A program made the translations under genes and the position numbers. The notes beneath the pieces are model-generated. The model made no database searches and was not told where the DNA came from. It saw only the letters and a program-made list of their open reading frames with translations. Shown piece by piece: positions 1 through 64,000 of a DNA stretch of 64,000 nucleotides; positions within the stretch are counted from its first letter, which is position 1, and every line of letters starts with the position of its first letter. Source of the stretch: Halanaerobiaceae bacterium (GTDB lineage Bacteria > Bacillota > Halanaerobiia > Halanaerobiales > Halarsenatibacteraceae); contig PWEJ01000017.1 of the NCBI GenBank assembly GCA_003553485.1, forward strand, positions 1 to 64,000, read 5' to 3'.

Positions 1-130
1 CTAAGATCATGTCCATGCCAGCCTGCTCGGCAAAGGAGGCCATGGGAAAATCATAGGCTGTTATCCAGGCCACCTTCTCACCTTTTTGCTTCATCTCCTG
101 AAAATCTAAGATACTTTTCTTACCAGACAT
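1..130 (-). CDS. panB: 3-methyl-2-oxobutanoate hydroxymethyltransferase, N-terminal part (window edge)
   Basis: Only the first 43 codons are in the window; the gene runs off the left edge. The start is ATG at 130-128 behind a clear GGAGG (rev. comp. of 136-142). The translation contains WITAYDFPMASFAEQAGMDM, the N-terminal signature of PanB/ketopantoate hydroxymethyltransferase, which adds a hydroxymethyl group from methylene-THF to 2-oxoisovalerate in pantothenate synthesis. The family usually has about 270 residues, so roughly 85% is missing. It lies downstream of the formate dehydrogenase operon, separated by two hairpins, so it is probably expressed independently. Identification rests on this short but characteristic stretch. 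Confidence 0.8.
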   Translation of the reverse strand, partial: MSGKKSILDFQEMKQKGEKVAWITAYDFPMASFAEQAGMDMIL

Positions 131-152
131 ATTTTTTCCTCCTTCTCTAAAT

Positions 153-187
153 TAAAAATAACCAGCAGAAAATTATCAATTTGCTGG
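153..187 (-). terminator. Terminator-like hairpin in the panB leader
   Basis: On the minus strand CCAGCA (187-182) pairs perfectly with TGCTGG (167-162), followed by a T-rich run (161-153). It ends about 23 nt before the panB start and follows the stronger terminator at 213-247. It is either a second terminator of the formate dehydrogenase operon or an attenuator in the panB leader. I cannot see a competing antiterminator. Confidence 0.5.
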
Positions 188-212
188 CTTGATAAGTATT
201 TATTATATTAAA

Positions 213-247
213 TTATAAAAGACCCCAGGCTAAAAATCAACCTGAGG
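213..247 (-). terminator. Rho-independent terminator of the formate dehydrogenase operon
   Basis: The minus strand reads CCTCAGG, an 11-nt loop, CCTGGGG (247-223, one G.U pair), then TCTTTTATAATTT. It lies 24 bp after the stop of the catalytic subunit gene at 272. Confidence 0.75.
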
Positions 248-271
248 CCTTCATTTTTTATAGTTTTTTAT

Positions 272-3200
272 TTAGATTTTCTTTAAACTTACAGCTGTAA
301 CTTTATATTCCGGTATTTTAGCTTCAGGATCAAGAGTATCATGGGTCAATTTATTGGCAGGACTCTCGGCATAGTGGAAGGGCATGAAGAGATTACCAGG
401 AGCTACTCTCTCTCCTACCCGGGCATAGGTCTCAACCACACCCCGGCGAGATTCTACTGCCACTCTATCACCATTTTCAATATCCAGTTTTTCTGCATCT
501 TCTTTATTGACTTCCACATAAGCATCAGGCTCAAACTCATCAATGGAAGGTGAATTTCTAGTCATTGTACCAGTATGATAATGATAGAGCATCCGACCGG
601 TCATCATTATATAAGGATACTCCTCATCCTGTTCTTCCACTGAAGGAGAGTAATGGACTGGATAGAAACGCCCTTTACCCCTAGCAAATTCTCCTTCATG
701 GAGGAATTTGGTACCTGGATGGTCTCTATCAAGGCAGGGCCACTGCAGACCATTATCTCCTAAGCGGTCATAATAAATACCACCGTAAATTGGAGTAACA
801 TCTGCTATTTCAGCCATTATTTCAGCAGGAGATTCATAATTCATTTCATAGCCCAATCTATTAGATATTCCTGCAATGATCTCCCAATCAGGTCGGGCTT
901 CTCCTGGCGGCTCAACTACCTGTTCTATCTTTTGAATCCGCCGCTCTGAATTGGTGAAGGTTCCTTCCTTTTCGGCAAAGCAGGCTGCCGGTAATACCAC
1001 ATCAGCATATTCAGCTGTCTCATTGAAGAAAATATCCTGCATAACTACAAACTCTGTCTTTTCTAAGGCTTCAATTACATGCTGCTGGTCGGGGTCAGAT
1101 AATACCGGATTTTCTCCCATTATATAGAGGGCTCTGATATCTCCCCTGGCTGCTGCCTGGAACATCTCCACTACAGTCAGGCCTGCTTCTTCAGGGAATT
1201 TATCGACCTGCCACTTCTCGGCAAATTTATTTCTAACCTCTTCATCATTGACCTTTTGATAACCAGGAAATACATTTGGCAATCCACCCAGGTCACAGGC
1301 TCCCTGAACATTGCTCTGTCCCCGGAGAGGGTTAACTCCGGTGCTTTCTCGACCAATATTACCTGTCAAAAGGGAAAGACAGCATAAAGAGGTAACATTT
1401 GCTGTACCGGTCACATGCTGGGTTATTCCCATGGCATAGTAGATTGCTCCACGATCTGCCTCAGCAAAAATCCGGGCAGCTTTTTTAATATCCTCAGCAG
1501 GTACTCCAGTTATTTCCGCTGCCTTTTCTGGAGGATACTGCCTGACTATTTCCTCTACCTCATCATAATTTTCTGTTCTCTCTTTAATAAATTCTTCATC
1601 CTGTAGGCCTTCAGAAATGATGACATTCATCATCCCATTTATCAGAGCTATATCAGTACCTGGGCGCTGCTGCAGGTAAACATCGGCTTCTTCTGCCAGC
1701 TCAATCCTGCGGGGGTCGGCAACAATTAGCTTAGCCCCATTACGGGCGGCTCTTTTCATGCGACTACCTATTACCGGATGATTTTCTGTAGGATTGGAAC
1801 CGGTAACAAACATGGCATCAAGACCATCGATTTCTGCAATAGAATTAGTCATTGCTCCACTACCAAAACTTTTGGCCAGACCGGCCACAGTTGAGGAGTG
1901 TCACAATCGAGCACAATGGTCGATGGTATGAGTTCCTATGGCAGCCCGCATCAATTTCTGGATGAGATAATTTTCTTCATTGCTGCAGCGAGCCGAACAG
2001 AGAGAGCCGAAGGCTTCAGCGCCAGATTCATCTTTTATTCTTTGGAAATTATCGGCTACATAATCCAGGGCCTCTTCCCAGGAAGCCTCCTGAAATTCTC
2101 CTGATTCTTTATCTTTAATCAGGGGTTTGGTCAATCTATCGGGGTGATCAATAAATTCATAGCCAAAGCGCCCTTTAACACAGGCCTCTCCATCGGGATT
2201 GGGGATTCCCTCTCGATAAACAGAACCAACTTTTACTACTTTGTTATCAGCGGTTTTAAAGTCCAGCTTACAACCAACTCCACAATAGCCACAGGTTGTT
2301 TCCGTGCTCTCAACATCAAGCTCCAACCTCTCGGTTATAAAAGGCTTATACTCCAGAGCACCTGTAGGACAGGCTTCTACACACTGACCACAGAAGACAC
2401 AACTGGAATCTTCACTGCCTAAATCCTCTTTTAGGGCTGCTGCTATTCTGGAGTCAAAACCTCGATTGGCAAAATCAATGGCATCAGAGCACTGTACTTC
2501 ATGGTCTACCCTGACACAACGACCACATAAAATGCATTTATCATCATCATGGACTAAGAAGGGATTATCTGCCTCCAGCTCGGCTCCAGAACTGCTCCTG
2601 AATCCACCGTAAAAAGGTTCCTCTATTTCAAAGCGGGTGGCTAAATCTCTGAGTTCACAGTCAGTTTTGCTGGTGCAGCTACACTCAAAGCAGCGTTCAC
2701 CTTCTTTTTCCATTCCTTCTGCAGAGATAGTCTCTGTTACTTCACAGAAATTGGTCACCCTTTTTTCTGCCTTTTCAGTAGGCAATTCCACTCGCTCCTG
2801 GGGGGTAGGCTCTTCCAGGAAATCCAGGTCTTCCATACTTAAAGATTCCCAGTGGCCTTGATTTACATTGGTCTGTTTCTCTTCAGAGTATTCCTCTCCC
2901 TGGAGGAAGCATTCTACATTTAAGGCCGCCTTTCTGGCCGCTGCCACTGCCTCCACCACTGTGGCTGGCCCAGTGACACAGTCTCCAGCAGCAAAGACAT
3001 TATCTTCTACCTGATAACTATCTTCTTTTACTGCCACATCACCCCAATCATTGGTCGGTATGCTGTCTGGAGCTATGGTATTTTGACCTATGGCGGCAAT
3101 TACTGTATCTGCAGTAACCTCAAATTCGCTGCCTTCAATGGGGATAGGCCGCCTGCGTCCAGATTCATCAGGCTCTCCTAATTCCATTTTAATACACTCT

Positions 3201-4378
3201 AAAACCAGTTTGCCATCTTCCTTGCGGAGGCTAACAGGCTGACTGAGAAACTCAAAGTTACAGCCCTCTTCCCTGGCTTCATCTATCTCAATCTGTTCCG
3301 CTGGCATCTGCTTTTCGGTACGGCGATAATAACAGTGGACATCACTATCAGTTAACCGCAAAGTGGAGCGGACACAGTCCATGGCGGTGTTACCTCCACC
3401 TACCACAATTGTTTCACCGGGGTCTTCCATCTCAAAATTTTGCTTGGCCAGTTGCTCTAGAAAATCTATTCCTCCTAAAGCCAGTTCTTCTCCTTCGGTG
3501 CGCATGGAACTTGATTGCCAGCAACCTAAGGCAATTACAACAGCATCATAATCTTCCTTTAACTCTGCTATTTCAATGTCTGTACCTAATTCTTGATTAC
3601 AGTTTATTGTCAGGCCGTCCATCTCATGAAAATGTTTAAGTTCTTTATCCAATATATCTTTAGGCAGGCGGTATTCTGGTATACCATAACGGAGCATTCC
3701 GCCAGCTTTTTCGCGCTTTTCGTAAATATCTGCAGCTATACCCCATTTTCTGAGAAAATATGCCGTTCCCAGGCCAGCCGGTCCTCCACCGATAATAGCC
3801 ACTTTTTCACCTGTTAATTCTCTGCGAGGTTCAGTATACTCCTCATAATGCAAATCGGCAGCTTTTCTTTTAAAATCATTAATGGCTACAGGTTCTTCGT
3901 CTTCCATTAAATTACGCCGACAATCCTCCTCACAAAAACGAGGACAGACCCGGCCAATACTCATTGGCAGAGGAATTCTCTCTTTTATTATGGCTAAAGC
4001 TTTTTTGAAATCTCCCTCCCGGCCAGCCCTGACATATTCTTCTACATTTGCATGGGCCGGACAGGCAACTGTACAGGGAGCTTCACAATCTCCACAGTGC
4101 TCGGAGAGCAGCAAATCAAGTACAGTCTTTCTGGCCTGATAAATTCTTTCATTGTTTGTAACTATATCCATACCCTCGCTTACTTCTGTGGTACAGGAGG
4201 GTAATAACTGTCCGCTATCCTGGTCTTCAATCAGGCACATTCGACAGGCGCCTGCATCTGATACCACATCAAAGTGACAGAGGGTGGGAATATCATACCC
4301 TAAATCCTCTGCTGCTGACAGCAGGCTTTGACCTTCTTCAACCTGATGTTCTGTGCCGTTTATAGTAATAGCAACCAT
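272..4378 (-). CDS. fdhA: Selenocysteine formate dehydrogenase catalytic subunit fused to 2Fe-2S and GltD-like FAD/NAD(P) modules (1368 aa, UGA at codon 826)
   Basis: Oxidises formate, or reduces CO2, at a Mo/W-bis-pterin site. Order of domains: 2Fe-2S ferredoxin (C33, C45, C48, C62), NuoG-type Cys region (95-106), GltD-like flavin module with IIGGGPAG at 195-202 and VVGGGNTAMD at 325-334, two 4Fe-4S clusters (CILCGRC 615-621, CVFCGQC 660-666), then the molybdopterin domain with CGYCGVGC at 696-703. The frame is interrupted by TGA at 1903-1901, exactly where formate dehydrogenases have the catalytic Sec/Cys (CARL-U-HSSTVAGL), and stays open and homologous to 272. A SECIS hairpin follows. I chose ATG 4378, one base after the upstream stop at 4380, with GGGAG 9 nt upstream; an in-frame ATG at 4387 is possible. 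It is the last gene of an operon with NuoE- and NuoF-like subunits. Automated callers will split it at 1901. Confidence 0.9.
1873..1903 (-). promoter_or_regulatory. In-frame UGA (Sec codon) and bacterial SECIS hairpin
   Basis: The UGA is at 1903-1901. Thirteen bases later the minus strand has TGGCC-GGTCT-GGCCA (1887-1873), a perfect 5-bp stem with a GGUCU loop, identical to the apical loop I recall from the E. coli fdhF SECIS that SelB binds. A short lower ACT/AGT pairing flanks it. The hairpin lies inside the coding sequence, as in bacterial selenoprotein mRNAs. Confidence 0.88.
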
Positions 4379-4379
4379 A

Positions 4380-6197
4380 TTATGCATCTCCCTTTCCTTG
4401 ACTTCTTTGATATATGGCGTCCACCGGACAAACCTCTGCACAGGCTCCACAGGCTATGCATTCATCTTCATCAATCTCATGAACTTCCCCAGCTTCACCT
4501 GAAATTGCTTCTACTAGACATTCATCAACACAATTAGTGCAACCAATGCAGGTCTCATCTTCAATCACATAGGGTGGCGCTAATTCCTGACAAACTCCAG
4601 CAGGACAAGTCTCGTCGTAGATATGAGCTTCATATTCATCGCGGAAAAATCTAATGGTACTTAAGACGGGATTAGGGGCTGTCTGTCCTAATCCGCAGAG
4701 TGAGGTTTCTATAATTCTTTCTCCTAACTCCTGCAATTTATCAATATCTCCCTCTTCTCCTGCGCCAGAAGTGATTCTCTCCAAAATCTCCAGCATCCGC
4801 TTGGTACCTATCCGACAGGGAGGGCATTTGCCGCAGGATTCTTCCTGGGTGAAATCAAGAAAGAATCGGGCTACATCAACCATGCAGGTGTCTTCATCCA
4901 TAACCACCAGTCCACCGGAACCCATGATAGCGCCGGCTTCATTTAATGATTCATAGTCAATCTCTAAATCCATATACTGAGAGGGAATAGTTCCGCCAGA
5001 AGGACCACCGATTTGTACGGCTTTGAGCTCTTTATTGTCAGGAATTCCTCCGGCTACATCAAAAACCACTTCTTTGATGGTTATTCCCATTGGTACTTCA
5101 ATTAGACCGGTACCTATAACATCTCCGGCTACCGCAAAAACCTTACTGCCGGAGCTGGATTCGGTTCCAATTCCATTAAACCAGCTGCTGCCCTGATTTA
5201 TTATCTCTGGGACACAGGCTAAAGTCTCCACATTATTGATAACTGTTGGTTCTCCCCAGAGACCTTTTTGGGCTGGATAGGGCGGTTTGGGGTTGGGCAT
5301 ACCTCTTTTGCCTTCAATGGATTTTAATAAAGCTGTCTCTTCTCCACAGACAAAAGCGCCTGCCCCAACTCTTATTTCTATGTCAAAGGAAAAATCACTC
5401 TCTAAAATATTCTCGCCTAGATAGCCTCTATCCCTGGCTATATCCAGAGCACTTGCTAGGGTCTCTATTGCTAGAGGATATTCTGCTCTTACATAGACAT
5501 AACCTTTGTCAGCCCCTATGGCATAACCGGCAATGGTCATAGCTTCTATAACTTTATGGGGATCCCCCTCAATGATACTGCGGTCCATAAAGGCCCCGGG
5601 GTCTCCTTCATCAGCATTACAGACAATATATTTTTGCTCACTTTCAGCTTGAGCAGTAAATTCCCATTTTAAACCAGTGGGAAAACCTGCTCCACCTCGA
5701 CCTCTTAAACCTGAGTCTTTAATCTCCTTAATAACTTCCTCTGGAGTGCTATCCAGTAAAGCTTTTTCTACTGCCTGATAACCCTCTTGCTTTAAATAAT
5801 CTTCTACACTGGCCGGGTCTATTTCGCCAATGTTTTTTAAGGCTATCTGTTTTTGACCCTTGATAAAGTTTAGCTCGGTATATTCCTCTACTTTATGTCC
5901 ATCTTCTTCCACTAATAAATCAGTCACGATATTACCCTGCTCTAAATGTTCAGTGACTATTTTTTCTACATCCTGAACTTCAAGTTTGCCATAAAAAGTC
6001 TTTTCCGGTTTGACTATAGCAATAGGTCCTAAACTGCAGGGACCTACACAACCGGTCTTTTTGACTACTTTTTTTACCTCAATATCTTCAAGTAAGTCTC
6101 TGTCGACTAATTCTTGCTGAAAAGCTTCCTCTATTTCCTCTGCTCCAGAAGATAGACAACCAGTACCAGAACAAATTAACACCTCTCTATTGTCCAT
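4380..6197 (-). CDS. NuoF-like diaphorase (FMN, NADH and Fe-S) subunit of formate dehydrogenase (605 aa)
   Basis: Flavoprotein that passes electrons between NAD(H) and the Fe-S chain of the formate dehydrogenase. An N-terminal thioredoxin-like 2Fe-2S domain (about 1-110, Cys pairs CSGTGC and CVGPC) precedes the NuoF core with GLRGRGGAGFPTGLKW (NADH/FMN site) and GAFVCGEETALLKSIEG. Then come an SLBB region, the 4Fe-4S motif ESCGKCPPCR and, at the C-terminus, two ferredoxin clusters (CIGCTNC, CIACGAC). This extended form is typical of HydB/HymB/FdhB subunits of bifurcating hydrogenases and formate dehydrogenases, not complex I NuoF. ATG 6197 directly follows the TAA of the NuoE-like gene, with AGGAGGGG just upstream, so the two are translationally coupled. 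A separate hydrogenase diaphorase cannot be excluded, but position favours formate. Confidence 0.9.
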   Translation of the reverse strand: MDNREVLICSGTGCLSSGAEEIEEAFQQELVDRDLLEDIEVKKVVKKTGCVGPCSLGPIAIVKPEKTFYGKLEVQDVEKIVTEHLEQGNIVTDLLVEEDGHKVEEYTELNFIKGQKQIALKNIGEIDPASVEDYLKQEGYQAVEKALLDSTPEEVIKEIKDSGLRGRGGAGFPTGLKWEFTAQAESEQKYIVCNADEGDPGAFMDRSIIEGDPHKVIEAMTIAGYAIGADKGYVYVRAEYPLAIETLASALDIARDRGYLGENILESDFSFDIEIRVGAGAFVCGEETALLKSIEGKRGMPNPKPPYPAQKGLWGEPTVINNVETLACVPEIINQGSSWFNGIGTESSSGSKVFAVAGDVIGTGLIEVPMGITIKEVVFDVAGGIPDNKELKAVQIGGPSGGTIPSQYMDLEIDYESLNEAGAIMGSGGLVVMDEDTCMVDVARFFLDFTQEESCGKCPPCRIGTKRMLEILERITSGAGEEGDIDKLQELGERIIETSLCGLGQTAPNPVLSTIRFFRDEYEAHIYDETCPAGVCQELAPPYVIEDETCIGCTNCVDECLVEAISGEAGEVHEIDEDECIACGACAEVCPVDAIYQRSQGKGDA

Positions 6198-6680
6198 TTA
6201 CTTCCCCTCCTGACCGCTATCCTGATATTTTGCCAGTATCTCCGGTATATCAGCTGGTTTTAAGTTGCCATAATACTTATTATCGATCATCACTACCGGA
6301 GCCAGACTGCAGGTACCAACACACCTGGTAACAGTGAGGGTGAATTTACCATCATCGCTTGTCTCACCTTCACTGATATCAAGCTGATCCTTCACCTCTT
6401 CAACTAGAGCCTCAGCTCCCTTAACATAACAGGCTGTCCCCAGACAGACACCCAGGGTATGTTCGCCCTGAGGTTCGGTACTGAAAAAGGAGTAAAAACT
6501 TATTACTCCCGTCACCTTGCTCAAGGGCACATTAAGCTTCTGCGCAACATGTTTTTGGATATCTTCAGGCAGATATCCTACTCTATTCTGTACTTCATGC
6601 AGTACAGGAATAAGAGTTCCTTTTTTTCCCCGATATTTAGCAAATATCGGGTCTAATTCTGGAAATTTCTCTGCTCCCAC
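6198..6680 (-). CDS. NuoE-like 2Fe-2S subunit (160 aa)
   Basis: Small thioredoxin-fold 2Fe-2S protein of the NuoE/HymA family, which relays electrons beside the NuoF-like flavoprotein. The four ligands fall in CLGTAC and, about 40 residues later, TRCVGTCSLAP. Length is normal for the family (about 150-165). The start is GTG at 6680-6678 with AAGGAGG 7 nt upstream. It is the first gene of the formate dehydrogenase operon. Only 61 bp separate it from valS upstream and I find no convincing promoter or terminator there, so transcription may continue from valS or start inside its end. Confidence 0.9.
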   Translation of the reverse strand: MGAEKFPELDPIFAKYRGKKGTLIPVLHEVQNRVGYLPEDIQKHVAQKLNVPLSKVTGVISFYSFFSTEPQGEHTLGVCLGTACYVKGAEALVEEVKDQLDISEGETSDDGKFTLTVTRCVGTCSLAPVVMIDNKYYGNLKPADIPEILAKYQDSGQEGK

Positions 6681-6741
6681 AATATTTCCTCCTTTTATTA
6701 TATTGATTTAATTGAATATTTTATCTCGTTAAAAATATCCA

Positions 6742-9396
6742 CTAGGATTTTAATTCTTGAATTCTTGCCGAAATCCTGCTTAATTGTTGATTAAATTCTT
6801 CCAATTTTTCTCTTTCGGCCTCTACTAAATCTGCTGGAGCCTGGGTTACAAAACCCTCATTGGCCAGTTTGCCCTCTGCCCGTTTTATTTCAGATTTTAT
6901 CTCTTCTTTTTCTTTTTCAAGTCGGGTAATCTCTTCAGCAATATCCACCATCTCCTCTAAGGGCAGTATTATATCAACATCCTGAACTACAGCAGTAGCT
7001 GCTTTATCCGGCTTATCTGCTAAACTAGAGGCAATTTTTAATTTTTCCAGTCCAGCTAATTCACGGAGGTAAACCTCAGCTTTTTTCAAAACCTCATTGC
7101 TTTTACCTTCAGCTTCAAATAGGGCCGTGATCTTTTTCCCGGGGTCAACTTTCATCTCATTGCGAATATTTCTAATCGACCTAATTATATCCTGCACCAG
7201 CTCCATTGACTCAGCTGTTTCAGCAAAAGCAAATGTTTCCTTAATTTCAGGCCACTCCTGTAACATTATACTCCCCTGGCTGCCAGGCAATTTTTGATAA
7301 ATCTCTTCTGTAATAAAGGGCATTACGGGGTGTAAAAGTTTTAGAATATTGGCCAGCACATATTGTCCTAGCTCTGCTGCCTGTCTGACATCATCATTAT
7401 TTTCTTCTTGATAAAGTCTTGGTTTAATAAGTTCTAAATACCAATCACAGAACTCACTCCAGACAAAATCATAGAGAGTCTTGCTAACCTCTCCAAACAA
7501 ATATTTCTCCATATTTTCATTTACCTTGGCTACTATTTCGTTAAACCTATTTAATATCCATTTTTCGGCCATGGTTAAATCTTCAGGCTGATAATTTGAA
7601 ATATCCAGCTGGTCTTCTTCCTCTAAATGCATAAGCATAAAACGGGCAGCATTCCAGATCTTATTGGCAAAATTACGACTGGCCTCCAATCTTTCCTCTC
7701 TAAATCTCATATCATTGCCCGGGGGGTTGCCGGTGATCAACATAAATCTTAAGGCATCAGCCCCATAATCATCTATTACTTCTAGCGGGTCAACACCATT
7801 TCCCAGGGATTTGCTCATTTTTCTGCCCTGGGCATCTCTGATTAGACCATGAACATAAACATCACTAAAGGGTTTTTCACCTTTAAAATGCAGCCCCATA
7901 AATATCATCCTGGCTACCCAGAAAAAGATAATATCTCTACCAGTAACTAAAACATCAGTGGGATAATAAAAATTCAGGTCCTCAGTTTCTTCCGGCCAGC
8001 CCAGGGTTGAAAAGGGCCAGAGGGCAGAGCTAAACCAGGTGTCTAAAACATCTTCATCCTGTTTGAGGTCTTCACTACCACATTCTTGACATTTATCCGG
8101 CCTTTTTCGGGCCACATTTACATGCTGACAATCCTGACAGTACCAGACCGGAATTCGATGACCCCACCAGAGCTGACGAGAGATACACCAATCTTTAATA
8201 TTCTCCATCCAGTTTAGATAAACCCGGGAAAATCTTTCCGGAACAAAGTTTATATCTCCCTCTTTAACTGCTTTAATTGCCGGCTCAGCCAGAGGCTCCA
8301 TATCCACAAACCACTGCTTGGAGATCATCGGTTCAACTATTTCATCACAGCGATAACAGTGCCCAACGGCATGCTGGTGGTCTTCAATTTTAACAAGATA
8401 ATCAGCCGCTTCTAAATCAGCAACCACCTTCTGCCGACATTCTTCCCGGGTCAATCCAGCATATTCACCGGCTGCCTCGGTCATTTTTCCATCAAAACCA
8501 ATCACTTGAACTTGCTCCAGGTCATTTCTCTCCCCCATGTCAAAATCATTGGGGTCATGGGCAGGAGTAACCTTGACCATCCCTGTACCAAAATCACTAT
8601 CAACAAAGTCATCTTCTACAATAGGTAACTCACGATTCATTAACGGCAGAATAACCTTCTTGCCGATTAAATCCTGGTATCTCTCATCATCGGGATTAAC
8701 AGCAATGCCAGTATCTCCTAACATAGTTTCCGGTCTAGTCGTGGCTACAGTAATGGACCCTTCTTCGTTTTTAAAGGGGTAATTGATATAATAAAGTTTG
8801 CCCTCCGCTTCTTCATGCTCCACTTCAATATCAGAAAGGGTAGTGGCGCAATCAGGACACCAATTTACTATATAATCCCCCTGGTAGATCAATCCTTCTT
8901 CATAGAGTTTTACAAAAACTTCTGTAACCGCCTCTGAACAACCCTCATCCATGGTAAATCTTTCTCTGGTCCAATCACAGGAAGCTCCCAGATTACGAAT
9001 TTGTTCTGTGATTCTATTCCCATATTCTTCTTTCCATTGCCAGGCCCTATCCAAAAAACCTTCCCGGCCCACCTCATCTTTAGACAGATTTTCTTCCCTT
9101 CTCAATTTATCTACTACCTTTACCTCAGTAGCTATACTGGCATGGTCAGTTCCTGGCACCCAGAGGGTATTATACCCCTGCATTCTGCGCCAGCGAATAA
9201 TGATATCCTGCAGAGTATTATCCATGGCATGCCCGATATGGAGTTCTCCCGTTATATTGGGAGGAGGCATCATAATAGTAAAGGGTTTCCCTTCTTTATC
9301 TTCTGGAGGAGAAAAGAGTTCATTTTCCTCCCAATATTGATACCATTTCTTTTCTACTTTAGCTGGATCATAGGTCTTATCCAATTGCTCGGCCAT
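6742..9396 (-). CDS. valS: Valyl-tRNA synthetase (884 aa)
   Basis: Charges tRNA-Val. It is a class I synthetase with the HIGH motif (ITGELHIGHAMDN near residue 50), KMSKS in GRKMSKSLGNGVDP, an editing domain between them, a zinc-ribbon-like CxxC pair region (WYCQDC, KCQECG), and the C-terminal coiled coil rich in Glu/Lys that is typical of ValRS. Length is normal. ATG 9396 (MAEQLDKTYDPAKVEK) follows AAAGGGGAAATAAAG; an upstream in-frame extension to 9501 would run into the T-box leader and is not real. Expression is controlled by the T-box leader and promoter described separately. The formate dehydrogenase operon follows in the same direction. Confidence 0.97.
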   Translation of the reverse strand: MAEQLDKTYDPAKVEKKWYQYWEENELFSPPEDKEGKPFTIMMPPPNITGELHIGHAMDNTLQDIIIRWRRMQGYNTLWVPGTDHASIATEVKVVDKLRREENLSKDEVGREGFLDRAWQWKEEYGNRITEQIRNLGASCDWTRERFTMDEGCSEAVTEVFVKLYEEGLIYQGDYIVNWCPDCATTLSDIEVEHEEAEGKLYYINYPFKNEEGSITVATTRPETMLGDTGIAVNPDDERYQDLIGKKVILPLMNRELPIVEDDFVDSDFGTGMVKVTPAHDPNDFDMGERNDLEQVQVIGFDGKMTEAAGEYAGLTREECRQKVVADLEAADYLVKIEDHQHAVGHCYRCDEIVEPMISKQWFVDMEPLAEPAIKAVKEGDINFVPERFSRVYLNWMENIKDWCISRQLWWGHRIPVWYCQDCQHVNVARKRPDKCQECGSEDLKQDEDVLDTWFSSALWPFSTLGWPEETEDLNFYYPTDVLVTGRDIIFFWVARMIFMGLHFKGEKPFSDVYVHGLIRDAQGRKMSKSLGNGVDPLEVIDDYGADALRFMLITGNPPGNDMRFREERLEASRNFANKIWNAARFMLMHLEEEDQLDISNYQPEDLTMAEKWILNRFNEIVAKVNENMEKYLFGEVSKTLYDFVWSEFCDWYLELIKPRLYQEENNDDVRQAAELGQYVLANILKLLHPVMPFITEEIYQKLPGSQGSIMLQEWPEIKETFAFAETAESMELVQDIIRSIRNIRNEMKVDPGKKITALFEAEGKSNEVLKKAEVYLRELAGLEKLKIASSLADKPDKAATAVVQDVDIILPLEEMVDIAEEITRLEKEKEEIKSEIKRAEGKLANEGFVTQAPADLVEAEREKLEEFNQQLSRISARIQELKS

Positions 9397-9442
9397 CTTT
9401 ATTTCCCCTTTCTTTAATTTTTCAACAAAATTATTATAAATT

Positions 9443-9745
9443 AAAAACCCCTTCATCCCAGTAATAAATTGGGACGAAGAGGTTATAATCCGCGGTACCA
9501 CCCAGCTTCCAGGTCTGTACTCCCTGGCTCTTAAACCCCTAACGATGGTAAATCGTTTTAAACTATTCAGAAGAAGCTAATAGTGAATTTAAATAATAAC
9601 ATCGCTCTTCTGCTTCATTTAAAAAGCTCCAGGACGACTTTCAATCCCGGGAATACTTAGAAAACCTTTCAGCCCAGGGTTTTCCTCTCTTTTAGTTCCC
9701 GGTGATTTACTCCTTCCCTTCCCAGCCTTTAACTTTTATTTGCTT
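9443..9745 (-). promoter_or_regulatory. T-box riboswitch of valS, with GUC (Val) specifier
   Basis: On the minus strand the leader has a long stem I ending in GAAAGTCGTCC, where both overlapping candidate specifier triplets (9638-9636 and 9635-9633) are GUC, a valine codon. The T-box core TGGGTGGTACCGCGG lies at 9505-9491. A 10-bp terminator hairpin (9479-9470 with 9460-9451) is followed by GGGGTTTTTAATTT (to about 9437). Uncharged tRNA-Val would pair with the specifier and the UGGN bulge and favour the antiterminator. The specifier matches the downstream gene. Confidence 0.95.
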
Positions 9746-9751
9746 TTTTAA

Positions 9752-9780
9752 ATTATATCACAAAGCAACTAACTTGCCAA
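9752..9780 (-). promoter_or_regulatory. Sigma-A promoter of the valS T-box leader
   Basis: TTGGCA (9780-9775), 17-bp spacer, TATAAT (9757-9752) on the minus strand. Predicted start near 9745, giving a leader of about 350 nt. Confidence 0.8.
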
Positions 9781-9815
9781 TATCACTTTTTAGTCTTTTA
9801 CAGATAAAATTATAT

Positions 9816-10370
9816 CTATAATATTTCCATGCTCTCAATGATGGAATCGAAAACAGCTGTAAATTCATCATAGACTTCTCTTTCAGCCGTCAGGGTGACA
9901 ATATAAGCTACCCCCTCTTCTATAACTATAGCCTGTCTCCAGGTCAGTTCAAAGTCTCCTGCCTCTTCTTCAGCAATCCCAGAATAGACAAGGTCCACTC
10001 CTGTGCGACCGTCTATATCAATGTTTTCTTCTGAGTCTATTTCAAAATCAGTGAGCATGTTCTCTACCTGCATTAATACCATATCAGCATATTCCTCAGC
10101 TGCAATATCCTGCTGCATTTCCTCAGCCATAATATTAACATTGGTGGTAAATTCATTGGCGATTATTTCCTCTGGCGCTAACATCACAAATTCTAAAATC
10201 ATACCCTGGGGTTCTTCTTCAACACTCTGCCACTGCTCAGGATACTCTAAATTAAAGTAATCACCGGTAAATAAATTATCGGCTTTTAACTGGCCGGTCA
10301 ATAAAACCATAGCTGTCAGCAACAATATAACTTTTAAGACAGGAATTTTCAACTTCTTTCTCCAGGCCAT
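9816..10370 (-). CDS. Secreted DcrB/PsbP-like protein of unknown function (184 aa)
   Basis: N-terminal signal peptide: positive residues MAWRKKLK, a hydrophobic stretch to about residue 28, and a likely cleavage after LKA. The mature part begins GDYFNLEYPEQWQSV, the start of DcrB/PsbP-like (DUF1795-type) domains that bind no known ligand in most bacteria. It is very acidic (many Glu/Asp). ATG 10370 follows AAAGGAGATG. It has its own promoter (10439-10467). No terminator is evident before the valS promoter. The fold assignment is inferred from motif and length only; the function is unknown. Confidence 0.75.
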   Translation of the reverse strand: MAWRKKLKIPVLKVILLLTAMVLLTGQLKADNLFTGDYFNLEYPEQWQSVEEEPQGMILEFVMLAPEEIIANEFTTNVNIMAEEMQQDIAAEEYADMVLMQVENMLTDFEIDSEENIDIDGRTGVDLVYSGIAEEEAGDFELTWRQAIVIEEGVAYIVTLTAEREVYDEFTAVFDSIIESMEIL

Positions 10371-10438
10371 AAAATAGACATCTCCTTTCCAGATTTCTTT
10401 CTGATTTTTCCAGTGAATTTCAGCTATTCTTTATCTTG

Positions 10439-10467
10439 ATTATATAAAAGAGCATGAGATTCTGCAA
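10439..10467 (-). promoter_or_regulatory. Promoter of the DcrB/PsbP-like gene
   Basis: TTGCAG (10467-10462), 17-bp spacer, perfect TATAAT (10444-10439) on the minus strand. Confidence 0.7.
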
Positions 10468-10601
10468 GGGTTAAAGGAAAATTATCGACTAACCAAAAAT
10501 AAAATCAAAGCTGACATAAAAAGTAAAGCTTTAATAATCAGGCAGGATTTTCAGCAAATTTCAAGAATTATTTTATATAATGGACAAAGGAGCTGCTAAT
10601 A

Positions 10602-11918
10602 ATGTTATTTATTTTTTATATGCTCTTTTATGCTCTGGGTTTCACTCTCTCTTTAAAAATTGCTTTAAGAATCTTACAAATAGAGCAACCTCTATATAAA
10701 ATTTTAGCAATTGGCCTTCTACAGGCTCTGCTGGCATTTTTTATCTATTTCTTTAATACTCCTATTATAATTATGTTAATTTTGGCCGTGACCAATATGA
10801 CTATTTTAGTCTGGCTATTTTTTAGATTCAACCCTATTGTAACCATTCTTATCGTCATAAAAACAATCATAATTTTCTTTCCAGTAGAAACAATAGTTTT
10901 GGCCACTTTGATTCATGGGATGAGGTCTTCCTTCAGTCAGGTCTTTGTAAATCCCTCCTTAGCTCTAACGGCTTTATTTTTATTAGTGGCTATACTTTCA
11001 GGGATTTTATATCTGGTAAATAAATATGAAATAAGCTCTCTGGCCAACAAATTATATTTTATAGAGACAGAGATAGAAAATAAGACTAGAATCTGGGTTA
11101 TAATCGCCCTCGCAGCAGAAAATCTGATTATAATTTATTTTATCATCTATTATTATATCCTGCGCCACGCCACACCTGCTCAACCGCCCAGTATGGTTTC
11201 TGTGGCTCTTTTATTATCTCTGGTGGGAATAATTTTAGATACAGCTCTCTGCCGGACCATTGAAAATGAAATAGATTTCTCGCTGGCCAAGGAAAAAGCT
11301 GATAACCTAACTGCCCTGAATCAAACCCTACAATATCAACAACATGACTTCAAACATCACTTGCAGGTTATTTCCTCGTTAACGATGATGAATAAAAGGG
11401 ATAGATTAGCAGAATATCTTGATGATGTCTCAGAGGAGTTAAAAAAGTTAGATTTTGTTACCAATACAGGAGTAGAAGCCTTAAATGGTTTACTCCATCA
11501 TAAAATAACTGAGGCTAACAAACATAATCTTAAGTTAAAAGTGGAGATTGATAATCCTTTACATAATCTGAATTTAAAGGCCAATCAACTCTGCCGGGTA
11601 ATCGGCAATGTATTAGATAATGCCATCGAACATTTAAAGGACTACCAGCCTCAGGATAAAAGTATTTACCTGCAGATTAAAAAAGAAGCAAATACCTATC
11701 AGGTCATTATTGAAAACCAGCTTGCCAACCCCGAAGTGCTTCCAGCTAATCTAAATAAAATTTTAGCCCCTGGCTATACTAATAACCAGGGAGAACGGGG
11801 ATTAGGACTTGCCATAGCTCGGGAGATTTTGCACAGTAATGAGGGCGATCTCAGGGTTAAAAAGACCCCGGAAAATAAAATCCGCTTTGTAATCAGGCTC
11901 CCGGCTAAAGAACACTAA
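10602..11918 (+). CDS. AgrC-like (SpoOB/GHKL type) membrane histidine kinase, orphan (438 aa)
   Basis: About six or seven hydrophobic segments fill residues 1-215. They are followed by a SpoOB-type dimerisation box with QHDFKHHLQ (phospho-acceptor His248) and a GHKL ATPase domain with N-box NVLDNAIEH and G-box GERGLGLAI. This is the architecture of AgrC and related quorum or peptide-sensing kinases. ATG 10602 has AAAGGAG upstream. No response regulator, signal peptide gene or processing protease lies next to it; the neighbours are a divergent secreted protein and a convergent radical SAM gene. The signal is therefore unknown. Confidence 0.85.
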   Translation: MLFIFYMLFYALGFTLSLKIALRILQIEQPLYKILAIGLLQALLAFFIYFFNTPIIIMLILAVTNMTILVWLFFRFNPIVTILIVIKTIIIFFPVETIVLATLIHGMRSSFSQVFVNPSLALTALFLLVAILSGILYLVNKYEISSLANKLYFIETEIENKTRIWVIIALAAENLIIIYFIIYYYILRHATPAQPPSMVSVALLLSLVGIILDTALCRTIENEIDFSLAKEKADNLTALNQTLQYQQHDFKHHLQVISSLTMMNKRDRLAEYLDDVSEELKKLDFVTNTGVEALNGLLHHKITEANKHNLKLKVEIDNPLHNLNLKANQLCRVIGNVLDNAIEHLKDYQPQDKSIYLQIKKEANTYQVIIENQLANPEVLPANLNKILAPGYTNNQGERGLGLAIAREILHSNEGDLRVKKTPENKIRFVIRLPAKEH

Positions 11919-11956
11919 GTCTTACTTTTGTTGCTGGATAATAATTTTGCTCATTT

Positions 11957-11985
11957 AAAAAGAGGCAGATTACCTGCCTCTTTTT
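11957..11985. terminator. Bidirectional terminator between the histidine kinase and radical SAM gene
   Basis: AAAAAGAGGCAG, loop ATTAC, CTGCCTCTTTTT: a 12-bp symmetrical stem with a T-run on both strands, placed between two converging genes. Confidence 0.9.
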
Positions 11986-11992
11986 AAATATA

Positions 11993-13420
11993 TTAACTTT
12001 TTGTTTCCTCAAGAAGCTCTTCTTCCTGACAGGCTTCGTAGTCAAAATCTTTAGCTATGACGCCCTTCTGACAGAGTTTTTGATAATGCAGCGGTCTAGA
12101 TAACCTATCCCATTTATTTGCCTGATCTTTGAGCTTGTTTGCTATATCCGGGCTGAACAAATCATCTGCCCCGGGATGGGTGGGCCTGGCCTCGGTGGCC
12201 TCCACCATTTTTTTGAGCTGCTCCGGCACATCGATTATAGGGCAAGGACGATAGAGGTTATCGCTGAAGGGGATGCGCTGCTGATACTCCTGGAAAAAGG
12301 GGTTTCTTAAAACTTCAATCAAAGGTTTATCTTTAATGTTATCAACGGCAAAATGAACAAAGGCACAGGGCTCTACATCACCGCTGGCATTGATGTGAAA
12401 ATACCTCTCTCCTCCAGCAATACAACCACCGGTCATGTGTCCATCATTCCAGAAGTCAATTAAAAATAAAGGATAATTCTGTCGCAGTTCAGGGATGCGT
12501 TGAGCCATTATTTTTCTTTGTTTTGGAGTAAGCATCGACTCCATATCAGGATCACTACCTATGGGTATATAATGGAAGAGCCAGGTATAAAAGACACCTC
12601 TATCTATTAATTCCTGAACAATATCATCATCTTTAAATATATCCCAATTATCCCTGGTGACAGTAATACTGCTACCGAAAAGCACCCCCTTTTCCTGCAG
12701 AATATCCATGGCCCTGGTAATTTTCTCTGTTATGCCTGAACCTCGCCGGTCATCAGTCTCCCCAGAAAAACCCTCTATGCTAATACAGGGACTGACATTA
12801 CCCACTTCAAGCATCTTATCAGCCATCTCTTCATCGATATTGATGCCATTGGTATACATCATAAAGGCACAATCCTGATGGTCAGCAAAAATATCAAAGA
12901 GATGAGGATAAACCGTGGGCTCTCCTCCAGAGAGGACAAAAAAGTGAATGCCAAGCTCTTTTGCTTCAGTTATGATTCTATCAACAGTGGCATAATCCAG
13001 TTGATTAGATTTCTCATATTTCCCGGCCCAACAACCCTGACAGTCCAGATTACAGGCACTGGTGGGATCAAGTAAAATTGTATAGGGAATATTGCTGCCA
13101 AGCTCCTCTCCCTTTTGTTGGCGGTAGGGAGTTCCCAGCAAGGTAGCATTCACAAAAAATAGAGTGATTAAGTTCTCCTGATAGACTGGTGCCAACTCCT
13201 GAAAGCGCTGGGCATAATCAATAATAGTGGGATTTTTCTCTATAGTCCTAGCAAAGCTCTCCAAACCTGCTTGATACTTTTCTGACCTGGTTATTTTTTG
13301 GGCTAGATCAACTAATTTGGGCAAATTTTTAGCTGGATCCTTTAGAGCATAATCCAAACCGACTTTAAGAGCTTTGTCCGCTGCCATTTTTTTAGCAAAA
13401 TTAAATTTATCAACCATCAT
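11993..13420 (-). CDS. Radical SAM protein of unknown substrate (475 aa)
   Basis: The 4Fe-4S/SAM motif CNLDCQGCW (C123, C127, C130) lies in a TIM-barrel-like region with the GGEP-type motif LSGGEPTVYP. An alpha-helical N-terminal region of about 110 residues precedes it. Further cysteines (GGCIAGGERYF, GDVEPCAF, RPCPI) suggest an auxiliary cluster of the SPASM or HpnH-like kind. The family includes peptide-modifying and lipid-modifying enzymes; no precursor peptide is visible next to it. Tandem ATGs (13420, 13417) follow AAAGGGGGGAGT. It is a single-gene unit with a consensus promoter, and the gene may be highly expressed. The substrate cannot be inferred from context. Confidence 0.85.
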   Translation of the reverse strand: MMVDKFNFAKKMAADKALKVGLDYALKDPAKNLPKLVDLAQKITRSEKYQAGLESFARTIEKNPTIIDYAQRFQELAPVYQENLITLFFVNATLLGTPYRQQKGEELGSNIPYTILLDPTSACNLDCQGCWAGKYEKSNQLDYATVDRIITEAKELGIHFFVLSGGEPTVYPHLFDIFADHQDCAFMMYTNGINIDEEMADKMLEVGNVSPCISIEGFSGETDDRRGSGITEKITRAMDILQEKGVLFGSSITVTRDNWDIFKDDDIVQELIDRGVFYTWLFHYIPIGSDPDMESMLTPKQRKIMAQRIPELRQNYPLFLIDFWNDGHMTGGCIAGGERYFHINASGDVEPCAFVHFAVDNIKDKPLIEVLRNPFFQEYQQRIPFSDNLYRPCPIIDVPEQLKKMVEATEARPTHPGADDLFSPDIANKLKDQANKWDRLSRPLHYQKLCQKGVIAKDFDYEACQEEELLEETKS

Positions 13421-13506
13421 ACTCCCCCCTTTATTGTCGACTCAGAGTCTTTACCAGCACAGGACATTTTTTGTTTATTGCAAAAATTTAATCTAATCTC
13501 ACCTAT

Positions 13507-13535
13507 ATTGTATCAATTGTCATTTTAAGTGTCAA
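13507..13535 (-). promoter_or_regulatory. Consensus promoter of the radical SAM gene
   Basis: TTGACA (13535-13530), 17-bp spacer, TACAAT (13512-13507) on the minus strand; start near 13500, leaving a leader of about 80 nt. Confidence 0.85.
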
Positions 13536-13583
13536 TACAATAAAATCGGACTCTTTTAGATTACTATAATAAGTATCATAAAC

Positions 13584-14363
13584 TCAGCTTATTTGATGGC
13601 GAATTTGATACCACAGTATACCTATTAGCTCCTGTATAGTCCTGGTGGTAGTCTTCAAACTGGTGGTAGAGGGAAAAAACTGCATAATTCCCCTCTTTTC
13701 ATCATGGGATAAAAATTCTGCCGGCACCATAGTGAGTTCAGAAAAATAACGGGCAAACTCTCTTTCAGACCGCCAGAGATGCCAGGCCGAGGTTACTACC
13801 GCTAGATTGGTATCTGCCGAAACAACTGGTAATTTTAAGATCTCTTCGGGGTGTTCCCTGGTATTATTAGATTCCTTTTCCAGCCAGACCCTGTCTCTAT
13901 CCACCCCCATTATCAGAGCTAATTCCTTCATCAATTCTGTCATTCGGCCCGGGTCTTCTCCCATTAACCCTCCCTGCATAATCAAATAATCAGCATTGCT
14001 TTTTTTAAAATATTTAACTCCCCTAATTACTCTTTGAGCAGATGAACCTCCTAAAATATCAAGTTCTTCCCCGGGCCCCTGATTGATACCGCCACTTAAA
14101 ATTGTCACTATCTCAATTTCATCATCAGGGGTTAATATATCCTCCTCCTGGTAAGTGGCTTCTAAGAAATTTACCAGGTTATTGGCAAAAATAGGGGTGC
14201 TGATAACAGCCAGCACTAGAGTAGCTAAGAGGACCAGGCCGGCTGCTATTTTCTCTTTTTTAAGATTTTTTTCCCTGCTAGCTAATCTGCTAAAGAGGTA
14301 TAATGAGACTAAGAGCAGAAAAGTGATAATAAGGAATAATGGAGAAACGAGGGTTTTAGCCAT
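13584..14363 (-). CDS. DUF218 / YdcF-ElyC family membrane protein (259 aa)
   Basis: Two hydrophobic segments (about 5-25 and 38-60) anchor a DUF218 domain with the typical pattern IVTILSGGINQG, YLIMQGG and VVTSAWHLWRSEREF. Family members (YdcF, ElyC, SanA) act in envelope or peptidoglycan-related processes; the reaction is not established. ATG 14363 follows GAGGTG. It is the last gene of the putative muropeptide operon, 19 bp after the epimerase, which fits an envelope role. Confidence 0.85.
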   Translation of the reverse strand: MAKTLVSPLFLIITFLLLVSLYLFSRLASREKNLKKEKIAAGLVLLATLVLAVISTPIFANNLVNFLEATYQEEDILTPDDEIEIVTILSGGINQGPGEELDILGGSSAQRVIRGVKYFKKSNADYLIMQGGLMGEDPGRMTELMKELALIMGVDRDRVWLEKESNNTREHPEEILKLPVVSADTNLAVVTSAWHLWRSEREFARYFSELTMVPAEFLSHDEKRGIMQFFPSTTSLKTTTRTIQELIGILWYQIRHQIS

Positions 14364-14382
14364 TATCTAACACCTCAATTTG

Positions 14383-15480
14383 TTAACAACAATTTATTTC
14401 CGTCAGATTTTTGATTGCTGTAATTCCTAAACCAGGTTCTGCTGGCATGTTAATATAGGGCTCTTCATAGGTAATTCCGCCTCTTACCGGGTCTTCTGCC
14501 AGCAACAGTGGGGCATCTAAATCCAAGCGGGTAATATTCTGACTGCTGGCTGCTAAGTGAGCTGCGGCTGTAACAGCTAGCTTGCTTTCCAACATGCAAC
14601 CAACCATGGATTCAATACCAGCAGCTTCAGCAACTGAGTTTATCAGTCTGGCCTGGGATAGACCTCCTGCTTTCATTAATTTTATATTGATAAGGTCACA
14701 ACAATCATTTTTTATCAGTCTTATGGCATCCTGAGGAGAGAAAAGACTTTCATCAGCCATTATTGGAGTTAAAACCCTCTCCTTTACATATCTCAGCCCT
14801 GATAAGTCCGCAGCCTGTACTGGCTGCTCTACCAGTTCTACATTCAGTTCTCTATTTTCCATGGCCCTGATTATTTTTACTGCTTCCTTAGGTTTCCAGC
14901 CCTGATTGGCATCGAGACGTATTTTGACATCATCTTCTACAGCAGAACGCACTTTTTCCACCCTTTTAAGATCAGTGGTAATATCCTGTCCTACCTTTAA
15001 TTTCACAGCTGTAAAACCGGCAGCAACTGCCTGTTTCGCCTCGGTCTTCATTATCTCTTCCCGGGAAACACTAATCGTCATGTCGGTCTGGAGCTTATTT
15101 TGATAATTTCCCCAGATTTGATACAGAGGCTTAGCCAAATATTTTCCGAAAAGGTCATAAACAGCCATTTCTACCGCTGCCTTTGCACTGGTATTTCCTA
15201 CAGCTGACTCTTGAATTAAAGCCGTTATATTTTCTATATCCTCAATATTTTCCCCCTTTAGTCTTGGCTCTAACCACTGAGAAATGAAACCTCTAATGCT
15301 GGCATTACTATCACCGGTAATAACCTCTGTCGGTGGAGCCTCCCCCCAGCCCACTGCGCCTTCCTCTGTGGTGATTTTAACCACTGTATTTTTAGCAGCT
15401 GTCACCTTTCTTAAAGAGGTGACAAAGGGCTTATCCATCGGTATATCTAATTGGTATAGCTTTAAATTTTTAATCTGCAT
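14383..15480 (-). CDS. ykfB: L-Ala-D/L-Glu epimerase (365 aa)
   Basis: Enolase-superfamily enzyme that converts L-Ala-D-Glu from peptidoglycan into L-Ala-L-Glu. The catalytic set is intact: KLK pair K160/K162, metal ligands D190, E218 and D243, and K267. These fall one residue from, or at, the positions I recall for the B. subtilis enzyme (K162, D191, E219, D244, K268). ATG 15480 with AGGAGGATAATT is chosen over the upstream ATG at 15501. The gene overlaps the end of the S-component gene by 11 bp, so it is in the same operon as the ECF transporter and NlpC/P60 peptidase. Other dipeptide epimerases exist in this family, but the muropeptidase neighbour favours Ala-Glu. Confidence 0.88.
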   Translation of the reverse strand: MQIKNLKLYQLDIPMDKPFVTSLRKVTAAKNTVVKITTEEGAVGWGEAPPTEVITGDSNASIRGFISQWLEPRLKGENIEDIENITALIQESAVGNTSAKAAVEMAVYDLFGKYLAKPLYQIWGNYQNKLQTDMTISVSREEIMKTEAKQAVAAGFTAVKLKVGQDITTDLKRVEKVRSAVEDDVKIRLDANQGWKPKEAVKIIRAMENRELNVELVEQPVQAADLSGLRYVKERVLTPIMADESLFSPQDAIRLIKNDCCDLINIKLMKAGGLSQARLINSVAEAAGIESMVGCMLESKLAVTAAAHLAASSQNITRLDLDAPLLLAEDPVRGGITYEEPYINMPAEPGLGITAIKNLTEINCC

Positions 15481-16213
15481 AATTATCCTCCTGATTTTCA
15501 ATTTCTCCTGGCCCTACATAAACTCCAATCTTTGGCAGACCAGCTAATAATGGAGCCCCTATCACCGCTGCTCCTAGAGAAAAAATAGCTCTTTCAAGGG
15601 GCGCTAAAAAAGTCAAACCCAGCCAGGCTTCTGCTGGCATATGTAAAACAACTATACTGAAATAATTGGCTATTGCTGCTGCTCCAACAAAGCCAGCAAA
15701 GGAGATCAACCAGATTCCAACTCCCTTTTTAAAGGTCTGAGGTGATTTCAACAATTTTATTCCCAACTTACCGCCTAATACCGCCATGATGACACCTAAA
15801 GTATAGAATACCGCTGGGAAAATAGCAGCCTCTCGCCCAATGGAGGTAGTGAACCAAAAAACTGTTCCCAGTAAAATAATTAAAACACCATAAATCCATT
15901 TTCTTCTGCTAACCAGGCCAGTGACCAGGGCATTCACAGTGCCTACTATAAAAGTTGCTATCCCTAACCAGGCAGTATGGGGAGCCAGCAGTTGCCCGAT
16001 AAATCCTCCTGCTGCAGCGCTAACAGCCCCACCTAAAGGCCCAAAAAAGATCCCAGCTAGCGGCGTGAAGGCAGCACTGACACTGAAAGTACCTCCTACC
16101 CCAATTAAAGGAATAGTGGGTAAAAGGTTGCCTATAGCTATCAGAGCTGCCCAGATGGCAATTACCGCCGGATGAACATCTCCCAGTAAACTGCTTTCTT
16201 GTTCTATATTCAC
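15470..16213 (-). CDS. ECF transporter substrate-binding S component, substrate unknown (247 aa)
   Basis: Integral membrane protein with about six to seven hydrophobic segments, and a Gly/Pro-rich first half (PTIPLIGVGGTFSVSAAFTP, GIFFGPLGGAVSAAAGGFIG) like S components, which bind the substrate. It is larger than the usual 180-200 residues. GTG 16213 overlaps the stop of the A' gene (GTGA) with AAGGAGG upstream. It is translationally coupled to both ECF ATPases and followed by the epimerase. S components normally carry vitamins or metals; here every non-transporter neighbour acts on cell-wall peptides, so a muropeptide substrate is my inference, not something the sequence proves. Confidence 0.85.
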   Translation of the reverse strand: MNIEQESSLLGDVHPAVIAIWAALIAIGNLLPTIPLIGVGGTFSVSAAFTPLAGIFFGPLGGAVSAAAGGFIGQLLAPHTAWLGIATFIVGTVNALVTGLVSRRKWIYGVLIILLGTVFWFTTSIGREAAIFPAVFYTLGVIMAVLGGKLGIKLLKSPQTFKKGVGIWLISFAGFVGAAAIANYFSIVVLHMPAEAWLGLTFLAPLERAIFSLGAAVIGAPLLAGLPKIGVYVGPGEIENQEDNYAD

Positions 16214-17052
16214 TGTACTTTCCTCCTTAAAGTTCTCTCTATAATTATTTCTCCCAGTTCTTTAATGGTCAATACTTCTTTATCGATATTTAATTCCTGT
16301 TGCAGTTTTTTTCCCAGCCTGTTAGATAACGGCGGTTTGATGTGAGATTGAAGGATCACATCCGGTTGAGAAAATACTTCCCGGGGTCCTCCCTGTAAAA
16401 TTATCTTTCCTTTATTTAAAACCATTACTCTATCAACATACCTGGCAACTAAAGACATATCATGAGTGACTAAAATTACCGTCTTGCCTTCTCTATTGAG
16501 CCGGGTGAGAATATTCATAAGTTGACAGGTGCCGGTATGATCCTGACCCAGAGTTGGTTCATCAAGGATGATTATATCCGGATCCATTGCCAGTACTGAA
16601 GCAATAACTACCTTTGTTCTATCACCATGACTTAAAGCCGGGGGAAATTCCTTTCTTTTTTCCCTTAAACCCACAGTTTCTAAGGCTTCGGTGATTTTTT
16701 GCTCAAGTAACTCTTTTTCATAACCCAGATTCTTCAAACCAAAGGCCACCTCTTCTTCAACCGTCTGGGCAAAAAGCTGCATATCCGGGTTTTGGAGCAC
16801 AAATCCCACTTCTCTGGATAGATCTGATATATTTAACCCCTCTGTGTTTTTACCATTAATTTTTATGGTCCCCCGGTCAGGCTCTAATAATCCTATCAAA
16901 TTTTTTAACAAAGTCGATTTACCTGAACCATTCTGGCCAATTATTGCTAAAATTTCTCCCGAAACAACTTCAAAATTGATATTCTCTAAAACTTTTTTAT
17001 CTTGTCGATAGGCAAAAGTCAGGTTTTTTACCTCTAATTTTTTATCCTTCAT
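16210..17052 (-). CDS. ECF transporter ATPase A' (280 aa)
   Basis: ABC ATPase of the energising module. Walker A GQNGSGKST, Q-loop VLQNPDMQLFAQTVEEEVAFG (an ECF-type extended Q-loop), Walker B DIIILDEPTLG and H-loop VTHD are present. The signature motif is LSHGDRTKV rather than LSGGQ, a noticeable change of the second Gly position. ATG 17052 sits 1 nt after the TAA of the other ATPase. The C-terminal part is the usual EcfA dimerisation region. It forms a heterodimer with the product of 17053-17916. Confidence 0.9.
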   Translation of the reverse strand: MKDKKLEVKNLTFAYRQDKKVLENINFEVVSGEILAIIGQNGSGKSTLLKNLIGLLEPDRGTIKINGKNTEGLNISDLSREVGFVLQNPDMQLFAQTVEEEVAFGLKNLGYEKELLEQKITEALETVGLREKRKEFPPALSHGDRTKVVIASVLAMDPDIIILDEPTLGQDHTGTCQLMNILTRLNREGKTVILVTHDMSLVARYVDRVMVLNKGKIILQGGPREVFSQPDVILQSHIKPPLSNRLGKKLQQELNIDKEVLTIKELGEIIIERTLRRKVQ

Positions 17053-17916
17053 TTATATCACTTCCTGGATAATCTTAGATAGCTCTTTTAAATGACTATT
17101 TTCCTGAAGAAAGCTCTCTATGCTTTTACCACTGGCCTTCTCTAAATAATCAATTAAGGCAAATATTTCTGGCAGGGCAATATTGAGATTGCTAACTAGT
17201 TCCGGGTCGCGGAATATCTCTGCCGGTCTGCCCTTAGCTTTAACTCTTCCCTCTTTAAGGGCCCAGATATGATCAGCAAATTTTACCGCCTGATTGGTTT
17301 TATGGGTAGCCATCACTATTGTCATATTATACTTTTCCTTTAAATCTTTAATTACAGCAAATACTTCTTCTGTACCAAGGGGGTCCAGTTCTGAAGTTGG
17401 TTCATCCAGGACCAGCATATCCGGGTTCATCGCCAGAGCTGCGGCAATAGCCAGGCGTTGTTTCTCACCTCCAGAAAGTACAGAGGGATTCCTTTCCTTT
17501 TGTTCCTTTAAATCAACCACCTCAAGGGCCCAGGATACAGCTTCTTCAATCTCTTCTTTCGGCATATTTAAATTTTCCGGGCCAAAGGCAACTTCATTTT
17601 TAACCTTTGTGGTAAATATTTGGCTGGCAGGATTTTCTAATACAATCCCCACTTTTTGAGAGATACTGGCAATGGAAGAGTCGGTTGTAGCTTTACCATT
17701 GATAATAACCTCTCCTTTAATCTTTCCTTTTTCAGAATGAGGAATAATTCCATTTAAGCATTTGCAGAGGGTGGATTTTCCTGCCCCATTTTCTCCAGCA
17801 ATAACAACAAATTCACCGGCATATATTTTTTGCTCAATATTTTTTAGAGCCCAAAAATCGCTACCTCGATACTGAAAAGAAAAATTTTTAAATTCGGCAA
17901 TAACTTTAGCTACCAT
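17053..17916 (-). CDS. ECF transporter ATPase A (287 aa)
   Basis: Second ABC ATPase of the ECF module: Walker A GENGAGKST, Q-loop with VLENPASQIFTTKVKNEVAFG, signature LSGGEKQRLAIA, Walker B MLVLDEPTSELD and H-loop ATH. Paired with the A' gene downstream without a gap. ATG 17916 (MVAKVIAEF) has GGAG nine bases upstream; ATG 17931 is the longer alternative but has no well-spaced ribosome site. Confidence 0.9.
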   Translation of the reverse strand: MVAKVIAEFKNFSFQYRGSDFWALKNIEQKIYAGEFVVIAGENGAGKSTLCKCLNGIIPHSEKGKIKGEVIINGKATTDSSIASISQKVGIVLENPASQIFTTKVKNEVAFGPENLNMPKEEIEEAVSWALEVVDLKEQKERNPSVLSGGEKQRLAIAAALAMNPDMLVLDEPTSELDPLGTEEVFAVIKDLKEKYNMTIVMATHKTNQAVKFADHIWALKEGRVKAKGRPAEIFRDPELVSNLNIALPEIFALIDYLEKASGKSIESFLQENSHLKELSKIIQEVI

Positions 17917-17944
17917 CTTTTTTATCTCCATCCTAAAGGCAGTT

Positions 17945-18742
17945 TTAAATAAAATTTAGCAACAATAAAAAGGTTAAATAACAGAATCCAGTTACCAGAA
18001 TCAACCAATCTAAGCTTTTCATCCTGATTTCTGTAATAAAAGTTCTCTCTTTAGAGACCCCAAAGGCGCGAGAATCCATGGCCACCCCCATAAGTTGAGA
18101 GCGTCGCATGGCGCCAAAAACCAGCGGCAATACCAGGGTAGGATAAGCCTTTAATTTTTCCAGGAAATTGCCACTTTCAAAAACTGTAAAACCCCGTAAA
18201 GTCTGGGCATTGATTATCTCTTCTATCTCTTCCTGTAAAATAGGCATCTGATTTAAAGCAGTGGTAACTATAAAGGCAATTTTATAGGGAAGTCCCAGCT
18301 TAACCAGGCCTAAAATCATATTCTCCAGAGAAGTTGTATAAATAAAAAGAGGGAGCAGACATACCAGGGTTAAAACCCTTAAGGAAAGCAAAAGACCAAA
18401 TAAAATACCTTCTAATGTAATATTGCCCAATCCTCCTAATATTGGAACAAAAGCTGGCAGCAGTGGCTCTAAAAGAATAGTTGTGCCGTTATAAAACATG
18501 GCCTGCAAAATTATTATAATTATAAATAGCCCGGCTAATAATTTCAAATAGCCCGAGATTATATTTAAAGGAATACTGGCCAGCTTCCAGACTAAGAGTG
18601 TTGATAAAAAGGCCAGGGTTAATACTATATAATTACTAACTATAAAGATTAAAAGAGTCGCCATGATAACCAGAATAAATTTAACCCGAGGGTCTAAACG
18701 ATGTAAAAAAGAATCACCAGCTATATATCTGATTCGGGGCAT
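17945..18742 (-). CDS. ECF transporter transmembrane T component (265 aa)
   Basis: About five to six membrane segments plus the cytoplasmic coupling helices, with the two EcfT motifs in the form NAQTLRGF and AMDSRAFG (the Ala-Arg-Gly type). It couples the ATPases to S components and so decides which S components are served. ATG 18742 (MPRIRYIAG) follows AAGGAAGTG by 6 nt; GTG 18751 lies inside that ribosome site. Second gene of the muropeptide operon. Confidence 0.9.
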   Translation of the reverse strand: MPRIRYIAGDSFLHRLDPRVKFILVIMATLLIFIVSNYIVLTLAFLSTLLVWKLASIPLNIISGYLKLLAGLFIIIIILQAMFYNGTTILLEPLLPAFVPILGGLGNITLEGILFGLLLSLRVLTLVCLLPLFIYTTSLENMILGLVKLGLPYKIAFIVTTALNQMPILQEEIEEIINAQTLRGFTVFESGNFLEKLKAYPTLVLPLVFGAMRRSQLMGVAMDSRAFGVSKERTFITEIRMKSLDWLILVTGFCYLTFLLLLNFI

Positions 18743-18779
18743 TTTATTCACTTCCTTTTATGCTTGCAAATTCCTCTAT

Positions 18780-20051
18780 TTAATAAAACTTTTTTGCAGT
18801 GGATAAAGCCTGGAGATAACTTTTCTCTTTTCCTTTTATCTTTTGAGACAGTTTCATCACAAAAACTCGATAGAGAGGTCGGTCCTTCTTTTCGCCTTCT
18901 ATTGTTCGATAGCCTGAGCCGGCATGGATTACATAATATTCACCAGCTCTTTCACCTAAATAAAGCATAACATGGCCTGGCATATAGAGCACATCTCCTG
19001 GAGTTAAACTTTTCAATATATCTTTTCTTTTTTTATTGCCACCAGAAAAGGGTATGCTTTCCCCGACATCAATTTCCTCCTGTTTCCCGGCATCCCGGGG
19101 CAGTTTTAGGCCCAGGGTAGCAAAAATATCTTTTATAAACCTGGAACAATCTCGGCGGTTTAAAAGTCCGCCCCAGCCATATCTTTCTCCAAGCATTTTA
19201 AAGGCCTGTTTAATAATATTCTCCCCCGTGTAAGGCAAATAATCTAAGGCTACGTCGTTTTTTTTAGCCAGAAAGGTCTCTTTAAATATAAGTTTTTCGT
19301 CTTTAGAAAGAGTCGGAACTTTCACCGAATAACAGCCAGGTTGAGCTTTCCCACCAGGTGCCAGAGGAATTTTATCACCCATCTGAAACTTATAAGTGCT
19401 AAGAGAAGTATCTGCTAAAGAGGGCTCTGTCTCTATTCTGCTCTCCAGCACCAGCAAGAAATCTTTTTGCTGGTGATATTTTAGAACTTGCTGCTTCTCC
19501 CCTGGAGCTACCATTTCTTTTTTTAGCCAGCCAGCATAAAAAGGAGTAAGAACAAAATACCAGTTGTCATTTTTGCTGCTCAGCAATATAATTGCCGGTG
19601 TTCCTGGAGAAAGGGCGGTAAGCTGTCCTAAATCCTGGACCTTATTATCTGATTGAGGGTAAAATTCTTTAGCGGTTGGGTAGGCCCGTAGATTACTTCT
19701 CTTTATTATCATTCCCCACTTCAAAGATATATCTTTAAGATCTTTATTTATCTCAATCTGCCTGGCTAAATCTTCTTTTATAGCTGGAGATATTTCGTTG
19801 CCTCTTCTATCATAAAACTGGCTTTCTAATAATGATGTTGGTGGAGATATCTTTTCCAATAGGAGCTTTAGCTGATTAGTTAACTTCTTTTCCTTTATTT
19901 TAGCTAAATCATGGTAATAACCTAAAAAGTCCTGTCTTTTAGCTGCTGATAAAAAGTCTTGATTAAGTTTAGTTATCTTCTCTGAATTAATTATAACATC
20001 ATTATCACCACTGGTAAAATCAATCCAATAAGATGGCTTTTCTTTATCCAC
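18780..20051 (-). CDS. NlpC/P60 endopeptidase with SH3 domains, no signal peptide (423 aa)
   Basis: Cell-wall peptidase of the YkfC / gamma-D-glutamyl-L-diamino acid endopeptidase type. The N-terminal stabilising helices (about 1-110) are followed by SH3-like regions (RSNLRAYPTAKEFY at 118-131 begins the first) and the NlpC/P60 domain with catalytic C302 (NRRDCSRF), H360 (PGHVMLYL) and H376 (IHAG). No signal peptide or membrane segment is visible, so it should act in the cytoplasm on imported peptides. GTG 20051 follows AGGAGG by 8 nt. It is the first gene of the operon with the ECF transporter and Ala-Glu epimerase. Cleavage between D-Glu and the diamino acid would make exactly the epimerase substrate. 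Confidence 0.88.
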   Translation of the reverse strand: MDKEKPSYWIDFTSGDNDVIINSEKITKLNQDFLSAAKRQDFLGYYHDLAKIKEKKLTNQLKLLLEKISPPTSLLESQFYDRRGNEISPAIKEDLARQIEINKDLKDISLKWGMIIKRSNLRAYPTAKEFYPQSDNKVQDLGQLTALSPGTPAIILLSSKNDNWYFVLTPFYAGWLKKEMVAPGEKQQVLKYHQQKDFLLVLESRIETEPSLADTSLSTYKFQMGDKIPLAPGGKAQPGCYSVKVPTLSKDEKLIFKETFLAKKNDVALDYLPYTGENIIKQAFKMLGERYGWGGLLNRRDCSRFIKDIFATLGLKLPRDAGKQEEIDVGESIPFSGGNKKRKDILKSLTPGDVLYMPGHVMLYLGERAGEYYVIHAGSGYRTIEGEKKDRPLYRVFVMKLSQKIKGKEKSYLQALSTAKKFY

Positions 20052-20131
20052 AAGTTCTTCCTCCTATCTGCACTTATAACAAAGGATTTCAATTATCTCC
20101 ATAAATTTTTCGAGAAAATTTGCTGAGAGTA

Positions 20132-20160
20132 TTCACATTTACCCTAAAATATTGTATAGT
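20132..20160 (+). promoter_or_regulatory. Promoter of the solitary S-component gene
   Basis: TTCACA (20132-20137), 17-bp spacer, TATAGT (20155-20160); each hexamer differs from consensus at one base. Start near 20167, giving a structured leader of about 115 nt. Confidence 0.75.
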
Positions 20161-20182
20161 AAAGGATAGACTAACTAAAAAG

Positions 20183-20273
20183 ATGACATCTCTTATGGGA
20201 GTCATACTTTATTTAAGTTTACTAAAAAAATTTGCTTTCACCTGGATCTCTCTAATTGAGACCGGGATGAAAG
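20183..20273 (+). ncRNA. Tandem bulged-A hairpin leader, putative cis-regulatory RNA
   Basis: Two hairpins share a design: an outer stem, a single bulged A on the 5' side, then TCTC pairing with GRGA. Hairpin 1: ATGAC(20183-20187)-A-TCTC / GGGA-GTCAT(20201-20205). Hairpin 2: CCTGG(20241-20245)-A-TCTC / GAGA-CCGGG(20262-20266), extended by CTTTCA (20235-20240) with TGAAAG (20268-20273). The last stem covers the first bases of the AGGAGG ribosome site (20272-20277), so folding could block translation. As I recall, the 'pan' RNA motif is a stem-loop with bulged adenosines upstream of pantothenate genes; that is a candidate, not a firm match. Confidence 0.6.
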
Positions 20274-20282
20274 GAGGCTAAA

Positions 20283-20828
20283 ATGCAAACTTTAAGCTCT
20301 GCTGGTAATGAATGGGAATTTACTACCAGACGTATCGTTATATCCGGAATGTTGGGCGCTATTTCTATTGTTTTAGGTTCTACAGGTTTAGGATTTATTC
20401 CCGTTCCCACCCCGGCTGCTCATGCTACCATAATGCATGTGCCGGCTATTTTAGGTGGGGTAATTGAAGGGCCCTTAGTCGGGCTTTTAATCGGACTTAT
20501 ATTCGGCCTCTTCAGCTTCACTCGAGCGACTGCACCCTTTTTTGCCGATCCCGTAATAGCCATTCTACCCAGGTTACTCATAGGAGTGTTAGCTTATTAT
20601 AGTTATCGTTCCTTTGCTTCCACCAATAAAAATCTAGCTTTTATTGCTGCTGGAGCAGTCGGCACAGCAATTAATACTATCGGTGTGTTAGGCCTGGCTA
20701 CCCTAAGAGGTTATCTGCCTTTAGAGGCCAGTGTAGTCACCGGACTGGTCCAGGGAATTCCTGAAATGATAGTAGCAGCCCTATTAACCAGTTTAATTGG
20801 TAAGGCTGTCTTAAGTTATCGCTCTTAA
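20283..20828 (+). CDS. Solitary ECF S component, PanT-like (181 aa)
   Basis: Membrane protein with about five to six hydrophobic segments and the typical S-component stretch HATIMHVPAILGGVIEGP followed by GLLIGLIFGLFSF. This resembles the group often annotated as pantothenate or folate-family S components; which vitamin is not certain. ATG 20283 has AGGAGG 5 nt upstream. It has its own promoter and leader RNA and no ATPases of its own; the only energising module in view is the divergent operon at 16210-18742. Confidence 0.82.
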   Translation: MQTLSSAGNEWEFTTRRIVISGMLGAISIVLGSTGLGFIPVPTPAAHATIMHVPAILGGVIEGPLVGLLIGLIFGLFSFTRATAPFFADPVIAILPRLLIGVLAYYSYRSFASTNKNLAFIAAGAVGTAINTIGVLGLATLRGYLPLEASVVTGLVQGIPEMIVAALLTSLIGKAVLSYRS

Positions 20829-20860
20829 TTAACAAACTCTGCGCCAATTCAATATTAACA

Positions 20861-20887
20861 AAAAGCCCCTGAAATAATGGGGCTTTT
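20861..20887. terminator. Bidirectional terminator
   Basis: AAAAGCCCC (20861-20869), 9-nt loop, GGGGCTTTT (20879-20887). It serves the S-component gene and overlaps the stop codon of the converging small gene. Confidence 0.85.
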
Positions 20888-21116
20888 AGTTCTTTTTAGC
20901 AGCTAGCATTTCTTCTAACAATTCTATTTTTTCTGCCAATTGGTTTAGTTCAATCTTATAATCTCTCCGGAGAGTTCCTGGTATGTGACGTCCTGATTGA
21001 CTTAGGACAAATTGTTTTTCTTCTTCTACTTCCTGATACTTCTCTTTATTTTTAGCTAAAAGATCTTCTAATTCTTCCTGGGACTTATCCTGCAATTTTT
21101 CCTTTTCCAATTTCAT
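20886..21116 (-). CDS. Small charged coiled-coil protein, unknown (76 aa)
   Basis: Almost entirely Glu/Lys/Leu helix (KEKLQDKSQEELEDLLAKNK) with a short central turn containing SGRHIPGTLRRDYK, then a second helix; likely a two-helix hairpin. I do not recognise a family. ATG 21116 is directly preceded by GGGGGG with no spacer, so the in-frame TTG at 21110 (6 nt from the G-run) may be the real start, giving 74 residues. It ends inside a terminator. Confidence 0.6.
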   Translation of the reverse strand: MKLEKEKLQDKSQEELEDLLAKNKEKYQEVEEEKQFVLSQSGRHIPGTLRRDYKIELNQLAEKIELLEEMLAAKKN

Positions 21117-21351
21117 CCCCCCTGTACTTGTTTATAATTCAAATGATATATTTCAAACTCCTTTTACCATTTTAGCATAAAACTCAAATATTTTAAATCA
21201 TTTTTTGCCTCTCAACTCTTTTTAGCTGAAAAAGCCTAAGTTTTTTCGTTTTATAAAAAATTCAAGAAATCTTCAAGAAATAATTTTAATAAGACTGGCT
21301 ACTGGCAGGCAAACATGTTATTATAAATTGAGAAAAGAAAAAGGAGGATTA

Positions 21352-21384
21352 ATGACCATTGTTCCAACTAAAAAGTTTGTCTAA
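21352..21384 (+). CDS. Possible 10-codon leader ORF before the LtaS-like gene
   Basis: ATG 21352 has the ideal spacing from AGGAGG (21342-21347) and encodes MTIVPTKKFV. Its TAA (21382-21384) lies one base before ATG 21386, which is in frame with the LtaS-like gene. This is a geometry for translational coupling, but chance cannot be excluded. Confidence 0.3.
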   Translation: MTIVPTKKFV

Positions 21385-23227
21385 AATGCAAAAAATATTT
21401 TTTCTAACCTTTGGGTTAGGTTTTATGATAAAATATAATTATTTATTAACCCAAATATTTCGAGCCCCTTCCTGGCTAGGAGGAATTTTGCGCAATATTT
21501 TTCTACTGCTGCTTCTGGCCTATTTCATCCTACCCCTAAGTAAAACTAGAAAGGGACAGAAAAGGCTTATTATCTTTTCAGGTGTTTTCACCTTTATATT
21601 TATGGCAAATCTCTGGTACAACCGCTATTTTGGAAATTATCTTGGCTTTACCGATATTATTGTCAGCGAAAGTATTGGTTCTCCTCTAGTTGTATTACGG
21701 CATATTATGAATCTCTGGGACCCTGTTTTCGTACTTGACCTGCTAATCATGGGATATATCTACCCAGCCCTGCCCAGAACAATTTCTCCAGATAAAGGAG
21801 CTCAACAGAAGGGGCAAAGTATAGGCAAAGATAGGAAAACCAGAGTACTGGTGGGCATTATACTGATTTTGCTGCTAACGACTCAAATACTGGCCACCAA
21901 TATGCTTATGGGAAATGAAAGACCCCTAGACCTCTATGAGCGGAGCACTGGAGCTTTTACCAGCGTCTATGGAATTATACCTCTGTATTTCTTTGAAGCC
22001 TATCATGCTCAATTTCACCTCAATGATTTAGATGATAAACCTGAAATACCACCAGAAATATCTGCAGAAACCCTTGATGGTGAAGAAAAGATAGCTGATA
22101 AAGACAATATAATTGTGATTCAGGTTGAATCCCTTGATGAGAAGATGTTAGGTCATGAATATAATGATAGAGAAATAACCCCCTTCTTGAATGATCTTAA
22201 AGAAAAGAGCCTCTATGGTGAGAACTTCTTTACTAAGCATGTTAATGGTAGCTTTGATGCTGATTTTTCTCTTTTGACTTCATTATATCCTATCAATAGA
22301 ACCTATGCCTTTAAACAGAACGACATGAGCCAGTTTGCCACTCTGCCCCGTGTATTGCAGGAAAAGGGTTACCATACTATGGCTTTTCATGGCAATGAGG
22401 CGGAGTTTTTTCACCGGCATCAGGCTTACCCTGATATGGGCTTCGATGAATTTTACAGCCGGGAAGATTTTTCCCTGGAAGACAGAGAGATGGATATGGA
22501 AGAAGGCTATCTGGGGATTAACGATTATGACTTTTTTAAGCAGTCCCTGGACTATTTAGAGCAGGGAGAAGAGCCCTTCTTTGCTTATTTCATCACTGTA
22601 ACCAGTCATACTCCCTTTGATTTCTATCCAGAAGAGATGATGGTCGATGAATATAAAGATATCGATGATAAACTACTCCATGATTTTTTCCAATCTATCT
22701 CCTTTGTTGATAGTGCTATGGAGATGTTTTTTGCCGAACTGGAAGAAAGAGGTTTAAAAGATGATTCTCTTTTTGTGATCTATTCTGATCATGATGCCTC
22801 CATTGACACCAATGAATACTCTTCAATCCTGGAGTTTGAATTAGAAAGAAATGTTAAAAAACCCGAGCATATTCCCCTTTTGATTAAACATCCGGAAATT
22901 GAAGCTGGAATTATTGAAGAGAAGGGAACTATTACCGATCTAGCCCCCACTATTCTTGATATTTTGGGAGCAGAGGATATCCCTGAGGAGTTTTTAGGAA
23001 GAACTCTCCTGGCTGGAGAGGAAGAGCCTGTCTACTTCCTCCACGAGTTTCCCCAGATTTTTTACAGAGAACAACTCTTCCTTAAAGAGCTGGATGAAAT
23101 AACCAGGGTAGGGCATGTTAAAAACAGAGAGAACACTGAAGTGAGTTTAAGTTCAGAACAAAAAGAAAAAGCCCAGCTGACAATAAATTTCATGAGAGCA
23201 AAAATGCAGTCCACTTTGCGAGAATAA
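21359..23227 (+). CDS. LtaS-like phosphoglycerol transferase / sulfatase-family membrane protein (622 aa)
   Basis: Four to five membrane segments (about 1-200) precede an extracytoplasmic alkaline-phosphatase-fold domain. Metal and catalytic residues correspond to lipoteichoic acid synthase: E257 (IQVESLD), D477-H478 (YSDHDAS) and the nucleophile region NGSFDADF. There the expected Thr is Ser298. LtaS moves glycerol-phosphate from phosphatidylglycerol to a growing polymer or glycan. TTG 21359 keeps AGGAGG 11 nt away; ATG 21386 (MQKIFFLTFG) is the alternative start and would begin at the first membrane helix. A glycerophosphodiesterase follows, so the pair may handle phosphoglycerol. Substrate unknown; in a diderm it could modify a glycan. 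Confidence 0.85.
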   Translation: MFQLKSLSKMQKIFFLTFGLGFMIKYNYLLTQIFRAPSWLGGILRNIFLLLLLAYFILPLSKTRKGQKRLIIFSGVFTFIFMANLWYNRYFGNYLGFTDIIVSESIGSPLVVLRHIMNLWDPVFVLDLLIMGYIYPALPRTISPDKGAQQKGQSIGKDRKTRVLVGIILILLLTTQILATNMLMGNERPLDLYERSTGAFTSVYGIIPLYFFEAYHAQFHLNDLDDKPEIPPEISAETLDGEEKIADKDNIIVIQVESLDEKMLGHEYNDREITPFLNDLKEKSLYGENFFTKHVNGSFDADFSLLTSLYPINRTYAFKQNDMSQFATLPRVLQEKGYHTMAFHGNEAEFFHRHQAYPDMGFDEFYSREDFSLEDREMDMEEGYLGINDYDFFKQSLDYLEQGEEPFFAYFITVTSHTPFDFYPEEMMVDEYKDIDDKLLHDFFQSISFVDSAMEMFFAELEERGLKDDSLFVIYSDHDASIDTNEYSSILEFELERNVKKPEHIPLLIKHPEIEAGIIEEKGTITDLAPTILDILGAEDIPEEFLGRTLLAGEEEPVYFLHEFPQIFYREQLFLKELDEITRVGHVKNRENTEVSLSSEQKEKAQLTINFMRAKMQSTLRE

Positions 23228-23262
23228 AAACTGTCAATTACCGTCAACAAGAGGTGATTTTA

Positions 23263-24288
23263 ATGAGAATCAGGTATATTTTATTGATAGCTTTTGCTCT
23301 TTTATTTGGCTCTTTCATGGTTTTTTATGGAGGTTATTATCTCATCAATCCTGATATGCGGGGAGAAGAGATACTGGCCAATTACGGCATTCCCTATCCT
23401 GCAGTAATAGCCCATCGAGGTTCTTCAATTAAAGCACCTGAATCCACTGCTTCGGCCTATGAACTGGCAAGGGATACCGGCTCTGACTATTTAGAAGCTG
23501 ATGTTCAGCGCACCAGGGATGGAGAGTTGATCATATTTCATGATGAAAATTTAACCAGGACTTCCAATGTGGAAGAGGTCTTTCCAGACAGAGCCCATTT
23601 AAAAGTAGGTGACTTTACCTATGAAGAGCTTAAAAAACTGGATTTTGGCAGCTGGTTTAATGAAGAATCCCGCTATGCCAGCCCGGAATATGAAGGCGAA
23701 GAAATCCTGACTTTGCGAGAACTAATTCAAATAGCCAAGGAGGGTGATCATACCCCGGGTTTAATTCTGGAGAGCAAGCATCCTGAAAAATATCCGGGAA
23801 TTGAGGCTGAAATCATAGAGGTGCTTGAAGAAGAAAACTGGCTGGACAATCCTGACCTGGCCAACCTGCCTCAGATTGAAGACATCGAAAAAGAATTTGC
23901 TCCAACTATATTCTTCTCCTTCAGCCCAGCCAGTCTGCGCAGTTTCAAGGATTTAAGGCCAGAAATACCCCGATTATTATTGATCAATGATAACATGATC
24001 GGCCGGAGAAACTGGCAGGGCTGGCTGGAAAGAGCTACAGAGGATGATCTGGCTCAGGGCCTTGGACCAAAAGGTTTTATGAGCTGGCCCTGGCATATTG
24101 CCGCTGCCCATGAAAAAGAACTCTTTGTCTTCCCCTATACTATTAATGAATTATGGCAGGTAAAGGCTCTTGCCAGAATTCATTCCAGCGGTTATATTAC
24201 CGACCGACCAGATGTGATTTTAGAGTTTCTGGATAGATTGCCTGAGTTACCCGAGCTACCAGAATTAGTTGAAGAATCAACTCATTAA
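23263..24288 (+). CDS. Membrane-anchored glycerophosphodiester phosphodiesterase (341 aa)
   Basis: An N-terminal hydrophobic anchor (about 1-25) is followed by a GDPD domain: AHRGSSIKAPESTASAY with the catalytic His, LEADVQRTRDGELIIFHDE (metal Glu/Asp and second His), and the C-terminal substrate region near GYITDRPD. It hydrolyses glycerophosphodiesters to glycerol-3-phosphate. ATG 23263 has AGAGGTGA 6 nt upstream; the GTG at 23254 lies in that site. It starts 35 bp after the LtaS-like gene and probably shares its transcript. Confidence 0.9.
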   Translation: MRIRYILLIAFALLFGSFMVFYGGYYLINPDMRGEEILANYGIPYPAVIAHRGSSIKAPESTASAYELARDTGSDYLEADVQRTRDGELIIFHDENLTRTSNVEEVFPDRAHLKVGDFTYEELKKLDFGSWFNEESRYASPEYEGEEILTLRELIQIAKEGDHTPGLILESKHPEKYPGIEAEIIEVLEEENWLDNPDLANLPQIEDIEKEFAPTIFFSFSPASLRSFKDLRPEIPRLLLINDNMIGRRNWQGWLERATEDDLAQGLGPKGFMSWPWHIAAAHEKELFVFPYTINELWQVKALARIHSSGYITDRPDVILEFLDRLPELPELPELVEESTH

Positions 24289-24321
24289 TTTTCCTTTGAT
24301 AAACCGAAAGACTAAAAATTG

Positions 24322-25593
24322 CTACTCCCATTCCATAATTTCCTCCAGCTCTAATTCAATATTTTCTAAGGCCGTCAGAGCATCCCGCTCTCCTGTCAGA
24401 GCCAGATGCACCTCAGAAAAGACTGCTTCTGAAACAGCCTCATAGTAGGGAGCAGTCTGTACTGATGGGCGGGGTACTGCCTGGGCAAAAATATCTGAAA
24501 ATTCTTCGAAAAGTGGGTTTTTCTCCTTGATTTCTTCATCCTCATAAAGCTTTTCTATCGTTGGAGGCAAAGAGGCTTCAATGGCTCTCATCTTTTGAAT
24601 TTCTTCACTGGCCAGATAAAAAACAAAATCAGCTGCTTCAGCTATATTATCACTATACTGGCTTACTCCTAGATGCCAGCCTCCTAAAGCTGAAGCACTT
24701 TCCCCTTCGGGACCAGCTGGAATGCTGGTTACGCCAAAATCTTCAATGGCTTCACTTTCTTCTGTTAACCCATAGGCATAGGGCCAATTACGCATAAAAG
24801 CTGCATTACCTTCATGCCAGACAGCTCGAGAGTCCTCTTCAATAAAACCTGTTACAGCAACAGGAGTAATATCACCGATCCAATCAATAACCTTTTCCAA
24901 CATATATAGATTATTGTCATTAAGAATCGTTACATCTCGTTCTGATGAAACAAAATTACCTCCATCATTAGAGGCAAACCATTCCAAAATGTTGGTTGTT
25001 AGCCCTTCATAGGGTGCTCCCTGCCAGACATAACCAACAAAATCAGGGTTTTCTTCCTGTTCTCCTTCCATTATTATCCTGGCTTTTTCTTCCAGCTCAG
25101 ACCAGGTTTTTGGCACCTCAAGTTCATACTTATCCAATAAATCCTGCCGGTAATAAAGCATGCCAGCATCTATAAACCAGGGCATGGCAATCAGCTCTCC
25201 TTCAGGAGTAGTATTATTCTCAACTATAAAGTCAAAATGCCCCTCAAGTTCCTGCTCCGCCCCATACTGATTAAGGTCCACTAAATGCTCCTGCAATATT
25301 CCCGGCCAGATGACATCGATTTGATAGATATCAATATCAGAACTTTCCTGTTCAAAATAGGTAAGGAAATAGCCCAGTCTCTCCTCTGAGGCCTCCGGGG
25401 AATCGATTACTTCAATGGCTATATCAGGATTGTCTGCCATATAATTTTCTGCTGCTGCCACCACCGTCTCGTATTCAGCTCCTACTTCTCCCACAGCAAT
25501 TGTTATCTCAGTCTGAGCCTCAGCCTGGATATAGTTCCCTCCTGCAAATAAAATCAAGGATGACACTAAAATTAAAATTATTGCTTTTTTCAT
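24322..25593 (-). CDS. Extracellular sugar-binding protein, trehalose/maltose-like, without permease genes (423 aa)
   Basis: Signal peptide (MKKAII, hydrophobic to about 25, cleavage near QAEA) with no lipobox Cys. The mature protein has the family 1 solute-binding pattern, including DIYQIDVIWPGILQEHLVDL and MPWFIDAGMLYYRQDLLDKY, as in trehalose/maltose-binding proteins. ATG 25593 with GGGGGATCTTC is preferred over ATG 25611. No ABC permease or ATPase genes adjoin it, so its partners must be elsewhere or it acts as a spare receptor. Confidence 0.87.
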   Translation of the reverse strand: MKKAIILILVSSLILFAGGNYIQAEAQTEITIAVGEVGAEYETVVAAAENYMADNPDIAIEVIDSPEASEERLGYFLTYFEQESSDIDIYQIDVIWPGILQEHLVDLNQYGAEQELEGHFDFIVENNTTPEGELIAMPWFIDAGMLYYRQDLLDKYELEVPKTWSELEEKARIIMEGEQEENPDFVGYVWQGAPYEGLTTNILEWFASNDGGNFVSSERDVTILNDNNLYMLEKVIDWIGDITPVAVTGFIEEDSRAVWHEGNAAFMRNWPYAYGLTEESEAIEDFGVTSIPAGPEGESASALGGWHLGVSQYSDNIAEAADFVFYLASEEIQKMRAIEASLPPTIEKLYEDEEIKEKNPLFEEFSDIFAQAVPRPSVQTAPYYEAVSEAVFSEVHLALTGERDALTALENIELELEEIMEWE

Positions 25594-25630
25594 GAAGATC
25601 CCCCTTTTCAAGACAAATTATAATGGTATT

Positions 25631-25667
25631 AGGGTCTGGCCAGCCTGTAACCTTCCAGACAGACCCT
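25631..25667. repeat. Inverted repeat between htrA and the sugar-binding protein gene
   Basis: AGGGTCTG (25631-25638) pairs with CAGACCCT (25660-25667). Neither side has a strong T-run, so it is either a weak htrA terminator or a structure in the leader of the binding protein. Confidence 0.5.
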
Positions 25668-25746
25668 CAGGATATTATTTTATCTAAATTATATCAAAAA
25701 TTTGTCTGATATCGCAACTTGTCCAATTAATCTTTATCTTTGAAAT

Positions 25747-26877
25747 TTAAAAATCCTGGGGACGCTGTTCTATCTCCACAAAGATCAACTGCTGCTCTCC
25801 TTCCCTTATAATGCGCAGCATGATTCTTTCCTCAATTTCTCTTTCTCTTATGAAATCTAAAAACTCCTCTGTATTGGCAATGTTTTTTCGATTGGCATCA
25901 ACTATTATATCATAGGGCTTTAAACCTGCCTTCTCTGCCGGGCTATCAGGAATAATTTCCAGTATGACTACTCCCTGTTCTCGTTCTATATCCAAAAATC
26001 TGCTAATTTCATGATTTAAATCCATAATATTAACTCCCACCCAGGGTCTTCTTACCTCACCATAATTTTTAATATCTTCAATGGCAAACTTAACTTCATT
26101 AACAGGTATAGCAAAGCCTATCCCCCGGGCCTGGGCAGCCACTGCAGTATTAATCCCAATAACTTCACCCTCTATATTTAGTAAAGGTCCCCCACTATTA
26201 CCGGGATTTATGGCAGCATCGGTCTGGATGAGATTGCGATGATATCGAACCTCACCCCTTTCAGTGGGAATTTGAATCGGTCTCCCCAGGGCGCTAATCA
26301 CTCCAATGGTTACTGTGTGTTCAAAACCTAAGGGATTTCCAATGGCAATGGCCCAATCCCCGGGCCGAATCTCAGCAGAATTACCCATTGGTATCGGATT
26401 TAACTTTTCTTCTGTAGCAATTTTTATAATAGCCAGATCAAGACTATAATCCCGCCAGACAACTTCGGCCGGTATTTTATCATCACTATCCTTTAATATT
26501 ACTTTAATTTTACTGGCTTCAGTTATTACATGTTCATTAGTCACTATATAACCCTCTTCATCTACAATAAAACCACTGCCAAGGCCTTCCCGCAGGATAG
26601 GTGGTTCCTCTTGAAAATAATCACGGAAAAAATCCGGGAAAAAGTGGCGAAAGAAGGGATCTTCTAGAAAAGGATGGCTGGGGGTGGCCCGCTCAACCTC
26701 CCTTTCAGTATGAATATTAACCACGCCTCTTTCAACCTGTTGAGCTATATCAGCAATAACATTGGCTGAATCTGAAAAAATTGCTCCAACCTCCAGGGGA
26801 ACAAAACTCAATACCAGAAAACAAATCCCCAAAAAAATAACTGATACTCTCACTGGATTTTGCTCTCTTTTTTTCAT
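25747..26877 (-). CDS. HtrA/DegP-like serine protease, membrane-anchored with one PDZ domain (376 aa)
   Basis: Envelope quality-control protease. An N-terminal hydrophobic segment (9-33) is followed by the trypsin-like domain with triad H116 (VTNEHVI), D147 (YSLDLAI) and S228 (NPGNSGGP), and one C-terminal PDZ domain (VVILEIIPDSPAEKAGLKP). A Phe-rich loop (FFRHFFPDFFRDYF, 75-88) lies before the protease core, as in DegP LA loops. ATG 26877 lies 9 nt from AGAGAGG; ATG 26883 is closer. Monocistronic by position. Confidence 0.93.
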   Translation of the reverse strand: MKKREQNPVRVSVIFLGICFLVLSFVPLEVGAIFSDSANVIADIAQQVERGVVNIHTEREVERATPSHPFLEDPFFRHFFPDFFRDYFQEEPPILREGLGSGFIVDEEGYIVTNEHVITEASKIKVILKDSDDKIPAEVVWRDYSLDLAIIKIATEEKLNPIPMGNSAEIRPGDWAIAIGNPLGFEHTVTIGVISALGRPIQIPTERGEVRYHRNLIQTDAAINPGNSGGPLLNIEGEVIGINTAVAAQARGIGFAIPVNEVKFAIEDIKNYGEVRRPWVGVNIMDLNHEISRFLDIEREQGVVILEIIPDSPAEKAGLKPYDIIVDANRKNIANTEEFLDFIREREIEERIMLRIIREGEQQLIFVEIEQRPQDF

Positions 26878-26985
26878 GCTCATCAACCTCTCTTTTCTTT
26901 GTTCTCAATCTTTTTAATTTTTTTCTTTACTTCTATATCATACTATAATTTTGCTATTTTAACAATATTTAAAAGATAAATAAAT

Positions 26986-27014
26986 AAAAAAAATACCAGC
27001 CCGGGCAGCTGGTA
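26986..27014 (-). terminator. Terminator of the patatin gene
   Basis: On the minus strand TACCAGC (27014-27008) pairs with GCTGGTA (27000-26994), then a run of eight T. Confidence 0.85.
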
Positions 27015-27071
27015 AATTTCTAAAGAAAGAAATCCATAACTATTAATTTTAGATAATAGCTCCCAAAAACG

Positions 27072-27968
27072 CTAAGGAGTTGAGGAATTTATTTTCTCCT
27101 CAATTTCAGCCATCATATCTTCAGCAGCCTCTCTCCCTCTAGCAATTATTTCTTCATAGGCATCAAAATCAAAGCCCTGTAAATCATTGAGATCCGGCTC
27201 AATTAAAATATCATAACCATCGGGTCGCTGCAATGCCCCCCGCAAAATATTGTAAGCCCTGTTACCATACTCTATCCTGCTTTCAGGACGACCGGTAAAA
27301 CTAAACCCGGTGGCTACATCAACAGCTATAATTACATCGGCTCCCAGTTTCTTAGCTTCTTCCACTGGCAGATTACTTACAAGTCCACCATCAGCCAGCC
27401 AGTAACCATCTATCTCCACTGGATCAAATAATACTGGAACAGCTGCACTGGCACTGACTACTTTGGCTAAAGGGCCTTCTGTAAAAACCACGGCACTACC
27501 GGTATCTATATCGGTGGTGGTAAAGGCTACTTTTTTAGATAACTCTTCAATCTTCTCAGCCTGGTATAATTTCTGTAAATGATTCTCTATCCGATTTGTC
27601 GTAAAAATACCTAAACCCTTATTATTCAAACTGGGAAATAAGAAATCCGTCCAGCCCAGATCCGCTATTTCTTCAATCATTTCTGCCGTTGTAAGACCAT
27701 CAGCATAGAGAGAACCTATTATTGCCCCGGCGCTGGTACCGGTGATAATATCAACTTCTATATTGTGTTCTTCTAAGGCTTCAATTACTCCAATATGAGC
27801 CAGGCCCCAGGCAGCTCCAGAACTTAATACCAGAGCAACGCTGGGTTGATCCTTTTCTGTTATCTCGGTAGCGGTTTCCCGGGCTGTAACAGCTCTAACT
27901 TGACTGCTTGCTGCTATTATAACAATTAAGACTAATAAAACTATTGATTTTTTAAAAAAACTTTTCAT
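27072..27968 (-). CDS. Secreted patatin-like phospholipase (298 aa)
   Basis: Signal peptide (MKSFFKKS plus hydrophobic core to about residue 25) and a patatin domain with nucleophile Ser in GTSAGAIIG and catalytic Asp in LADGGLVSNLP. The oxyanion-loop sequence is LSSGAAWGLAHIG, where most relatives have GGGGARG or GGGAKG; the Arg/Lys is replaced by Trp. The catalytic Ser-Asp dyad is intact, so activity is likely. It probably hydrolyses acyl chains of membrane lipids on the outer side of the cytoplasmic membrane. Confidence 0.88.
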   Translation of the reverse strand: MKSFFKKSIVLLVLIVIIAASSQVRAVTARETATEITEKDQPSVALVLSSGAAWGLAHIGVIEALEEHNIEVDIITGTSAGAIIGSLYADGLTTAEMIEEIADLGWTDFLFPSLNNKGLGIFTTNRIENHLQKLYQAEKIEELSKKVAFTTTDIDTGSAVVFTEGPLAKVVSASAAVPVLFDPVEIDGYWLADGGLVSNLPVEEAKKLGADVIIAVDVATGFSFTGRPESRIEYGNRAYNILRGALQRPDGYDILIEPDLNDLQGFDFDAYEEIIARGREAAEDMMAEIEEKINSSTP

Positions 27969-28086
27969 GATAATTATTCTCCAATCCAGATTTCCTCTAA
28001 ATATTTAAAATTTATCTTCGTTTAAATATTATATCACAAATTATCACTAAATTGAACCTTTGCTCTTGATTTAAGGATAAAAAAAA

Positions 28087-28434
28087 TCAACTCTGTAAAT
28101 AGTCAGCAAATATTCTGGCAAAGTCCTCATTAACACATTGGGTTATTCCTTCACTGAAAATATGGTATTTATTCATAAAAGTTCTTCCTTTCTCTGTCAG
28201 TTCACTGCCCCCAACACCGGCTCCTCCAGTCTTTCTTTTTATCAACTTCTCACCCAACCTCTTCTCTATTTTTTCAATCTTGCCCCAGGCCGTCCGGTAA
28301 GACATATTTAGTTCATCTGAAGCTTTATTTATCGAGCCAGTTTTTTCAATCATTTTCAGCAGAGAAATAAGCCCTTCACCAATAATCTGCTCTCCTTCTT
28401 CATTTTCTATCCAGAGCTTAAATTCAGGACGCAT
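28087..28434 (-). CDS. ModE-like winged-helix regulator, DNA-binding domain only (115 aa)
   Basis: Matches the N-terminal domain of ModE: GEGLISLLKMIEKTGSINKA, then MSYRTAWGKIEKIEKRLGEKL and KRKTGGAGVGGSELTEKG. The molbindin (oxyanion-binding) domain of full ModE is absent, as in many single-domain regulators of Mo/W genes. ATG 28434 lies 8 nt from AGGAGG; the GTG at 28443 lies in the site. It follows the tungstate ATPase gene by 12 bp, so it is the last gene of the tup cluster and probably controls it. Confidence 0.88.
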   Translation of the reverse strand: MRPEFKLWIENEEGEQIIGEGLISLLKMIEKTGSINKASDELNMSYRTAWGKIEKIEKRLGEKLIKRKTGGAGVGGSELTEKGRTFMNKYHIFSEGITQCVNEDFARIFADYLQS

Positions 28435-28446
28435 AAAATTCACCTC

Positions 28447-29184
28447 CTAGGGCAAAAGATCGCCAGCTAAAAATTTTTGGGTTAATTTATTATCAGGAGA
28501 GTTAAAAAAATTATCCCTTTCTTTAATTTCAATAAATTCACCTCTATGAAGCAATCCCACTCGGTCTGTCAGTCTCTTAGCTTGAAAAATATTATGGGTA
28601 ACAACCAGGACTGTTTTTCCAGTCCTCTTTCCATATTGCTTTATTTTATTTTCTATAATGCTAATGTTGGTAGGGTCTAAATTGGAGGTCGGTTCATCAA
28701 GAAACAAGACTTCTGGTTTAAAGATTAAGGCCCGAGCAACAGCTACTCTTTGAGCTTCCCCGCCGGAAAGTTTATCAGCTCTTTGATCTTTTAGCTCCCA
28801 AAGGCTTAAATCAGTTATAAGATTTTCAAGCTCACTTTTTAGTTCGCCCTTTATTGGAATGCCTCTGATTTTAAGCGGATAAGTAATATTTTTCCAGACT
28901 GTAGTCTTTAATAGCGCAGGTTCCTGAAAAACAGTGGTGATTTTTCTTTTAATATCCAGCCCTGGCTCTTTAGTCTGATGATACTCCTGACCCTTAAATT
29001 TGATAACTCCAGAAGTAGGTGGTTCGAGAAAATCAAGCAATCGCAATAAGGTGCTCTTGCCCGCTCCACTGGGGCCCACTAAACCAAATATTTCACCTTG
29101 AAAAAGGTCAAAATCTTCTACTTTAAGAACTTCTTTACCATCATATTCTTTGCTCAGGTCTTCAACTTTGTATATTGTTTTCAT
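28447..29184 (-). CDS. tupC: Tungstate ABC transporter ATPase (245 aa)
   Basis: ABC ATPase with Walker A GPSGAGKST, signature LSGGEAQRVAVA, Walker B EVLFLDEPTSNLDP and H-loop VTHN. Specificity comes from context: TupB permease 5 bp upstream, TupA further upstream and a ModE-like regulator downstream. The nearest ribosome site (GGGAG) is about 15 nt from the ATG, so translation probably depends on coupling with tupB. Confidence 0.88.
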   Translation of the reverse strand: MKTIYKVEDLSKEYDGKEVLKVEDFDLFQGEIFGLVGPSGAGKSTLLRLLDFLEPPTSGVIKFKGQEYHQTKEPGLDIKRKITTVFQEPALLKTTVWKNITYPLKIRGIPIKGELKSELENLITDLSLWELKDQRADKLSGGEAQRVAVARALIFKPEVLFLDEPTSNLDPTNISIIENKIKQYGKRTGKTVLVVTHNIFQAKRLTDRVGLLHRGEFIEIKERDNFFNSPDNKLTQKFLAGDLLP

Positions 29185-29189
29185 GATTA

Positions 29190-29885
29190 TTATTTAATCT
29201 CCCTGTGTTGAAATTTCATCATTATCATGTTCGTGATAAAGGCAATGAGTAAGAGTATAATACCTAAAGCCAGAGCAAAACCAAAACGACCCTGTCTAGT
29301 TTCAAGCATAATGGCTGTAGTCAGCACTCTAGTTTTCCCTGCAATATTACCTCCCACAAGCATAACTGCTCCTACTTCCGAAATTACCGCCCCATAACCT
29401 GCAGCCATGGCCACTACTGCACCCAGTCGGGCCTCCTTTATCACAGTCCAGAGCAGCTGTTTTCTGCTGGTGCCCAGGGATTTCATCTGTCTAATTAAAG
29501 CAATGTCAATGCTCAATACAGAGGTCATAACAAAACTGGTCACTAGAGGCAGGGCTAGTATGGTCTGAGCAACGACTATTGATCTAGTAGTAAAGAGCCA
29601 ACCCAGGGAACCGAAGGGGCCACTGGCTGAAAACATTATGAAGACAAAAAGCCCCACCACTACGGGAGGCAAGCCCATACCGGTATAAAGTAAAGCCGTT
29701 ATAATTTTTTTCCCTGGAAAATCTACTAATCCTAAAACTGTTCCCAGGGGGACACCAATCAAGACCGATACAAACAATGCTGTCCCTGTTACCCTAAAAG
29801 ATACTGAAATAATCTGCAGCAACTCAGGGTCTAAGCTTATCAATAGTTTTATAGCTTCTCTAAACCCCTGAATTAATGTATGCAT
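29190..29885 (-). CDS. tupB: Tungstate ABC transporter permease (231 aa)
   Basis: Five or six membrane segments and the permease motif EARLGAVVAMAAGYGAVISE (the EAA loop for the ATPase). Length and pattern match TupB/WtpB-type permeases. ATG 29885 with GGAGG about 11 nt upstream. Separated from tupA by 273 bp that hold a large hairpin. Confidence 0.88.
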   Translation of the reverse strand: MHTLIQGFREAIKLLISLDPELLQIISVSFRVTGTALFVSVLIGVPLGTVLGLVDFPGKKIITALLYTGMGLPPVVVGLFVFIMFSASGPFGSLGWLFTTRSIVVAQTILALPLVTSFVMTSVLSIDIALIRQMKSLGTSRKQLLWTVIKEARLGAVVAMAAGYGAVISEVGAVMLVGGNIAGKTRVLTTAIMLETRQGRFGFALALGIILLLIAFITNMIMMKFQHREIK

Positions 29886-30011
29886 ATTCTATAAATCCTC
29901 CACGATTAATTTTATATTTTTATAGCTTCCATCTAAATATGTATGATATTGGGCATAATTTATATAGGAAATAATTTTAACTTAATCCCGCAACTGTTAA
30001 ATAATAAAATA

Positions 30012-30068
30012 GAGGGCTCCTGGCATTAATTTTTGGGGGTCAAAATAATTATATATTGAGGAGCCCTC
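30012..30068 (-). terminator. Perfect 10-bp hairpin between tupA and tupB (possible partial terminator)
   Basis: GAGGGCTCCT (30012-30021) and AGGAGCCCTC (30059-30068) are perfect complements around a 37-nt loop. On the minus strand it is followed by TATTTTATTATTT. It could let some transcripts stop after tupA, so that more binding protein than permease is made. The remaining bases of 29886-30158 show nothing else I can name. Confidence 0.55.
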
Positions 30069-30158
30069 GAAATACAACCTTTAATTATATATTAAATAAG
30101 CTCAGTTATTTTTAAGGAGAAATATCTTTTGCTATACTGATTAGGTGAATATTATGGA

Positions 30159-31016
30159 TTACAATAAACCTGGCAGAAATAAGGGTTCTCCATATTCCTC
30201 TATGCCAAAATCACCTATCATTTCCTGGGTTTTTTCTTCCTGGAAAAATTCAGCAAATTCCATAGCCCCATCATAATCAACATCATATTTATCTGGATTT
30301 ACAGGCAGAATGCTATAGGGATTATCTAATTCCTCAGGACCAGCAAATATTTCTGCTAAATTAGGGAGTTCATCCCGCATAGAAACAAAAGATCCGCGAT
30401 CAGTAAGAGTATAGGCCTGCATTTCATTACTGGTAATTAAAGTCGGTCCCATACCCTGACCTAAGCTTTGATACCAATTGCCACTTTCAACCTTTTCAAG
30501 TTCAATCTCAGCCACTTTCCACAACTGCTGTTCCTGAAAATGAGTGCCAGAGCCATCGCCCCGGGAAGTAAAAGTCAATTCTTCAGCTTCCCCTTCTTCT
30601 TTAATGGTAATCATTGCTTCTTTAGTAGTTTCTAGGTCCATCAAGCCCGCTGGGTCATCAGAAGGACCTACAATAACAAAGTCATTACTCATAATAAAAT
30701 ATCTGTCAGTTCCATAGCCCTCCTCGACAAATTCTTTTTCTAAATCCGGAGCATGTACCAGCAGCACATCGGCATCACCTCGACGCCCTGTCTCTAAGGC
30801 CTGTCCTGTTCCCACTGCAATCACATCAACATCATAGCCTGTCCGCTCTTCAAAAACAGGCAGAAACTCTTCTAGTAAGCCAGAATCTTCAATGCTTGTG
30901 GTAGTGGCAAGTGTTAATGATTCTTCCTCTACCTGACCTGCACTTAAAACAGCCAGAGCAAGCAGAAAAATTAATACTATTGAAAGAAACGTCTTTAAAT
31001 TAAAATCTGTCACCAT
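30159..31016 (-). CDS. tupA: Tungstate-binding protein (285 aa)
   Basis: Signal peptide (hydrophobic 9-27) without a lipobox Cys. The mature start LTLATTTSIEDSGLLEEFLP is the TupA signature, where the TTTS-type loop contacts the oxyanion; GDADVLLVHAPDLEKEFVEE and SRGDGSGTHFQE also fit. It captures tungstate for TupBC, and tungstate could supply the formate dehydrogenase in this window. ATG 31016 with AAAGGATGG upstream. A -10 TATAAT lies at 31064-31059 but no good -35, consistent with activation. Confidence 0.92.
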   Translation of the reverse strand: MVTDFNLKTFLSIVLIFLLALAVLSAGQVEEESLTLATTTSIEDSGLLEEFLPVFEERTGYDVDVIAVGTGQALETGRRGDADVLLVHAPDLEKEFVEEGYGTDRYFIMSNDFVIVGPSDDPAGLMDLETTKEAMITIKEEGEAEELTFTSRGDGSGTHFQEQQLWKVAEIELEKVESGNWYQSLGQGMGPTLITSNEMQAYTLTDRGSFVSMRDELPNLAEIFAGPEELDNPYSILPVNPDKYDVDYDGAMEFAEFFQEEKTQEMIGDFGIEEYGEPLFLPGLL

Positions 31017-31111
31017 AATTCCATCCTTTATGTTTTTTTATCATAATTTTTAATCAAGATTATATTACTCTAATAGCAAATAAAAATTCCATTAAAGATG
31101 ATTAAAGTATT

Positions 31112-31138
31112 TATGTTTTCTTCAACATAGTTAACATA
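31112..31138. promoter_or_regulatory. TATGTT/AACATA repeats upstream of tupA, possible operator
   Basis: TATGTT (31112-31117), 6-nt spacer, AACATA (31124-31129) form a perfect inverted repeat; a second AACATA follows at 31133-31138. They lie about 48-75 bp upstream of the tupA -10 (31064-31059), where an activator could bind. The ModE-like protein is the obvious candidate, by inference. Confidence 0.45.
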
Positions 31139-31255
31139 CTTATATTTCTTGATGGGTTTTAATATTCCTGCTTAAATCATAAAAAAATCTAATTTAAAGA
31201 GCTTTATCAAACTAACTATAAACTCATTTATTCAAAAACTCATTCCCCTGAGCTC

Positions 31256-31283
31256 TTGACACAGAAAAGATATAATATATAAT
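31256..31283 (+). promoter_or_regulatory. Consensus promoter of tRNA-Arg
   Basis: TTGACA (31256-31261), 16-bp spacer, TATAAT (31278-31283); both hexamers perfect, 9 bp before the tRNA. Confidence 0.85.
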
Positions 31284-31292
31284 AAAATCAGT

Positions 31293-31369
31293 GGGGCTAT
31301 AGCTCAGCTGGATAGAGCGACAGATTCCTAATCTGTAGGTCTTGGGTTCGAATCCCGATAGCCCCACCA
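31293..31369 (+). tRNA. tRNA-Arg (anticodon CCT)
   Basis: Acceptor GGGGCTA pairs with TAGCCCC and the gene encodes A-CCA at the end. D-arm TAGCTCAGCTGGATAGAGC, anticodon stem ACAGA/TCTGT with loop TTCCTAA (anticodon CCT), and T-arm GGGTTCGAATCCC are complete. It decodes AGG. Confidence 0.97.
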
Positions 31370-31433
31370 TTTATATTGATAATTTATAATTAGTCTGTTG
31401 ATATTCTTTTAGCTGGCCGGTCACTTTAAATTA

Positions 31434-32360
31434 TCACTTTAACTTACCGGCAAAAAATTCAGTTAAATAATCAGTGTAACGGGAATAATCGACCTCAGCT
31501 GCCCTGATATGAGTTGCTTCTGGTACCAGCCATAACTTATCCTCAGGATTATCGCTGGCCAGGAAAAGCTTTTCGCTGCAGTCCTTACTTATAGTGCTGT
31601 CTTCTTTGCCATGAATGAAAAATATCGGTATTTCAATCTCTTCTACGGCCTTTAAAGGATTCACTTTTTGAGGATTGAGATCAAATATTCTCAGGCCAAA
31701 ATTATAAACTAGCCAGCTAAAGGGGACATCTGGCAGGTTAGTCCAGTTGGCTAAATTATCCTGTAAATAAGAGGTTAAATCAGCAAAGGAACTATCCATT
31801 ACCACTGCATCTATCTCTTCTCTTTCTGCCGCCACCAGGGCAGAAGTAGCTGCTCCCATGGAATAGCCCAATAAAGCTACAGGGACATCATCCCCTTTTT
31901 TATCTATGATAAAATCTACTGCTCCTGCCAAATCTCTTTTTTCCAGCTCCCCCACTGTAGTAATGGAATCAGAGGAGTTACCGGCATTGCGAAAATCAAA
32001 GAGCAAAACACTGTAACCAATGGTTAGTAAAAACTCACTTACTTCTATATTTTCTGTGCGATTGCCCCCATATCCATGGCTTACAATCACAGTGGCTGTA
32101 CTTTCTTTTTCAGCAGGAGAGAGATACCAGCCTGCTAAATTTATTTCTTCCTCCCCCTGGGGGTTGAAGTTCACACTTTCATAATGATATTTTTCTGGCG
32201 ATATAGCAAGTATTTCTGCAGCATTATCTTTAACTTCCTCGCTGCGGGGGTTTAACATAATATAGGTGGTGATCAGGGAGATTAAAATAATTATGAGCAA
32301 AGCTATCAGCAGAAAGAATAAAATATATCTCAGAAATTTTATATTCTTTATTGAAAACAT
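31434..32360 (-). CDS. Membrane-anchored alpha/beta hydrolase (308 aa)
   Basis: N-terminal membrane segment (about 12-34), then an alpha/beta hydrolase fold of the BEM46/YqkD group: oxyanion HGYGGNR, nucleophile elbow GYSMGAA, acid in HGKEDSTI and His in EATHIRA. The active site should lie outside the cytoplasmic membrane. ATG 32360 with GGAGGGAG upstream. The substrate is unknown; it precedes nothing functionally obvious, with apbE upstream on the same strand. Confidence 0.87.
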   Translation of the reverse strand: MFSIKNIKFLRYILFFLLIALLIIILISLITTYIMLNPRSEEVKDNAAEILAISPEKYHYESVNFNPQGEEEINLAGWYLSPAEKESTATVIVSHGYGGNRTENIEVSEFLLTIGYSVLLFDFRNAGNSSDSITTVGELEKRDLAGAVDFIIDKKGDDVPVALLGYSMGAATSALVAAEREEIDAVVMDSSFADLTSYLQDNLANWTNLPDVPFSWLVYNFGLRIFDLNPQKVNPLKAVEEIEIPIFFIHGKEDSTISKDCSEKLFLASDNPEDKLWLVPEATHIRAAEVDYSRYTDYLTEFFAGKLK

Positions 32361-32426
32361 TTTTTAATCTCCCTCCAGCCTTTACCTTTATTGTTTTGCC
32401 AGCAGAATATCAGAGGCTCCTCCCCC

Positions 32427-33512
32427 TTATTGCCACTCTTTGATTACAAAATCATCGTCCATCAGCTGAAATTTCTCGTCCATACCGGAAGTTTTATATA
32501 CTTCTTTGTCCTCGGTTATAAAGACAGCCTCCACTCCCGTCAAACTTTCGGCTAATTCCAACCCTCTATCAAGCCCCAGTACAAAAAGACCGGTGGAAAG
32601 AGCATCAGTTCTACTGGGATTTTCGGATACTACCGTGGTGCTTACTGCTCCTTCGTCTGCTGGATACCCGGTAGCAGGATCAACAATATGATGATATCTA
32701 GTATCATTATCATCAAAATATCTTTCATAGTCCCCTGAAGTAGCTACGGCAATTTGATTATCAATCAAATCTTCCTGGGAAATATCAACACTTCCCATGG
32801 CACTCCCTCGAGCTGAACGAGGGTTTTGAATACCTACTCTCCAGGGGGTTTCGTCAGGTTTTTCACCTAAGAGAACAATATTCCCTCCCAGGTTAACAAA
32901 GGCTCTTTCAATCCCCTGTTCCCGTAAAACTTCAATAGCTTTATCACCGGCATAACCCTTAGCTATAGCTCCCAGATCTAATATCATCCCCTCTTCTTCC
33001 AGATAAGCCGTTCCTTCCTCTTTATCAAGATGTAGTTTTTCATAATCGACTAACTGTATAGCCTCTTCTATCTCCTCTTCTGCTGGAACTGCCGGTCCTT
33101 CTTCACTGCCCCAGCCCCAGAGCAGGGTTAAAGCTCCAATTGTAGGGTCAAAGGCACCTTCATTTTCCTCAGCATATTCCTTAGCCAATGATAATACCTC
33201 TAATAACTCCTGATTTATATCTTCCACCTCGCTACCGGCATTTCTATTGATCTTATTTAAATCACTATCTTCATCGTAGAGATCTAAGAGAAGCTCTATT
33301 TCTTCCAGGCGCGAAAAAGCTTCAGCTACTGCTTCTTCCCCTCCAGGCCCGTAGGTGCGAAGGGTATTAACGGTATCTAGCATCATAGCTGTATTTTCAT
33401 ACTCCTCTAACTCTAAGTCCTCAGCCTGGTCCTGTCGCTGAGAATAAACACCAAAAATAACCACTCCTAGCAAAATCACCACTGTAATTGCCGTCATTAT
33501 TTTATTATTCAT
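32427..33512 (-). CDS. apbE: FAD:protein FMN transferase (361 aa)
   Basis: Attaches FMN covalently to Thr/Ser of flavoproteins such as Rnf and Nqr subunits, outside the membrane. A signal-anchor segment (6-23) has no lipobox Cys. ApbE motifs are present: LDLGAIAKGYAGDKA, FVNLGGNI, ATSGDYERYF, HHIVDPATGYP and DALSTGLFVLG (metal Asp). ATG 33512 with AGGAGG 9 nt upstream. Rnf or Nqr genes are not in the window. Confidence 0.93.
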   Translation of the reverse strand: MNNKIMTAITVVILLGVVIFGVYSQRQDQAEDLELEEYENTAMMLDTVNTLRTYGPGGEEAVAEAFSRLEEIELLLDLYDEDSDLNKINRNAGSEVEDINQELLEVLSLAKEYAEENEGAFDPTIGALTLLWGWGSEEGPAVPAEEEIEEAIQLVDYEKLHLDKEEGTAYLEEEGMILDLGAIAKGYAGDKAIEVLREQGIERAFVNLGGNIVLLGEKPDETPWRVGIQNPRSARGSAMGSVDISQEDLIDNQIAVATSGDYERYFDDNDTRYHHIVDPATGYPADEGAVSTTVVSENPSRTDALSTGLFVLGLDRGLELAESLTGVEAVFITEDKEVYKTSGMDEKFQLMDDDFVIKEWQ

Positions 33513-33536
33513 TTAAGTTTACCTCCTGAGAAAAAT

Positions 33537-34403
33537 TTAAAAGTAATTATATTTAAACCGCTGGAAAGCCCAGTAAAAAAAGTACTTGATTTTCCTGGGC
33601 AGGGCAACAGGCTGTAAATTTTGGGGACCGGCCAGGAAATATACTCTGTTATGCTCTTCCCTGCCAGGTAGCAAACTGGAAGGACCGTAACAATAAACTT
33701 GTGAAAATCCAGCCCTGTATAACAAGCTCTTTACTCTTTTTAAAGCAAAGGCTTTCTCCTGGTGCAGCTCCTGAAAGACTCTTTCTCTATCCTTTAAGTT
33801 TATAGATAAACGCACCTGCCAACTACAATCTTCTGAGCTAGCTAAATCCTCCCAGATACAATGGTAGTCCTGTCCTGTAAAGGTTAAGTATCCCTTTTTA
33901 ATTGACTCCAATCTGCTGCAGGTATTATAATCAAAGAGCAGAAGGCCCTCTGCAGAGAGATTGCTTTTAGCCTGACAGAAAGTCTGATAGAGATCTTCCT
34001 CAGTTAACAGGTAATTTAAACTGTCAAATATAGCATAAATTAAAGAAAATTTAACCGGCAGAGTAAAGTTTCTAATATCCGCCTTCTTCAAACTGACTTT
34101 TTCTCGATAGGCTGCCAGTTTCCTCTCAGCTACCGTTAACATAGCCTGCGACCTATCTATACCAGTCACTTTACAGCTCCAGTCCAAAAAATGTTTCATC
34201 ATGCTACCAGTTCCGCAGGCCAGCTCCAGCACCTGCTCTGGTTTAGTCTGGCCGTGATACATTAATAATAATTGCATAAATTTAAACCAAAAATTATAAG
34301 GTACTGCTGCCATCAAATCATCATATATTCTGGCAAAGGCCTGATTATAGTTTTCAGGTGGTTTATTGAATTTTTCCTGGGGGTAAGTTTTTTTATCGGT
34401 CAT
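33537..34403 (-). CDS. Class I SAM-dependent methyltransferase (288 aa)
   Basis: Motif I VLELACGTGSMMKHFL, then TGIDRSQAML and YAIFDSLNYL mark a Rossmann methyltransferase of the Methyltransf_25 type. The C-terminus is basic and aromatic (KIKYFFYWAFQRFKYNYF). ATG 34403 has AGGAGAGG upstream; that site can pair with the following CTCCT, which may lower translation. It lies 27 bp after engB. Substrate unknown. Confidence 0.83.
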   Translation of the reverse strand: MTDKKTYPQEKFNKPPENYNQAFARIYDDLMAAVPYNFWFKFMQLLLMYHGQTKPEQVLELACGTGSMMKHFLDWSCKVTGIDRSQAMLTVAERKLAAYREKVSLKKADIRNFTLPVKFSLIYAIFDSLNYLLTEEDLYQTFCQAKSNLSAEGLLLFDYNTCSRLESIKKGYLTFTGQDYHCIWEDLASSEDCSWQVRLSINLKDRERVFQELHQEKAFALKRVKSLLYRAGFSQVYCYGPSSLLPGREEHNRVYFLAGPQNLQPVALPRKIKYFFYWAFQRFKYNYF

Positions 34404-34429
34404 AGGAGATCCTCTCCTGCACCTGAAAA

Positions 34430-35008
34430 TTAATTTAAGATTTCTCTGATAAAGGTTAAGAGAGGCTTGCGCCCCCTTCGGTTCTTAGCCGAGGTCAATA
34501 GTATTTTCTCTTTAGAAACTCCTAGTTTTTCAGCTATCAATTTTTGTTGTGGTTTTAACTGGCTATTTTTCAATTTGTCTGACTTTGTAGCAGCTATTAT
34601 ATATTTAATATCCATAGCCTTTAACCAATCGACCATCATAATATCGTCTTCACTGGGAGGATGACGAACATCGACGATTTGAATAATTCCCTTAAGATTA
34701 GAGCGCTGATGCAGATAATTTTCAATTAAAAAAGCCCACTTCTCCTTTTCCTGCTCCGGTACCTTAGCATACCCATAACCAGGTAGATCGACCAGGCAAA
34801 ATCTATCATCAATATTAAAAAAGTTGATACTGCGAGTTCTCCCGGGAGTTTTACTTATGCGGGCCATCTTTTTCCTCCCTAAAAGCATATTAATTAAAGA
34901 AGATTTGCCCACATTGGACCTGCCAGAGAAAGCTATCTCTGGAAACTGATGTCGAGGCAGGTCTTCTAGTTGATGAGCGCTTTTCATGAATTCTACTTTG
35001 GCAAACAA
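34430..35008 (-). CDS. engB: Ribosome biogenesis GTPase (192 aa)
   Basis: YsxC/YihA GTPase needed for late 50S assembly. G1 GRSNVGKSS, G3 DLPGYGYAKVP, G4 TKSDK and G5 TSAKNRRG are all present. TTG 35008 is chosen: the conserved N-terminus KVEFMKSA of this family begins before the internal Met, and AGGAGAGG is well spaced from it. Follows the clpX terminator in a usual Firmicute clpX-(lon)-engB order. Confidence 0.95.
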   Translation of the reverse strand: MFAKVEFMKSAHQLEDLPRHQFPEIAFSGRSNVGKSSLINMLLGRKKMARISKTPGRTRSINFFNIDDRFCLVDLPGYGYAKVPEQEKEKWAFLIENYLHQRSNLKGIIQIVDVRHPPSEDDIMMVDWLKAMDIKYIIAATKSDKLKNSQLKPQQKLIAEKLGVSKEKILLTSAKNRRGRKPLLTFIREILN

Positions 35009-35076
35009 AAAGCACCTCTCCTTTCTACAAAGTCAGGATTACAATAAATTACTTATTTTATATTTCAGCTCGAGCA

Positions 35077-35127
35077 AGAAAAGGAGATAGACCTATCCCT
35101 TGATATAACTGAGATAGGCCTATCTCC
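35077..35127 (-). terminator. Long terminator hairpin after clpX
   Basis: On the minus strand GGAGATAGGCCTATC (35127-35113) pairs with GATAGGTCTATCTCC (35097-35083) over 15 positions including one G.U, followed by TTTTCTT. It lies between clpX and engB, so engB may need another promoter or read-through. Confidence 0.8.
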
Positions 35128-35138
35128 AATAGCAATTC

Positions 35139-36395
35139 TTAAGCAGTCTCTTCTCTATTCTCTTCTTTACGTATTATTTCTGGGTCTTTCCCCTCATTAA
35201 TTACTTCTTTAGTGATAATACATTTGCTAACTGTAGAATCAGTGGGAATTTCATACATTATATCTAAAATAGAATCTTCCAGAACTGATCTCAATCCCCG
35301 GGCTCCAGTGCTGTGATCTAAAGCCTTGCGGGAGATGGCCAGTAGCGATTCTTCAGTAAACTCTAACTCCACTTCATCCATAGCAAAGAATTTTTGGTAC
35401 TGTCTTACCAGAGCATTACGAGGTTCAGTCAATATTCTTACCAGATCTTCTTCTTCCAGTTCATTAAGAGTAACCTGGATAGGCATCCTACCGATAAACT
35501 CAGGTATTAAGCCGTAATGGAGAAGGTCCTCTGGTAAAACATGCTTTAAGGTCTCACCAATATTATCTCTTTCTTCACTGCTTTTAATATCGGCGCCAAA
35601 ACCTAAAGCTTTATTGCTAATTCTATTTTGAATCATCTTTTCTAATCCATCAAAGGCACCACCGGCAATAAAGAGGATATTGGAGGTGTCTATCTGTATA
35701 AATTCCTGATGGGGATGCTTTCTTCCTCCCTGAGGTGGAACACTGGCCACAGTACCTTCGATTATCTTTAACAGAGCCTGTTGCACGCCCTCACCAGAGA
35801 CATCTCTGGTAATGGAAGGGTTTTCTGACTTGCGAGCAATTTTATCTATTTCATCAACATAAATTATCCCTCGCTCTGCTTTTTCCACATCATAGTCAGC
35901 AGCCTGAATTAGTTTTAAAAGGATATTCTCTACATCTTCACCGACATAGCCGGCCTCCGTTAGCGAGGTGGCGTCAGTTATGGCAAAGGGTACATCTAAT
36001 ATACGGGCTAGAGTCTGGGCCAAAAGGGTTTTACCACAACCTGTTGGTCCCACCATCATTATATTGCTTTTCTGTAATTCCACATCATCTATCTTCATAT
36101 CAGAGTTAATTCTTTTATAATGGTTATATACTGCTACAGATAAGGTCTTCTTAGCTCTCTGCTGCCCCACCACATAATCATCAAGAATTTCCTTTATTTC
36201 CACCGGGCGAGGTATTTTATTTAAATTTAAATCTATATCCTCACTAAATTCTTCTTCAATAATCTCATTACAGAGCTCAATACACTCATCACAGATATAA
36301 ACCCCAGGTCCTGCTACTAGCTTTCTCACCTGTTCCTGAGACTTACCACAGAAAGAACATTTTAATTGACCTTTTTCGTCACCGAATTTAAACAT
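35139..36395 (-). CDS. clpX: ATP-dependent Clp protease ATPase subunit ClpX (418 aa)
   Basis: Unfoldase that feeds ClpP. N-terminal zinc-binding domain with [11 protein letters not shown] and [12 protein letters not shown]+ domain with Walker A GPTGCGKT, Walker B IIYVDEID, pore-loop and sensor motifs, and the ClpP-contact IGF-type tripeptide (ALGFGAD region). ATG 36395 with GAGGTG upstream. In operon order tig-clpP-clpX. Confidence 0.97.
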
Positions 36396-36421
36396 TCAAT
36401 CACCTCATTAGGCTGATCATA

Positions 36422-37024
36422 TTACTTTTTATCTTCTTCTAATTCATTGCGAGTTATCACTTCATCTATAATACCATAATCCAGAGCCTCTTCTGCTGTC
36501 ATGAAATAATCTCTTTCCACGTCTTCCTCTATTTTATCTACACTCTGTCCGGTGTGCTTGGAAAGAATTTCATTAAGAGTGCCTCTAATCCGCAGAAGTT
36601 CTTTGATGTGAACTTCAGCTTCACTGGCCTTACCCTGAATTCCACCAGCTGGTTGATGAATCATAACCCTGGAATAGGGCAGTCCATGCCTTTTTCCTTC
36701 AGCACCGGCAGCTAACAGCAATGCTCCAGCACTTGCTGCCTGACCCATGCAGATTGTCACGACATCTGGTTTGATATATTGCATGGTGTCATACATGGCC
36801 AGAGCTGCAGTTACAGAACCACCGGGACTATTGATATATAAATAGATATCTTTATCTGGATCTTCTGCTTCTAAAAATAACATCTGAGCAATAACTAGAT
36901 TTGCTATCTCGTCAGTCACGTGAGTCCCTAGAAATATAATCCTATCCTTTAATAAACGGGAATATATGTCATAGGACCGTTCACCTCGATTGGTTTGCTC
37001 TACTACCATTGGCACTAAATTCAT
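36422..37024 (-). CDS. clpP: ATP-dependent Clp protease proteolytic subunit (200 aa)
   Basis: Barrel-forming serine protease with triad S98 ([10 protein letters not shown]), H123 (MIHQPAGG) and D172 (ERDYFM). N-terminus [19 protein letters not shown] is the usual ClpP start and ATG 37024 has GGAGGTG 7 nt upstream; the in-frame codons up to 37048 are not translated in relatives. Length is typical. Confidence 0.97.
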
Positions 37025-37109
37025 ATATTTCCACCTCCAGTCAGCCAAAAGGCTGAACTATATTTTGGATAAATTTACTTCTTAAATATTTATTTGCTTT
37101 ATATATATT

Positions 37110-38393
37110 TTAATTGTTTTCTCTCAGGAAATCAATAGTCTTTTCCATTTTCAGGCCTTTTTTCATCATTTCTAACTGTCCCTGCATCTGGAAAAAGGCT
37201 TTTACCTGTTCAAGATCCTGGTCATTAGCCTCAGCTATTTCCGTTAACCTCTCCTCTAACTCTTCTTCCTCTACCTCTATTTCCTCTTCAGCTGCTATGG
37301 CTTCTAAGACTAGATTATTACGAGCACGTTTAGCAGCGATATCTCGATTATTACTGCGCCATTCCTCCTGGTCTATATCAAGATGTTCAAAATAATCCTG
37401 TATATTGATGCCCTGAGACTGCATGTTTTGTGCCATCTGCTGGAACATTTGGTCTAATTCATCTTCAATTAATTTCTCAGGAACATTAACTTCAGCGTTT
37501 TCAGCAGCTTTCTCAATTATTTTATCTTCAATTTCATGCTGCTGTTGATGTTCTTTTTCCTCCAGTAATGTTTCTCTTAAATCCTCTTTATATTCCTCTA
37601 AAGTCTCAAATTCTGTCATTTCGGCAATAAATTCATCATCAAGTTCAGGCTCTTCCTTTTCCTTGATTTCTTTTATTATGACCTCAAAAACAGCATCCTT
37701 TCCTGCTAAATCTTCAGCCTGATAGTCCTCGGGAAAAGTCACTTCAATTTCATAAGGTTCTTCTCTAACATTTTTGCCGATTAGCTCTTCTTCGAAACCA
37801 GGAATAAAGGATTTAGAACCAATCTCTAGAACATACTCCTCAGCTGAACCTCCTGGAAAAGTTTCTCCATCAATATATCCGGTAAAGTCAATCACCACAT
37901 GGTCTCCAAATTGCACATCAGTTCTATCAGCACTGAGGAGTTGAGTATTTTCCTGTTTCAATCTCTCTAATTGGGCTTCTATCTCCTCTTCTTCCACAGT
38001 AACTTCTTCCATTTCGATATCAAAACCTGTATATTCACCAAGCTCCACTTCCGGCTTTACCTCCACTTCAGCGGAAAAAGAAGCGGGCTCGTCTTCTGCT
38101 ATATAGTAATCATCTATCTCTGGCTGATCTATAGGTTCGATGCCACTTTCCTCCACTGCCTGGGAATAGTTTTTAGGTATTAATATATCTAAGGCATCAC
38201 TATGCAAAACCTCTTTGCCAAAACGGGCTTCTAAAACCTTGCGGGGAATTTTACCCTTGCGAAAACCAGGTAGCTCTACGTCTTTGACAACTTTTTTATA
38301 GGCCTGGTCTAAAGCCATATTAACCTCATCTTTGTCTATGGTGACCTCCAATTTAACTTTATTTCCTTCCAGATCGCTTTTATTAACCTCCAT
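37110..38393 (-). CDS. tig: Trigger factor (427 aa)
   Basis: Ribosome-associated chaperone. The N-terminal ribosome-binding domain contains the signature GFRKGKIPRKVLE; an FKBP-type PPIase domain follows (GDHVVIDFTGYIDGE), and the C-terminal helical chaperone domain is very acidic. ATG 38393 follows AGGGAGG. tRNA-Leu lies just upstream on the same strand and may share a transcript. Confidence 0.96.
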   Translation of the reverse strand: MEVNKSDLEGNKVKLEVTIDKDEVNMALDQAYKKVVKDVELPGFRKGKIPRKVLEARFGKEVLHSDALDILIPKNYSQAVEESGIEPIDQPEIDDYYIAEDEPASFSAEVEVKPEVELGEYTGFDIEMEEVTVEEEEIEAQLERLKQENTQLLSADRTDVQFGDHVVIDFTGYIDGETFPGGSAEEYVLEIGSKSFIPGFEEELIGKNVREEPYEIEVTFPEDYQAEDLAGKDAVFEVIIKEIKEKEEPELDDEFIAEMTEFETLEEYKEDLRETLLEEKEHQQQHEIEDKIIEKAAENAEVNVPEKLIEDELDQMFQQMAQNMQSQGINIQDYFEHLDIDQEEWRSNNRDIAAKRARNNLVLEAIAAEEEIEVEEEELEERLTEIAEANDQDLEQVKAFFQMQGQLEMMKKGLKMEKTIDFLRENN

Positions 38394-38495
38394 ATTATTG
38401 CCTCCCTAAAAAGCATAATTCTATTAAAAATCCACTCTGCCGCTACAATTTTTAAAATTTACGCCAGCAAAATATATATCTATATAAAAAAATAA

Positions 38496-38582
38496 TGGTG
38501 CGGAAGGGGGGATTCGAACCCCCACAGGATAAAACCCACTAGATCCTAAGTCTAGCGCGTCTGCCAGTTCCGCCACTTCCGC
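38496..38582 (-). tRNA. tRNA-Leu (anticodon TAG)
   Basis: On the minus strand the acceptor GCGGAAG pairs with CTTCCGC, and A-CCA is encoded. The anticodon stem CTAGA/TCTAG has loop CTTAGGA (anticodon TAG); a long variable arm (TGGGTTTTATCCTGT) marks a class II tRNA. 87 nt including CCA. Confidence 0.96.
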
Positions 38583-38634
38583 CCATTAAAAACATTATAA
38601 CTATTTGACTTTATCTCATCATAAAACCATAATA

Positions 38635-38663
38635 ATGTTAGCACATCGCCTGGCAGTTGTCAA
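38635..38663 (-). promoter_or_regulatory. Promoter of tRNA-Leu and perhaps tig
   Basis: TTGACA (38663-38658), 17-bp spacer, TAACAT (38640-38635) on the minus strand, about 50 bp before the tRNA. Confidence 0.6.
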
Positions 38664-38762
38664 GGAAAAATGAAACAAAAATAAAAGCAGGAAAAAGACT
38701 AAAGATCTTGAATAAGTATATATAGAAAAGACTTTTACTTTTGATTGTCATAACTAAATTAG

Positions 38763-38903
38763 AAAGGGGAGCCTCACCGGAGGCTGAGAGGATGGCGACA
38801 TCGACCCTTATAACCTGATCCTGATAATGCAGGCGCAGGGAAATATAAATTAGCACTCCTCCAGTTTCCGGTAGCACCCTCGAAATGGGAGGAGTTAATT
38901 TTT
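38763..38903 (+). promoter_or_regulatory. TPP (thi-box) riboswitch with terminator/SD-masking platform
   Basis: Thi-box elements in order: AGGGGAGCC, GGCTGAGAGG, GACCCTTATAACCTGATC, GATAATGCAGGCGCAGGGAA (38763-38843). Expression platform: ACTCCTCC (38855-38862) pairs with GGAGGAGT (38888-38895), followed by TTTTTTT (38899-38905). That arm is also the ribosome site of thiT (ATG 38906), so both termination and translation could be blocked when TPP is bound. Confidence 0.95.
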
Positions 38904-38905
38904 TT

Positions 38906-39454
38906 ATGAAAAACAATGTCAAGATGTTAGCAGAGATCGCCGTTGCTGTTGCTCTCTCTACTGTCTTAAGTTATCTGACCCTCTTTCGGATGCCGCAGGG
39001 TGGTTCGATTAATCTGGAGATGTTACCTTTACTCTTCATAGCTTTCCGCTGGGGAGGAGTTCCTGGAATAGCAGCAGGTGTTCTCCATGGTCTGGTGCAG
39101 CTTATCACCGGAGCCTTTGTGGTACACCCGGCTCAGTTTATCCTGGATTATCCTTTAGCCTATGGACTTTTAGGGGTGGCAGGTTTCATACCCATCTTCC
39201 GTAAGGATAATTCCATCAAGAAACCATCCTTCGTTATAGCCTTGATCTTCGGTGGGAGCGCCCGTTTCATCTCTCACTTCTTTTCCGGGGTTATCTTTAT
39301 TGAAGATTTTGCGCCGGAGATAGAAAATGCCTGGTCCTATTCAGCAATCTATAATCTAAGTCATCTGCTGCCGGCTCTAATCTTATCAGCTCTGGTGATC
39401 TATCTGATGCATCGCCAGACCAAAGAGGTCCTTCTCCAGCAGCTTGACCACTGA
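38906..39454 (+). CDS. thiT: Thiamine ECF transporter S component (182 aa)
   Basis: Six-helix ThiT/YuaJ protein: NLEMLPLLFIAFRWGGVPG and GFVHPAQ-type region (GAFVVHPAQFILDYPLAYG) match the thiamine-binding S component. The TPP riboswitch upstream supports the substrate. ATG 38906 is chosen because GGGAGGAG (38887-38894) serves it; ATG 38885 lies before that site. No ATPase or T gene adjoins, so it must use a shared ECF module. Confidence 0.93.
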   Translation: MKNNVKMLAEIAVAVALSTVLSYLTLFRMPQGGSINLEMLPLLFIAFRWGGVPGIAAGVLHGLVQLITGAFVVHPAQFILDYPLAYGLLGVAGFIPIFRKDNSIKKPSFVIALIFGGSARFISHFFSGVIFIEDFAPEIENAWSYSAIYNLSHLLPALILSALVIYLMHRQTKEVLLQQLDH

Positions 39455-39516
39455 TTTGGAATATAGAAAAACAAGTCAGGATACTGTTGATATTCTGCTA
39501 TAATTGAAGGTGGAAC

Positions 39517-39544
39517 TAAAAAAGGCCCCGAAACCGGGGCCTTG
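39517..39544. terminator. Bidirectional terminator between thiT and ndk
   Basis: GGCCCCG (39524-39530), AAAC loop, CGGGGCC (39535-39541). The minus strand continues with seven T, so it is strongest for ndk; the plus strand has TTGTTT. Confidence 0.85.
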
Positions 39545-39618
39545 TTTCTCTAAAACCAGATTTTAAAAGTAAAATTTAGGTTGATTAAAAGATTCATGAT
39601 CTGATAACAATTTTTTAA

Positions 39619-40032
39619 TTAAAGTTCTGGAAAGAAAAGACCTAATTCTCTCTCGGCAGCTGCCGGAGAATCTGAAGCATGGACTAAATTATCGGGTTCC
39701 ATGTGAGCTGCCAGATCTCCTCTAATGCTGCCAGGAGCCGCCTCTACAGGATCAGTTGCTCCAATTAAAGACCTGACTTTAGCTATTGTCCCCTCAGGTC
39801 CCGCTATAACTAAAGCTGCCATTTTTCTCCCGGCAAATCCTGAAACAATACTATCATAAAAATCCTTGCCTCTATGTTCTTTATATAATTCCGCCAGAAT
39901 CTCTTCTTTAAAAGAGGTCAGTTTAATCTCCTCTACCGTCAGATCCGCTCTTTCCAATCTAGCAATAATCTCCCCTATTAATTTTCTTTCAATTGCTTGA
40001 GGTTTAAGTAATACTAGAGTTTTTTCTGCCAT
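39619..40032 (-). CDS. ndk: Nucleoside diphosphate kinase (137 aa)
   Basis: Equalises NTP pools. The phospho-histidine lies in NLVHASDSPAAAERE; KPQAIERKLIGEI, PGSIRGDLA and the C-terminal FF complete the fold. ATG 40032 is 10 nt from AGGAG. The length is normal. A terminator ends the unit; the glycosyltransferase gene is 45 bp upstream. Confidence 0.95.
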   Translation of the reverse strand: MAEKTLVLLKPQAIERKLIGEIIARLERADLTVEEIKLTSFKEEILAELYKEHRGKDFYDSIVSGFAGRKMAALVIAGPEGTIAKVRSLIGATDPVEAAPGSIRGDLAAHMEPDNLVHASDSPAAAERELGLFFPEL

Positions 40033-40077
40033 GGTCAATTCATCTCCTATTTTAAGATATTTAGCAAAGTTCCTTTT

Positions 40078-41580
40078 TTAAGCAAAGTAAAGTTCTTTTA
40101 ATTTTTTTATCAATTGCTTTTCATTTTTGCCTGTTAGAAAAAATTCAGGTATTTTCCAGGGGTTATCCGGTTTGAATCCGCTGGGATTGGCTAAAATATC
40201 TTTGATTCTGGTCAGATATTTCTCCGCTGTTGCTTCCCAGGTGTAGTTGGTCTTAACTCTTTTAAGCCCTGCTGAATGATATTCTTGCCACTTTTCTGGG
40301 CTAGCTAATATTTCCAGCAAACCCCGGGCTATATCTCCAGGATCCTCAGGATCTATTAAAACCCCAAACTTCTGCCCCTCTTCTTGCAATATTTCTGCTG
40401 GTCCCCCATTACAGGTTGCTGCAACTGGAAGGCCCGAAGCCATTGCTTCTATAGGAGCCAGACCAAAGGGCTCATGAAAGGCTGTTAAGGCAAAGACTGA
40501 CTTTCGCCGGGCTAAAAGACGATAACAGGAAGCTAATTCCTGTTGACTACCTAAAGAAAAGAGGCTCACTTTTCCTCGCAGGTCATGGTTATTAATAACT
40601 GCCATTATCTCTGCCAGTATTTCTTGCTCTTCTGGGCCAGCCTGGCTATAATCATTAAAGGGATTATCGATACCGCGCAGGGTCATCACTAGATTAGCTT
40701 TATCCTGGAGATGCTGATTATAGGCAAAGGCCTTAACTAACCCCAGATGATTTTTCTTGCTATCAAGCCTGCTGGCAGCTATTACAGCTGGTAAATCCCG
40801 GCGTTCTGCAGCAATATCTCGGGCAAAAGCTTCTTTGAGTTTACTGGCTATTTTGTCATCTTCAGGTCCACCCCGGGGATTGAAGATATCTGTATTGACT
40901 CCTGGGGGGGCCAGGGCAAATTTTTTCTCTGAGTCAGTTTCTACCGCCCCCTGATAGGCCCGGTGACCGTATTGTTTTATTCTTTCCTGGTTGGTGGAGA
41001 CAAAAATAGTAGCTGAATTAGCCATGCTAATTCTCTCTGCCGTCAATCGACAGTGAAAATTAAAGCGCTCCAACATCTTATCTAAATTATCTTTATCCAG
41101 GGCCAGTTTATCCATTTTTTGTGCTCCCAGAGAATGCCCGGTAAAACTAAAGGGTATATTGGTTTTTTGAGCAAAAATTGCTCCAGCCAATCCTCCATCT
41201 CCATAGTGGGTGGTTACAAAATCTGGCTTTCTTCCCTCCTGTCGATAAAAGTCCTCGATTCCAGCTACATAGTCCTTTAAATGAGGCCAGAGCTTCTCCT
41301 TGGGCAAAAATTCATCACCGCCAAAGGGAAGTCGCACAATCCGCACTCTATCACTGCCAGGATAATGCTCTATTTTATCAGCAAATTCCGGCCATTGAGG
41401 GTCCTTTATCTGCCTGGTAAAAATATCGACGTCAATTTGATATTCCTGGGCTAAGGCCAGGGCCACTTCTTTAACATAAACTAACTGCCCTCCAAAATCG
41501 GGATGTTCAGTCCAATAACTATCCTCAGAATCAAAGTTGCCCTGAGGATTAAAAAAAGCAATAAGTTCAGGGCTGGACAT
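40078..41580 (-). CDS. Sucrose-phosphate synthase-type glycosyltransferase (500 aa)
   Basis: GT4 enzyme that joins UDP- or ADP-glucose and fructose-6-phosphate. Motifs: HPDFGGQLVYVKEVALALA at the acceptor site, TTHYGDGGLAG, FTGHSLGAQK, SRLDSKKNHLGL and the C-terminal EPFGLAPIEAMASGLPV. Almost the whole pattern matches the crystallised Halothermothrix orenii enzyme as I remember it. ATG 41580 with AGGAGG upstream. A PfkB sugar kinase gene lies 15 bp upstream. In halophiles sucrose can act as an osmolyte. Sucrose synthase is the alternative, but the short length and missing N-terminal regulatory domain favour SPS. Confidence 0.87.
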   Translation of the reverse strand: MSSPELIAFFNPQGNFDSEDSYWTEHPDFGGQLVYVKEVALALAQEYQIDVDIFTRQIKDPQWPEFADKIEHYPGSDRVRIVRLPFGGDEFLPKEKLWPHLKDYVAGIEDFYRQEGRKPDFVTTHYGDGGLAGAIFAQKTNIPFSFTGHSLGAQKMDKLALDKDNLDKMLERFNFHCRLTAERISMANSATIFVSTNQERIKQYGHRAYQGAVETDSEKKFALAPPGVNTDIFNPRGGPEDDKIASKLKEAFARDIAAERRDLPAVIAASRLDSKKNHLGLVKAFAYNQHLQDKANLVMTLRGIDNPFNDYSQAGPEEQEILAEIMAVINNHDLRGKVSLFSLGSQQELASCYRLLARRKSVFALTAFHEPFGLAPIEAMASGLPVAATCNGGPAEILQEEGQKFGVLIDPEDPGDIARGLLEILASPEKWQEYHSAGLKRVKTNYTWEATAEKYLTRIKDILANPSGFKPDNPWKIPEFFLTGKNEKQLIKKLKELYFA

Positions 41581-41595
41581 TTCATTTACCTCCTT

Positions 41596-42564
41596 TTAGG
41601 AAATATTATACTTGGCTAATAAATTCTCAGCAGCTGGTAGATTTATCATTGCTCCAATCTGCTTTAATACCTCTGCTGAGGTGGCATTACCGAGCTTTAA
41701 AGCTGCTGCCAGAGATTTTCCCCGCAAAAGTCCAGCATAAAATCCTGACCAGAAGGCATCACCTGCTCCAGTGGTATCAATAACTTCTCTGGCTAAAGAG
41801 GGGAAGTGCTGTTGGTGGCTTCCAGTAGAGGCCAGAAGGCCGTCGGCTCCCAGTGTTAAAATGACCAGTTTAGCCCCGGCCTGATGAAAATCCTTTATAT
41901 AAGCCTCTCTGCTCTTTTCGCCAAACAAAAACCTGGCATCATCCAGAGAAGGCTTAACAACATCAACCATAGCCAACAATTTTTTCATATATCTTGAGCC
42001 CTTTTCTTTGCCCTGCCACAGCTGGGGCCGATAATTAGGGTCCAGAGATATCAACCTGTTTTTGTCCCGGGCTATATTTATAACTTTCTCTATAGTCAAC
42101 CTTCCCTTAGGGGCTGTGAGTGAAAAACCTGATAGATGGATTATCTTTGAATCAGAGATTTTTTGAGGGGAGACCTGCTCCGGTGATAGATTGGTATCAG
42201 CCCCTCGATAGGCCAAAAATTCTGGTGATTCCTGACTTCTGGTAACTAATACCAGGGTAGTATTTTTATCTTTATCCATCCTAACCTCTGTAATTTCAAC
42301 TCCCTTAGCCTCAAGTCTCTTACAGAGATAATCACCCAGTCCATCATTACCTACCCTGCTAATTAAAGAGGTCTTATGGCCAAGCATGGATAGATTCATG
42401 GTAATATTTGCTGGTGAGCCCCCAAAATATCTACGAAAGTTTTCAGCCCCAGCAAAACTTCCTGTTTCTTCAGAAGATATTAAGTCCACTACCACTTCCC
42501 CCACGGCTAAAAGATCTATTTCTCCTGAGCTCAGCGCCTGTTTTTTGCTAAAACTAAAGTCCAA
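41596..42564 (-). CDS. PfkB-family sugar kinase, probable fructokinase (322 aa)
   Basis: Ribokinase-fold kinase: N-terminal GEVVVDLIS, substrate region YFGGSPANITMNLSMLG and ATP/anion-hole signature DTTGAGDAFWSGF with catalytic Asp. The start is TTG 42564 with GGAGGG upstream. Paired with the sucrose-phosphate-synthase gene, as in sucrose metabolism clusters, so fructose is the likely substrate; ribose or deoxy-inositol derivatives cannot be excluded from sequence. Confidence 0.85.
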   Translation of the reverse strand: MDFSFSKKQALSSGEIDLLAVGEVVVDLISSEETGSFAGAENFRRYFGGSPANITMNLSMLGHKTSLISRVGNDGLGDYLCKRLEAKGVEITEVRMDKDKNTTLVLVTRSQESPEFLAYRGADTNLSPEQVSPQKISDSKIIHLSGFSLTAPKGRLTIEKVINIARDKNRLISLDPNYRPQLWQGKEKGSRYMKKLLAMVDVVKPSLDDARFLFGEKSREAYIKDFHQAGAKLVILTLGADGLLASTGSHQQHFPSLAREVIDTTGAGDAFWSGFYAGLLRGKSLAAALKLGNATSAEVLKQIGAMINLPAAENLLAKYNIS

Positions 42565-42588
42565 ATTTATCCCTCCAATTTTCCCGCC

Positions 42589-43170
42589 TTATTCCTTATG
42601 GCTGGCTATTAAGAGGTACTGCCAGCTTGATAAATCAACAATTTTTGTGTTACGGCCATATTTATAAAAGAAGTCTGCCAGTTTATCCGGAGAATAAAAA
42701 CAACCTGGTTCTCCGGCCAATTCTTCTAGTCTTTTCATGACTTTAGTTTTTATATTACTGGGGTAAAACTCTAAAATTATCACCTGGCCTGATTCTTTTG
42801 CTATCCTATTCATCTCAGCCAAAGCAGCTCCGGTTCTTGTAAAATGATGCAGGGCATCCAGGCAAAAGACAATATCACAGCAATCATCATCTAAGGGCAG
42901 TTTCTGCACTTGAGCCTGTACCAACCTTGCTTTTCTTCCCCGGACTCTTTTTTCAGCCTTCTTTAACATTTTTTCTGAAGCATCGACTAATATTAATTCG
43001 TTATCCTCAGGCAAAAAATCCAGCAATTGACCGGTCCCTGCTCCAATATCACAGATGACATCATCTTCTTTTATCTCAGTTTCTCTGACTGCCTTCTTTA
43101 AAGTCTTAGAATGACCTACCAACTTCATAAAGGCATCATAAAAGGGGGCTACTAGCTGAAAAAAATTCAT
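42589..43170 (-). CDS. UbiE/Methyltransf_11-like SAM methyltransferase (193 aa)
   Basis: Motif I VICDIGAGTGQLLDFL, then LVDASEKML, DIVFCLDALHHF and a C-terminal region with VDLSSWQYLL. It starts with MNFFQLVAPFYDAFM, as in UbiE-like enzymes. ATG 43170 follows GGAGGG. Between a permease and a sugar kinase gene; the substrate is unknown. Confidence 0.82.
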   Translation of the reverse strand: MNFFQLVAPFYDAFMKLVGHSKTLKKAVRETEIKEDDVICDIGAGTGQLLDFLPEDNELILVDASEKMLKKAEKRVRGRKARLVQAQVQKLPLDDDCCDIVFCLDALHHFTRTGAALAEMNRIAKESGQVIILEFYPSNIKTKVMKRLEELAGEPGCFYSPDKLADFFYKYGRNTKIVDLSSWQYLLIASHKE

Positions 43171-43188
43171 TATTACCCTCCATCCAAA

Positions 43189-44457
43189 TTAGCCATTTAG
43201 AATATAATAATAAATTATAGATAAGACCGTTATACCAGCTGCTGTACCTGTAAAGGGTATTACCAAATCCCGGTAATATTTCTTCAGGGTAGTGTCAAAA
43301 TATTCCACCGTCATCAGATTACATAAATGAAAGGGAGAAAGAATATAGCCGAAATAACTGCTGCTAAATATTATCATATGCCAGAGGCTATAAAGATCAC
43401 TATCATTGAAGAGGACTAATAAAATAGGATAGGCAATACCAATTGCCCCTACATGATTACCGGTCAAGAGACCGGCCAGAAAGGGAATAATTATAGCCAG
43501 CAATAATAGCGGTATGCCAGCTTCCATAAATAATTCTGTTAGATTAAATACCCCTTCAGAGTTTTCAATATATGTTCTAAAGATCATAATCCCCAATACT
43601 CCAAGAGTTAGTTTGCCATTGAAGCCATCTTTTATCATCCTCAACTTAAAAGTATTTTTCTTAAGTATGATCACAAATAATATTCCCACTATCAAAGAGG
43701 TGGTAAATTCTATCGGCAAAAATATCGGAGGAAAGAGCACAATGATAAAGGGCATTAAAACAGATAAAATTTTGCCAGCGGAGGGTTTATCCTCATTATC
43801 CTTATTCTTTTTCTCCTCCTGAGTTGCCTTCTCTGCTAAAGGTCGTTTAGTCTGGTCGACAGAGGTCTTGGTATAATAAAGCCAGCCTATTATAATCATC
43901 AAAGCCACAATCGGCAGATGCATGGCTGCTATGGTATAAACATCGAGGCCTGAAAGAGAAGAAGCAATAATTAAACTGGGCATGTAGGGAAAAGAAAAAT
44001 ACCAAAGATGGCGATAATAAATATTTAATGAAGTCATTCTGGCCCCTGACATCTCCATTTTTTTGCCGATGGGTGCTATAATTGGCGCTGAGAAAATTGC
44101 TCCTCCTGGTATTGGCAGCATCCCGATCACTGAAGGTATGGCTGTTATAGTCAGATAAAGATTGTTGATAAAATAACGGGTAATCTCTATCAAATCCTGT
44201 AATAAACTAGTTTCCTTCATGATATAGGCAAAAACTGTCACCAGGGCTACTAAAGCCACTAACTGTATGGTTATAGGATCGACTAAAGCCGTTAAGAGGG
44301 TGGGGAAAAAAGCCTGCAAATTGGCAATAAAGTTATCAGTAGCTGTAAAACCCACCAGCACTGAACCGGCTAGCATGGCTGTAGCCAGCGACCTATTTTG
44401 TGAAAGCAGATAGATTACTAAAAAGAATGCAGTTATGGTTCCGGTAATGGAAATCAT
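43189..44457 (-). CDS. DUF401 (TIGR00529-type) multi-pass membrane protein (422 aa)
   Basis: Ten or more hydrophobic segments in a pattern like ion-transporter/GntP relatives: IGMLPIPGGAIFSAPIIAPI near residue 115 and LLTGNHVGAIGIAYPILL near residue 335 are mirror-like re-entrant motifs. A charged cytoplasmic loop (about 200-225, KATQEEKKNKDNEDK) splits the two halves. DUF401 proteins are putative transporters without a proven substrate. ATG 44457 with AGGAGG upstream. Confidence 0.75.
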   Translation of the reverse strand: MISITGTITAFFLVIYLLSQNRSLATAMLAGSVLVGFTATDNFIANLQAFFPTLLTALVDPITIQLVALVALVTVFAYIMKETSLLQDLIEITRYFINNLYLTITAIPSVIGMLPIPGGAIFSAPIIAPIGKKMEMSGARMTSLNIYYRHLWYFSFPYMPSLIIASSLSGLDVYTIAAMHLPIVALMIIIGWLYYTKTSVDQTKRPLAEKATQEEKKNKDNEDKPSAGKILSVLMPFIIVLFPPIFLPIEFTTSLIVGILFVIILKKNTFKLRMIKDGFNGKLTLGVLGIMIFRTYIENSEGVFNLTELFMEAGIPLLLLAIIIPFLAGLLTGNHVGAIGIAYPILLVLFNDSDLYSLWHMIIFSSSYFGYILSPFHLCNLMTVEYFDTTLKKYYRDLVIPFTGTAAGITVLSIIYYYILNG

Positions 44458-44572
44458 TATTGGCCTCCTGTGCTGTCTTGTTTAAAAAAATCAATAAAAT
44501 ATTTGTTTAGGAGTTAGCTAAGTATATTAATCTAAAGCTATTTTATCCTATAGTAGATTCTTTTTCAAATTT

Positions 44573-44616
44573 AAAATCCAGAAAGCCGAGATATACCCCC
44601 AGCTCTCTGGATTTTT
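44573..44616 (-). terminator. Terminator of the nucleoside transporter operon
   Basis: AAAATCCAGA (44573-44582) pairs with TCTGGATTTT (44606-44615); on the minus strand the stem ends in TTTTAAATTTG. Located after the second permease gene. Confidence 0.75.
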
Positions 44617-44648
44617 TGAACTTTATAATAAATATTTGTTATGCCATT

Positions 44649-45548
44649 TTAATCTTCGCCTTTAAAATAAGGTTTGCCAATAGCTTTAGGAGGAATGGCT
44701 TTACCGATAAAGCCAGCCAGTACTATTATTGTCAGCACATAGGGGATAGCTCTAATCAATTCCGATGGGATATAGGCAAAGCTAACCCTTATCGATATTG
44801 CTTCGGCATAGCCAAAGAGAAGTGCTGCGCCAAAGGCTCCTATAGGATGCCATTTACCGAAAATCATGGCCGCCAGGGCTATAAAACCTCGTCCCTGAGA
44901 CATATCTCTGACAAAGGCGCTGTACTCACCTATTGAAAGATGAGCTCCTGCCAGTCCAGCTAAAGCCCCACTTATTAAGACACAGATAAACCTGTATTTA
45001 TTAACGTTTATACCCAGAGTATCGGCTGCACTGGGGTGTTCTCCAATCGATCTAATGCGCAATCCCCAGGGGGTTTTAAAGAGGACAAACCAGGCCACCG
45101 GAACTAAAGCTATAGCTACAAAGGTCAGGGGATTATAACGCATACCTAAAACTCTTACCGGCGGTAGTCTGGGAGCCCGGGGGGAGGTGCCTGAGACACC
45201 AAATAGGACCTGCATTAAATATATTGTCAGACCAGAGGCAAAGATATTAATACCTGTGGCTACCACAATCTGATCAGCTTTAAAGGTAACACAGACCACT
45301 GCTAAAATTAGAGCAAAAACTAATCCTCCAACTAAAGCATAGAGCACCCCTATCCAGGGGTTACCAGTTAATCCTGAACCATATACAGCGGCAAAGGCTC
45401 CAAAGAGCATCATCCCTTCAAGAGCAATATTTATGACACCTGATCTTTCGTTGAAGACTCCACCTAAAGCTGCCAGAATCAACGGAGTGGCATAACGAAA
45501 ACTAATTAGTAATAGTGGAAGCGAAAACATCTGAAATAGGGTATCCAT
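44649..45548 (-). CDS. Nucleoside-type ABC permease 2 (299 aa)
   Basis: BPD_transp_2-family permease (YufQ/NupQ type) with about eight to nine segments and the motif TPLILAALGGVFNERSGVINIALEGMM split over the first 45 residues. GEHPSAADTLGINVNKYRF is the cytoplasmic loop that meets the ATPase. Its ATG shares one base with the TAA of permease 1 (TAATG), so they are coupled. Member of the BMP transporter operon. Confidence 0.88.
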   Translation of the reverse strand: MDTLFQMFSLPLLLISFRYATPLILAALGGVFNERSGVINIALEGMMLFGAFAAVYGSGLTGNPWIGVLYALVGGLVFALILAVVCVTFKADQIVVATGINIFASGLTIYLMQVLFGVSGTSPRAPRLPPVRVLGMRYNPLTFVAIALVPVAWFVLFKTPWGLRIRSIGEHPSAADTLGINVNKYRFICVLISGALAGLAGAHLSIGEYSAFVRDMSQGRGFIALAAMIFGKWHPIGAFGAALLFGYAEAISIRVSFAYIPSELIRAIPYVLTIIVLAGFIGKAIPPKAIGKPYFKGED

Positions 45549-46681
45549 TACTCAGTCTCCCCCTTTTCTCTCCTTTTAAGCAGAAACCATTTCAACATCT
45601 GCAGACCGGCAACAAAGAATATTACCAGGGCCTGAATAATAGTTACAATCTCCGAAGGAATACCAACAAACTGCATCTCCAGTCCTCCCTGGGTCAACCC
45701 ACCAAACAAAATTCCTGCTAATACAATACCGAAGGGATGATTTCGTCCCAGAAGGGCTACAGCTATTCCGGTAAAACCTAAATCAGCATCCATGCCGGAC
45801 ATGAAGGTATGGTGGGTACCTAAAGCTTCGCCAGCACCGGCCAGTCCAGCCAGAGCTCCGGCAATAACCATCGATAGTATTATGGTCTTACTGGAGCTAA
45901 TACCGCCGTATTCAGCGGCCGAGGAATTAAAACCAACAGCTCTTATTTCATATCCTACGGTAGTTTTAAAGAGCAAATACCAGAGCACCGCGGCAGATAT
46001 TAAAGCCAAAATAAAATTTAGATGGAGCCGCAGTCCCGGTAGAGCAAAAACATCGATTAAAGGAATCTGTCCAATAATCGGCATCTCCGCCATATCAACA
46101 AATCTTACCAATCTTGCCGATTCTTCAATGGTCGGTAAAGCCTGTCTGCCTCCTGTGCGAAAGCGGTCTATACCATATCTAATGGTCAATTGAATAGCAA
46201 TGTAATTGAGCATAATAGTGGTGATAACTTCATGAGCCCCTTTGTATGCCTTTAATAATCCAGGAATAAGACCCCAGATAGCTCCAGCAGCCATAGCTGC
46301 CAGAATTGCTAAAGGTACATGAATAATAGAGGGTAGACCGGTAAAATAAAAACCTACAAAACCAGCAGCAAAACCTCCCACTAATAACTGACCTTCCCCT
46401 CCAATGTTAAAAAGACCGGCTTTAAAGGGCAGGGCCAGGGCAAAGCCGGTAAAAATCAAGGGAGTTGCTCGCCAGAGAGTATTCAAAAACTCCCTCCAGC
46501 TGCCAATAGAACCAATGTATAAAGCATGGTAGGCATCTAAAGGAGATTCACCGGCTAATAATATAAAGACTGTTCCTACCAGGAGGGCAACTAAAATTGA
46601 AAATAAAGCAAAGCCCAATTCTATCAACAGATTAATAAATTTACTCCCAGTATCAGTTTTGGTTGTCTGTAAATCACTCAC
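45548..46681 (-). CDS. Nucleoside-type ABC permease 1 (377 aa)
   Basis: Larger partner permease (YufP/NupP type) with about nine to ten segments; PLIFTGFALALPFKAGLFNI and GFNSSAAEYGGISSSKTIIL are family motifs. GTG 46681 overlaps the ATPase stop by 8 bp, with AGGAGG 9 nt upstream. Confidence 0.88.
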   Translation of the reverse strand: MSDLQTTKTDTGSKFINLLIELGFALFSILVALLVGTVFILLAGESPLDAYHALYIGSIGSWREFLNTLWRATPLIFTGFALALPFKAGLFNIGGEGQLLVGGFAAGFVGFYFTGLPSIIHVPLAILAAMAAGAIWGLIPGLLKAYKGAHEVITTIMLNYIAIQLTIRYGIDRFRTGGRQALPTIEESARLVRFVDMAEMPIIGQIPLIDVFALPGLRLHLNFILALISAAVLWYLLFKTTVGYEIRAVGFNSSAAEYGGISSSKTIILSMVIAGALAGLAGAGEALGTHHTFMSGMDADLGFTGIAVALLGRNHPFGIVLAGILFGGLTQGGLEMQFVGIPSEIVTIIQALVIFFVAGLQMLKWFLLKRREKGETE

Positions 46682-48212
46682 CTGTCTTTACCTCCTTGCC
46701 ACTTCCAGTCATAAGACGGCCAATCTCTCTTTCATCGGCTTCTTCAGCTGTAAAGGTATCAACAATTTCACCTTCATAAATAACACCGATTCTATCACTT
46801 AAGGATAAAATCTCATTTAACTCTGCTGACACCAGTAAAATAGCCGTCCCTTCATCTCTTTTATTTATAAGCTGCTTATGAATAAATTCGATTGAACCAA
46901 CATCTACTCCGCGAGTCGGTTGTGATGCTATTAGTAATTTCGGCTCTTGAATAAACTCCCGGGCAATAATAACCTTCTGCTGATTTCCGCCAGAAAGCTT
47001 GCTGGCAAGGTTATTATGACTGCTGGTCCTCACATCAAAGTCACCTATCAAAGATTTGGCATGCTCTTCAATCTCTTTATAATCCATAAAAATCGAACGG
47101 GAATAAGGACTCTGATGGTGAAAGCCCAGGATAAAATTCTCACTTAAAGTAAAATTGGTCACTAAGCCCCGGCGCAGTCGATCTTCGGGAATATGTCCTA
47201 TTTTTCTATCCTTTAATTTCCGGGCTGACAAATTGGTTATATCTTCTCCCTGATAAAAAACCTGTCCTTCTTCAACAGGTCTAAGTCCTGTCAGGGCTTC
47301 CACCAATTCTGTCTGACCGTTGCCCTCAACTCCTGCAATTCCATAAATTTCTCCTTCTTTTACATTTAAGGAAATACCATTGACTGTCTTTAAACCTCTA
47401 TTATCTCTAACATGAATATTTTTAACCTGCAAAACTTCTTTGCCGGGTTTGGCTTTATCCTTCTCAACTCGGAAAAGAACCTCCCTACCGACCATTAGCT
47501 CAGCTACATCTTTCTCCGTTACACTGGAGGTCTCTACACAGTCCACACTCTTGCCATCTCTTAAAACAGTAATCCGATCAGAAATAGTCTTAACTTCTTT
47601 CAATTTATGGGTAATAAATATCAGGGTCTTACCCTGCTCCCGCAGAGAATTAAAAATTTCAAAGAGTTCATCTATCTCCTGGGGAGTTAATACAGCAGTG
47701 GGCTCATCGAATATCAACAGATCAGCTCCGCGATATAAAATTTTAATAATCTCCACTCTCTGCTGCATCCCCACCGAAATATCCTGAATCTTAGCATCAG
47801 GATCGACCTTTAAGCCATATTTTTTAGAAATCTCTTCCACCTGTTCTCGAGCTCTGTCATAATTTATTGCCAGACCCTGGCGGGGCTCTGCTCCCAGAAT
47901 TATATTTTCAGTTACAGTCAGGGTATCAATTAGTTTAAAGTGCTGGTGGACCATCCCGATGCCTAAGTTAATAGCCTGCTGGGGATCGGTCATATTAATC
48001 TTTTCTCCATCATAAAAAATTTCTCCGGCATCACTGTCATAGAGCCCATAGAGCACCTTCATTAGAGTGGTCTTACCCGCTCCATTTTCTCCCACCAGAG
48101 CATGTATTTCTCCTTTTTTAACTAATAGATCAACATTATCATTGGCTTTAACTCCTGGAAATATTTTGGTGATCCCCCTCATTTCCAGCAGGTAATTATT
48201 TTCTCCAGACAT
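46674..48212 (-). CDS. Nucleoside-type ABC ATPase with two nucleotide-binding domains (512 aa)
   Basis: Two fused ABC domains, as in RbsA/YufO-NupO. First Walker A GENGAGKTT and signature ISVGMQQRVEI; second domain GVEGNGQTE (a degenerate Walker A lacking GKS/T, usual for this class) and signature LSGGNQQKVIIA. It drives uptake of the ligand brought by the BMP-family protein. ATG 48212 with GGGAGG. Confidence 0.92.
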   Translation of the reverse strand: MSGENNYLLEMRGITKIFPGVKANDNVDLLVKKGEIHALVGENGAGKTTLMKVLYGLYDSDAGEIFYDGEKINMTDPQQAINLGIGMVHQHFKLIDTLTVTENIILGAEPRQGLAINYDRAREQVEEISKKYGLKVDPDAKIQDISVGMQQRVEIIKILYRGADLLIFDEPTAVLTPQEIDELFEIFNSLREQGKTLIFITHKLKEVKTISDRITVLRDGKSVDCVETSSVTEKDVAELMVGREVLFRVEKDKAKPGKEVLQVKNIHVRDNRGLKTVNGISLNVKEGEIYGIAGVEGNGQTELVEALTGLRPVEEGQVFYQGEDITNLSARKLKDRKIGHIPEDRLRRGLVTNFTLSENFILGFHHQSPYSRSIFMDYKEIEEHAKSLIGDFDVRTSSHNNLASKLSGGNQQKVIIAREFIQEPKLLIASQPTRGVDVGSIEFIHKQLINKRDEGTAILLVSAELNEILSLSDRIGVIYEGEIVDTFTAEEADEREIGRLMTGSGKEVKTGE

Positions 48213-48297
48213 GTTGTAAGCCTCCCTACAGCTTTAGGTCTCAAACAAAAAATTAATATTAAGTAAAATTATTGCAAAGGAAAAGAGATTAAATCAG

Positions 48298-48321
48298 AAC
48301 CCCACCAAAACTGGTGGGGTT
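48298..48321. terminator. Hairpin between the BMP protein gene and ATPase gene
   Basis: AACCCCACC (48298-48306), 6-nt loop, GGTGGGGTT (48313-48321). The minus-strand T-run is weak (GGTTCTGATTT), so it probably lets some transcription continue and stabilises the 3' end of the binding-protein mRNA. Confidence 0.7.
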
Positions 48322-48384
48322 TTAATTGCTCAAATCATCCAAAGAAACCTGATTATCTCAATTGCCAATAAAATTAAGGGTTAA

Positions 48385-49467
48385 TTAAAAGTCCTGACGA
48401 CCAGTCTCTGACCAGTCTTCTATTTCTATTTCACCATCAATTATCATCTGTTTGATCTCTTCAATTCTATCGGCATGTTCTGCTGTAACTTCTTCTTTTA
48501 ACTGTCTAATTTTTTCCAGCTCGTCTTCGTCAATTTCGCCCTCTTCTAAAGCTATTTTTTCTTCTTCAACATCGGTTAAACTGGTAATACCTGTTCCACC
48601 ATCTTCCAGACCAAAGACCACATTTTCTCCGCCAGGAAGTTCGCCGGCCATGGCATCTTCAACAGCATTAAAGACAGCTACATCTACAACTTTAAGCATA
48701 CTGGCTATTATATGACCTGGATAAAGGTGATTCTGGTTAACATCTACTCCTATTGCCAGTTTGTCTTCCTCTTCTACTGCTTCAAAGGCACCTAGACCAC
48801 TTGCTCCAGCCGCATGATAGATGATATCGGCATCATTATCAATCTGCCCCAGGGCAATCTCTCTTCCTCTTGAGGGGTCATTAAAAGAGTCAGCATATCC
48901 ACTTTCAATATTGATGTCCTCATCAATATACCGAGCGCCCTGTACATAGCCTCCTTCAAAACGATTAATTAAGGGACTATCTATACCGCCAACATAACCT
49001 ATTGTACCAGTTTCACTGGCCAGGGCCGCCAATGCTCCCACTAAAAAGCTACCGTGATGTTCAGCAAAAATCAAACCAGTAACATTATCCAAATCTTCAT
49101 GGGGCTCATCAACATGGGCAAACTGGACATGAGGATATTCCGGTGCAATTTCCACTACATCCTCAGCCTGCAGAAAACCAACGGCTATAACCAAATCAAA
49201 ACCTCTTTCAGCAAATCGACGCAAAGAGGGGTTGAAATCTGCCGGGCTATCTGGTTCAATAGCTCCATATTCAATCCCCAGCTCATCCACGGCTCTCATC
49301 AAACCGGCCTGGGCTGCATCATTAAAGGATAAATCTCCCAGACCACCTTCAGAATAAACTATTCCTACCCTAAATTCTTCTGCCTCAACGGGCTGAGCAA
49401 AGCCTGCTAAACCAATCACAAAGAGAAAGCTAAAAATTAGCGCTAAACTGATTACTTTACTTTTCAA
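48385..49467 (-). CDS. BMP/PnrA-family substrate-binding protein (360 aa)
   Basis: Purine-nucleoside-binding family: FRVGIVYSEGGLGDLSFNDA near the mature N-terminus, then AGFAGGID-like TIGYVGGIDSPLINRFEGG and IIYHAAGASGLGAFEAV. The signal peptide (about 1-29) has no lipobox Cys, unlike most relatives. A charged insert (EEEKIALEEGEIDEDELEKI) lies near the C-terminus. TTG 49467 with AAGGGGG 8-9 nt upstream. First gene of the operon; nucleosides are the expected ligand. Confidence 0.88.
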   Translation of the reverse strand: MKSKVISLALIFSFLFVIGLAGFAQPVEAEEFRVGIVYSEGGLGDLSFNDAAQAGLMRAVDELGIEYGAIEPDSPADFNPSLRRFAERGFDLVIAVGFLQAEDVVEIAPEYPHVQFAHVDEPHEDLDNVTGLIFAEHHGSFLVGALAALASETGTIGYVGGIDSPLINRFEGGYVQGARYIDEDINIESGYADSFNDPSRGREIALGQIDNDADIIYHAAGASGLGAFEAVEEEDKLAIGVDVNQNHLYPGHIIASMLKVVDVAVFNAVEDAMAGELPGGENVVFGLEDGGTGITSLTDVEEEKIALEEGEIDEDELEKIRQLKEEVTAEHADRIEEIKQMIIDGEIEIEDWSETGRQDF

Positions 49468-49516
49468 TAAAATTACCCCCTTATTGTAATAAAAAATTTA
49501 TTTTTATATCAATATA

Positions 49517-49545
49517 AATATATCATCTATAAAGCTTTGTTGCAA
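49517..49545 (-). promoter_or_regulatory. Promoter of the BMP transporter operon
   Basis: TTGCAA (49545-49540), 17-bp spacer, TATATT (49522-49517) on the minus strand. Confidence 0.65.
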
Positions 49546-49577
49546 CCAAAATAGTTCTTTTATTTATTGATTTTTTT

Positions 49578-49622
49578 AGTGGCTTTAGCAAATTAGCCAC
49601 TGCAGGACAACTGTGTTATAAT
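49578..49622 (+). promoter_or_regulatory. Extended -10 promoter with an inverted repeat over the -35
   Basis: TGT-TATAAT (49614-49622) is an extended -10. AGTGGCT (49578-49584) and AGCCACT (49595-49601) form a perfect inverted repeat covering the expected -35 position (about 49594-49599), as an operator for a repressor would. It drives the small membrane protein gene at 49662. Confidence 0.5.
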
Positions 49623-49661
49623 ATTATACGAGATAATAATACTTCTTGGGAGGAATAAACT

Positions 49662-50114
49662 GTGTACACTCAACGAAACCAGGACGATTACATGTTGTTT
49701 TTAGGCAGAACAGCCAGTGGTCTGGGTTTATTGGGGGCTTTGATTGCAATATTATTAGGTTTTTTACAAAATTTTTCTGGTGTAGCAATATTTTTTCTGG
49801 CCCTGCTGCTATTTTACATCGGTATGACTTCTTTCTGGGGAATGTATAATTTAAATCAATGGTTCAAAAAATATCGTTCCCGGCTACCTGAACCCCTCTG
49901 GCAGTTAGCCAGAATACCGGTGATTTTTTTGGGGTTCCTGCTGGGTATTCTGCTCTATGGTATTTTCCATCAATTTGTTTTGCTACTGGCCCTAGATGAT
50001 GGATCGGGAAAACCAGGAGTTTTAGCTTCTCTTATTTTGCTATTACCCTTTATCGGACCTCGTTTTGCCAACTATATTGATTACTCCCCCTATGGCCGAC
50101 AAAAAAGGGGGTGA
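49662..50114 (+). CDS. Small four-helix membrane protein, unknown (150 aa)
   Basis: Four hydrophobic segments (about 19-37, 39-57, 82-103, 118-135) with a basic loop (QWFKKYRSRLP) and a basic C-terminus. I recognise no family. GTG 49662 with GGAGG 8 nt upstream supports translation; it lies alone, diverging from the BMP operon and converging on the DUF1850 gene, only 3 bp from its stop. Confidence 0.65.
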   Translation: MYTQRNQDDYMLFLGRTASGLGLLGALIAILLGFLQNFSGVAIFFLALLLFYIGMTSFWGMYNLNQWFKKYRSRLPEPLWQLARIPVIFLGFLLGILLYGIFHQFVLLLALDDGSGKPGVLASLILLLPFIGPRFANYIDYSPYGRQKRG

Positions 50115-50117
50115 GCA

Positions 50118-50594
50118 CTACTCAAACCCATAATCAAAGATAAATCTGGCTAAACTTTTAACTTCTATGGTGACCCTTTTGCCCAGAGGAGATAACTCAT
50201 CTAAATAATATTTAACACCATTTATTTTTAGATACTGATCTGGAAAACTGCTTACCCGGTAGGTTAACTGAGAAAATTCTTCCTGTTGATTGCTCAAGAC
50301 AAAGTTGCCCTCTTCCCTGCTAAAATCACCTCGAGAAAGGGGCAGGCCAGCCCCATAAGAGCTGTAAACTGTTTTAATAAGCTCAAAACCAGTCGCTGTG
50401 GTGGTGAAATATTCTTCCACTGGAATCTGTTCCACTGAATGAATATAGTTATATTTTAGCTCACCTTCCCTTAAAATGGGCTTAAGAACCCTCTCCTCCT
50501 CGCCATCTATAACCAGCAAAAATACCTGACTGTTAAGGATAAAAGCAAAGAGTAAAACTATGATTGTTGCCAGCAAAAATTTTTTTCTGTTCAT
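50118..50594 (-). CDS. DUF1850 protein (158 aa)
   Basis: One N-terminal membrane segment (5-26) and an extracytoplasmic domain with the DUF1850 core YNYIHSVEQIPVEEYF and YGAGLPL. DUF1850 genes often accompany TAXI-type TRAP transporters; none is visible here. ATG 50594 or the preceding GTG 50597 may start it. It follows the c-di-GMP gene by 27 bp, so the two are probably cotranscribed. Confidence 0.8.
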   Translation of the reverse strand: MNRKKFLLATIIVLLFAFILNSQVFLLVIDGEEERVLKPILREGELKYNYIHSVEQIPVEEYFTTTATGFELIKTVYSSYGAGLPLSRGDFSREEGNFVLSNQQEEFSQLTYRVSSFPDQYLKINGVKYYLDELSPLGKRVTIEVKSLARFIFDYGFE

Positions 50595-50621
50595 CACTAT
50601 AACCTCATTCTATTCCAGCAG

Positions 50622-52889
50622 CTAATCGATAACCTGCTGGCAGAATAAATTTACCAGCTCGGGGTCAAATTTGGAGCCTGCCTGCTGCTTTAAGGTAGCC
50701 AGCGCTGCTGTTTTTTCCATCAGCGGACCTGGTTTCTTTTTATTGACCATACTATCATAGGCATCAATAATCGCAATAATCCGGGAAGTTAAGGGAATAT
50801 TTTTGCCAGAGAGTCCCCGAGGATAGCCACTGCCGTCCCATCTCTCATGATGATAGAGTATAGCTTTAGCAAGATGGGTCAATTTATCTGAGGACCTGGC
50901 AATACGATAACCAATCTCTGGGTGTTTCTCCATTTCCCTGTTTCCAATTTTTTTCTCGTTTTTCAGTTCATGGGCCAGGGTAAATTCATTTTCAGGAATT
51001 GATATTAGACCTATATCATGGAGAAAAGCTGCTTCAGCTAATTTATTTATCTCTCTTTCTGGCAGTTCCAGTTCCTGGCCAAAACTGATGGCCATTTCCT
51101 TTAATCGCCGACAGTGCTCTCTGCTCTCATATTTCTTCTCTCCTAATTTATCAAGGAGAGTGTCGATTATTATATTTCTAGTTTTATCACTTTCTTGAAA
51201 TTTATTTTCATACATGGAGGCATCAGCGTTTTTGAGGACTTCTCTTATATCCTGTGCTTCTTTTTCTTTGCAGGAAAGACCTAAAGCTATGCTCAAAGGT
51301 ATAATACAATCAGATATCTCAGCTGAATTTTCCTGGATCCGATTAATTATCTTTTTGGCTTCGCGGCGAGAAGTCTGGGGCAGGATTATCATAAATTCAT
51401 CTCCCCCGGTGCGGCCAATAATATCCTCCTGACGACAGGACTTTTCTAAAACATCAGCTATTAATTTCAGCATTCTATCCCCCTGCTCATGACCAAAGGC
51501 ATCATTAACCAGTTTCAAACTGTTGACATCGCCGACAATAATGCTAATAGGGAGCTGTCTTTTAGTATCGAGTCTTTCTAACTCCTCTTCTATATACTGT
51601 CTATTATAAAGACCTGTTAACTTGTCATGAAAACCCAGATAGCGGATCTCTTCCTCAGCCCGGACCCTCTCAATGGCTGTAGCAGTATGAGAAATCAAAA
51701 GCTCTGCCAGATGAAGATCACTCTGAGTAAATTTATTATATTCTGTGGAAATAACCTGGAAAACTCCATAATCACCAATGGGCACGGAGATAGCTGATTT
51801 GTATTCCGATTTAACAGGATTGGCCTCGGGTTCTTCCCTTATATCCGCTGTTAGCCTGGACTCACCAGTTTGATAGACCATACCAGCAACCCCCTCATCT
51901 ACCGGCATTGTTAAAGAGCCATCTTCAGGCACACCGGAAGAGGTTGCTTTAACTTCTAGCAAATCCCCCTCTACAATATCCAGAGAGCAGACATCAAATT
52001 CCAGAATCTTTTCTGCTGCCTCCACTGTTAACTGATAAATATCTTCTTCTCTATTAACAACTGCCAGCTCCTTGGCCACTTCATGCAGGCCTTCAATCTT
52101 TTGTCGCCCCTGATATCTCTCTGTCATATCTCTTATAACCATAACCACTCTATTACTGCTGGCAGCTGTCATTCGGCCCTCAAAATGTTTCTGACCTCCT
52201 ATGACCTCAAGTTCATATTCAAAGACCTCAATTTCAAGACTTGCCAGAGCTCTTTTCAGATGTGTCATAATTTTGTCAGCAACATCCTGGGGCAATACCT
52301 CAGCTATTTTCCTGCCCAGCAGTTGATTGCGCGGGGCATATAGATTACCGGCCTGGCCGGTCCATATTCGTTTATAACGTCCCTCGGCATCTAAAACAAC
52401 CAGTAAATCAGGAAGAGTGGATATAATTGATTGAAAAATTTCTTCCTTTTCAAAGAGTTCCTTCTCGGCAATTCTTTGTTCGGTAACATCACTGGCCAGA
52501 CAGGCTACTGCTTCAACCTCATCGCTATCCGGAGAGATCTGGATTGGAGTTCTAATTATCTCTAAAATCCGGGCCTGGCCCTGACCATTGGTGAGAGTCT
52601 GTTCCGTAACCAGTCTTCTGTTTTTCTCAAAGGCAAATTGATTATCCAGGATCATATTTTGGGCCTCTTCTGCCGGGAAAAATTCTCGACAATCAGTCCC
52701 CCTGATGTCCTCCAAGGACTTTCCTATAAATTCACCATGAACATTGTTAGCCTCTCTATAAGTGGAATCATCACTTAATATCCAGGCCTGCAATTGATTA
52801 TCCTGAAAAAAAGAATTTTTCAAGATATATTCATAGCTTAATTCCTGCTCCTGGTAATCTTCATTTCTCCGATCAAAAAAACTGCTCAA
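50622..52889 (-). CDS. PAS-PAS-GAF-GGDEF-HD-GYP protein, c-di-GMP turnover (755 aa)
   Basis: Two PAS domains (about 20-140 and 150-265), a GAF domain (about 270-415), a GGDEF domain with intact GRTGGDEFMIIL and an upstream RQED inhibitory site, then an HD-GYP domain with FLHDIGLISIP and HHERWDGSGYPRGLSG. Both synthesis and hydrolysis of c-di-GMP look possible. The usual HDIGK is HDIGL here. No membrane segment, so it senses cytoplasmic signals. TTG 52889 (MSSFFDRR) fits the AGGTGG better than GTG 52898, which lies within it. Confidence 0.9.
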   Translation of the reverse strand: MSSFFDRRNEDYQEQELSYEYILKNSFFQDNQLQAWILSDDSTYREANNVHGEFIGKSLEDIRGTDCREFFPAEEAQNMILDNQFAFEKNRRLVTEQTLTNGQGQARILEIIRTPIQISPDSDEVEAVACLASDVTEQRIAEKELFEKEEIFQSIISTLPDLLVVLDAEGRYKRIWTGQAGNLYAPRNQLLGRKIAEVLPQDVADKIMTHLKRALASLEIEVFEYELEVIGGQKHFEGRMTAASSNRVVMVIRDMTERYQGRQKIEGLHEVAKELAVVNREEDIYQLTVEAAEKILEFDVCSLDIVEGDLLEVKATSSGVPEDGSLTMPVDEGVAGMVYQTGESRLTADIREEPEANPVKSEYKSAISVPIGDYGVFQVISTEYNKFTQSDLHLAELLISHTATAIERVRAEEEIRYLGFHDKLTGLYNRQYIEEELERLDTKRQLPISIIVGDVNSLKLVNDAFGHEQGDRMLKLIADVLEKSCRQEDIIGRTGGDEFMIILPQTSRREAKKIINRIQENSAEISDCIIPLSIALGLSCKEKEAQDIREVLKNADASMYENKFQESDKTRNIIIDTLLDKLGEKKYESREHCRRLKEMAISFGQELELPEREINKLAEAAFLHDIGLISIPENEFTLAHELKNEKKIGNREMEKHPEIGYRIARSSDKLTHLAKAILYHHERWDGSGYPRGLSGKNIPLTSRIIAIIDAYDSMVNKKKPGPLMEKTAALATLKQQAGSKFDPELVNLFCQQVID

Positions 52890-53051
52890 TGCTACCACCT
52901 CAAGATATAGCTATAAAAGATTAAGAAAAAAGTCTTATTTATATTTCTTCTGGAAATCTTTGCTTTCTCCTGCCTTTAACCAAACAACCTTATCAGGCTT
53001 TTTATAAATTTAACGCTATTAATTATTTGTGCTAAAAAGTTTAAAAAAATG

Positions 53052-53080
53052 TTGACATTTTGATAATTTTCTGATATATT
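53052..53080 (+). promoter_or_regulatory. Strong promoter of the structured RNA
   Basis: Perfect TTGACA (53052-53057), 17-bp spacer, TATATT (53075-53080); predicted start at A53087, exactly where the closing stem begins. Nothing else is visible in 52890-53051. Confidence 0.85.
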
Positions 53081-53086
53081 ATAAAT

Positions 53087-53363
53087 AGAAGCAGAAAAAA
53101 CTATTCAGGTAGTAACTCCATCGTTCTGGTGAGAAGTGACCGACTTTAAACATTTAAACTAATAATTGTTACGAGATTTTGAGGAGCAACTGAAAATTAA
53201 AGTAAGTTGAAGTAGCAAATGATTAACTGATTAAGTGGTTAATTTATTCTCTTAGGCTTGATGGCAGAGATCTGACCGTTGCTTGGCAGAAAGAACCTGA
53301 ATAGCTGCGAATTTTTCTGCTTCTGCTAAATTAGAGAGCGGGACCCGAGGGGTCCCGCTTTTA
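53087..53363 (+). ncRNA. Structured non-coding RNA of unknown class, about 240 nt plus terminator
   Basis: No open frame of note. The ends pair: AGAAGCAGAAAAA (53087-53099) with TTTTTCTGCTTCT (53312-53324), and CTATTCAGG (53101-53109) with CCTGAATAG (53296-53304). Inside, CCATC (53118-53122) can pair with GATGG (53260-53264), AGCAAC (53185-53190) with GTTGCT (53278-53283), and ATTAAC with GTTAAT (53222-53227/53238-53243) as a hairpin. TGACCG occurs twice (53137-53142, 53273-53278). Purine-rich stretches around 53180-53220 are predicted unpaired. A GC-rich terminator (53337-53359) closes it. It does not show 4.5S, tmRNA or RNase P signatures and is not a simple rod like 6S RNA; a raiA-type RNA is one possibility I cannot test. 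Confidence 0.75.
53337..53363 (+). terminator. Terminator of the structured RNA
   Basis: AGCGGGACCC (53337-53346), GAG loop, GGGTCCCGCT (53350-53359), then TTTATTT. It also lies after pyk on the opposite strand. Confidence 0.9.
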
Positions 53364-53436
53364 TTTATGGTTTATTTATACTTTTTTTTATATTGTTTTA
53401 TATTTTATTTATTGTACCTATAAATATCTATTAAAA

Positions 53437-55191
53437 CTATCTCAAGTGAGCCTTGCCTTTATAGACCAGCCCCCGGGCTCCATCCAGGGTTATTTCTTCC
53501 CCTTTTTCTAATTGGTTTATCTTATCTCCAGCCCCTACAACTACTGGTTTACCTAAATTTAAGCCCACTATGGCCGGATGGGAGGTAAGTCCTCCTTCAG
53601 CAGTAATTATAGCAGCAGCTTTTTTGATAGCCGGTATATATTCTTTATCGGTCATTCTGGTCACCAGAATATCTCCTTTTTTCACCTGAGCAATAGCTTC
53701 TTTAGCATTTTTAACAGGGACTGCAGGTCCAATTACTATTTTTTTGCCTACACCCATGCCTTCAATAATTGGTTTGCCAACTACATCGACTTTTATCAAA
53801 TTAGTAGTTCCTGGAATACCCACCGGAGCTCCTGCTGTTATGATTACCATATCGCCATCTTTCACCAGGCCTTTTTTCAAAGCCACCTTGGTGGCATTAT
53901 CAATCATTTCATCGGTAGAATCTGTTACTCCTGATACCAGAGGATAAACTCCCCAGCTCAAAGTCAAAAAGTGCTGCACTCGATTATTGGGGGTTACGGC
54001 TACAATTTTAATTGGAGGTCGATATTTAGCAACTTTGCGGGCTGTCAGGCCAGAGCCTGTAGCTGTTATAATAGCCTGGGCTTCCAGGTTTACTGCTGTT
54101 TCACAGGAAGCATAACTAATGGCCTCCGTGGCGGTATTGCTCTGGGGCTCAGAAATACCTGATATTTTACGGGAATAAGAGATAGAGGCTTCTGTTTCCT
54201 GGGCGATTCTGGCCATTGTCTCTACTGCTCTAACTGGATATTTCCCAGCTGCTGATTCACCAGAAAGCATAATAGCATCAGTGCCATCAAAAATAGCATT
54301 AGCAACATCAGAAGCTTCAGCTCTAGTCGGCCGGGGATTTCTGATCATAGAATCAAGCATTTGAGTGGCGGTGATCACTGGTATAGCAGCTTCATTGCAT
54401 TTTCTGATGATCTGCTTTTGAATCACCGGCACTTTTTCTGGCGGTATTTCTACTCCCAGATCTCCCCTGGCTACCATTATTCCATCACAGACCTCTATAA
54501 TGTCATCGATATTATCCACGCCTTCTTGATTTTCAATCTTAGGGATTATCTTAGTATCCTCAGCTCCAGCCTCCTCTAATAATTTTCTGATTTCAATAAC
54601 ATCACTGGCCTTACGGACAAAGGAAGCAGCTATAAAATGGATTCCTTCTTCCAGGCCAAAAAGAATATCCCGGCGGTCTTTTTCCGTTAAAGCCGGTAGC
54701 TGAACATTTACGCCCGGCAGATTAACTCCTTTGCGTGAGCCAAGCGTGCCTCCATTCACAATCCTGCAAAAAACTTCATCACCGCTAACTCTTTTAACTT
54801 CCAATTCAATCAAGCCATCATCAATCAGTACTACACTGCCCTTTTCCATATCATTAGGAAGGTCTTCATAATGGACAGTTATTTTATCAGCGTCACCGGC
54901 CATATCTTTAGTAGTTAACACTATCTCATCATCTTCTTTAAGCTCTACTTCTCCTTCAGCCAGCTCACCGGTCCTTATCTCCGGCCCTTTAGTATCCAAC
55001 ATAATGCCTAAAGGTCGGTCTACCTCTTCTTCTATCTCTTTAATCAAATCAATTCTTTTTTTATGTTCTTCATGGTCACCATGAGAAAAATTAAACCGAG
55101 CCACATCCAGACCCTTTTCCACCATCTCCAATAGAGTCTCTTTATCATTACTTGCTGGTCCTAAAGTACATACTATTTTTGTTTTGCGCAT
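53437..55191 (-). CDS. pyk: Pyruvate kinase with C-terminal PEP-utiliser domain (584 aa)
   Basis: Makes pyruvate and ATP from PEP. Core motifs: KIVCTLGPAS, MLDTKGPEIRTG, IPKIENQEGV and the signature ITATQMLDSM. The extra C-terminal domain (about 490-584) carries ITAEGGLTSHPAIVGLNLG, as in Bacillus-type enzymes. ATG 55191 (MRKTKIVCT) is chosen by homology; the ribosome site AAAGGGG is rather far (about 12 nt). It follows pfkA by 47 bp, the usual pfkA-pyk operon. Confidence 0.97.
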   Translation of the reverse strand: MRKTKIVCTLGPASNDKETLLEMVEKGLDVARFNFSHGDHEEHKKRIDLIKEIEEEVDRPLGIMLDTKGPEIRTGELAEGEVELKEDDEIVLTTKDMAGDADKITVHYEDLPNDMEKGSVVLIDDGLIELEVKRVSGDEVFCRIVNGGTLGSRKGVNLPGVNVQLPALTEKDRRDILFGLEEGIHFIAASFVRKASDVIEIRKLLEEAGAEDTKIIPKIENQEGVDNIDDIIEVCDGIMVARGDLGVEIPPEKVPVIQKQIIRKCNEAAIPVITATQMLDSMIRNPRPTRAEASDVANAIFDGTDAIMLSGESAAGKYPVRAVETMARIAQETEASISYSRKISGISEPQSNTATEAISYASCETAVNLEAQAIITATGSGLTARKVAKYRPPIKIVAVTPNNRVQHFLTLSWGVYPLVSGVTDSTDEMIDNATKVALKKGLVKDGDMVIITAGAPVGIPGTTNLIKVDVVGKPIIEGMGVGKKIVIGPAVPVKNAKEAIAQVKKGDILVTRMTDKEYIPAIKKAAAIITAEGGLTSHPAIVGLNLGKPVVVGAGDKINQLEKGEEITLDGARGLVYKGKAHLR

Positions 55192-55238
55192 TTTAAAGTA
55201 AAACCCCTTTCCTCTGTGATTGAACAATAATAATTTAT

Positions 55239-56240
55239 TTATCCCAGTATTTTAGCCAGTTCATATAAGCTGGTATCAATTTTCTTTTCTTTTTCCAGGA
55301 TAACATCATAATCAACAGCTATTAACTCATCACGACTGATTCCTATCATAACACCGCTTTCTCCAGAGATTAAAACTTTAACAGCTTCTGCCCCCATTCT
55401 ACTGGCAGTTACCCTATCTATGGCTGAGGGAGCACCGCCTCGCTGCACATGACCTAATACTATAATCCTAACTTCATAGCCAGTATTCTGAGAGATCATA
55501 TCGCCTATCTGAAAAGCAGCGCTATAATGTTCATCTTTTTTGTCTGGTTGATCTAAACAGCAATCCTGAATACCCTCGGCTACTAAAATTAGATTGTGAG
55601 ATTTCCCACTTTCATAGCCCTGCTTGACAATCTGACAGACCTCTTTAATATCAAAATCTATTTCTGGAATTAAAATAGCTTCAGCCCCCACCGCCAGGCC
55701 AGACTCCAGGGTTAAAAGACCGTTATTACGGCCCATCGTCTCCACCACAAAGACCCGCTCATGGGAGGTTGCTGTATCCCTGATCTTATCAACTGCTTCC
55801 ACCACTGTGTTGACTGCCGTGTCAAAGCCAATAGAATAATCTGTACCAGGAAGGTCATTATCTATGGAAGCTGGAACCCCCACTGTAGGAACACCGCCTT
55901 TTTCCAGTTCCCGGGCTCCCTGTAGTGAACCATCTCCCCCAATCACCACTAAACCCTCTATTCCAAATCGTTTTAGCTGAGAAATGGCCTCTTCCTGTCC
56001 AACGGCTGTTTTAAATTTTTCACTTCTGGCGGTAAAAAGAAAGGTGCCACCGCGGTTAATCCTACCTGATACATCCTTATCAGTAAGTTCAGTAATTTCT
56101 CCTTTAATCAAACCGGAATAACCCCTGCTTATTCCCATAACTTCCATCTCCAGGTTCAAAGCCTGTCTGGTCACAGCTCGAACTGCTGCATTCATACCTG
56201 GAGCATCTCCTCCGCTGGTCATAACACCTATTCTCTGCAT
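55239..56240 (-). CDS. pfkA: ATP-dependent 6-phosphofructokinase (333 aa)
   Basis: Commits glucose to glycolysis. TSGGDAPGMNAAVRA and VVIGGDGSLQGA carry the ATP-type Gly (GGDGS); the catalytic loop reads PASIDNDLPGTD, where PGTIDND is usual. MGRNNGLLTLESGLA contacts fructose-6-phosphate. ATG 56240 follows AGGAGG; in-frame codons to 56282 are not translated. About 14 residues longer than the usual 319 at the C-terminus. First gene of the pfkA-pyk operon. Confidence 0.95.
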   Translation of the reverse strand: MQRIGVMTSGGDAPGMNAAVRAVTRQALNLEMEVMGISRGYSGLIKGEITELTDKDVSGRINRGGTFLFTARSEKFKTAVGQEEAISQLKRFGIEGLVVIGGDGSLQGARELEKGGVPTVGVPASIDNDLPGTDYSIGFDTAVNTVVEAVDKIRDTATSHERVFVVETMGRNNGLLTLESGLAVGAEAILIPEIDFDIKEVCQIVKQGYESGKSHNLILVAEGIQDCCLDQPDKKDEHYSAAFQIGDMISQNTGYEVRIIVLGHVQRGGAPSAIDRVTASRMGAEAVKVLISGESGVMIGISRDELIAVDYDVILEKEKKIDTSLYELAKILG

Positions 56241-56350
56241 ACTCGCTAACCTCCTATTATATTCCGGCCTTGTTATCAACACTTGAACTTTTTAAATCGC
56301 AAAATCTCTTTCTTTACCTTTGGATTATCTCCCATATAAATTGTAAATAC

Positions 56351-56380
56351 ATCATACCACCGCTCTTTCCAGCTTGTCAA
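56351..56380 (-). promoter_or_regulatory. Promoter of pfkA-pyk
   Basis: TTGACA (56380-56375), 18-bp spacer, TATGAT (56356-56351) on the minus strand; leader about 100 nt. The 56241-56560 gap otherwise holds only the divergent promoter below. Confidence 0.75.
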
Positions 56381-56474
56381 GGTAGTTAACCATCTTTTGA
56401 TTTGTGGAAATATTTAATTAATTTTTCTTTTGGCAGGAATATCATCATCAATCCAGTAATTAATATTAAGCAGT

Positions 56475-56503
56475 TTGCATGTTGGCTCTTTTAGTGGTAA
56501 AAT
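56475..56503 (+). promoter_or_regulatory. Promoter of the PPi-type phosphofructokinase
   Basis: TTGCAT (56475-56480), 17-bp spacer, TAAAAT (56498-56503); start near 56510. Confidence 0.6.
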
Positions 56504-56560
56504 TTAAATTTGTAGGAGCTCTAGTGCTTATAATAACAAACTATAGAGGAGAGTGATAAT

Positions 56561-57592
56561 ATGAAAGTAGCAATTCTCACTGGCGGCGGTGATTGTGGAG
56601 GTTTAAATGCCGTAATTAAATCTATCGTCTGGAAGGGTATTAAAGAATACAATTATGAATTTGTTGGTTTTCTAGATGGCTGGAAGGGAGCTTTAGAAAA
56701 TAATCATCGTGAATTGACCATTAATGATGTTATTGATATCTTACCTGAAGGTGGCACCATGCTGGGAAGCAGCAGGACTAATCCCTTTAGTGCCGGCAAT
56801 AATCCTGAAGACGTAGAAAAAACTATGGAAGAAGAAAATATTGATGCCCTAATTGCCATAGGGGGAGATGACACCTTAGGTGCAGCCAATAAGCTCTATC
56901 AAAGGGGAGTTAATATAGTCGGTGTTCCCAAGACCATGGATAATGATTTAGAATGTACCGACATGACCTTTGGTTTTATGAGTGCAGTTCAAGCAGCTAC
57001 CGACCATCTAGACCGTTTAAAAACAACTGCCCGCTCCCATCATAGAGTAATAGTTTATGAGGTCTTCGGTCGCTATTCTGGCTGGACGGCTTTATATGCT
57101 GGCTGGGCAGGAGATGCTGATGTTATCCTGGTTCCAGAAAAGACCTACAGCATTGAAGATGTCTGTGCCTGTCTAGAAAAACGCCGGCAACGGGGAAAAG
57201 ATTATGCCATTGTAGTAGTTGCTGAAGGCGCTACCACTACAGAAATGGATGAGATGATGGCTGAAGACGAAGAGACAGATGAATTCGGACATGTCATGCT
57301 GGGCGGCGTCGGCGAATATTTAGCCGATGAAATTGAAGAGAGATTAGACTGGGAGACCCGTTATATTCAGCCCCGACATATTGTAAGAGGCGGCACACCT
57401 ACAGCCTATGACCGCATTCTTTCTAGCCGTTACGGGCTGGCCGCTATCGATTGTGTCAAAAACAAAGATTTCGGCAAGATGGCTGCCCTTAAAGGTCAGG
57501 AAATAGAAATAGTTGATTTAGCCAATGCTGTTGCCGATACCAAAACAGTCCCGGTGGAGCTCTTTGAGAAAGCCGAAATATTCTTTGGTTAA
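56561..57592 (+). CDS. PPi-dependent-type phosphofructokinase (343 aa)
   Basis: Same fold as PfkA, but the nucleotide loop reads IAIGGDDTLGAA (Asp in place of Gly, which blocks ATP) and the catalytic loop is PKTMDNDLECTD (Lys), the two hallmarks of pyrophosphate-dependent enzymes. YEVFGRYSGWTALYAG and PRHIVRGGTPTAYDR complete the site. ATG 56561 with GAGGAG upstream. It faces away from the ATP enzyme with its own promoter. The PPi enzyme is reversible and could serve gluconeogenesis and sucrose formation. Confidence 0.88.
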   Translation: MKVAILTGGGDCGGLNAVIKSIVWKGIKEYNYEFVGFLDGWKGALENNHRELTINDVIDILPEGGTMLGSSRTNPFSAGNNPEDVEKTMEEENIDALIAIGGDDTLGAANKLYQRGVNIVGVPKTMDNDLECTDMTFGFMSAVQAATDHLDRLKTTARSHHRVIVYEVFGRYSGWTALYAGWAGDADVILVPEKTYSIEDVCACLEKRRQRGKDYAIVVVAEGATTTEMDEMMAEDEETDEFGHVMLGGVGEYLADEIEERLDWETRYIQPRHIVRGGTPTAYDRILSSRYGLAAIDCVKNKDFGKMAALKGQEIEIVDLANAVADTKTVPVELFEKAEIFFG

Positions 57593-57655
57593 GGAAAGAG
57601 TTTACTTTAAAAGGTTAAAGAACGATTTTATTTTTAAATAAACTATTGATAAGTG

Positions 57656-57679
57656 AAAGCCCCCAAATGGGGGCTTTTT
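57656..57679 (+). terminator. Terminator of the PPi-type phosphofructokinase
   Basis: AAAGCCCCC (57656-57664), AAAT loop, GGGGGCTTT (57669-57677), then TTG; a strong 9-bp stem between two converging genes. Confidence 0.85.
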
Positions 57680-57687
57680 GCTTTGAG

Positions 57688-57870
57688 CTAGAAATTAAAC
57701 TTCTGATTGATAATTTCATAAACCTCCTCTGCCTCACTGGGAAGAGCTTTAATCTGATAATCTTTATTACCCCTGTTTTCCACTTTAATTAAAAAACCTT
57801 CCTGGGTTAGATAACTTTCAATCTCTTCAGCTTCCTCCTGGCTATGGACTATATAAACAATCTGCCACAT
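57688..57870 (-). CDS. Small DUF2007-like protein (60 aa)
   Basis: MWQIVYIVHSQEEAEEIESY then a second half ending LPSEAEEVYEIINQ: a ferredoxin-like small domain seen in many Firmicutes and related to the DUF2007 'signal-transducing' family. Biochemical function is unknown. ATG 57870 lies 6 nt from AGAGGTG; GTG 57879 lies in that site. It follows aspA by 27 bp. Confidence 0.7.
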   Translation of the reverse strand: MWQIVYIVHSQEEAEEIESYLTQEGFLIKVENRGNKDYQIKALPSEAEEVYEIINQKFNF

Positions 57871-57897
57871 AAACCTCACCTCTTCTTCATCCCAAAT

Positions 57898-59310
57898 TTA
57901 AATATCCAAAAGTTCTTTACCGGCAACCCCTGGTTCCGTCATCTCATAGGGGTTTAAAATTTTGTCCAACTCTTCTTCACTCAGTATTCCTTCAGCCAGA
58001 ATGATTTCTTTGACGGAGCGGTCCTCGGCCAATGCTTTTTTCACCACTCTGGCAGCCGTCTCATAACCAACATGAGGATTTATGGCAGTGATAATCCCGA
58101 CACTGCGCTCCAGCATTTCACGACAGCGCTCCCGATTGGCTGAAATATCTACCACACAATTATCGATAAAGGTAGTTAGAGCATTCTGCATCATCTCTAT
58201 GGATTGGAAAAGATTATAGACTAAAACTGGCTGCATGACATTTAATTCTAATTGACCGGCCTCAGCTGCCATACTTATTACCTGATCATTGCCCAGCACC
58301 TGATAGGCCACCTGGTTAACAACTTCAGGTATAACAGGATTTACCTTGCCTGGCATTATAGAAGAGCCTGGTTGCACAGCAGGCAGATCAATTTCATTTA
58401 AACCAGCTCTAGGGCCAGAGGACATTAATCTTAAGTCACTGGCTATCTTAGAGAGATTAACAGCAGCAGTTTTCAAAGCTGAAGAGACCCCTACTAAAGC
58501 GTCAACATTTTGAGTAGCATCAATCATATCATCAGCCTGTTGTAAATTTAAACCGGTTATCTCAGTTAGAACATCTGTTACACTGTTGACATATTCTAAA
58601 TCAGCATTTAAACCTGTGCCAATGGCTGTTGCTCCTAAATTTATTATCTTTAGATCAGCTATTGTTCCAACCAGCCTTTCTCTGTCTCTATTAACGGCAG
58701 TAGCATAGGCAGAAAATTCCTGTCCCAACCTCACCGGTACGGCATCCTGCAATTGGGTTCTGCCCATCTTGATCACGTCATCAAATTCTTGCGACTTTTT
58801 CTCTAAAGCCTCCACCAGTCGTCCTACTTCAGTGATAACCTCCTGCAACATTCTTATTGTTGCTATCCTGATTGCTGTCGGCAGCACATCATTGGTGGAC
58901 TGACTCATATTGACATGATTATTGGGATGAACCAGATGATAATCCCCCTTGGTACCTCCAAGGATTTCGATTGCTCTATTAGCCAGGACCTCATTCATAT
59001 TCATATTTATCGAGGTGCCAGCCCCACCCTGTACAGCATCAACAATAAACTGATCTAAAAGTGAACCACCGGCCACTTCATCACAGGCCTGCACAATCGC
59101 CTCGGCCTTTTTTTCTACCAATAATCCAATGTTGCAATTACTGATAGCTGCTGCTTTTTTTACCAGGGCCAGAGATTTTACCAGCCGGGGATGAATTTCT
59201 AGGTTTGTAATTTTGAAGTTTTCCGCAGCCCGCTGGGACTGGATACCATAGTAGGCGCTGGCCGGTACCTGTTTTTTTCCAATCGAGTCTTTTTCTTCTC
59301 TTAATTTCAT
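57898..59310 (-). CDS. aspA: Aspartate ammonia-lyase (470 aa)
   Basis: Splits aspartate into fumarate and ammonia. Fumarase/aspartase superfamily signature GSSIMPGKVNPVIPEVVNQ: the IPEVVNQ continuation is the aspartase form, whereas class II fumarase usually has TQCEA. NNHVNMSQSTNDVLPTA and the TSINMNMNEVLANRA region are also present. ATG 59310 with GGAGG upstream. Lies 46 bp after dnaE and just before the small DUF2007-like gene. Confidence 0.93.
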   Translation of the reverse strand: MKLREEKDSIGKKQVPASAYYGIQSQRAAENFKITNLEIHPRLVKSLALVKKAAAISNCNIGLLVEKKAEAIVQACDEVAGGSLLDQFIVDAVQGGAGTSINMNMNEVLANRAIEILGGTKGDYHLVHPNNHVNMSQSTNDVLPTAIRIATIRMLQEVITEVGRLVEALEKKSQEFDDVIKMGRTQLQDAVPVRLGQEFSAYATAVNRDRERLVGTIADLKIINLGATAIGTGLNADLEYVNSVTDVLTEITGLNLQQADDMIDATQNVDALVGVSSALKTAAVNLSKIASDLRLMSSGPRAGLNEIDLPAVQPGSSIMPGKVNPVIPEVVNQVAYQVLGNDQVISMAAEAGQLELNVMQPVLVYNLFQSIEMMQNALTTFIDNCVVDISANRERCREMLERSVGIITAINPHVGYETAARVVKKALAEDRSVKEIILAEGILSEEELDKILNPYEMTEPGVAGKELLDI

Positions 59311-59356
59311 CTTTTTTTACCTCCATAGGCATACTTGTCGATTATTATCAGCAAAT

Positions 59357-62300
59357 CTAACCGGCAGGGTTAGCAAAATTTTGCACCTTGATTCTTCTCT
59401 CCTGCAGTCTCTGGCAGATAAGCTCCCGTTCTTCTTCTGGGGGCCAGAGATTAACCGGGGGCAATAATATTTCTCTTGCTCCCCGAGAGTTATCTGCCGC
59501 CAGTAAAACTGGTAGATTCCCCTGTTGACCGGGGGCTAAAATCTCTTCAAGAGTTTTCCATTCTTCAGCCTTAATTTCTCCAGATAATAACTCTATCACC
59601 AGCGGCGGAGCAAAAAGCGGCCTAAATTCTTTAACTATAAAACTATCGTCCTCTCTTTTGCCGACAGCGATTACAACATCTCCCTCTGTTATCATCCCTT
59701 GAATCTGCCGGTATACATTGGGAAATACCACCAGATCATGCTCCTGCCTTAAGTCCTCAACAGTGATAAAGGCCATTCTATTAGAATTTTTGGTGAGGTG
59801 CTCTTTGATGTTCTTCACAAAACCAGCTATTATATTATTATTTTTTCTCTTTCCTTCTCCAGGCAAACAGCCCAGATAAGCAAAAAGCTCATAATAGGGT
59901 GCTAAAGGATGTCCGGAAACATAGACTCCTAAGTATTCCCTTTCCAGTTCTAATTTCTCCTGATGACTGTATTCAGCTCCAGGAGGAAATTCAAAATCCC
60001 CCTGATAAAATTCATCTTTATCTTCCACCAGATCAAAAAAAGAAGTCTGCCCCTGTATATTACTACCTGATTCTTTATATCTTGTATATAAATCCTCAAC
60101 ACTTACAGCCAGTTGAGCCCGGGTCTGAGAAAAACTATCAAAGGCTCCGGCTAAAATTAATGACTCCAGGGCGGTTTTGCTAAAAGCCGATAAATCCACC
60201 CTTTCCAGAAAATCTTCTATATTTTGATAGGGTTCCTCCCGCTCAGTAATGATAGCTTCAATAGCAGCTCCCCCTAAGTTTTTCACCGCCTTTAAACCAA
60301 AACGAATTTTCTCTGCTCCAGTCTTGCTAAAATCATGATTGCTTTCATTAATATCAGGAGGCAGAACCTCTAAACCCATTTCACGAGCAGCATTTATATA
60401 ATCAGCTACCTTATCGAGGTTATTCATCACACTGCTAAGTAATGCTGCCATAAATTCACCGGGATATTTTGTTTTTAAAAAAGCTGTCTGATATGCAATT
60501 AAGGCATAGGCTGCACTATGTGATTTATTAAAACCATAGCCTGAAAAATAAGCCATCTGATCATAAATTTCATGGGCTATCTCCTCAGCTATTCCCTGCT
60601 CAGAGGCCCCGGCTACAAATCGCTTGCGTTCTTTAGCCACAAGCTCCTCTTTTTTCTTGCCCATACCCCGTCTCAAAATATCAGCCTCAGCCAGACTGAA
60701 GCCACCTAATTTACTGGCTATCTCCATAACCTGCTCCTGATATAAAATAAGCCCAAAGGTATCAGCTAAAATAGGCTCGAGGCTGGGATGGAGATACTCT
60801 GGTTCCTTTTCTCCATGCCGGCATTTGATATAATCTTCAACCATATTGCTTCCCAGGGGACCCGGTCTCCCCAGTGCTAAAAGGGCTATCAAATCTTCAA
60901 ATCTATCTGGCTTAAGCCTTTTATTCAAATCTTTGAAAAGCTGTGATTCCATTTGAAAGACACCAGCGGTCTTCCCCTGGGATAAAAGCTCATAGACCTC
61001 AGGATGGTTAAGGTCCAGTTCATCAACATTAATCTCTTCACCCTGATTTTGAGCAATACTCTGTATAGTATCCTCAATAACTGTTAAATTGCGCAGCCCC
61101 AGAAAATCCATTTTTAAAAGACCCAATTCCTCCACTTCTTCCATAGGCAACTGGGTAATTCTGTTGTCATCCTGCAATTGTAAAGGAACTAAATCCAGCA
61201 GTGGTTCAGGACCGATTATAACTCCAGCAGCATGGGTTGAGATATGCCGCGGCATTCCTTCTAGACGCTGGGCCTTGTCTAAAAGCTCAGCTACCCTGCT
61301 ATCTCTCTGAGCCATGGCTTTAAGCTCCCTTTCTTCTTCTAAAGCTTCAGCCAGAGTTATCCCTGGACGAGCGGGTATTTTTTTAGCCACTTTATCGACT
61401 TCATCATAGCTCATGCCTAAACCTCGCCCTACATCACGAACTGCTCCCCGGGCAGCCATAGTTCCAAAGGTGCCTATCTGAGCCACTCTCTCCTCACCAT
61501 ATCTCTCCCTGACATAATCAATTATTTCTTCCCTGCGGTCGGCAAAATCAATATCTATATCTGGTAGATTTAATCTTTCCGGATTTAAAAACCTTTCAAA
61601 TAACAAGCCATACTCCAAGGGATTGATCTTGGTTATTCCTAACAAATAGGATACCAGACTGCCTGCCGCTGAGCCTCGTCCCGGTCCTACTCTTATGCCC
61701 CGTCGCTGAGCCTCAAGAATGAAGTCTCTGACAATTAAAAAATAAGCGGCATAGCCCATGTCATTAATCATCTCTAACTCTTCCTCCATCCTCTGTCGGG
61801 CCTCTTCATTTCCAGGCAGCTTTTGGTTGAGAGCCTGCTGGCAGAGTGAAATCAACAACTCCTCGGGGCTATCTTTCTCACTTTCTGCAATATCAGGATA
61901 ATCAGGCAGATGAAATTGATCAAATTCAAGTTCCACCTGACAGCGCCGGGCAATCTTCACCGTATTTTCTAAAGCCTCAGGTACAGCCTGAAATATCTCC
62001 GCCATTTCTTCTGGGGATTTATAGTAAAATTGCTCACCGCGAAATTGCAATCTATCCTCATCGTTAATGTCAGTTCCTGTCTGTAGCGCTAAAAGCAGAT
62101 CATGTAACTGAGCATCTTCCTTATTAAGGTAATGACAATCATTGGTAGCAATCAAATCCAGCTGGTAATTATCGGCCAGTTTAATTAATTCCGGGTTAAT
62201 CCTTTTCTGTTCTTCCAGGCCCTGATCCTGAAGTTCTATAAAAAAGTTTTTCCTGCCAAAGATATCGATATATTCCTGTAAAGCCTCCTCAGCCTGCTGC

Positions 62301-62746
62301 TTTTTGTTTTCAACTAATAAAGCAGCTAATTCTCCCTGCAGGCAGGCAGAGGTGGCAATCATGCCCTCGGCATGCTGGTATAATAACTCTTTATCAACTC
62401 TGGGTTTATAATAAAAGCCCTCTAAATGAGCTTTAGAGACCACTTTAATTAAATTATGGTAACCCTTTTTGTTTTCTGCTAATAAGATAAGATGATAGCG
62501 CTCTTGACTCTTCTTTTCAAATCTGCTCTCTGGAGCAAGATAAACTTCACAGCCTAAAATTGGCTTTATTCCCTTCTTTTTTGCTTTGCGATAAAACCTT
62601 ATCATGCCATATAAAGAACCATGATCTGTTAGAGCCACTGCTGGTTGAGCAAATTCCTGGGCTCTATCTATAAGCTCAGTAAGTCTTATAGCTCCATCCA
62701 GAAGGCTGTACTCGGTGTGATTATGAAGGTGAATAAAGTTAGCCAT
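59357..62746 (-). CDS. dnaE: DNA polymerase III alpha subunit, DnaE type (1129 aa)
   Basis: N-terminal PHP domain (FIHLHNHTEYSLLDGAIR), polymerase core with the catalytic aspartates in PDIDIDFADRR, then VGPGRGSAAGSLVSYLLGI and FQMESQLFKDL, helix-hairpin-helix region and an OB domain. No 3'-5' exonuclease domain, so it is DnaE rather than PolC. ATG 62746 with AAGGAG. Head of the dnaE-aspA transcription unit. Confidence 0.97.
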   Translation of the reverse strand: MANFIHLHNHTEYSLLDGAIRLTELIDRAQEFAQPAVALTDHGSLYGMIRFYRKAKKKGIKPILGCEVYLAPESRFEKKSQERYHLILLAENKKGYHNLIKVVSKAHLEGFYYKPRVDKELLYQHAEGMIATSACLQGELAALLVENKKQQAEEALQEYIDIFGRKNFFIELQDQGLEEQKRINPELIKLADNYQLDLIATNDCHYLNKEDAQLHDLLLALQTGTDINDEDRLQFRGEQFYYKSPEEMAEIFQAVPEALENTVKIARRCQVELEFDQFHLPDYPDIAESEKDSPEELLISLCQQALNQKLPGNEEARQRMEEELEMINDMGYAAYFLIVRDFILEAQRRGIRVGPGRGSAAGSLVSYLLGITKINPLEYGLLFERFLNPERLNLPDIDIDFADRREEIIDYVRERYGEERVAQIGTFGTMAARGAVRDVGRGLGMSYDEVDKVAKKIPARPGITLAEALEEERELKAMAQRDSRVAELLDKAQRLEGMPRHISTHAAGVIIGPEPLLDLVPLQLQDDNRITQLPMEEVEELGLLKMDFLGLRNLTVIEDTIQSIAQNQGEEINVDELDLNHPEVYELLSQGKTAGVFQMESQLFKDLNKRLKPDRFEDLIALLALGRPGPLGSNMVEDYIKCRHGEKEPEYLHPSLEPILADTFGLILYQEQVMEIASKLGGFSLAEADILRRGMGKKKEELVAKERKRFVAGASEQGIAEEIAHEIYDQMAYFSGYGFNKSHSAAYALIAYQTAFLKTKYPGEFMAALLSSVMNNLDKVADYINAAREMGLEVLPPDINESNHDFSKTGAEKIRFGLKAVKNLGGAAIEAIITEREEPYQNIEDFLERVDLSAFSKTALESLILAGAFDSFSQTRAQLAVSVEDLYTRYKESGSNIQGQTSFFDLVEDKDEFYQGDFEFPPGAEYSHQEKLELEREYLGVYVSGHPLAPYYELFAYLGCLPGEGKRKNNNIIAGFVKNIKEHLTKNSNRMAFITVEDLRQEHDLVVFPNVYRQIQGMITEGDVVIAVGKREDDSFIVKEFRPLFAPPLVIELLSGEIKAEEWKTLEEILAPGQQGNLPVLLAADNSRGAREILLPPVNLWPPEEERELICQRLQERRIKVQNFANPAG

Positions 62747-62828
62747 AATTTGCTCCTTTCTTCTCTGCCAGGAAATAAACTCAAAGATGATAATAGTAAA
62801 TAGTTAACTTTGTTTTTTAATTGCTGTA

Positions 62829-62837
62829 TGTTATAAT
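62829..62837 (+). promoter_or_regulatory. Extended -10 promoter of the NifU-like gene
   Basis: TGT-TATAAT (62829-62837), with only a weak TTTGTT at the -35 position. Confidence 0.6.
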
Positions 62838-62875
62838 ATGGTCAGTTATTATCAAGTAGCAGGAGGTGAAGTAAA

Positions 62876-63103
62876 ATGAATAAAGAACAAGTAGAGGATG
62901 TTTTAAATCAAATCCGACCCGGTCTTCAGGCTGACGGCGGCGATGTAGAGCTTGTTGATGTTGAGGATGATGGCACAGTCAAGGTTCGCCTCACTGGAGC
63001 CTGTGCCGGCTGCCCAATGTCTACTATGACCTTAAAATCAGGAATTGAAAGAGTTTTAAAGGAAAACCTATCTGAAGTTAAAGAGGTTATCAATGTAGGC
63101 TAA
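62876..63103 (+). CDS. NifU C-terminal-domain (Nfu) Fe-S scaffold protein (75 aa)
   Basis: Carries or transfers 4Fe-4S clusters. The single domain starts [19 protein letters not shown] and has the CxxC cluster site [14 protein letters not shown]. Length matches stand-alone Nfu proteins. ATG 62876 with AGGAGGTG upstream. Own promoter, divergent from dnaE. Useful to the Fe-S-rich enzymes in this window, but there is no direct link. Confidence 0.93.
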
Positions 63104-63129
63104 TAAAGAATAGATTAATATAAATTAAT

Positions 63130-63171
63130 GAACAGGGATAGTCCTAAAAGATCTTAAGGACTTCCCTGTTC
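63130..63171. terminator. Long bidirectional terminator
   Basis: GAACAGGGA (63130-63138) with TCCCTGTTC (63163-63171) and AGTCCT (63140-63145) with AGGACT (63157-63162), one bulged T. Between converging nfu and ylbF genes. Confidence 0.8.
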
Positions 63172-63180
63172 TTACTATTC

Positions 63181-63525
63181 TTATTCCTCTTCTCTTAACT
63201 TTAACTCCAGATCTCCAAAGAGTATCTCCTCTATATCATTGACTAAGGTATACATTCTATTTTGAGCCTGCAAAAATTCTTTCACCGGCTGGTTCATCTC
63301 AATTAACTGTTGCAATTCTTCCAGTTTTTCTCTCTCTTCTGAAGCAGCCTCTTCCCCCTGCATCTCTTGACTCCGCACCTTCAAGAGCTGATTTTGAAAG
63401 TCCTCTAGAAGCTCAATCCTGGTCTCATCGTTCTTCATCTTTTGGCGAGCTTCTTGAAAATTTTGATATTCATCAGACTCCTTAAGAGCCTTAGCTAATT
63501 TATGGGCAGTACCATAAACAGACAT
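63181..63525 (-). CDS. YlbF/YmcA family protein (114 aa)
   Basis: Helical protein: YGTAHKLAKALKESDEYQNF, Gln/Glu-rich middle, FLQAQNRMYTLVNDIEEILF. In B. subtilis YlbF and YmcA form a complex with YaaT that affects RNase Y and development. ATG 63525 is 7 nt from AAGGAGGG; the longer frame to 63552 overlaps the upstream gene. Starts one base after the metallophosphoesterase stop (63527-63529). Confidence 0.87.
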   Translation of the reverse strand: MSVYGTAHKLAKALKESDEYQNFQEARQKMKNDETRIELLEDFQNQLLKVRSQEMQGEEAASEEREKLEELQQLIEMNQPVKEFLQAQNRMYTLVNDIEEILFGDLELKLREEE

Positions 63526-63526
63526 T

Positions 63527-64000
63527 TTATCCCTCCTTTTTGATAAATTCAAGGTTGATTATCCTGCCAGCTTCTATTTCTACCAGAGCAAAACTATAAA
63601 AACTTTTTCTCTTTCTCACTGTGGCAGAACCAGGGTTTAAAAAGACCTGACCGGCAATTTGCTGGTGGAAGGCGTTATGAGTATGACCAAAGATTATTAA
63701 ATCAGCAGAACTAAATTTATAAGAAAGTCCAGTTATTAAATCGCCCTCGATTAAGTGACCATGAGTGATTCCCAGTTTTAAATTTGCTAAAGTCAATTCC
63801 TTATAGGGTTTTAACTGACTGACCAGCTCACCTCTATCACAATTCCCCCTCACCGCCTTTACTGGAGCAAGCTCTTTAAGTCTCTGCAAAAATTTAAAAC
63901 CAGTAATATCACCGGCATGAATGATATAATCGCAATCCTTTAAACCGGCGGTCACCCAGGTGGGAATCTCTTTTTTGATATCGGGAATATGAGTGTCTGA
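63527..64000 (-). CDS. YfcE/MJ0936-type metallophosphoesterase, 5' end cut by the window
   Basis: The frame stays open to position 64000, where it begins SDTHIPDIKKEIPTW, so the DxH metal motif is at the very edge and the start codon lies outside. Further motifs: HAGDITGF, RGNCDRGEL, GITHGHLI and FGHTHNAF with NPGSATVRKRK. These are the metal ligands of a small two-metal phosphodiesterase. 157 residues are visible, nearly full length for the family. Coupled to ylbF. Confidence 0.9.
   Translation of the reverse strand, partial: SDTHIPDIKKEIPTWVTAGLKDCDYIIHAGDITGFKFLQRLKELAPVKAVRGNCDRGELVSQLKPYKELTLANLKLGITHGHLIEGDLITGLSYKFSSADLIIFGHTHNAFHQQIAGQVFLNPGSATVRKRKSFYSFALVEIEAGRIINLEFIKKEG

Follow-up and report, generated by a model that had tools for sequence, protein, structure and literature searches.

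A dedicated ECF importer with an unnamed S component lies within a murein-peptide operon of a Halanaerobiaceae bacterium

The window analysed here, a stretch of 64,000 nucleotides of a Halanaerobiaceae bacterium, holds the four genes of an ECF transporter between two genes for murein-peptide enzymes. What does this transporter carry? A preliminary description of the locus proposed a cell-wall peptide, which, if true, would give both a new ECF substrate class and a new cell-wall recycling route. We favour instead, with a probability of roughly 0.6, that a dedicated ECF importer for a non-murein small amide or heterocycle was inserted in a native murein-peptide operon.

Operon layout and the two murein-peptide enzymes

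On the minus strand, we found the gene order NlpC/P60, EcfT, EcfA, EcfA', S component, L-Ala-D/L-Glu epimerase and DUF218. ORFs, Pfam and NCBIfam agree on the positions and families of these seven genes and on their tight or overlapping packing, as had been claimed for them. The features of the locus, including two that lie outside the operon, are the following:

13584..14363, minus strand: DUF218 (ElyC/SanA-like) membrane protein, final gene of the packed run (PF02698)
14383..15480, minus strand: L-Ala-D/L-Glu (dipeptide) epimerase, YkfB-like, MR_MLE (best match 1jpm/1tkk, E 2e-112)
15470..16213, minus strand: ECF S component, 247 aa, unnamed family (borderline PF07155; homologs; modelled fold)
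16210..17052, minus strand: EcfA' ATPase (TIGR04521, 267 bits; curated cut-off of 330 not reached)
17053..17931, minus strand: EcfA ATPase (TIGR04520, 267 bits; curated cut-off of 315 not reached)
17945..18751, minus strand: EcfT (CbiQ family), transmembrane component of the dedicated ECF module (PF02361, 110 bits)
18780..20051, minus strand: NlpC/P60 gamma-D-glutamyl-diamino-acid endopeptidase-like protein (SH3b + NlpC/P60; Pfam NLPC_P60, SH3_6)
20180..20274, plus strand: pan motif RNA, leader of the divergent gene, outside the operon (RF01749, 59.5 bits, gathering 36.2)
20283..20828, plus strand: divergent ECF S component of PanT type, outside the operon (PF12822; 4rfs_S, 6zg3_C; pan motif leader)

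The NlpC/P60 and EcfT genes are separated by 28 bp and EcfT and EcfA by 13 bp, EcfA and EcfA' abut (0 bp), EcfA' overlaps the S gene by 4 bp, the S gene overlaps the epimerase gene by 11 bp, and DUF218 follows after 19 bp. The likely epimerase start, ATG 15480, falls within the end of the S gene, and the epimerase ribosome-binding site (AGGAGG) sits in the final codons of that gene, a layout typical of translational coupling. We infer that the run from NlpC/P60 to DUF218 forms one transcript. A misassembly is unlikely, since there is synteny with same-genus genomes on either side (PanT upstream in the two genomes that cover that side, epimerase–DUF218–radical SAM downstream) and since the cassette is interior to a 133 kb contig.

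First, we looked at the enzymes. The NlpC/P60 protein combines SH3b and NlpC/P60 domains, its triad C302/H360/H376 is invariant in 15 NlpC relatives and its N-terminus, upon inspection, contains no signal-peptide-like or hydrophobic stretch, so that both the triad and the missing signal peptide of the preliminary description were borne out. These are the features of YkfC, that is of a gamma-D-Glu-diamino-acid endopeptidase, which is its predicted activity. As for the epimerase, the closest solved structures are those of the B. subtilis L-Ala-D/L-Glu epimerase (1jpm/1tkk, E 2e-112), and the KxK motif, the metal ligands, the distal Lys, the DxD motif and the Arg of TSLR (20s loop) are all present, each in what we presume to be its usual role. 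With these enolase-superfamily motifs and the 20s-loop Arg, the protein is of the YkfB type, and it scores 264 bits against NF041118, under the cut-off of 500. Judged by their sequences, NlpC/P60 and epimerase are a predicted ykfC/ykfB-type pair.

The Bacillus ykf operon, described together with its ABC importer component (PMC3305447), shares with the window run the two predicted enzyme activities and a peptidase without signal peptide; such a signal-less YkfC has a role in peptide recycling (PMC9928106). In contrast to the Bacillus operon, the run in the window includes neither YkfA (LdcA) nor an ABC peptide importer, it contains an ECF module and S component as well as DUF218, and its NlpC is closer to the 3m1u type.

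A dedicated ECF module with an S component of an unnamed family

EcfT, two EcfA-type ATPases and an S component are encoded together, which makes the ECF transporter complete. For both ATPases, ECF models top all NCBIfam matches, though under the curated equivalog cut-offs. Elsewhere in the genome, a second, canonical EcfA-EcfA'-EcfT module lies amid ribosomal-protein genes and truA (EcfT at C58:115354-116097). This is what one would expect of a shared module; the module of the window is additional to it and dedicated. The locus is accordingly what the preliminary description had taken it for, a murein-peptide catabolic operon of ykfC/ykfB type with a complete dedicated ECF. As in dedicated (group I type) ECF importers, the full T-A-A'-S set stands in one run and helix 1 of the S component carries AXXXA, whereas the S family of the window differs from theirs in being without an assigned substrate and, in the model, in having helices beyond the six-helix core.

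The S component has conserved motifs around HPAV..WAA, APHTAWLG and ERAIFS. It was modelled with a pLDDT of 88 in an S-component fold, and the AXXXA docking motif known from helix 1 of S components (PMC11109136) is found there as A22-x3-A26, conserved in the family. Compared with six-helix S proteins, the model apparently contains an extra helical hairpin at about residues 106-155.

Could the S component nevertheless be one of the known vitamin-specific ones (for riboflavin, folate, pantothenate etc.), its place in the operon being accidental? It does match PF07155, at threshold (26.7 bits, residues 16-105), and the folate-family model TIGR04518 weakly (14.7 bits, the cut-off being 60). Also, the top Foldseek matches of the model are S components with a probability of 1.0, but with E > 0.001, and BioY, PanT, RibU, ThiT and FolT are among the fold matches. 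However, the best of these structural matches, RibU, has a TM of just 0.65 by target length, NCBIfam holds no equivalog for the protein, the family profile found no sequence match among PDB chains even at E 10, and the genes beside the S family elsewhere are catabolic and not vitamin biosynthesis genes. Since no curated substrate-specific model of a vitamin or metal S family was matched above its cut-off and no PDB sequence was matched, we set aside a known vitamin family, which we regard as highly improbable. In this the S component agrees with the preliminary description, which however drew the range of known S-component substrates too narrowly with vitamins and metals: tryptophan, too, is given as a substrate of ECF transporters (PMC11487621). 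The ligand of the S family, once found, would widen the ECF substrates past the vitamins, metals and tryptophan named in the literature consulted.

Neighbours of the S family in other genomes

Outside the window genome, close homologs of the S component turned up in 24 genomes, all from Bacillota or Spirochaetota, in a genome scan and in searches that covered 399 and 393 genomes; most of these homologs adjoin their own EcfT and ATPases. The family is rare, with 1/38 genomes of the order and, distant paralogs included, 10/399 in the phylum sample. In the S tree, the window protein groups with Spirochaetota, with a weak support of 83/83. An alignment of 14 rows, the window protein being one of them, has 46 invariant positions, including APHTAWLG and a Glu-Arg pair in the last long helix, and the window protein retains all 46. 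This argues for a conserved substrate and makes it unlikely that the S component of the window switched to a charged tripeptide.

If the transporter carried murein peptides, its S component might be expected beside murein-peptide enzymes, and co-occurrence with ykfB and NlpC/P60 had been put forward as the check. We found an epimerase or NlpC gene near the S homolog in 0/24 other genomes (flanks of about 3 to 20 kb, an absence counting for less where the contig is short); the S gene stands beside such enzymes only in the window. This is the outcome that the preliminary description had named as refuting its proposal.

The neighbours that do recur are of another kind. Counted by genome within eight genes of S, Amidohydro_2 is present in 15/24, a TRZ/ATZ amidohydrolase in 8/24, an M20 amidohydrolase (TIGR01891 above cut-off) in 6/24 and Mch, the methenyl-H4MPT cyclohydrolase, in 6/24 (above the NCBIfam cut-off in the two tested), counts that share ancestry as eight Treponema-clade genomes and three related Clostridia supply many of them. 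Other neighbours are methyl-THF:corrinoid methyltransferase (MeTr)-like, FTHFS, MTHFR-like, EtfAB, GcvT, AOR and xanthine-dehydrogenase-like proteins and FAD oxidases of the glycine/sarcosine oxidase type. The S family, together with an ECF module of its own, recurs in these two phyla, often in amidohydrolase/one-carbon clusters. Within the window genome, Mch is absent, which leaves the best-developed partner pathway incomplete there, while a copy of Amidohydro_2 on another contig is weak evidence only, since a sister genome without the S component has it as well.

Several of these neighbours hydrolyse amides, which raises the idea that the S family substrate is peptide-like (an N-acyl amino acid, a dipeptide or a cyclic amide). 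Elsewhere it would then be handled by amidohydrolases and by enzymes of the M20 and M19 types, and NlpC and epimerase would act on a related compound in the window, such that the link within the operon would be functional and the substrate not a classical muropeptide. The recurrence of Amidohydro_2, M20 and TRZ/ATZ proteins, the FAD glycine/sarcosine-oxidase-like enzyme among the neighbours and an M19 dipeptidase gene immediately ahead of a distant S paralog all fit with this. Nevertheless, we hold it to be rather improbable, because Mch and the MeTr-like, FTHFS, AOR and xanthine-dehydrogenase-like proteins among the neighbours speak instead for a metabolism of one-carbon units or heterocycles and the enzymes of the window resemble standard murein enzymes.

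Some loci of the family deserve mention for themselves. In Clostridia and Spirochaetota (L106, L110, L123 and L124), a cluster recurs that is made of Mch, a pterin-binding methyltransferase, an FAD oxidase and this ECF, along with two Amidohydro_2, a TRZ/ATZ amidohydrolase, an M20 amidohydrolase and GntR-like regulators; it looks like a catabolic island for some nitrogen compound. Tandem copies of the S gene occur beside ECF ATPase genes, three in L112 (G349:C276) and two in L109 (G278:C145). At L119:8263-10008, the M19 gene, coding for a membrane dipeptidase, is directly followed by the distant S paralog. In L158 (G009:C7), from the same order, Mch adjoins what appears, from sequence only, to be a one-carbon cluster of formylmethanofuran/methanopterin type.

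The same locus in relatives and the probable cargo

Among 101 genomes surveyed for the enzymes (NlpC at E <= 1e-10, epimerase at E <= 1e-60), 16 have NlpC and 24 the epimerase, own genome counted, and the two lie near each other in 10 relatives. NlpC directly adjoins the epimerase in six (L067, L069, L072, L073, L074 and L075), a beta-lactamase-like protein stands between them in three (L070, L078 and L079) and an importer in one (L071). Binding proteins of the SBP_bac_5 type and permeases are found in or beside L067, L069, L070, L071, L072, L074, L075 and L078, two of the binding proteins being confirmed by Pfam and the others called by look or by a survey of SBP_bac_5 genes. An oligopeptide-type ABC importer alongside ykf-type genes, which the preliminary description named for Bacillus, is both documented there (PMC3305447) and often seen beside the enzyme pair in relatives.

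The Dpp-linked loci of the order (L067, L069-L075 and L078) resemble the window in their enzymes, with about 32-40% identity for NlpC and about 50-60% for the epimerase. They differ from it in that most have SBP_bac_5-type binding proteins and permeases, some have a protein of the Orn/DAP/Arg-decarboxylase family or a beta-lactamase-like protein, and none has the ECF of the window. More broadly, the EcfT or S gene of the window appeared in 0/61 stretches that surround the NlpC or epimerase genes of relatives, some of which overlap; the only such gene there is that for PanT. From this survey, the adjacency of NlpC and epimerase would seem to be ancestral in the order, and the ECF cassette is peculiar to the window genome. 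Taking the surveys from the S side and from the enzyme side together, the link between the S family and murein enzymes is seen only in the window genome.

Within the genus, the same locus can be compared with and without the cassette, a natural comparison. G001 and G002 have the order PanT (divergent), epimerase, DUF218 and radical SAM, without NlpC and without ECF, and G003 agrees with this order as far as its contig extends. By tblastn, no remnants of NlpC or ECF were detected in the sister genomes in the stretch between PanT and epimerase. NlpC is found only in the window genome among its genus, and the same-genus epimerases (L064, L065 and L066) have His where that of the window has the TSLR Arg, which, with the absence of NlpC, suggests a changed dipeptide specificity.

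These observations bear on the proposal that the ECF imports a murein peptide (L-Ala-gamma-D-Glu-diaminopimelate or a related amide-bonded peptide) in place of a Dpp/Opp importer, with NlpC/P60 as the cytoplasmic enzyme that cleaves the peptide and the epimerase turning L-Ala-D-Glu into L-Ala-L-Glu. The single packed run with its overlapping S and epimerase genes speaks for it, as do the Dpp-type importers in the equivalent place in relatives, the restriction of both NlpC and the TSLR Arg to the window within the genus, and the closeness of both enzymes to characterised or predicted murein-peptide enzymes. However, the neighbourhoods of the S homologs and the 61 stretches of the reverse comparison, as well as the unchanged family-invariant S residues, are against it. 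Moreover, the window genome has 26 SBP_bac_5 genes on hand, so that peptides can be imported without an ECF. We therefore consider a murein-peptide cargo unlikely, though still the main competitor of the insertion of a non-murein importer. No ECF transporter for a cell-wall peptide was found in the literature searched.

According to this insertion reading, a native murein-peptide catabolic operon of ykfC-ykfB type would have been the starting state, and a complete importer (EcfT-EcfA-EcfA'-S), presumably gained by lateral transfer, would have been placed between NlpC/P60 and epimerase. The substrate of the S family is probably a small amide-bonded or heterocyclic nitrogen compound; in most other carriers, amidohydrolases would process it and it would supply one-carbon metabolism. 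For the murein tripeptide, entry would most likely still be via a Dpp/Opp-type importer. Several findings weigh against the insertion of a non-murein importer: the cassette sits exactly between two murein enzymes with its S gene overlapping that for the epimerase, it occupies the slot that holds a peptide importer in relatives, Mch is missing from the window genome and its Amidohydro_2 copy is shared with a sister genome that has no S component, and the M20 amidohydrolases as well as the M19 dipeptidase beside the distant S paralog can cut peptide-like bonds.

The divergent PanT gene and RNA leaders

Upstream of the operon, the only PDB matches of the divergent PanT-type gene are 4rfs_S (E 7e-8) and 6zg3_C; 6zg3 is listed as an ECF PanT complex, and 4rfs we take to be a pantothenate ECF transporter. 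Compared with ECF-PanT (4rfs, 6zg3), the transporter of the operon is of the same class and the divergent neighbour is of PanT type, whereas the S component of the operon is related to PanT by fold only. The PanT gene also occurs in G001 and G002 with no adjoining ECF module in the stretches examined, and is therefore not tied to the cassette. DUF218 follows the epimerase in same-genus genomes too.

Pan motifs have been described upstream of pantothenate synthesis operons (PMC2864571). At 20180-20828, the pan RNA stands on a transporter gene and not on pantothenate synthesis genes, and we found the motif at the sister PanT gene in G001 as well (L065:5457-5566). Finally, the minus-strand ORF 6742-9501 is preceded by a T-box leader at 9500-9732 (RF00230, 73 bits, under gathering, the match being truncated where the searched stretch ends).
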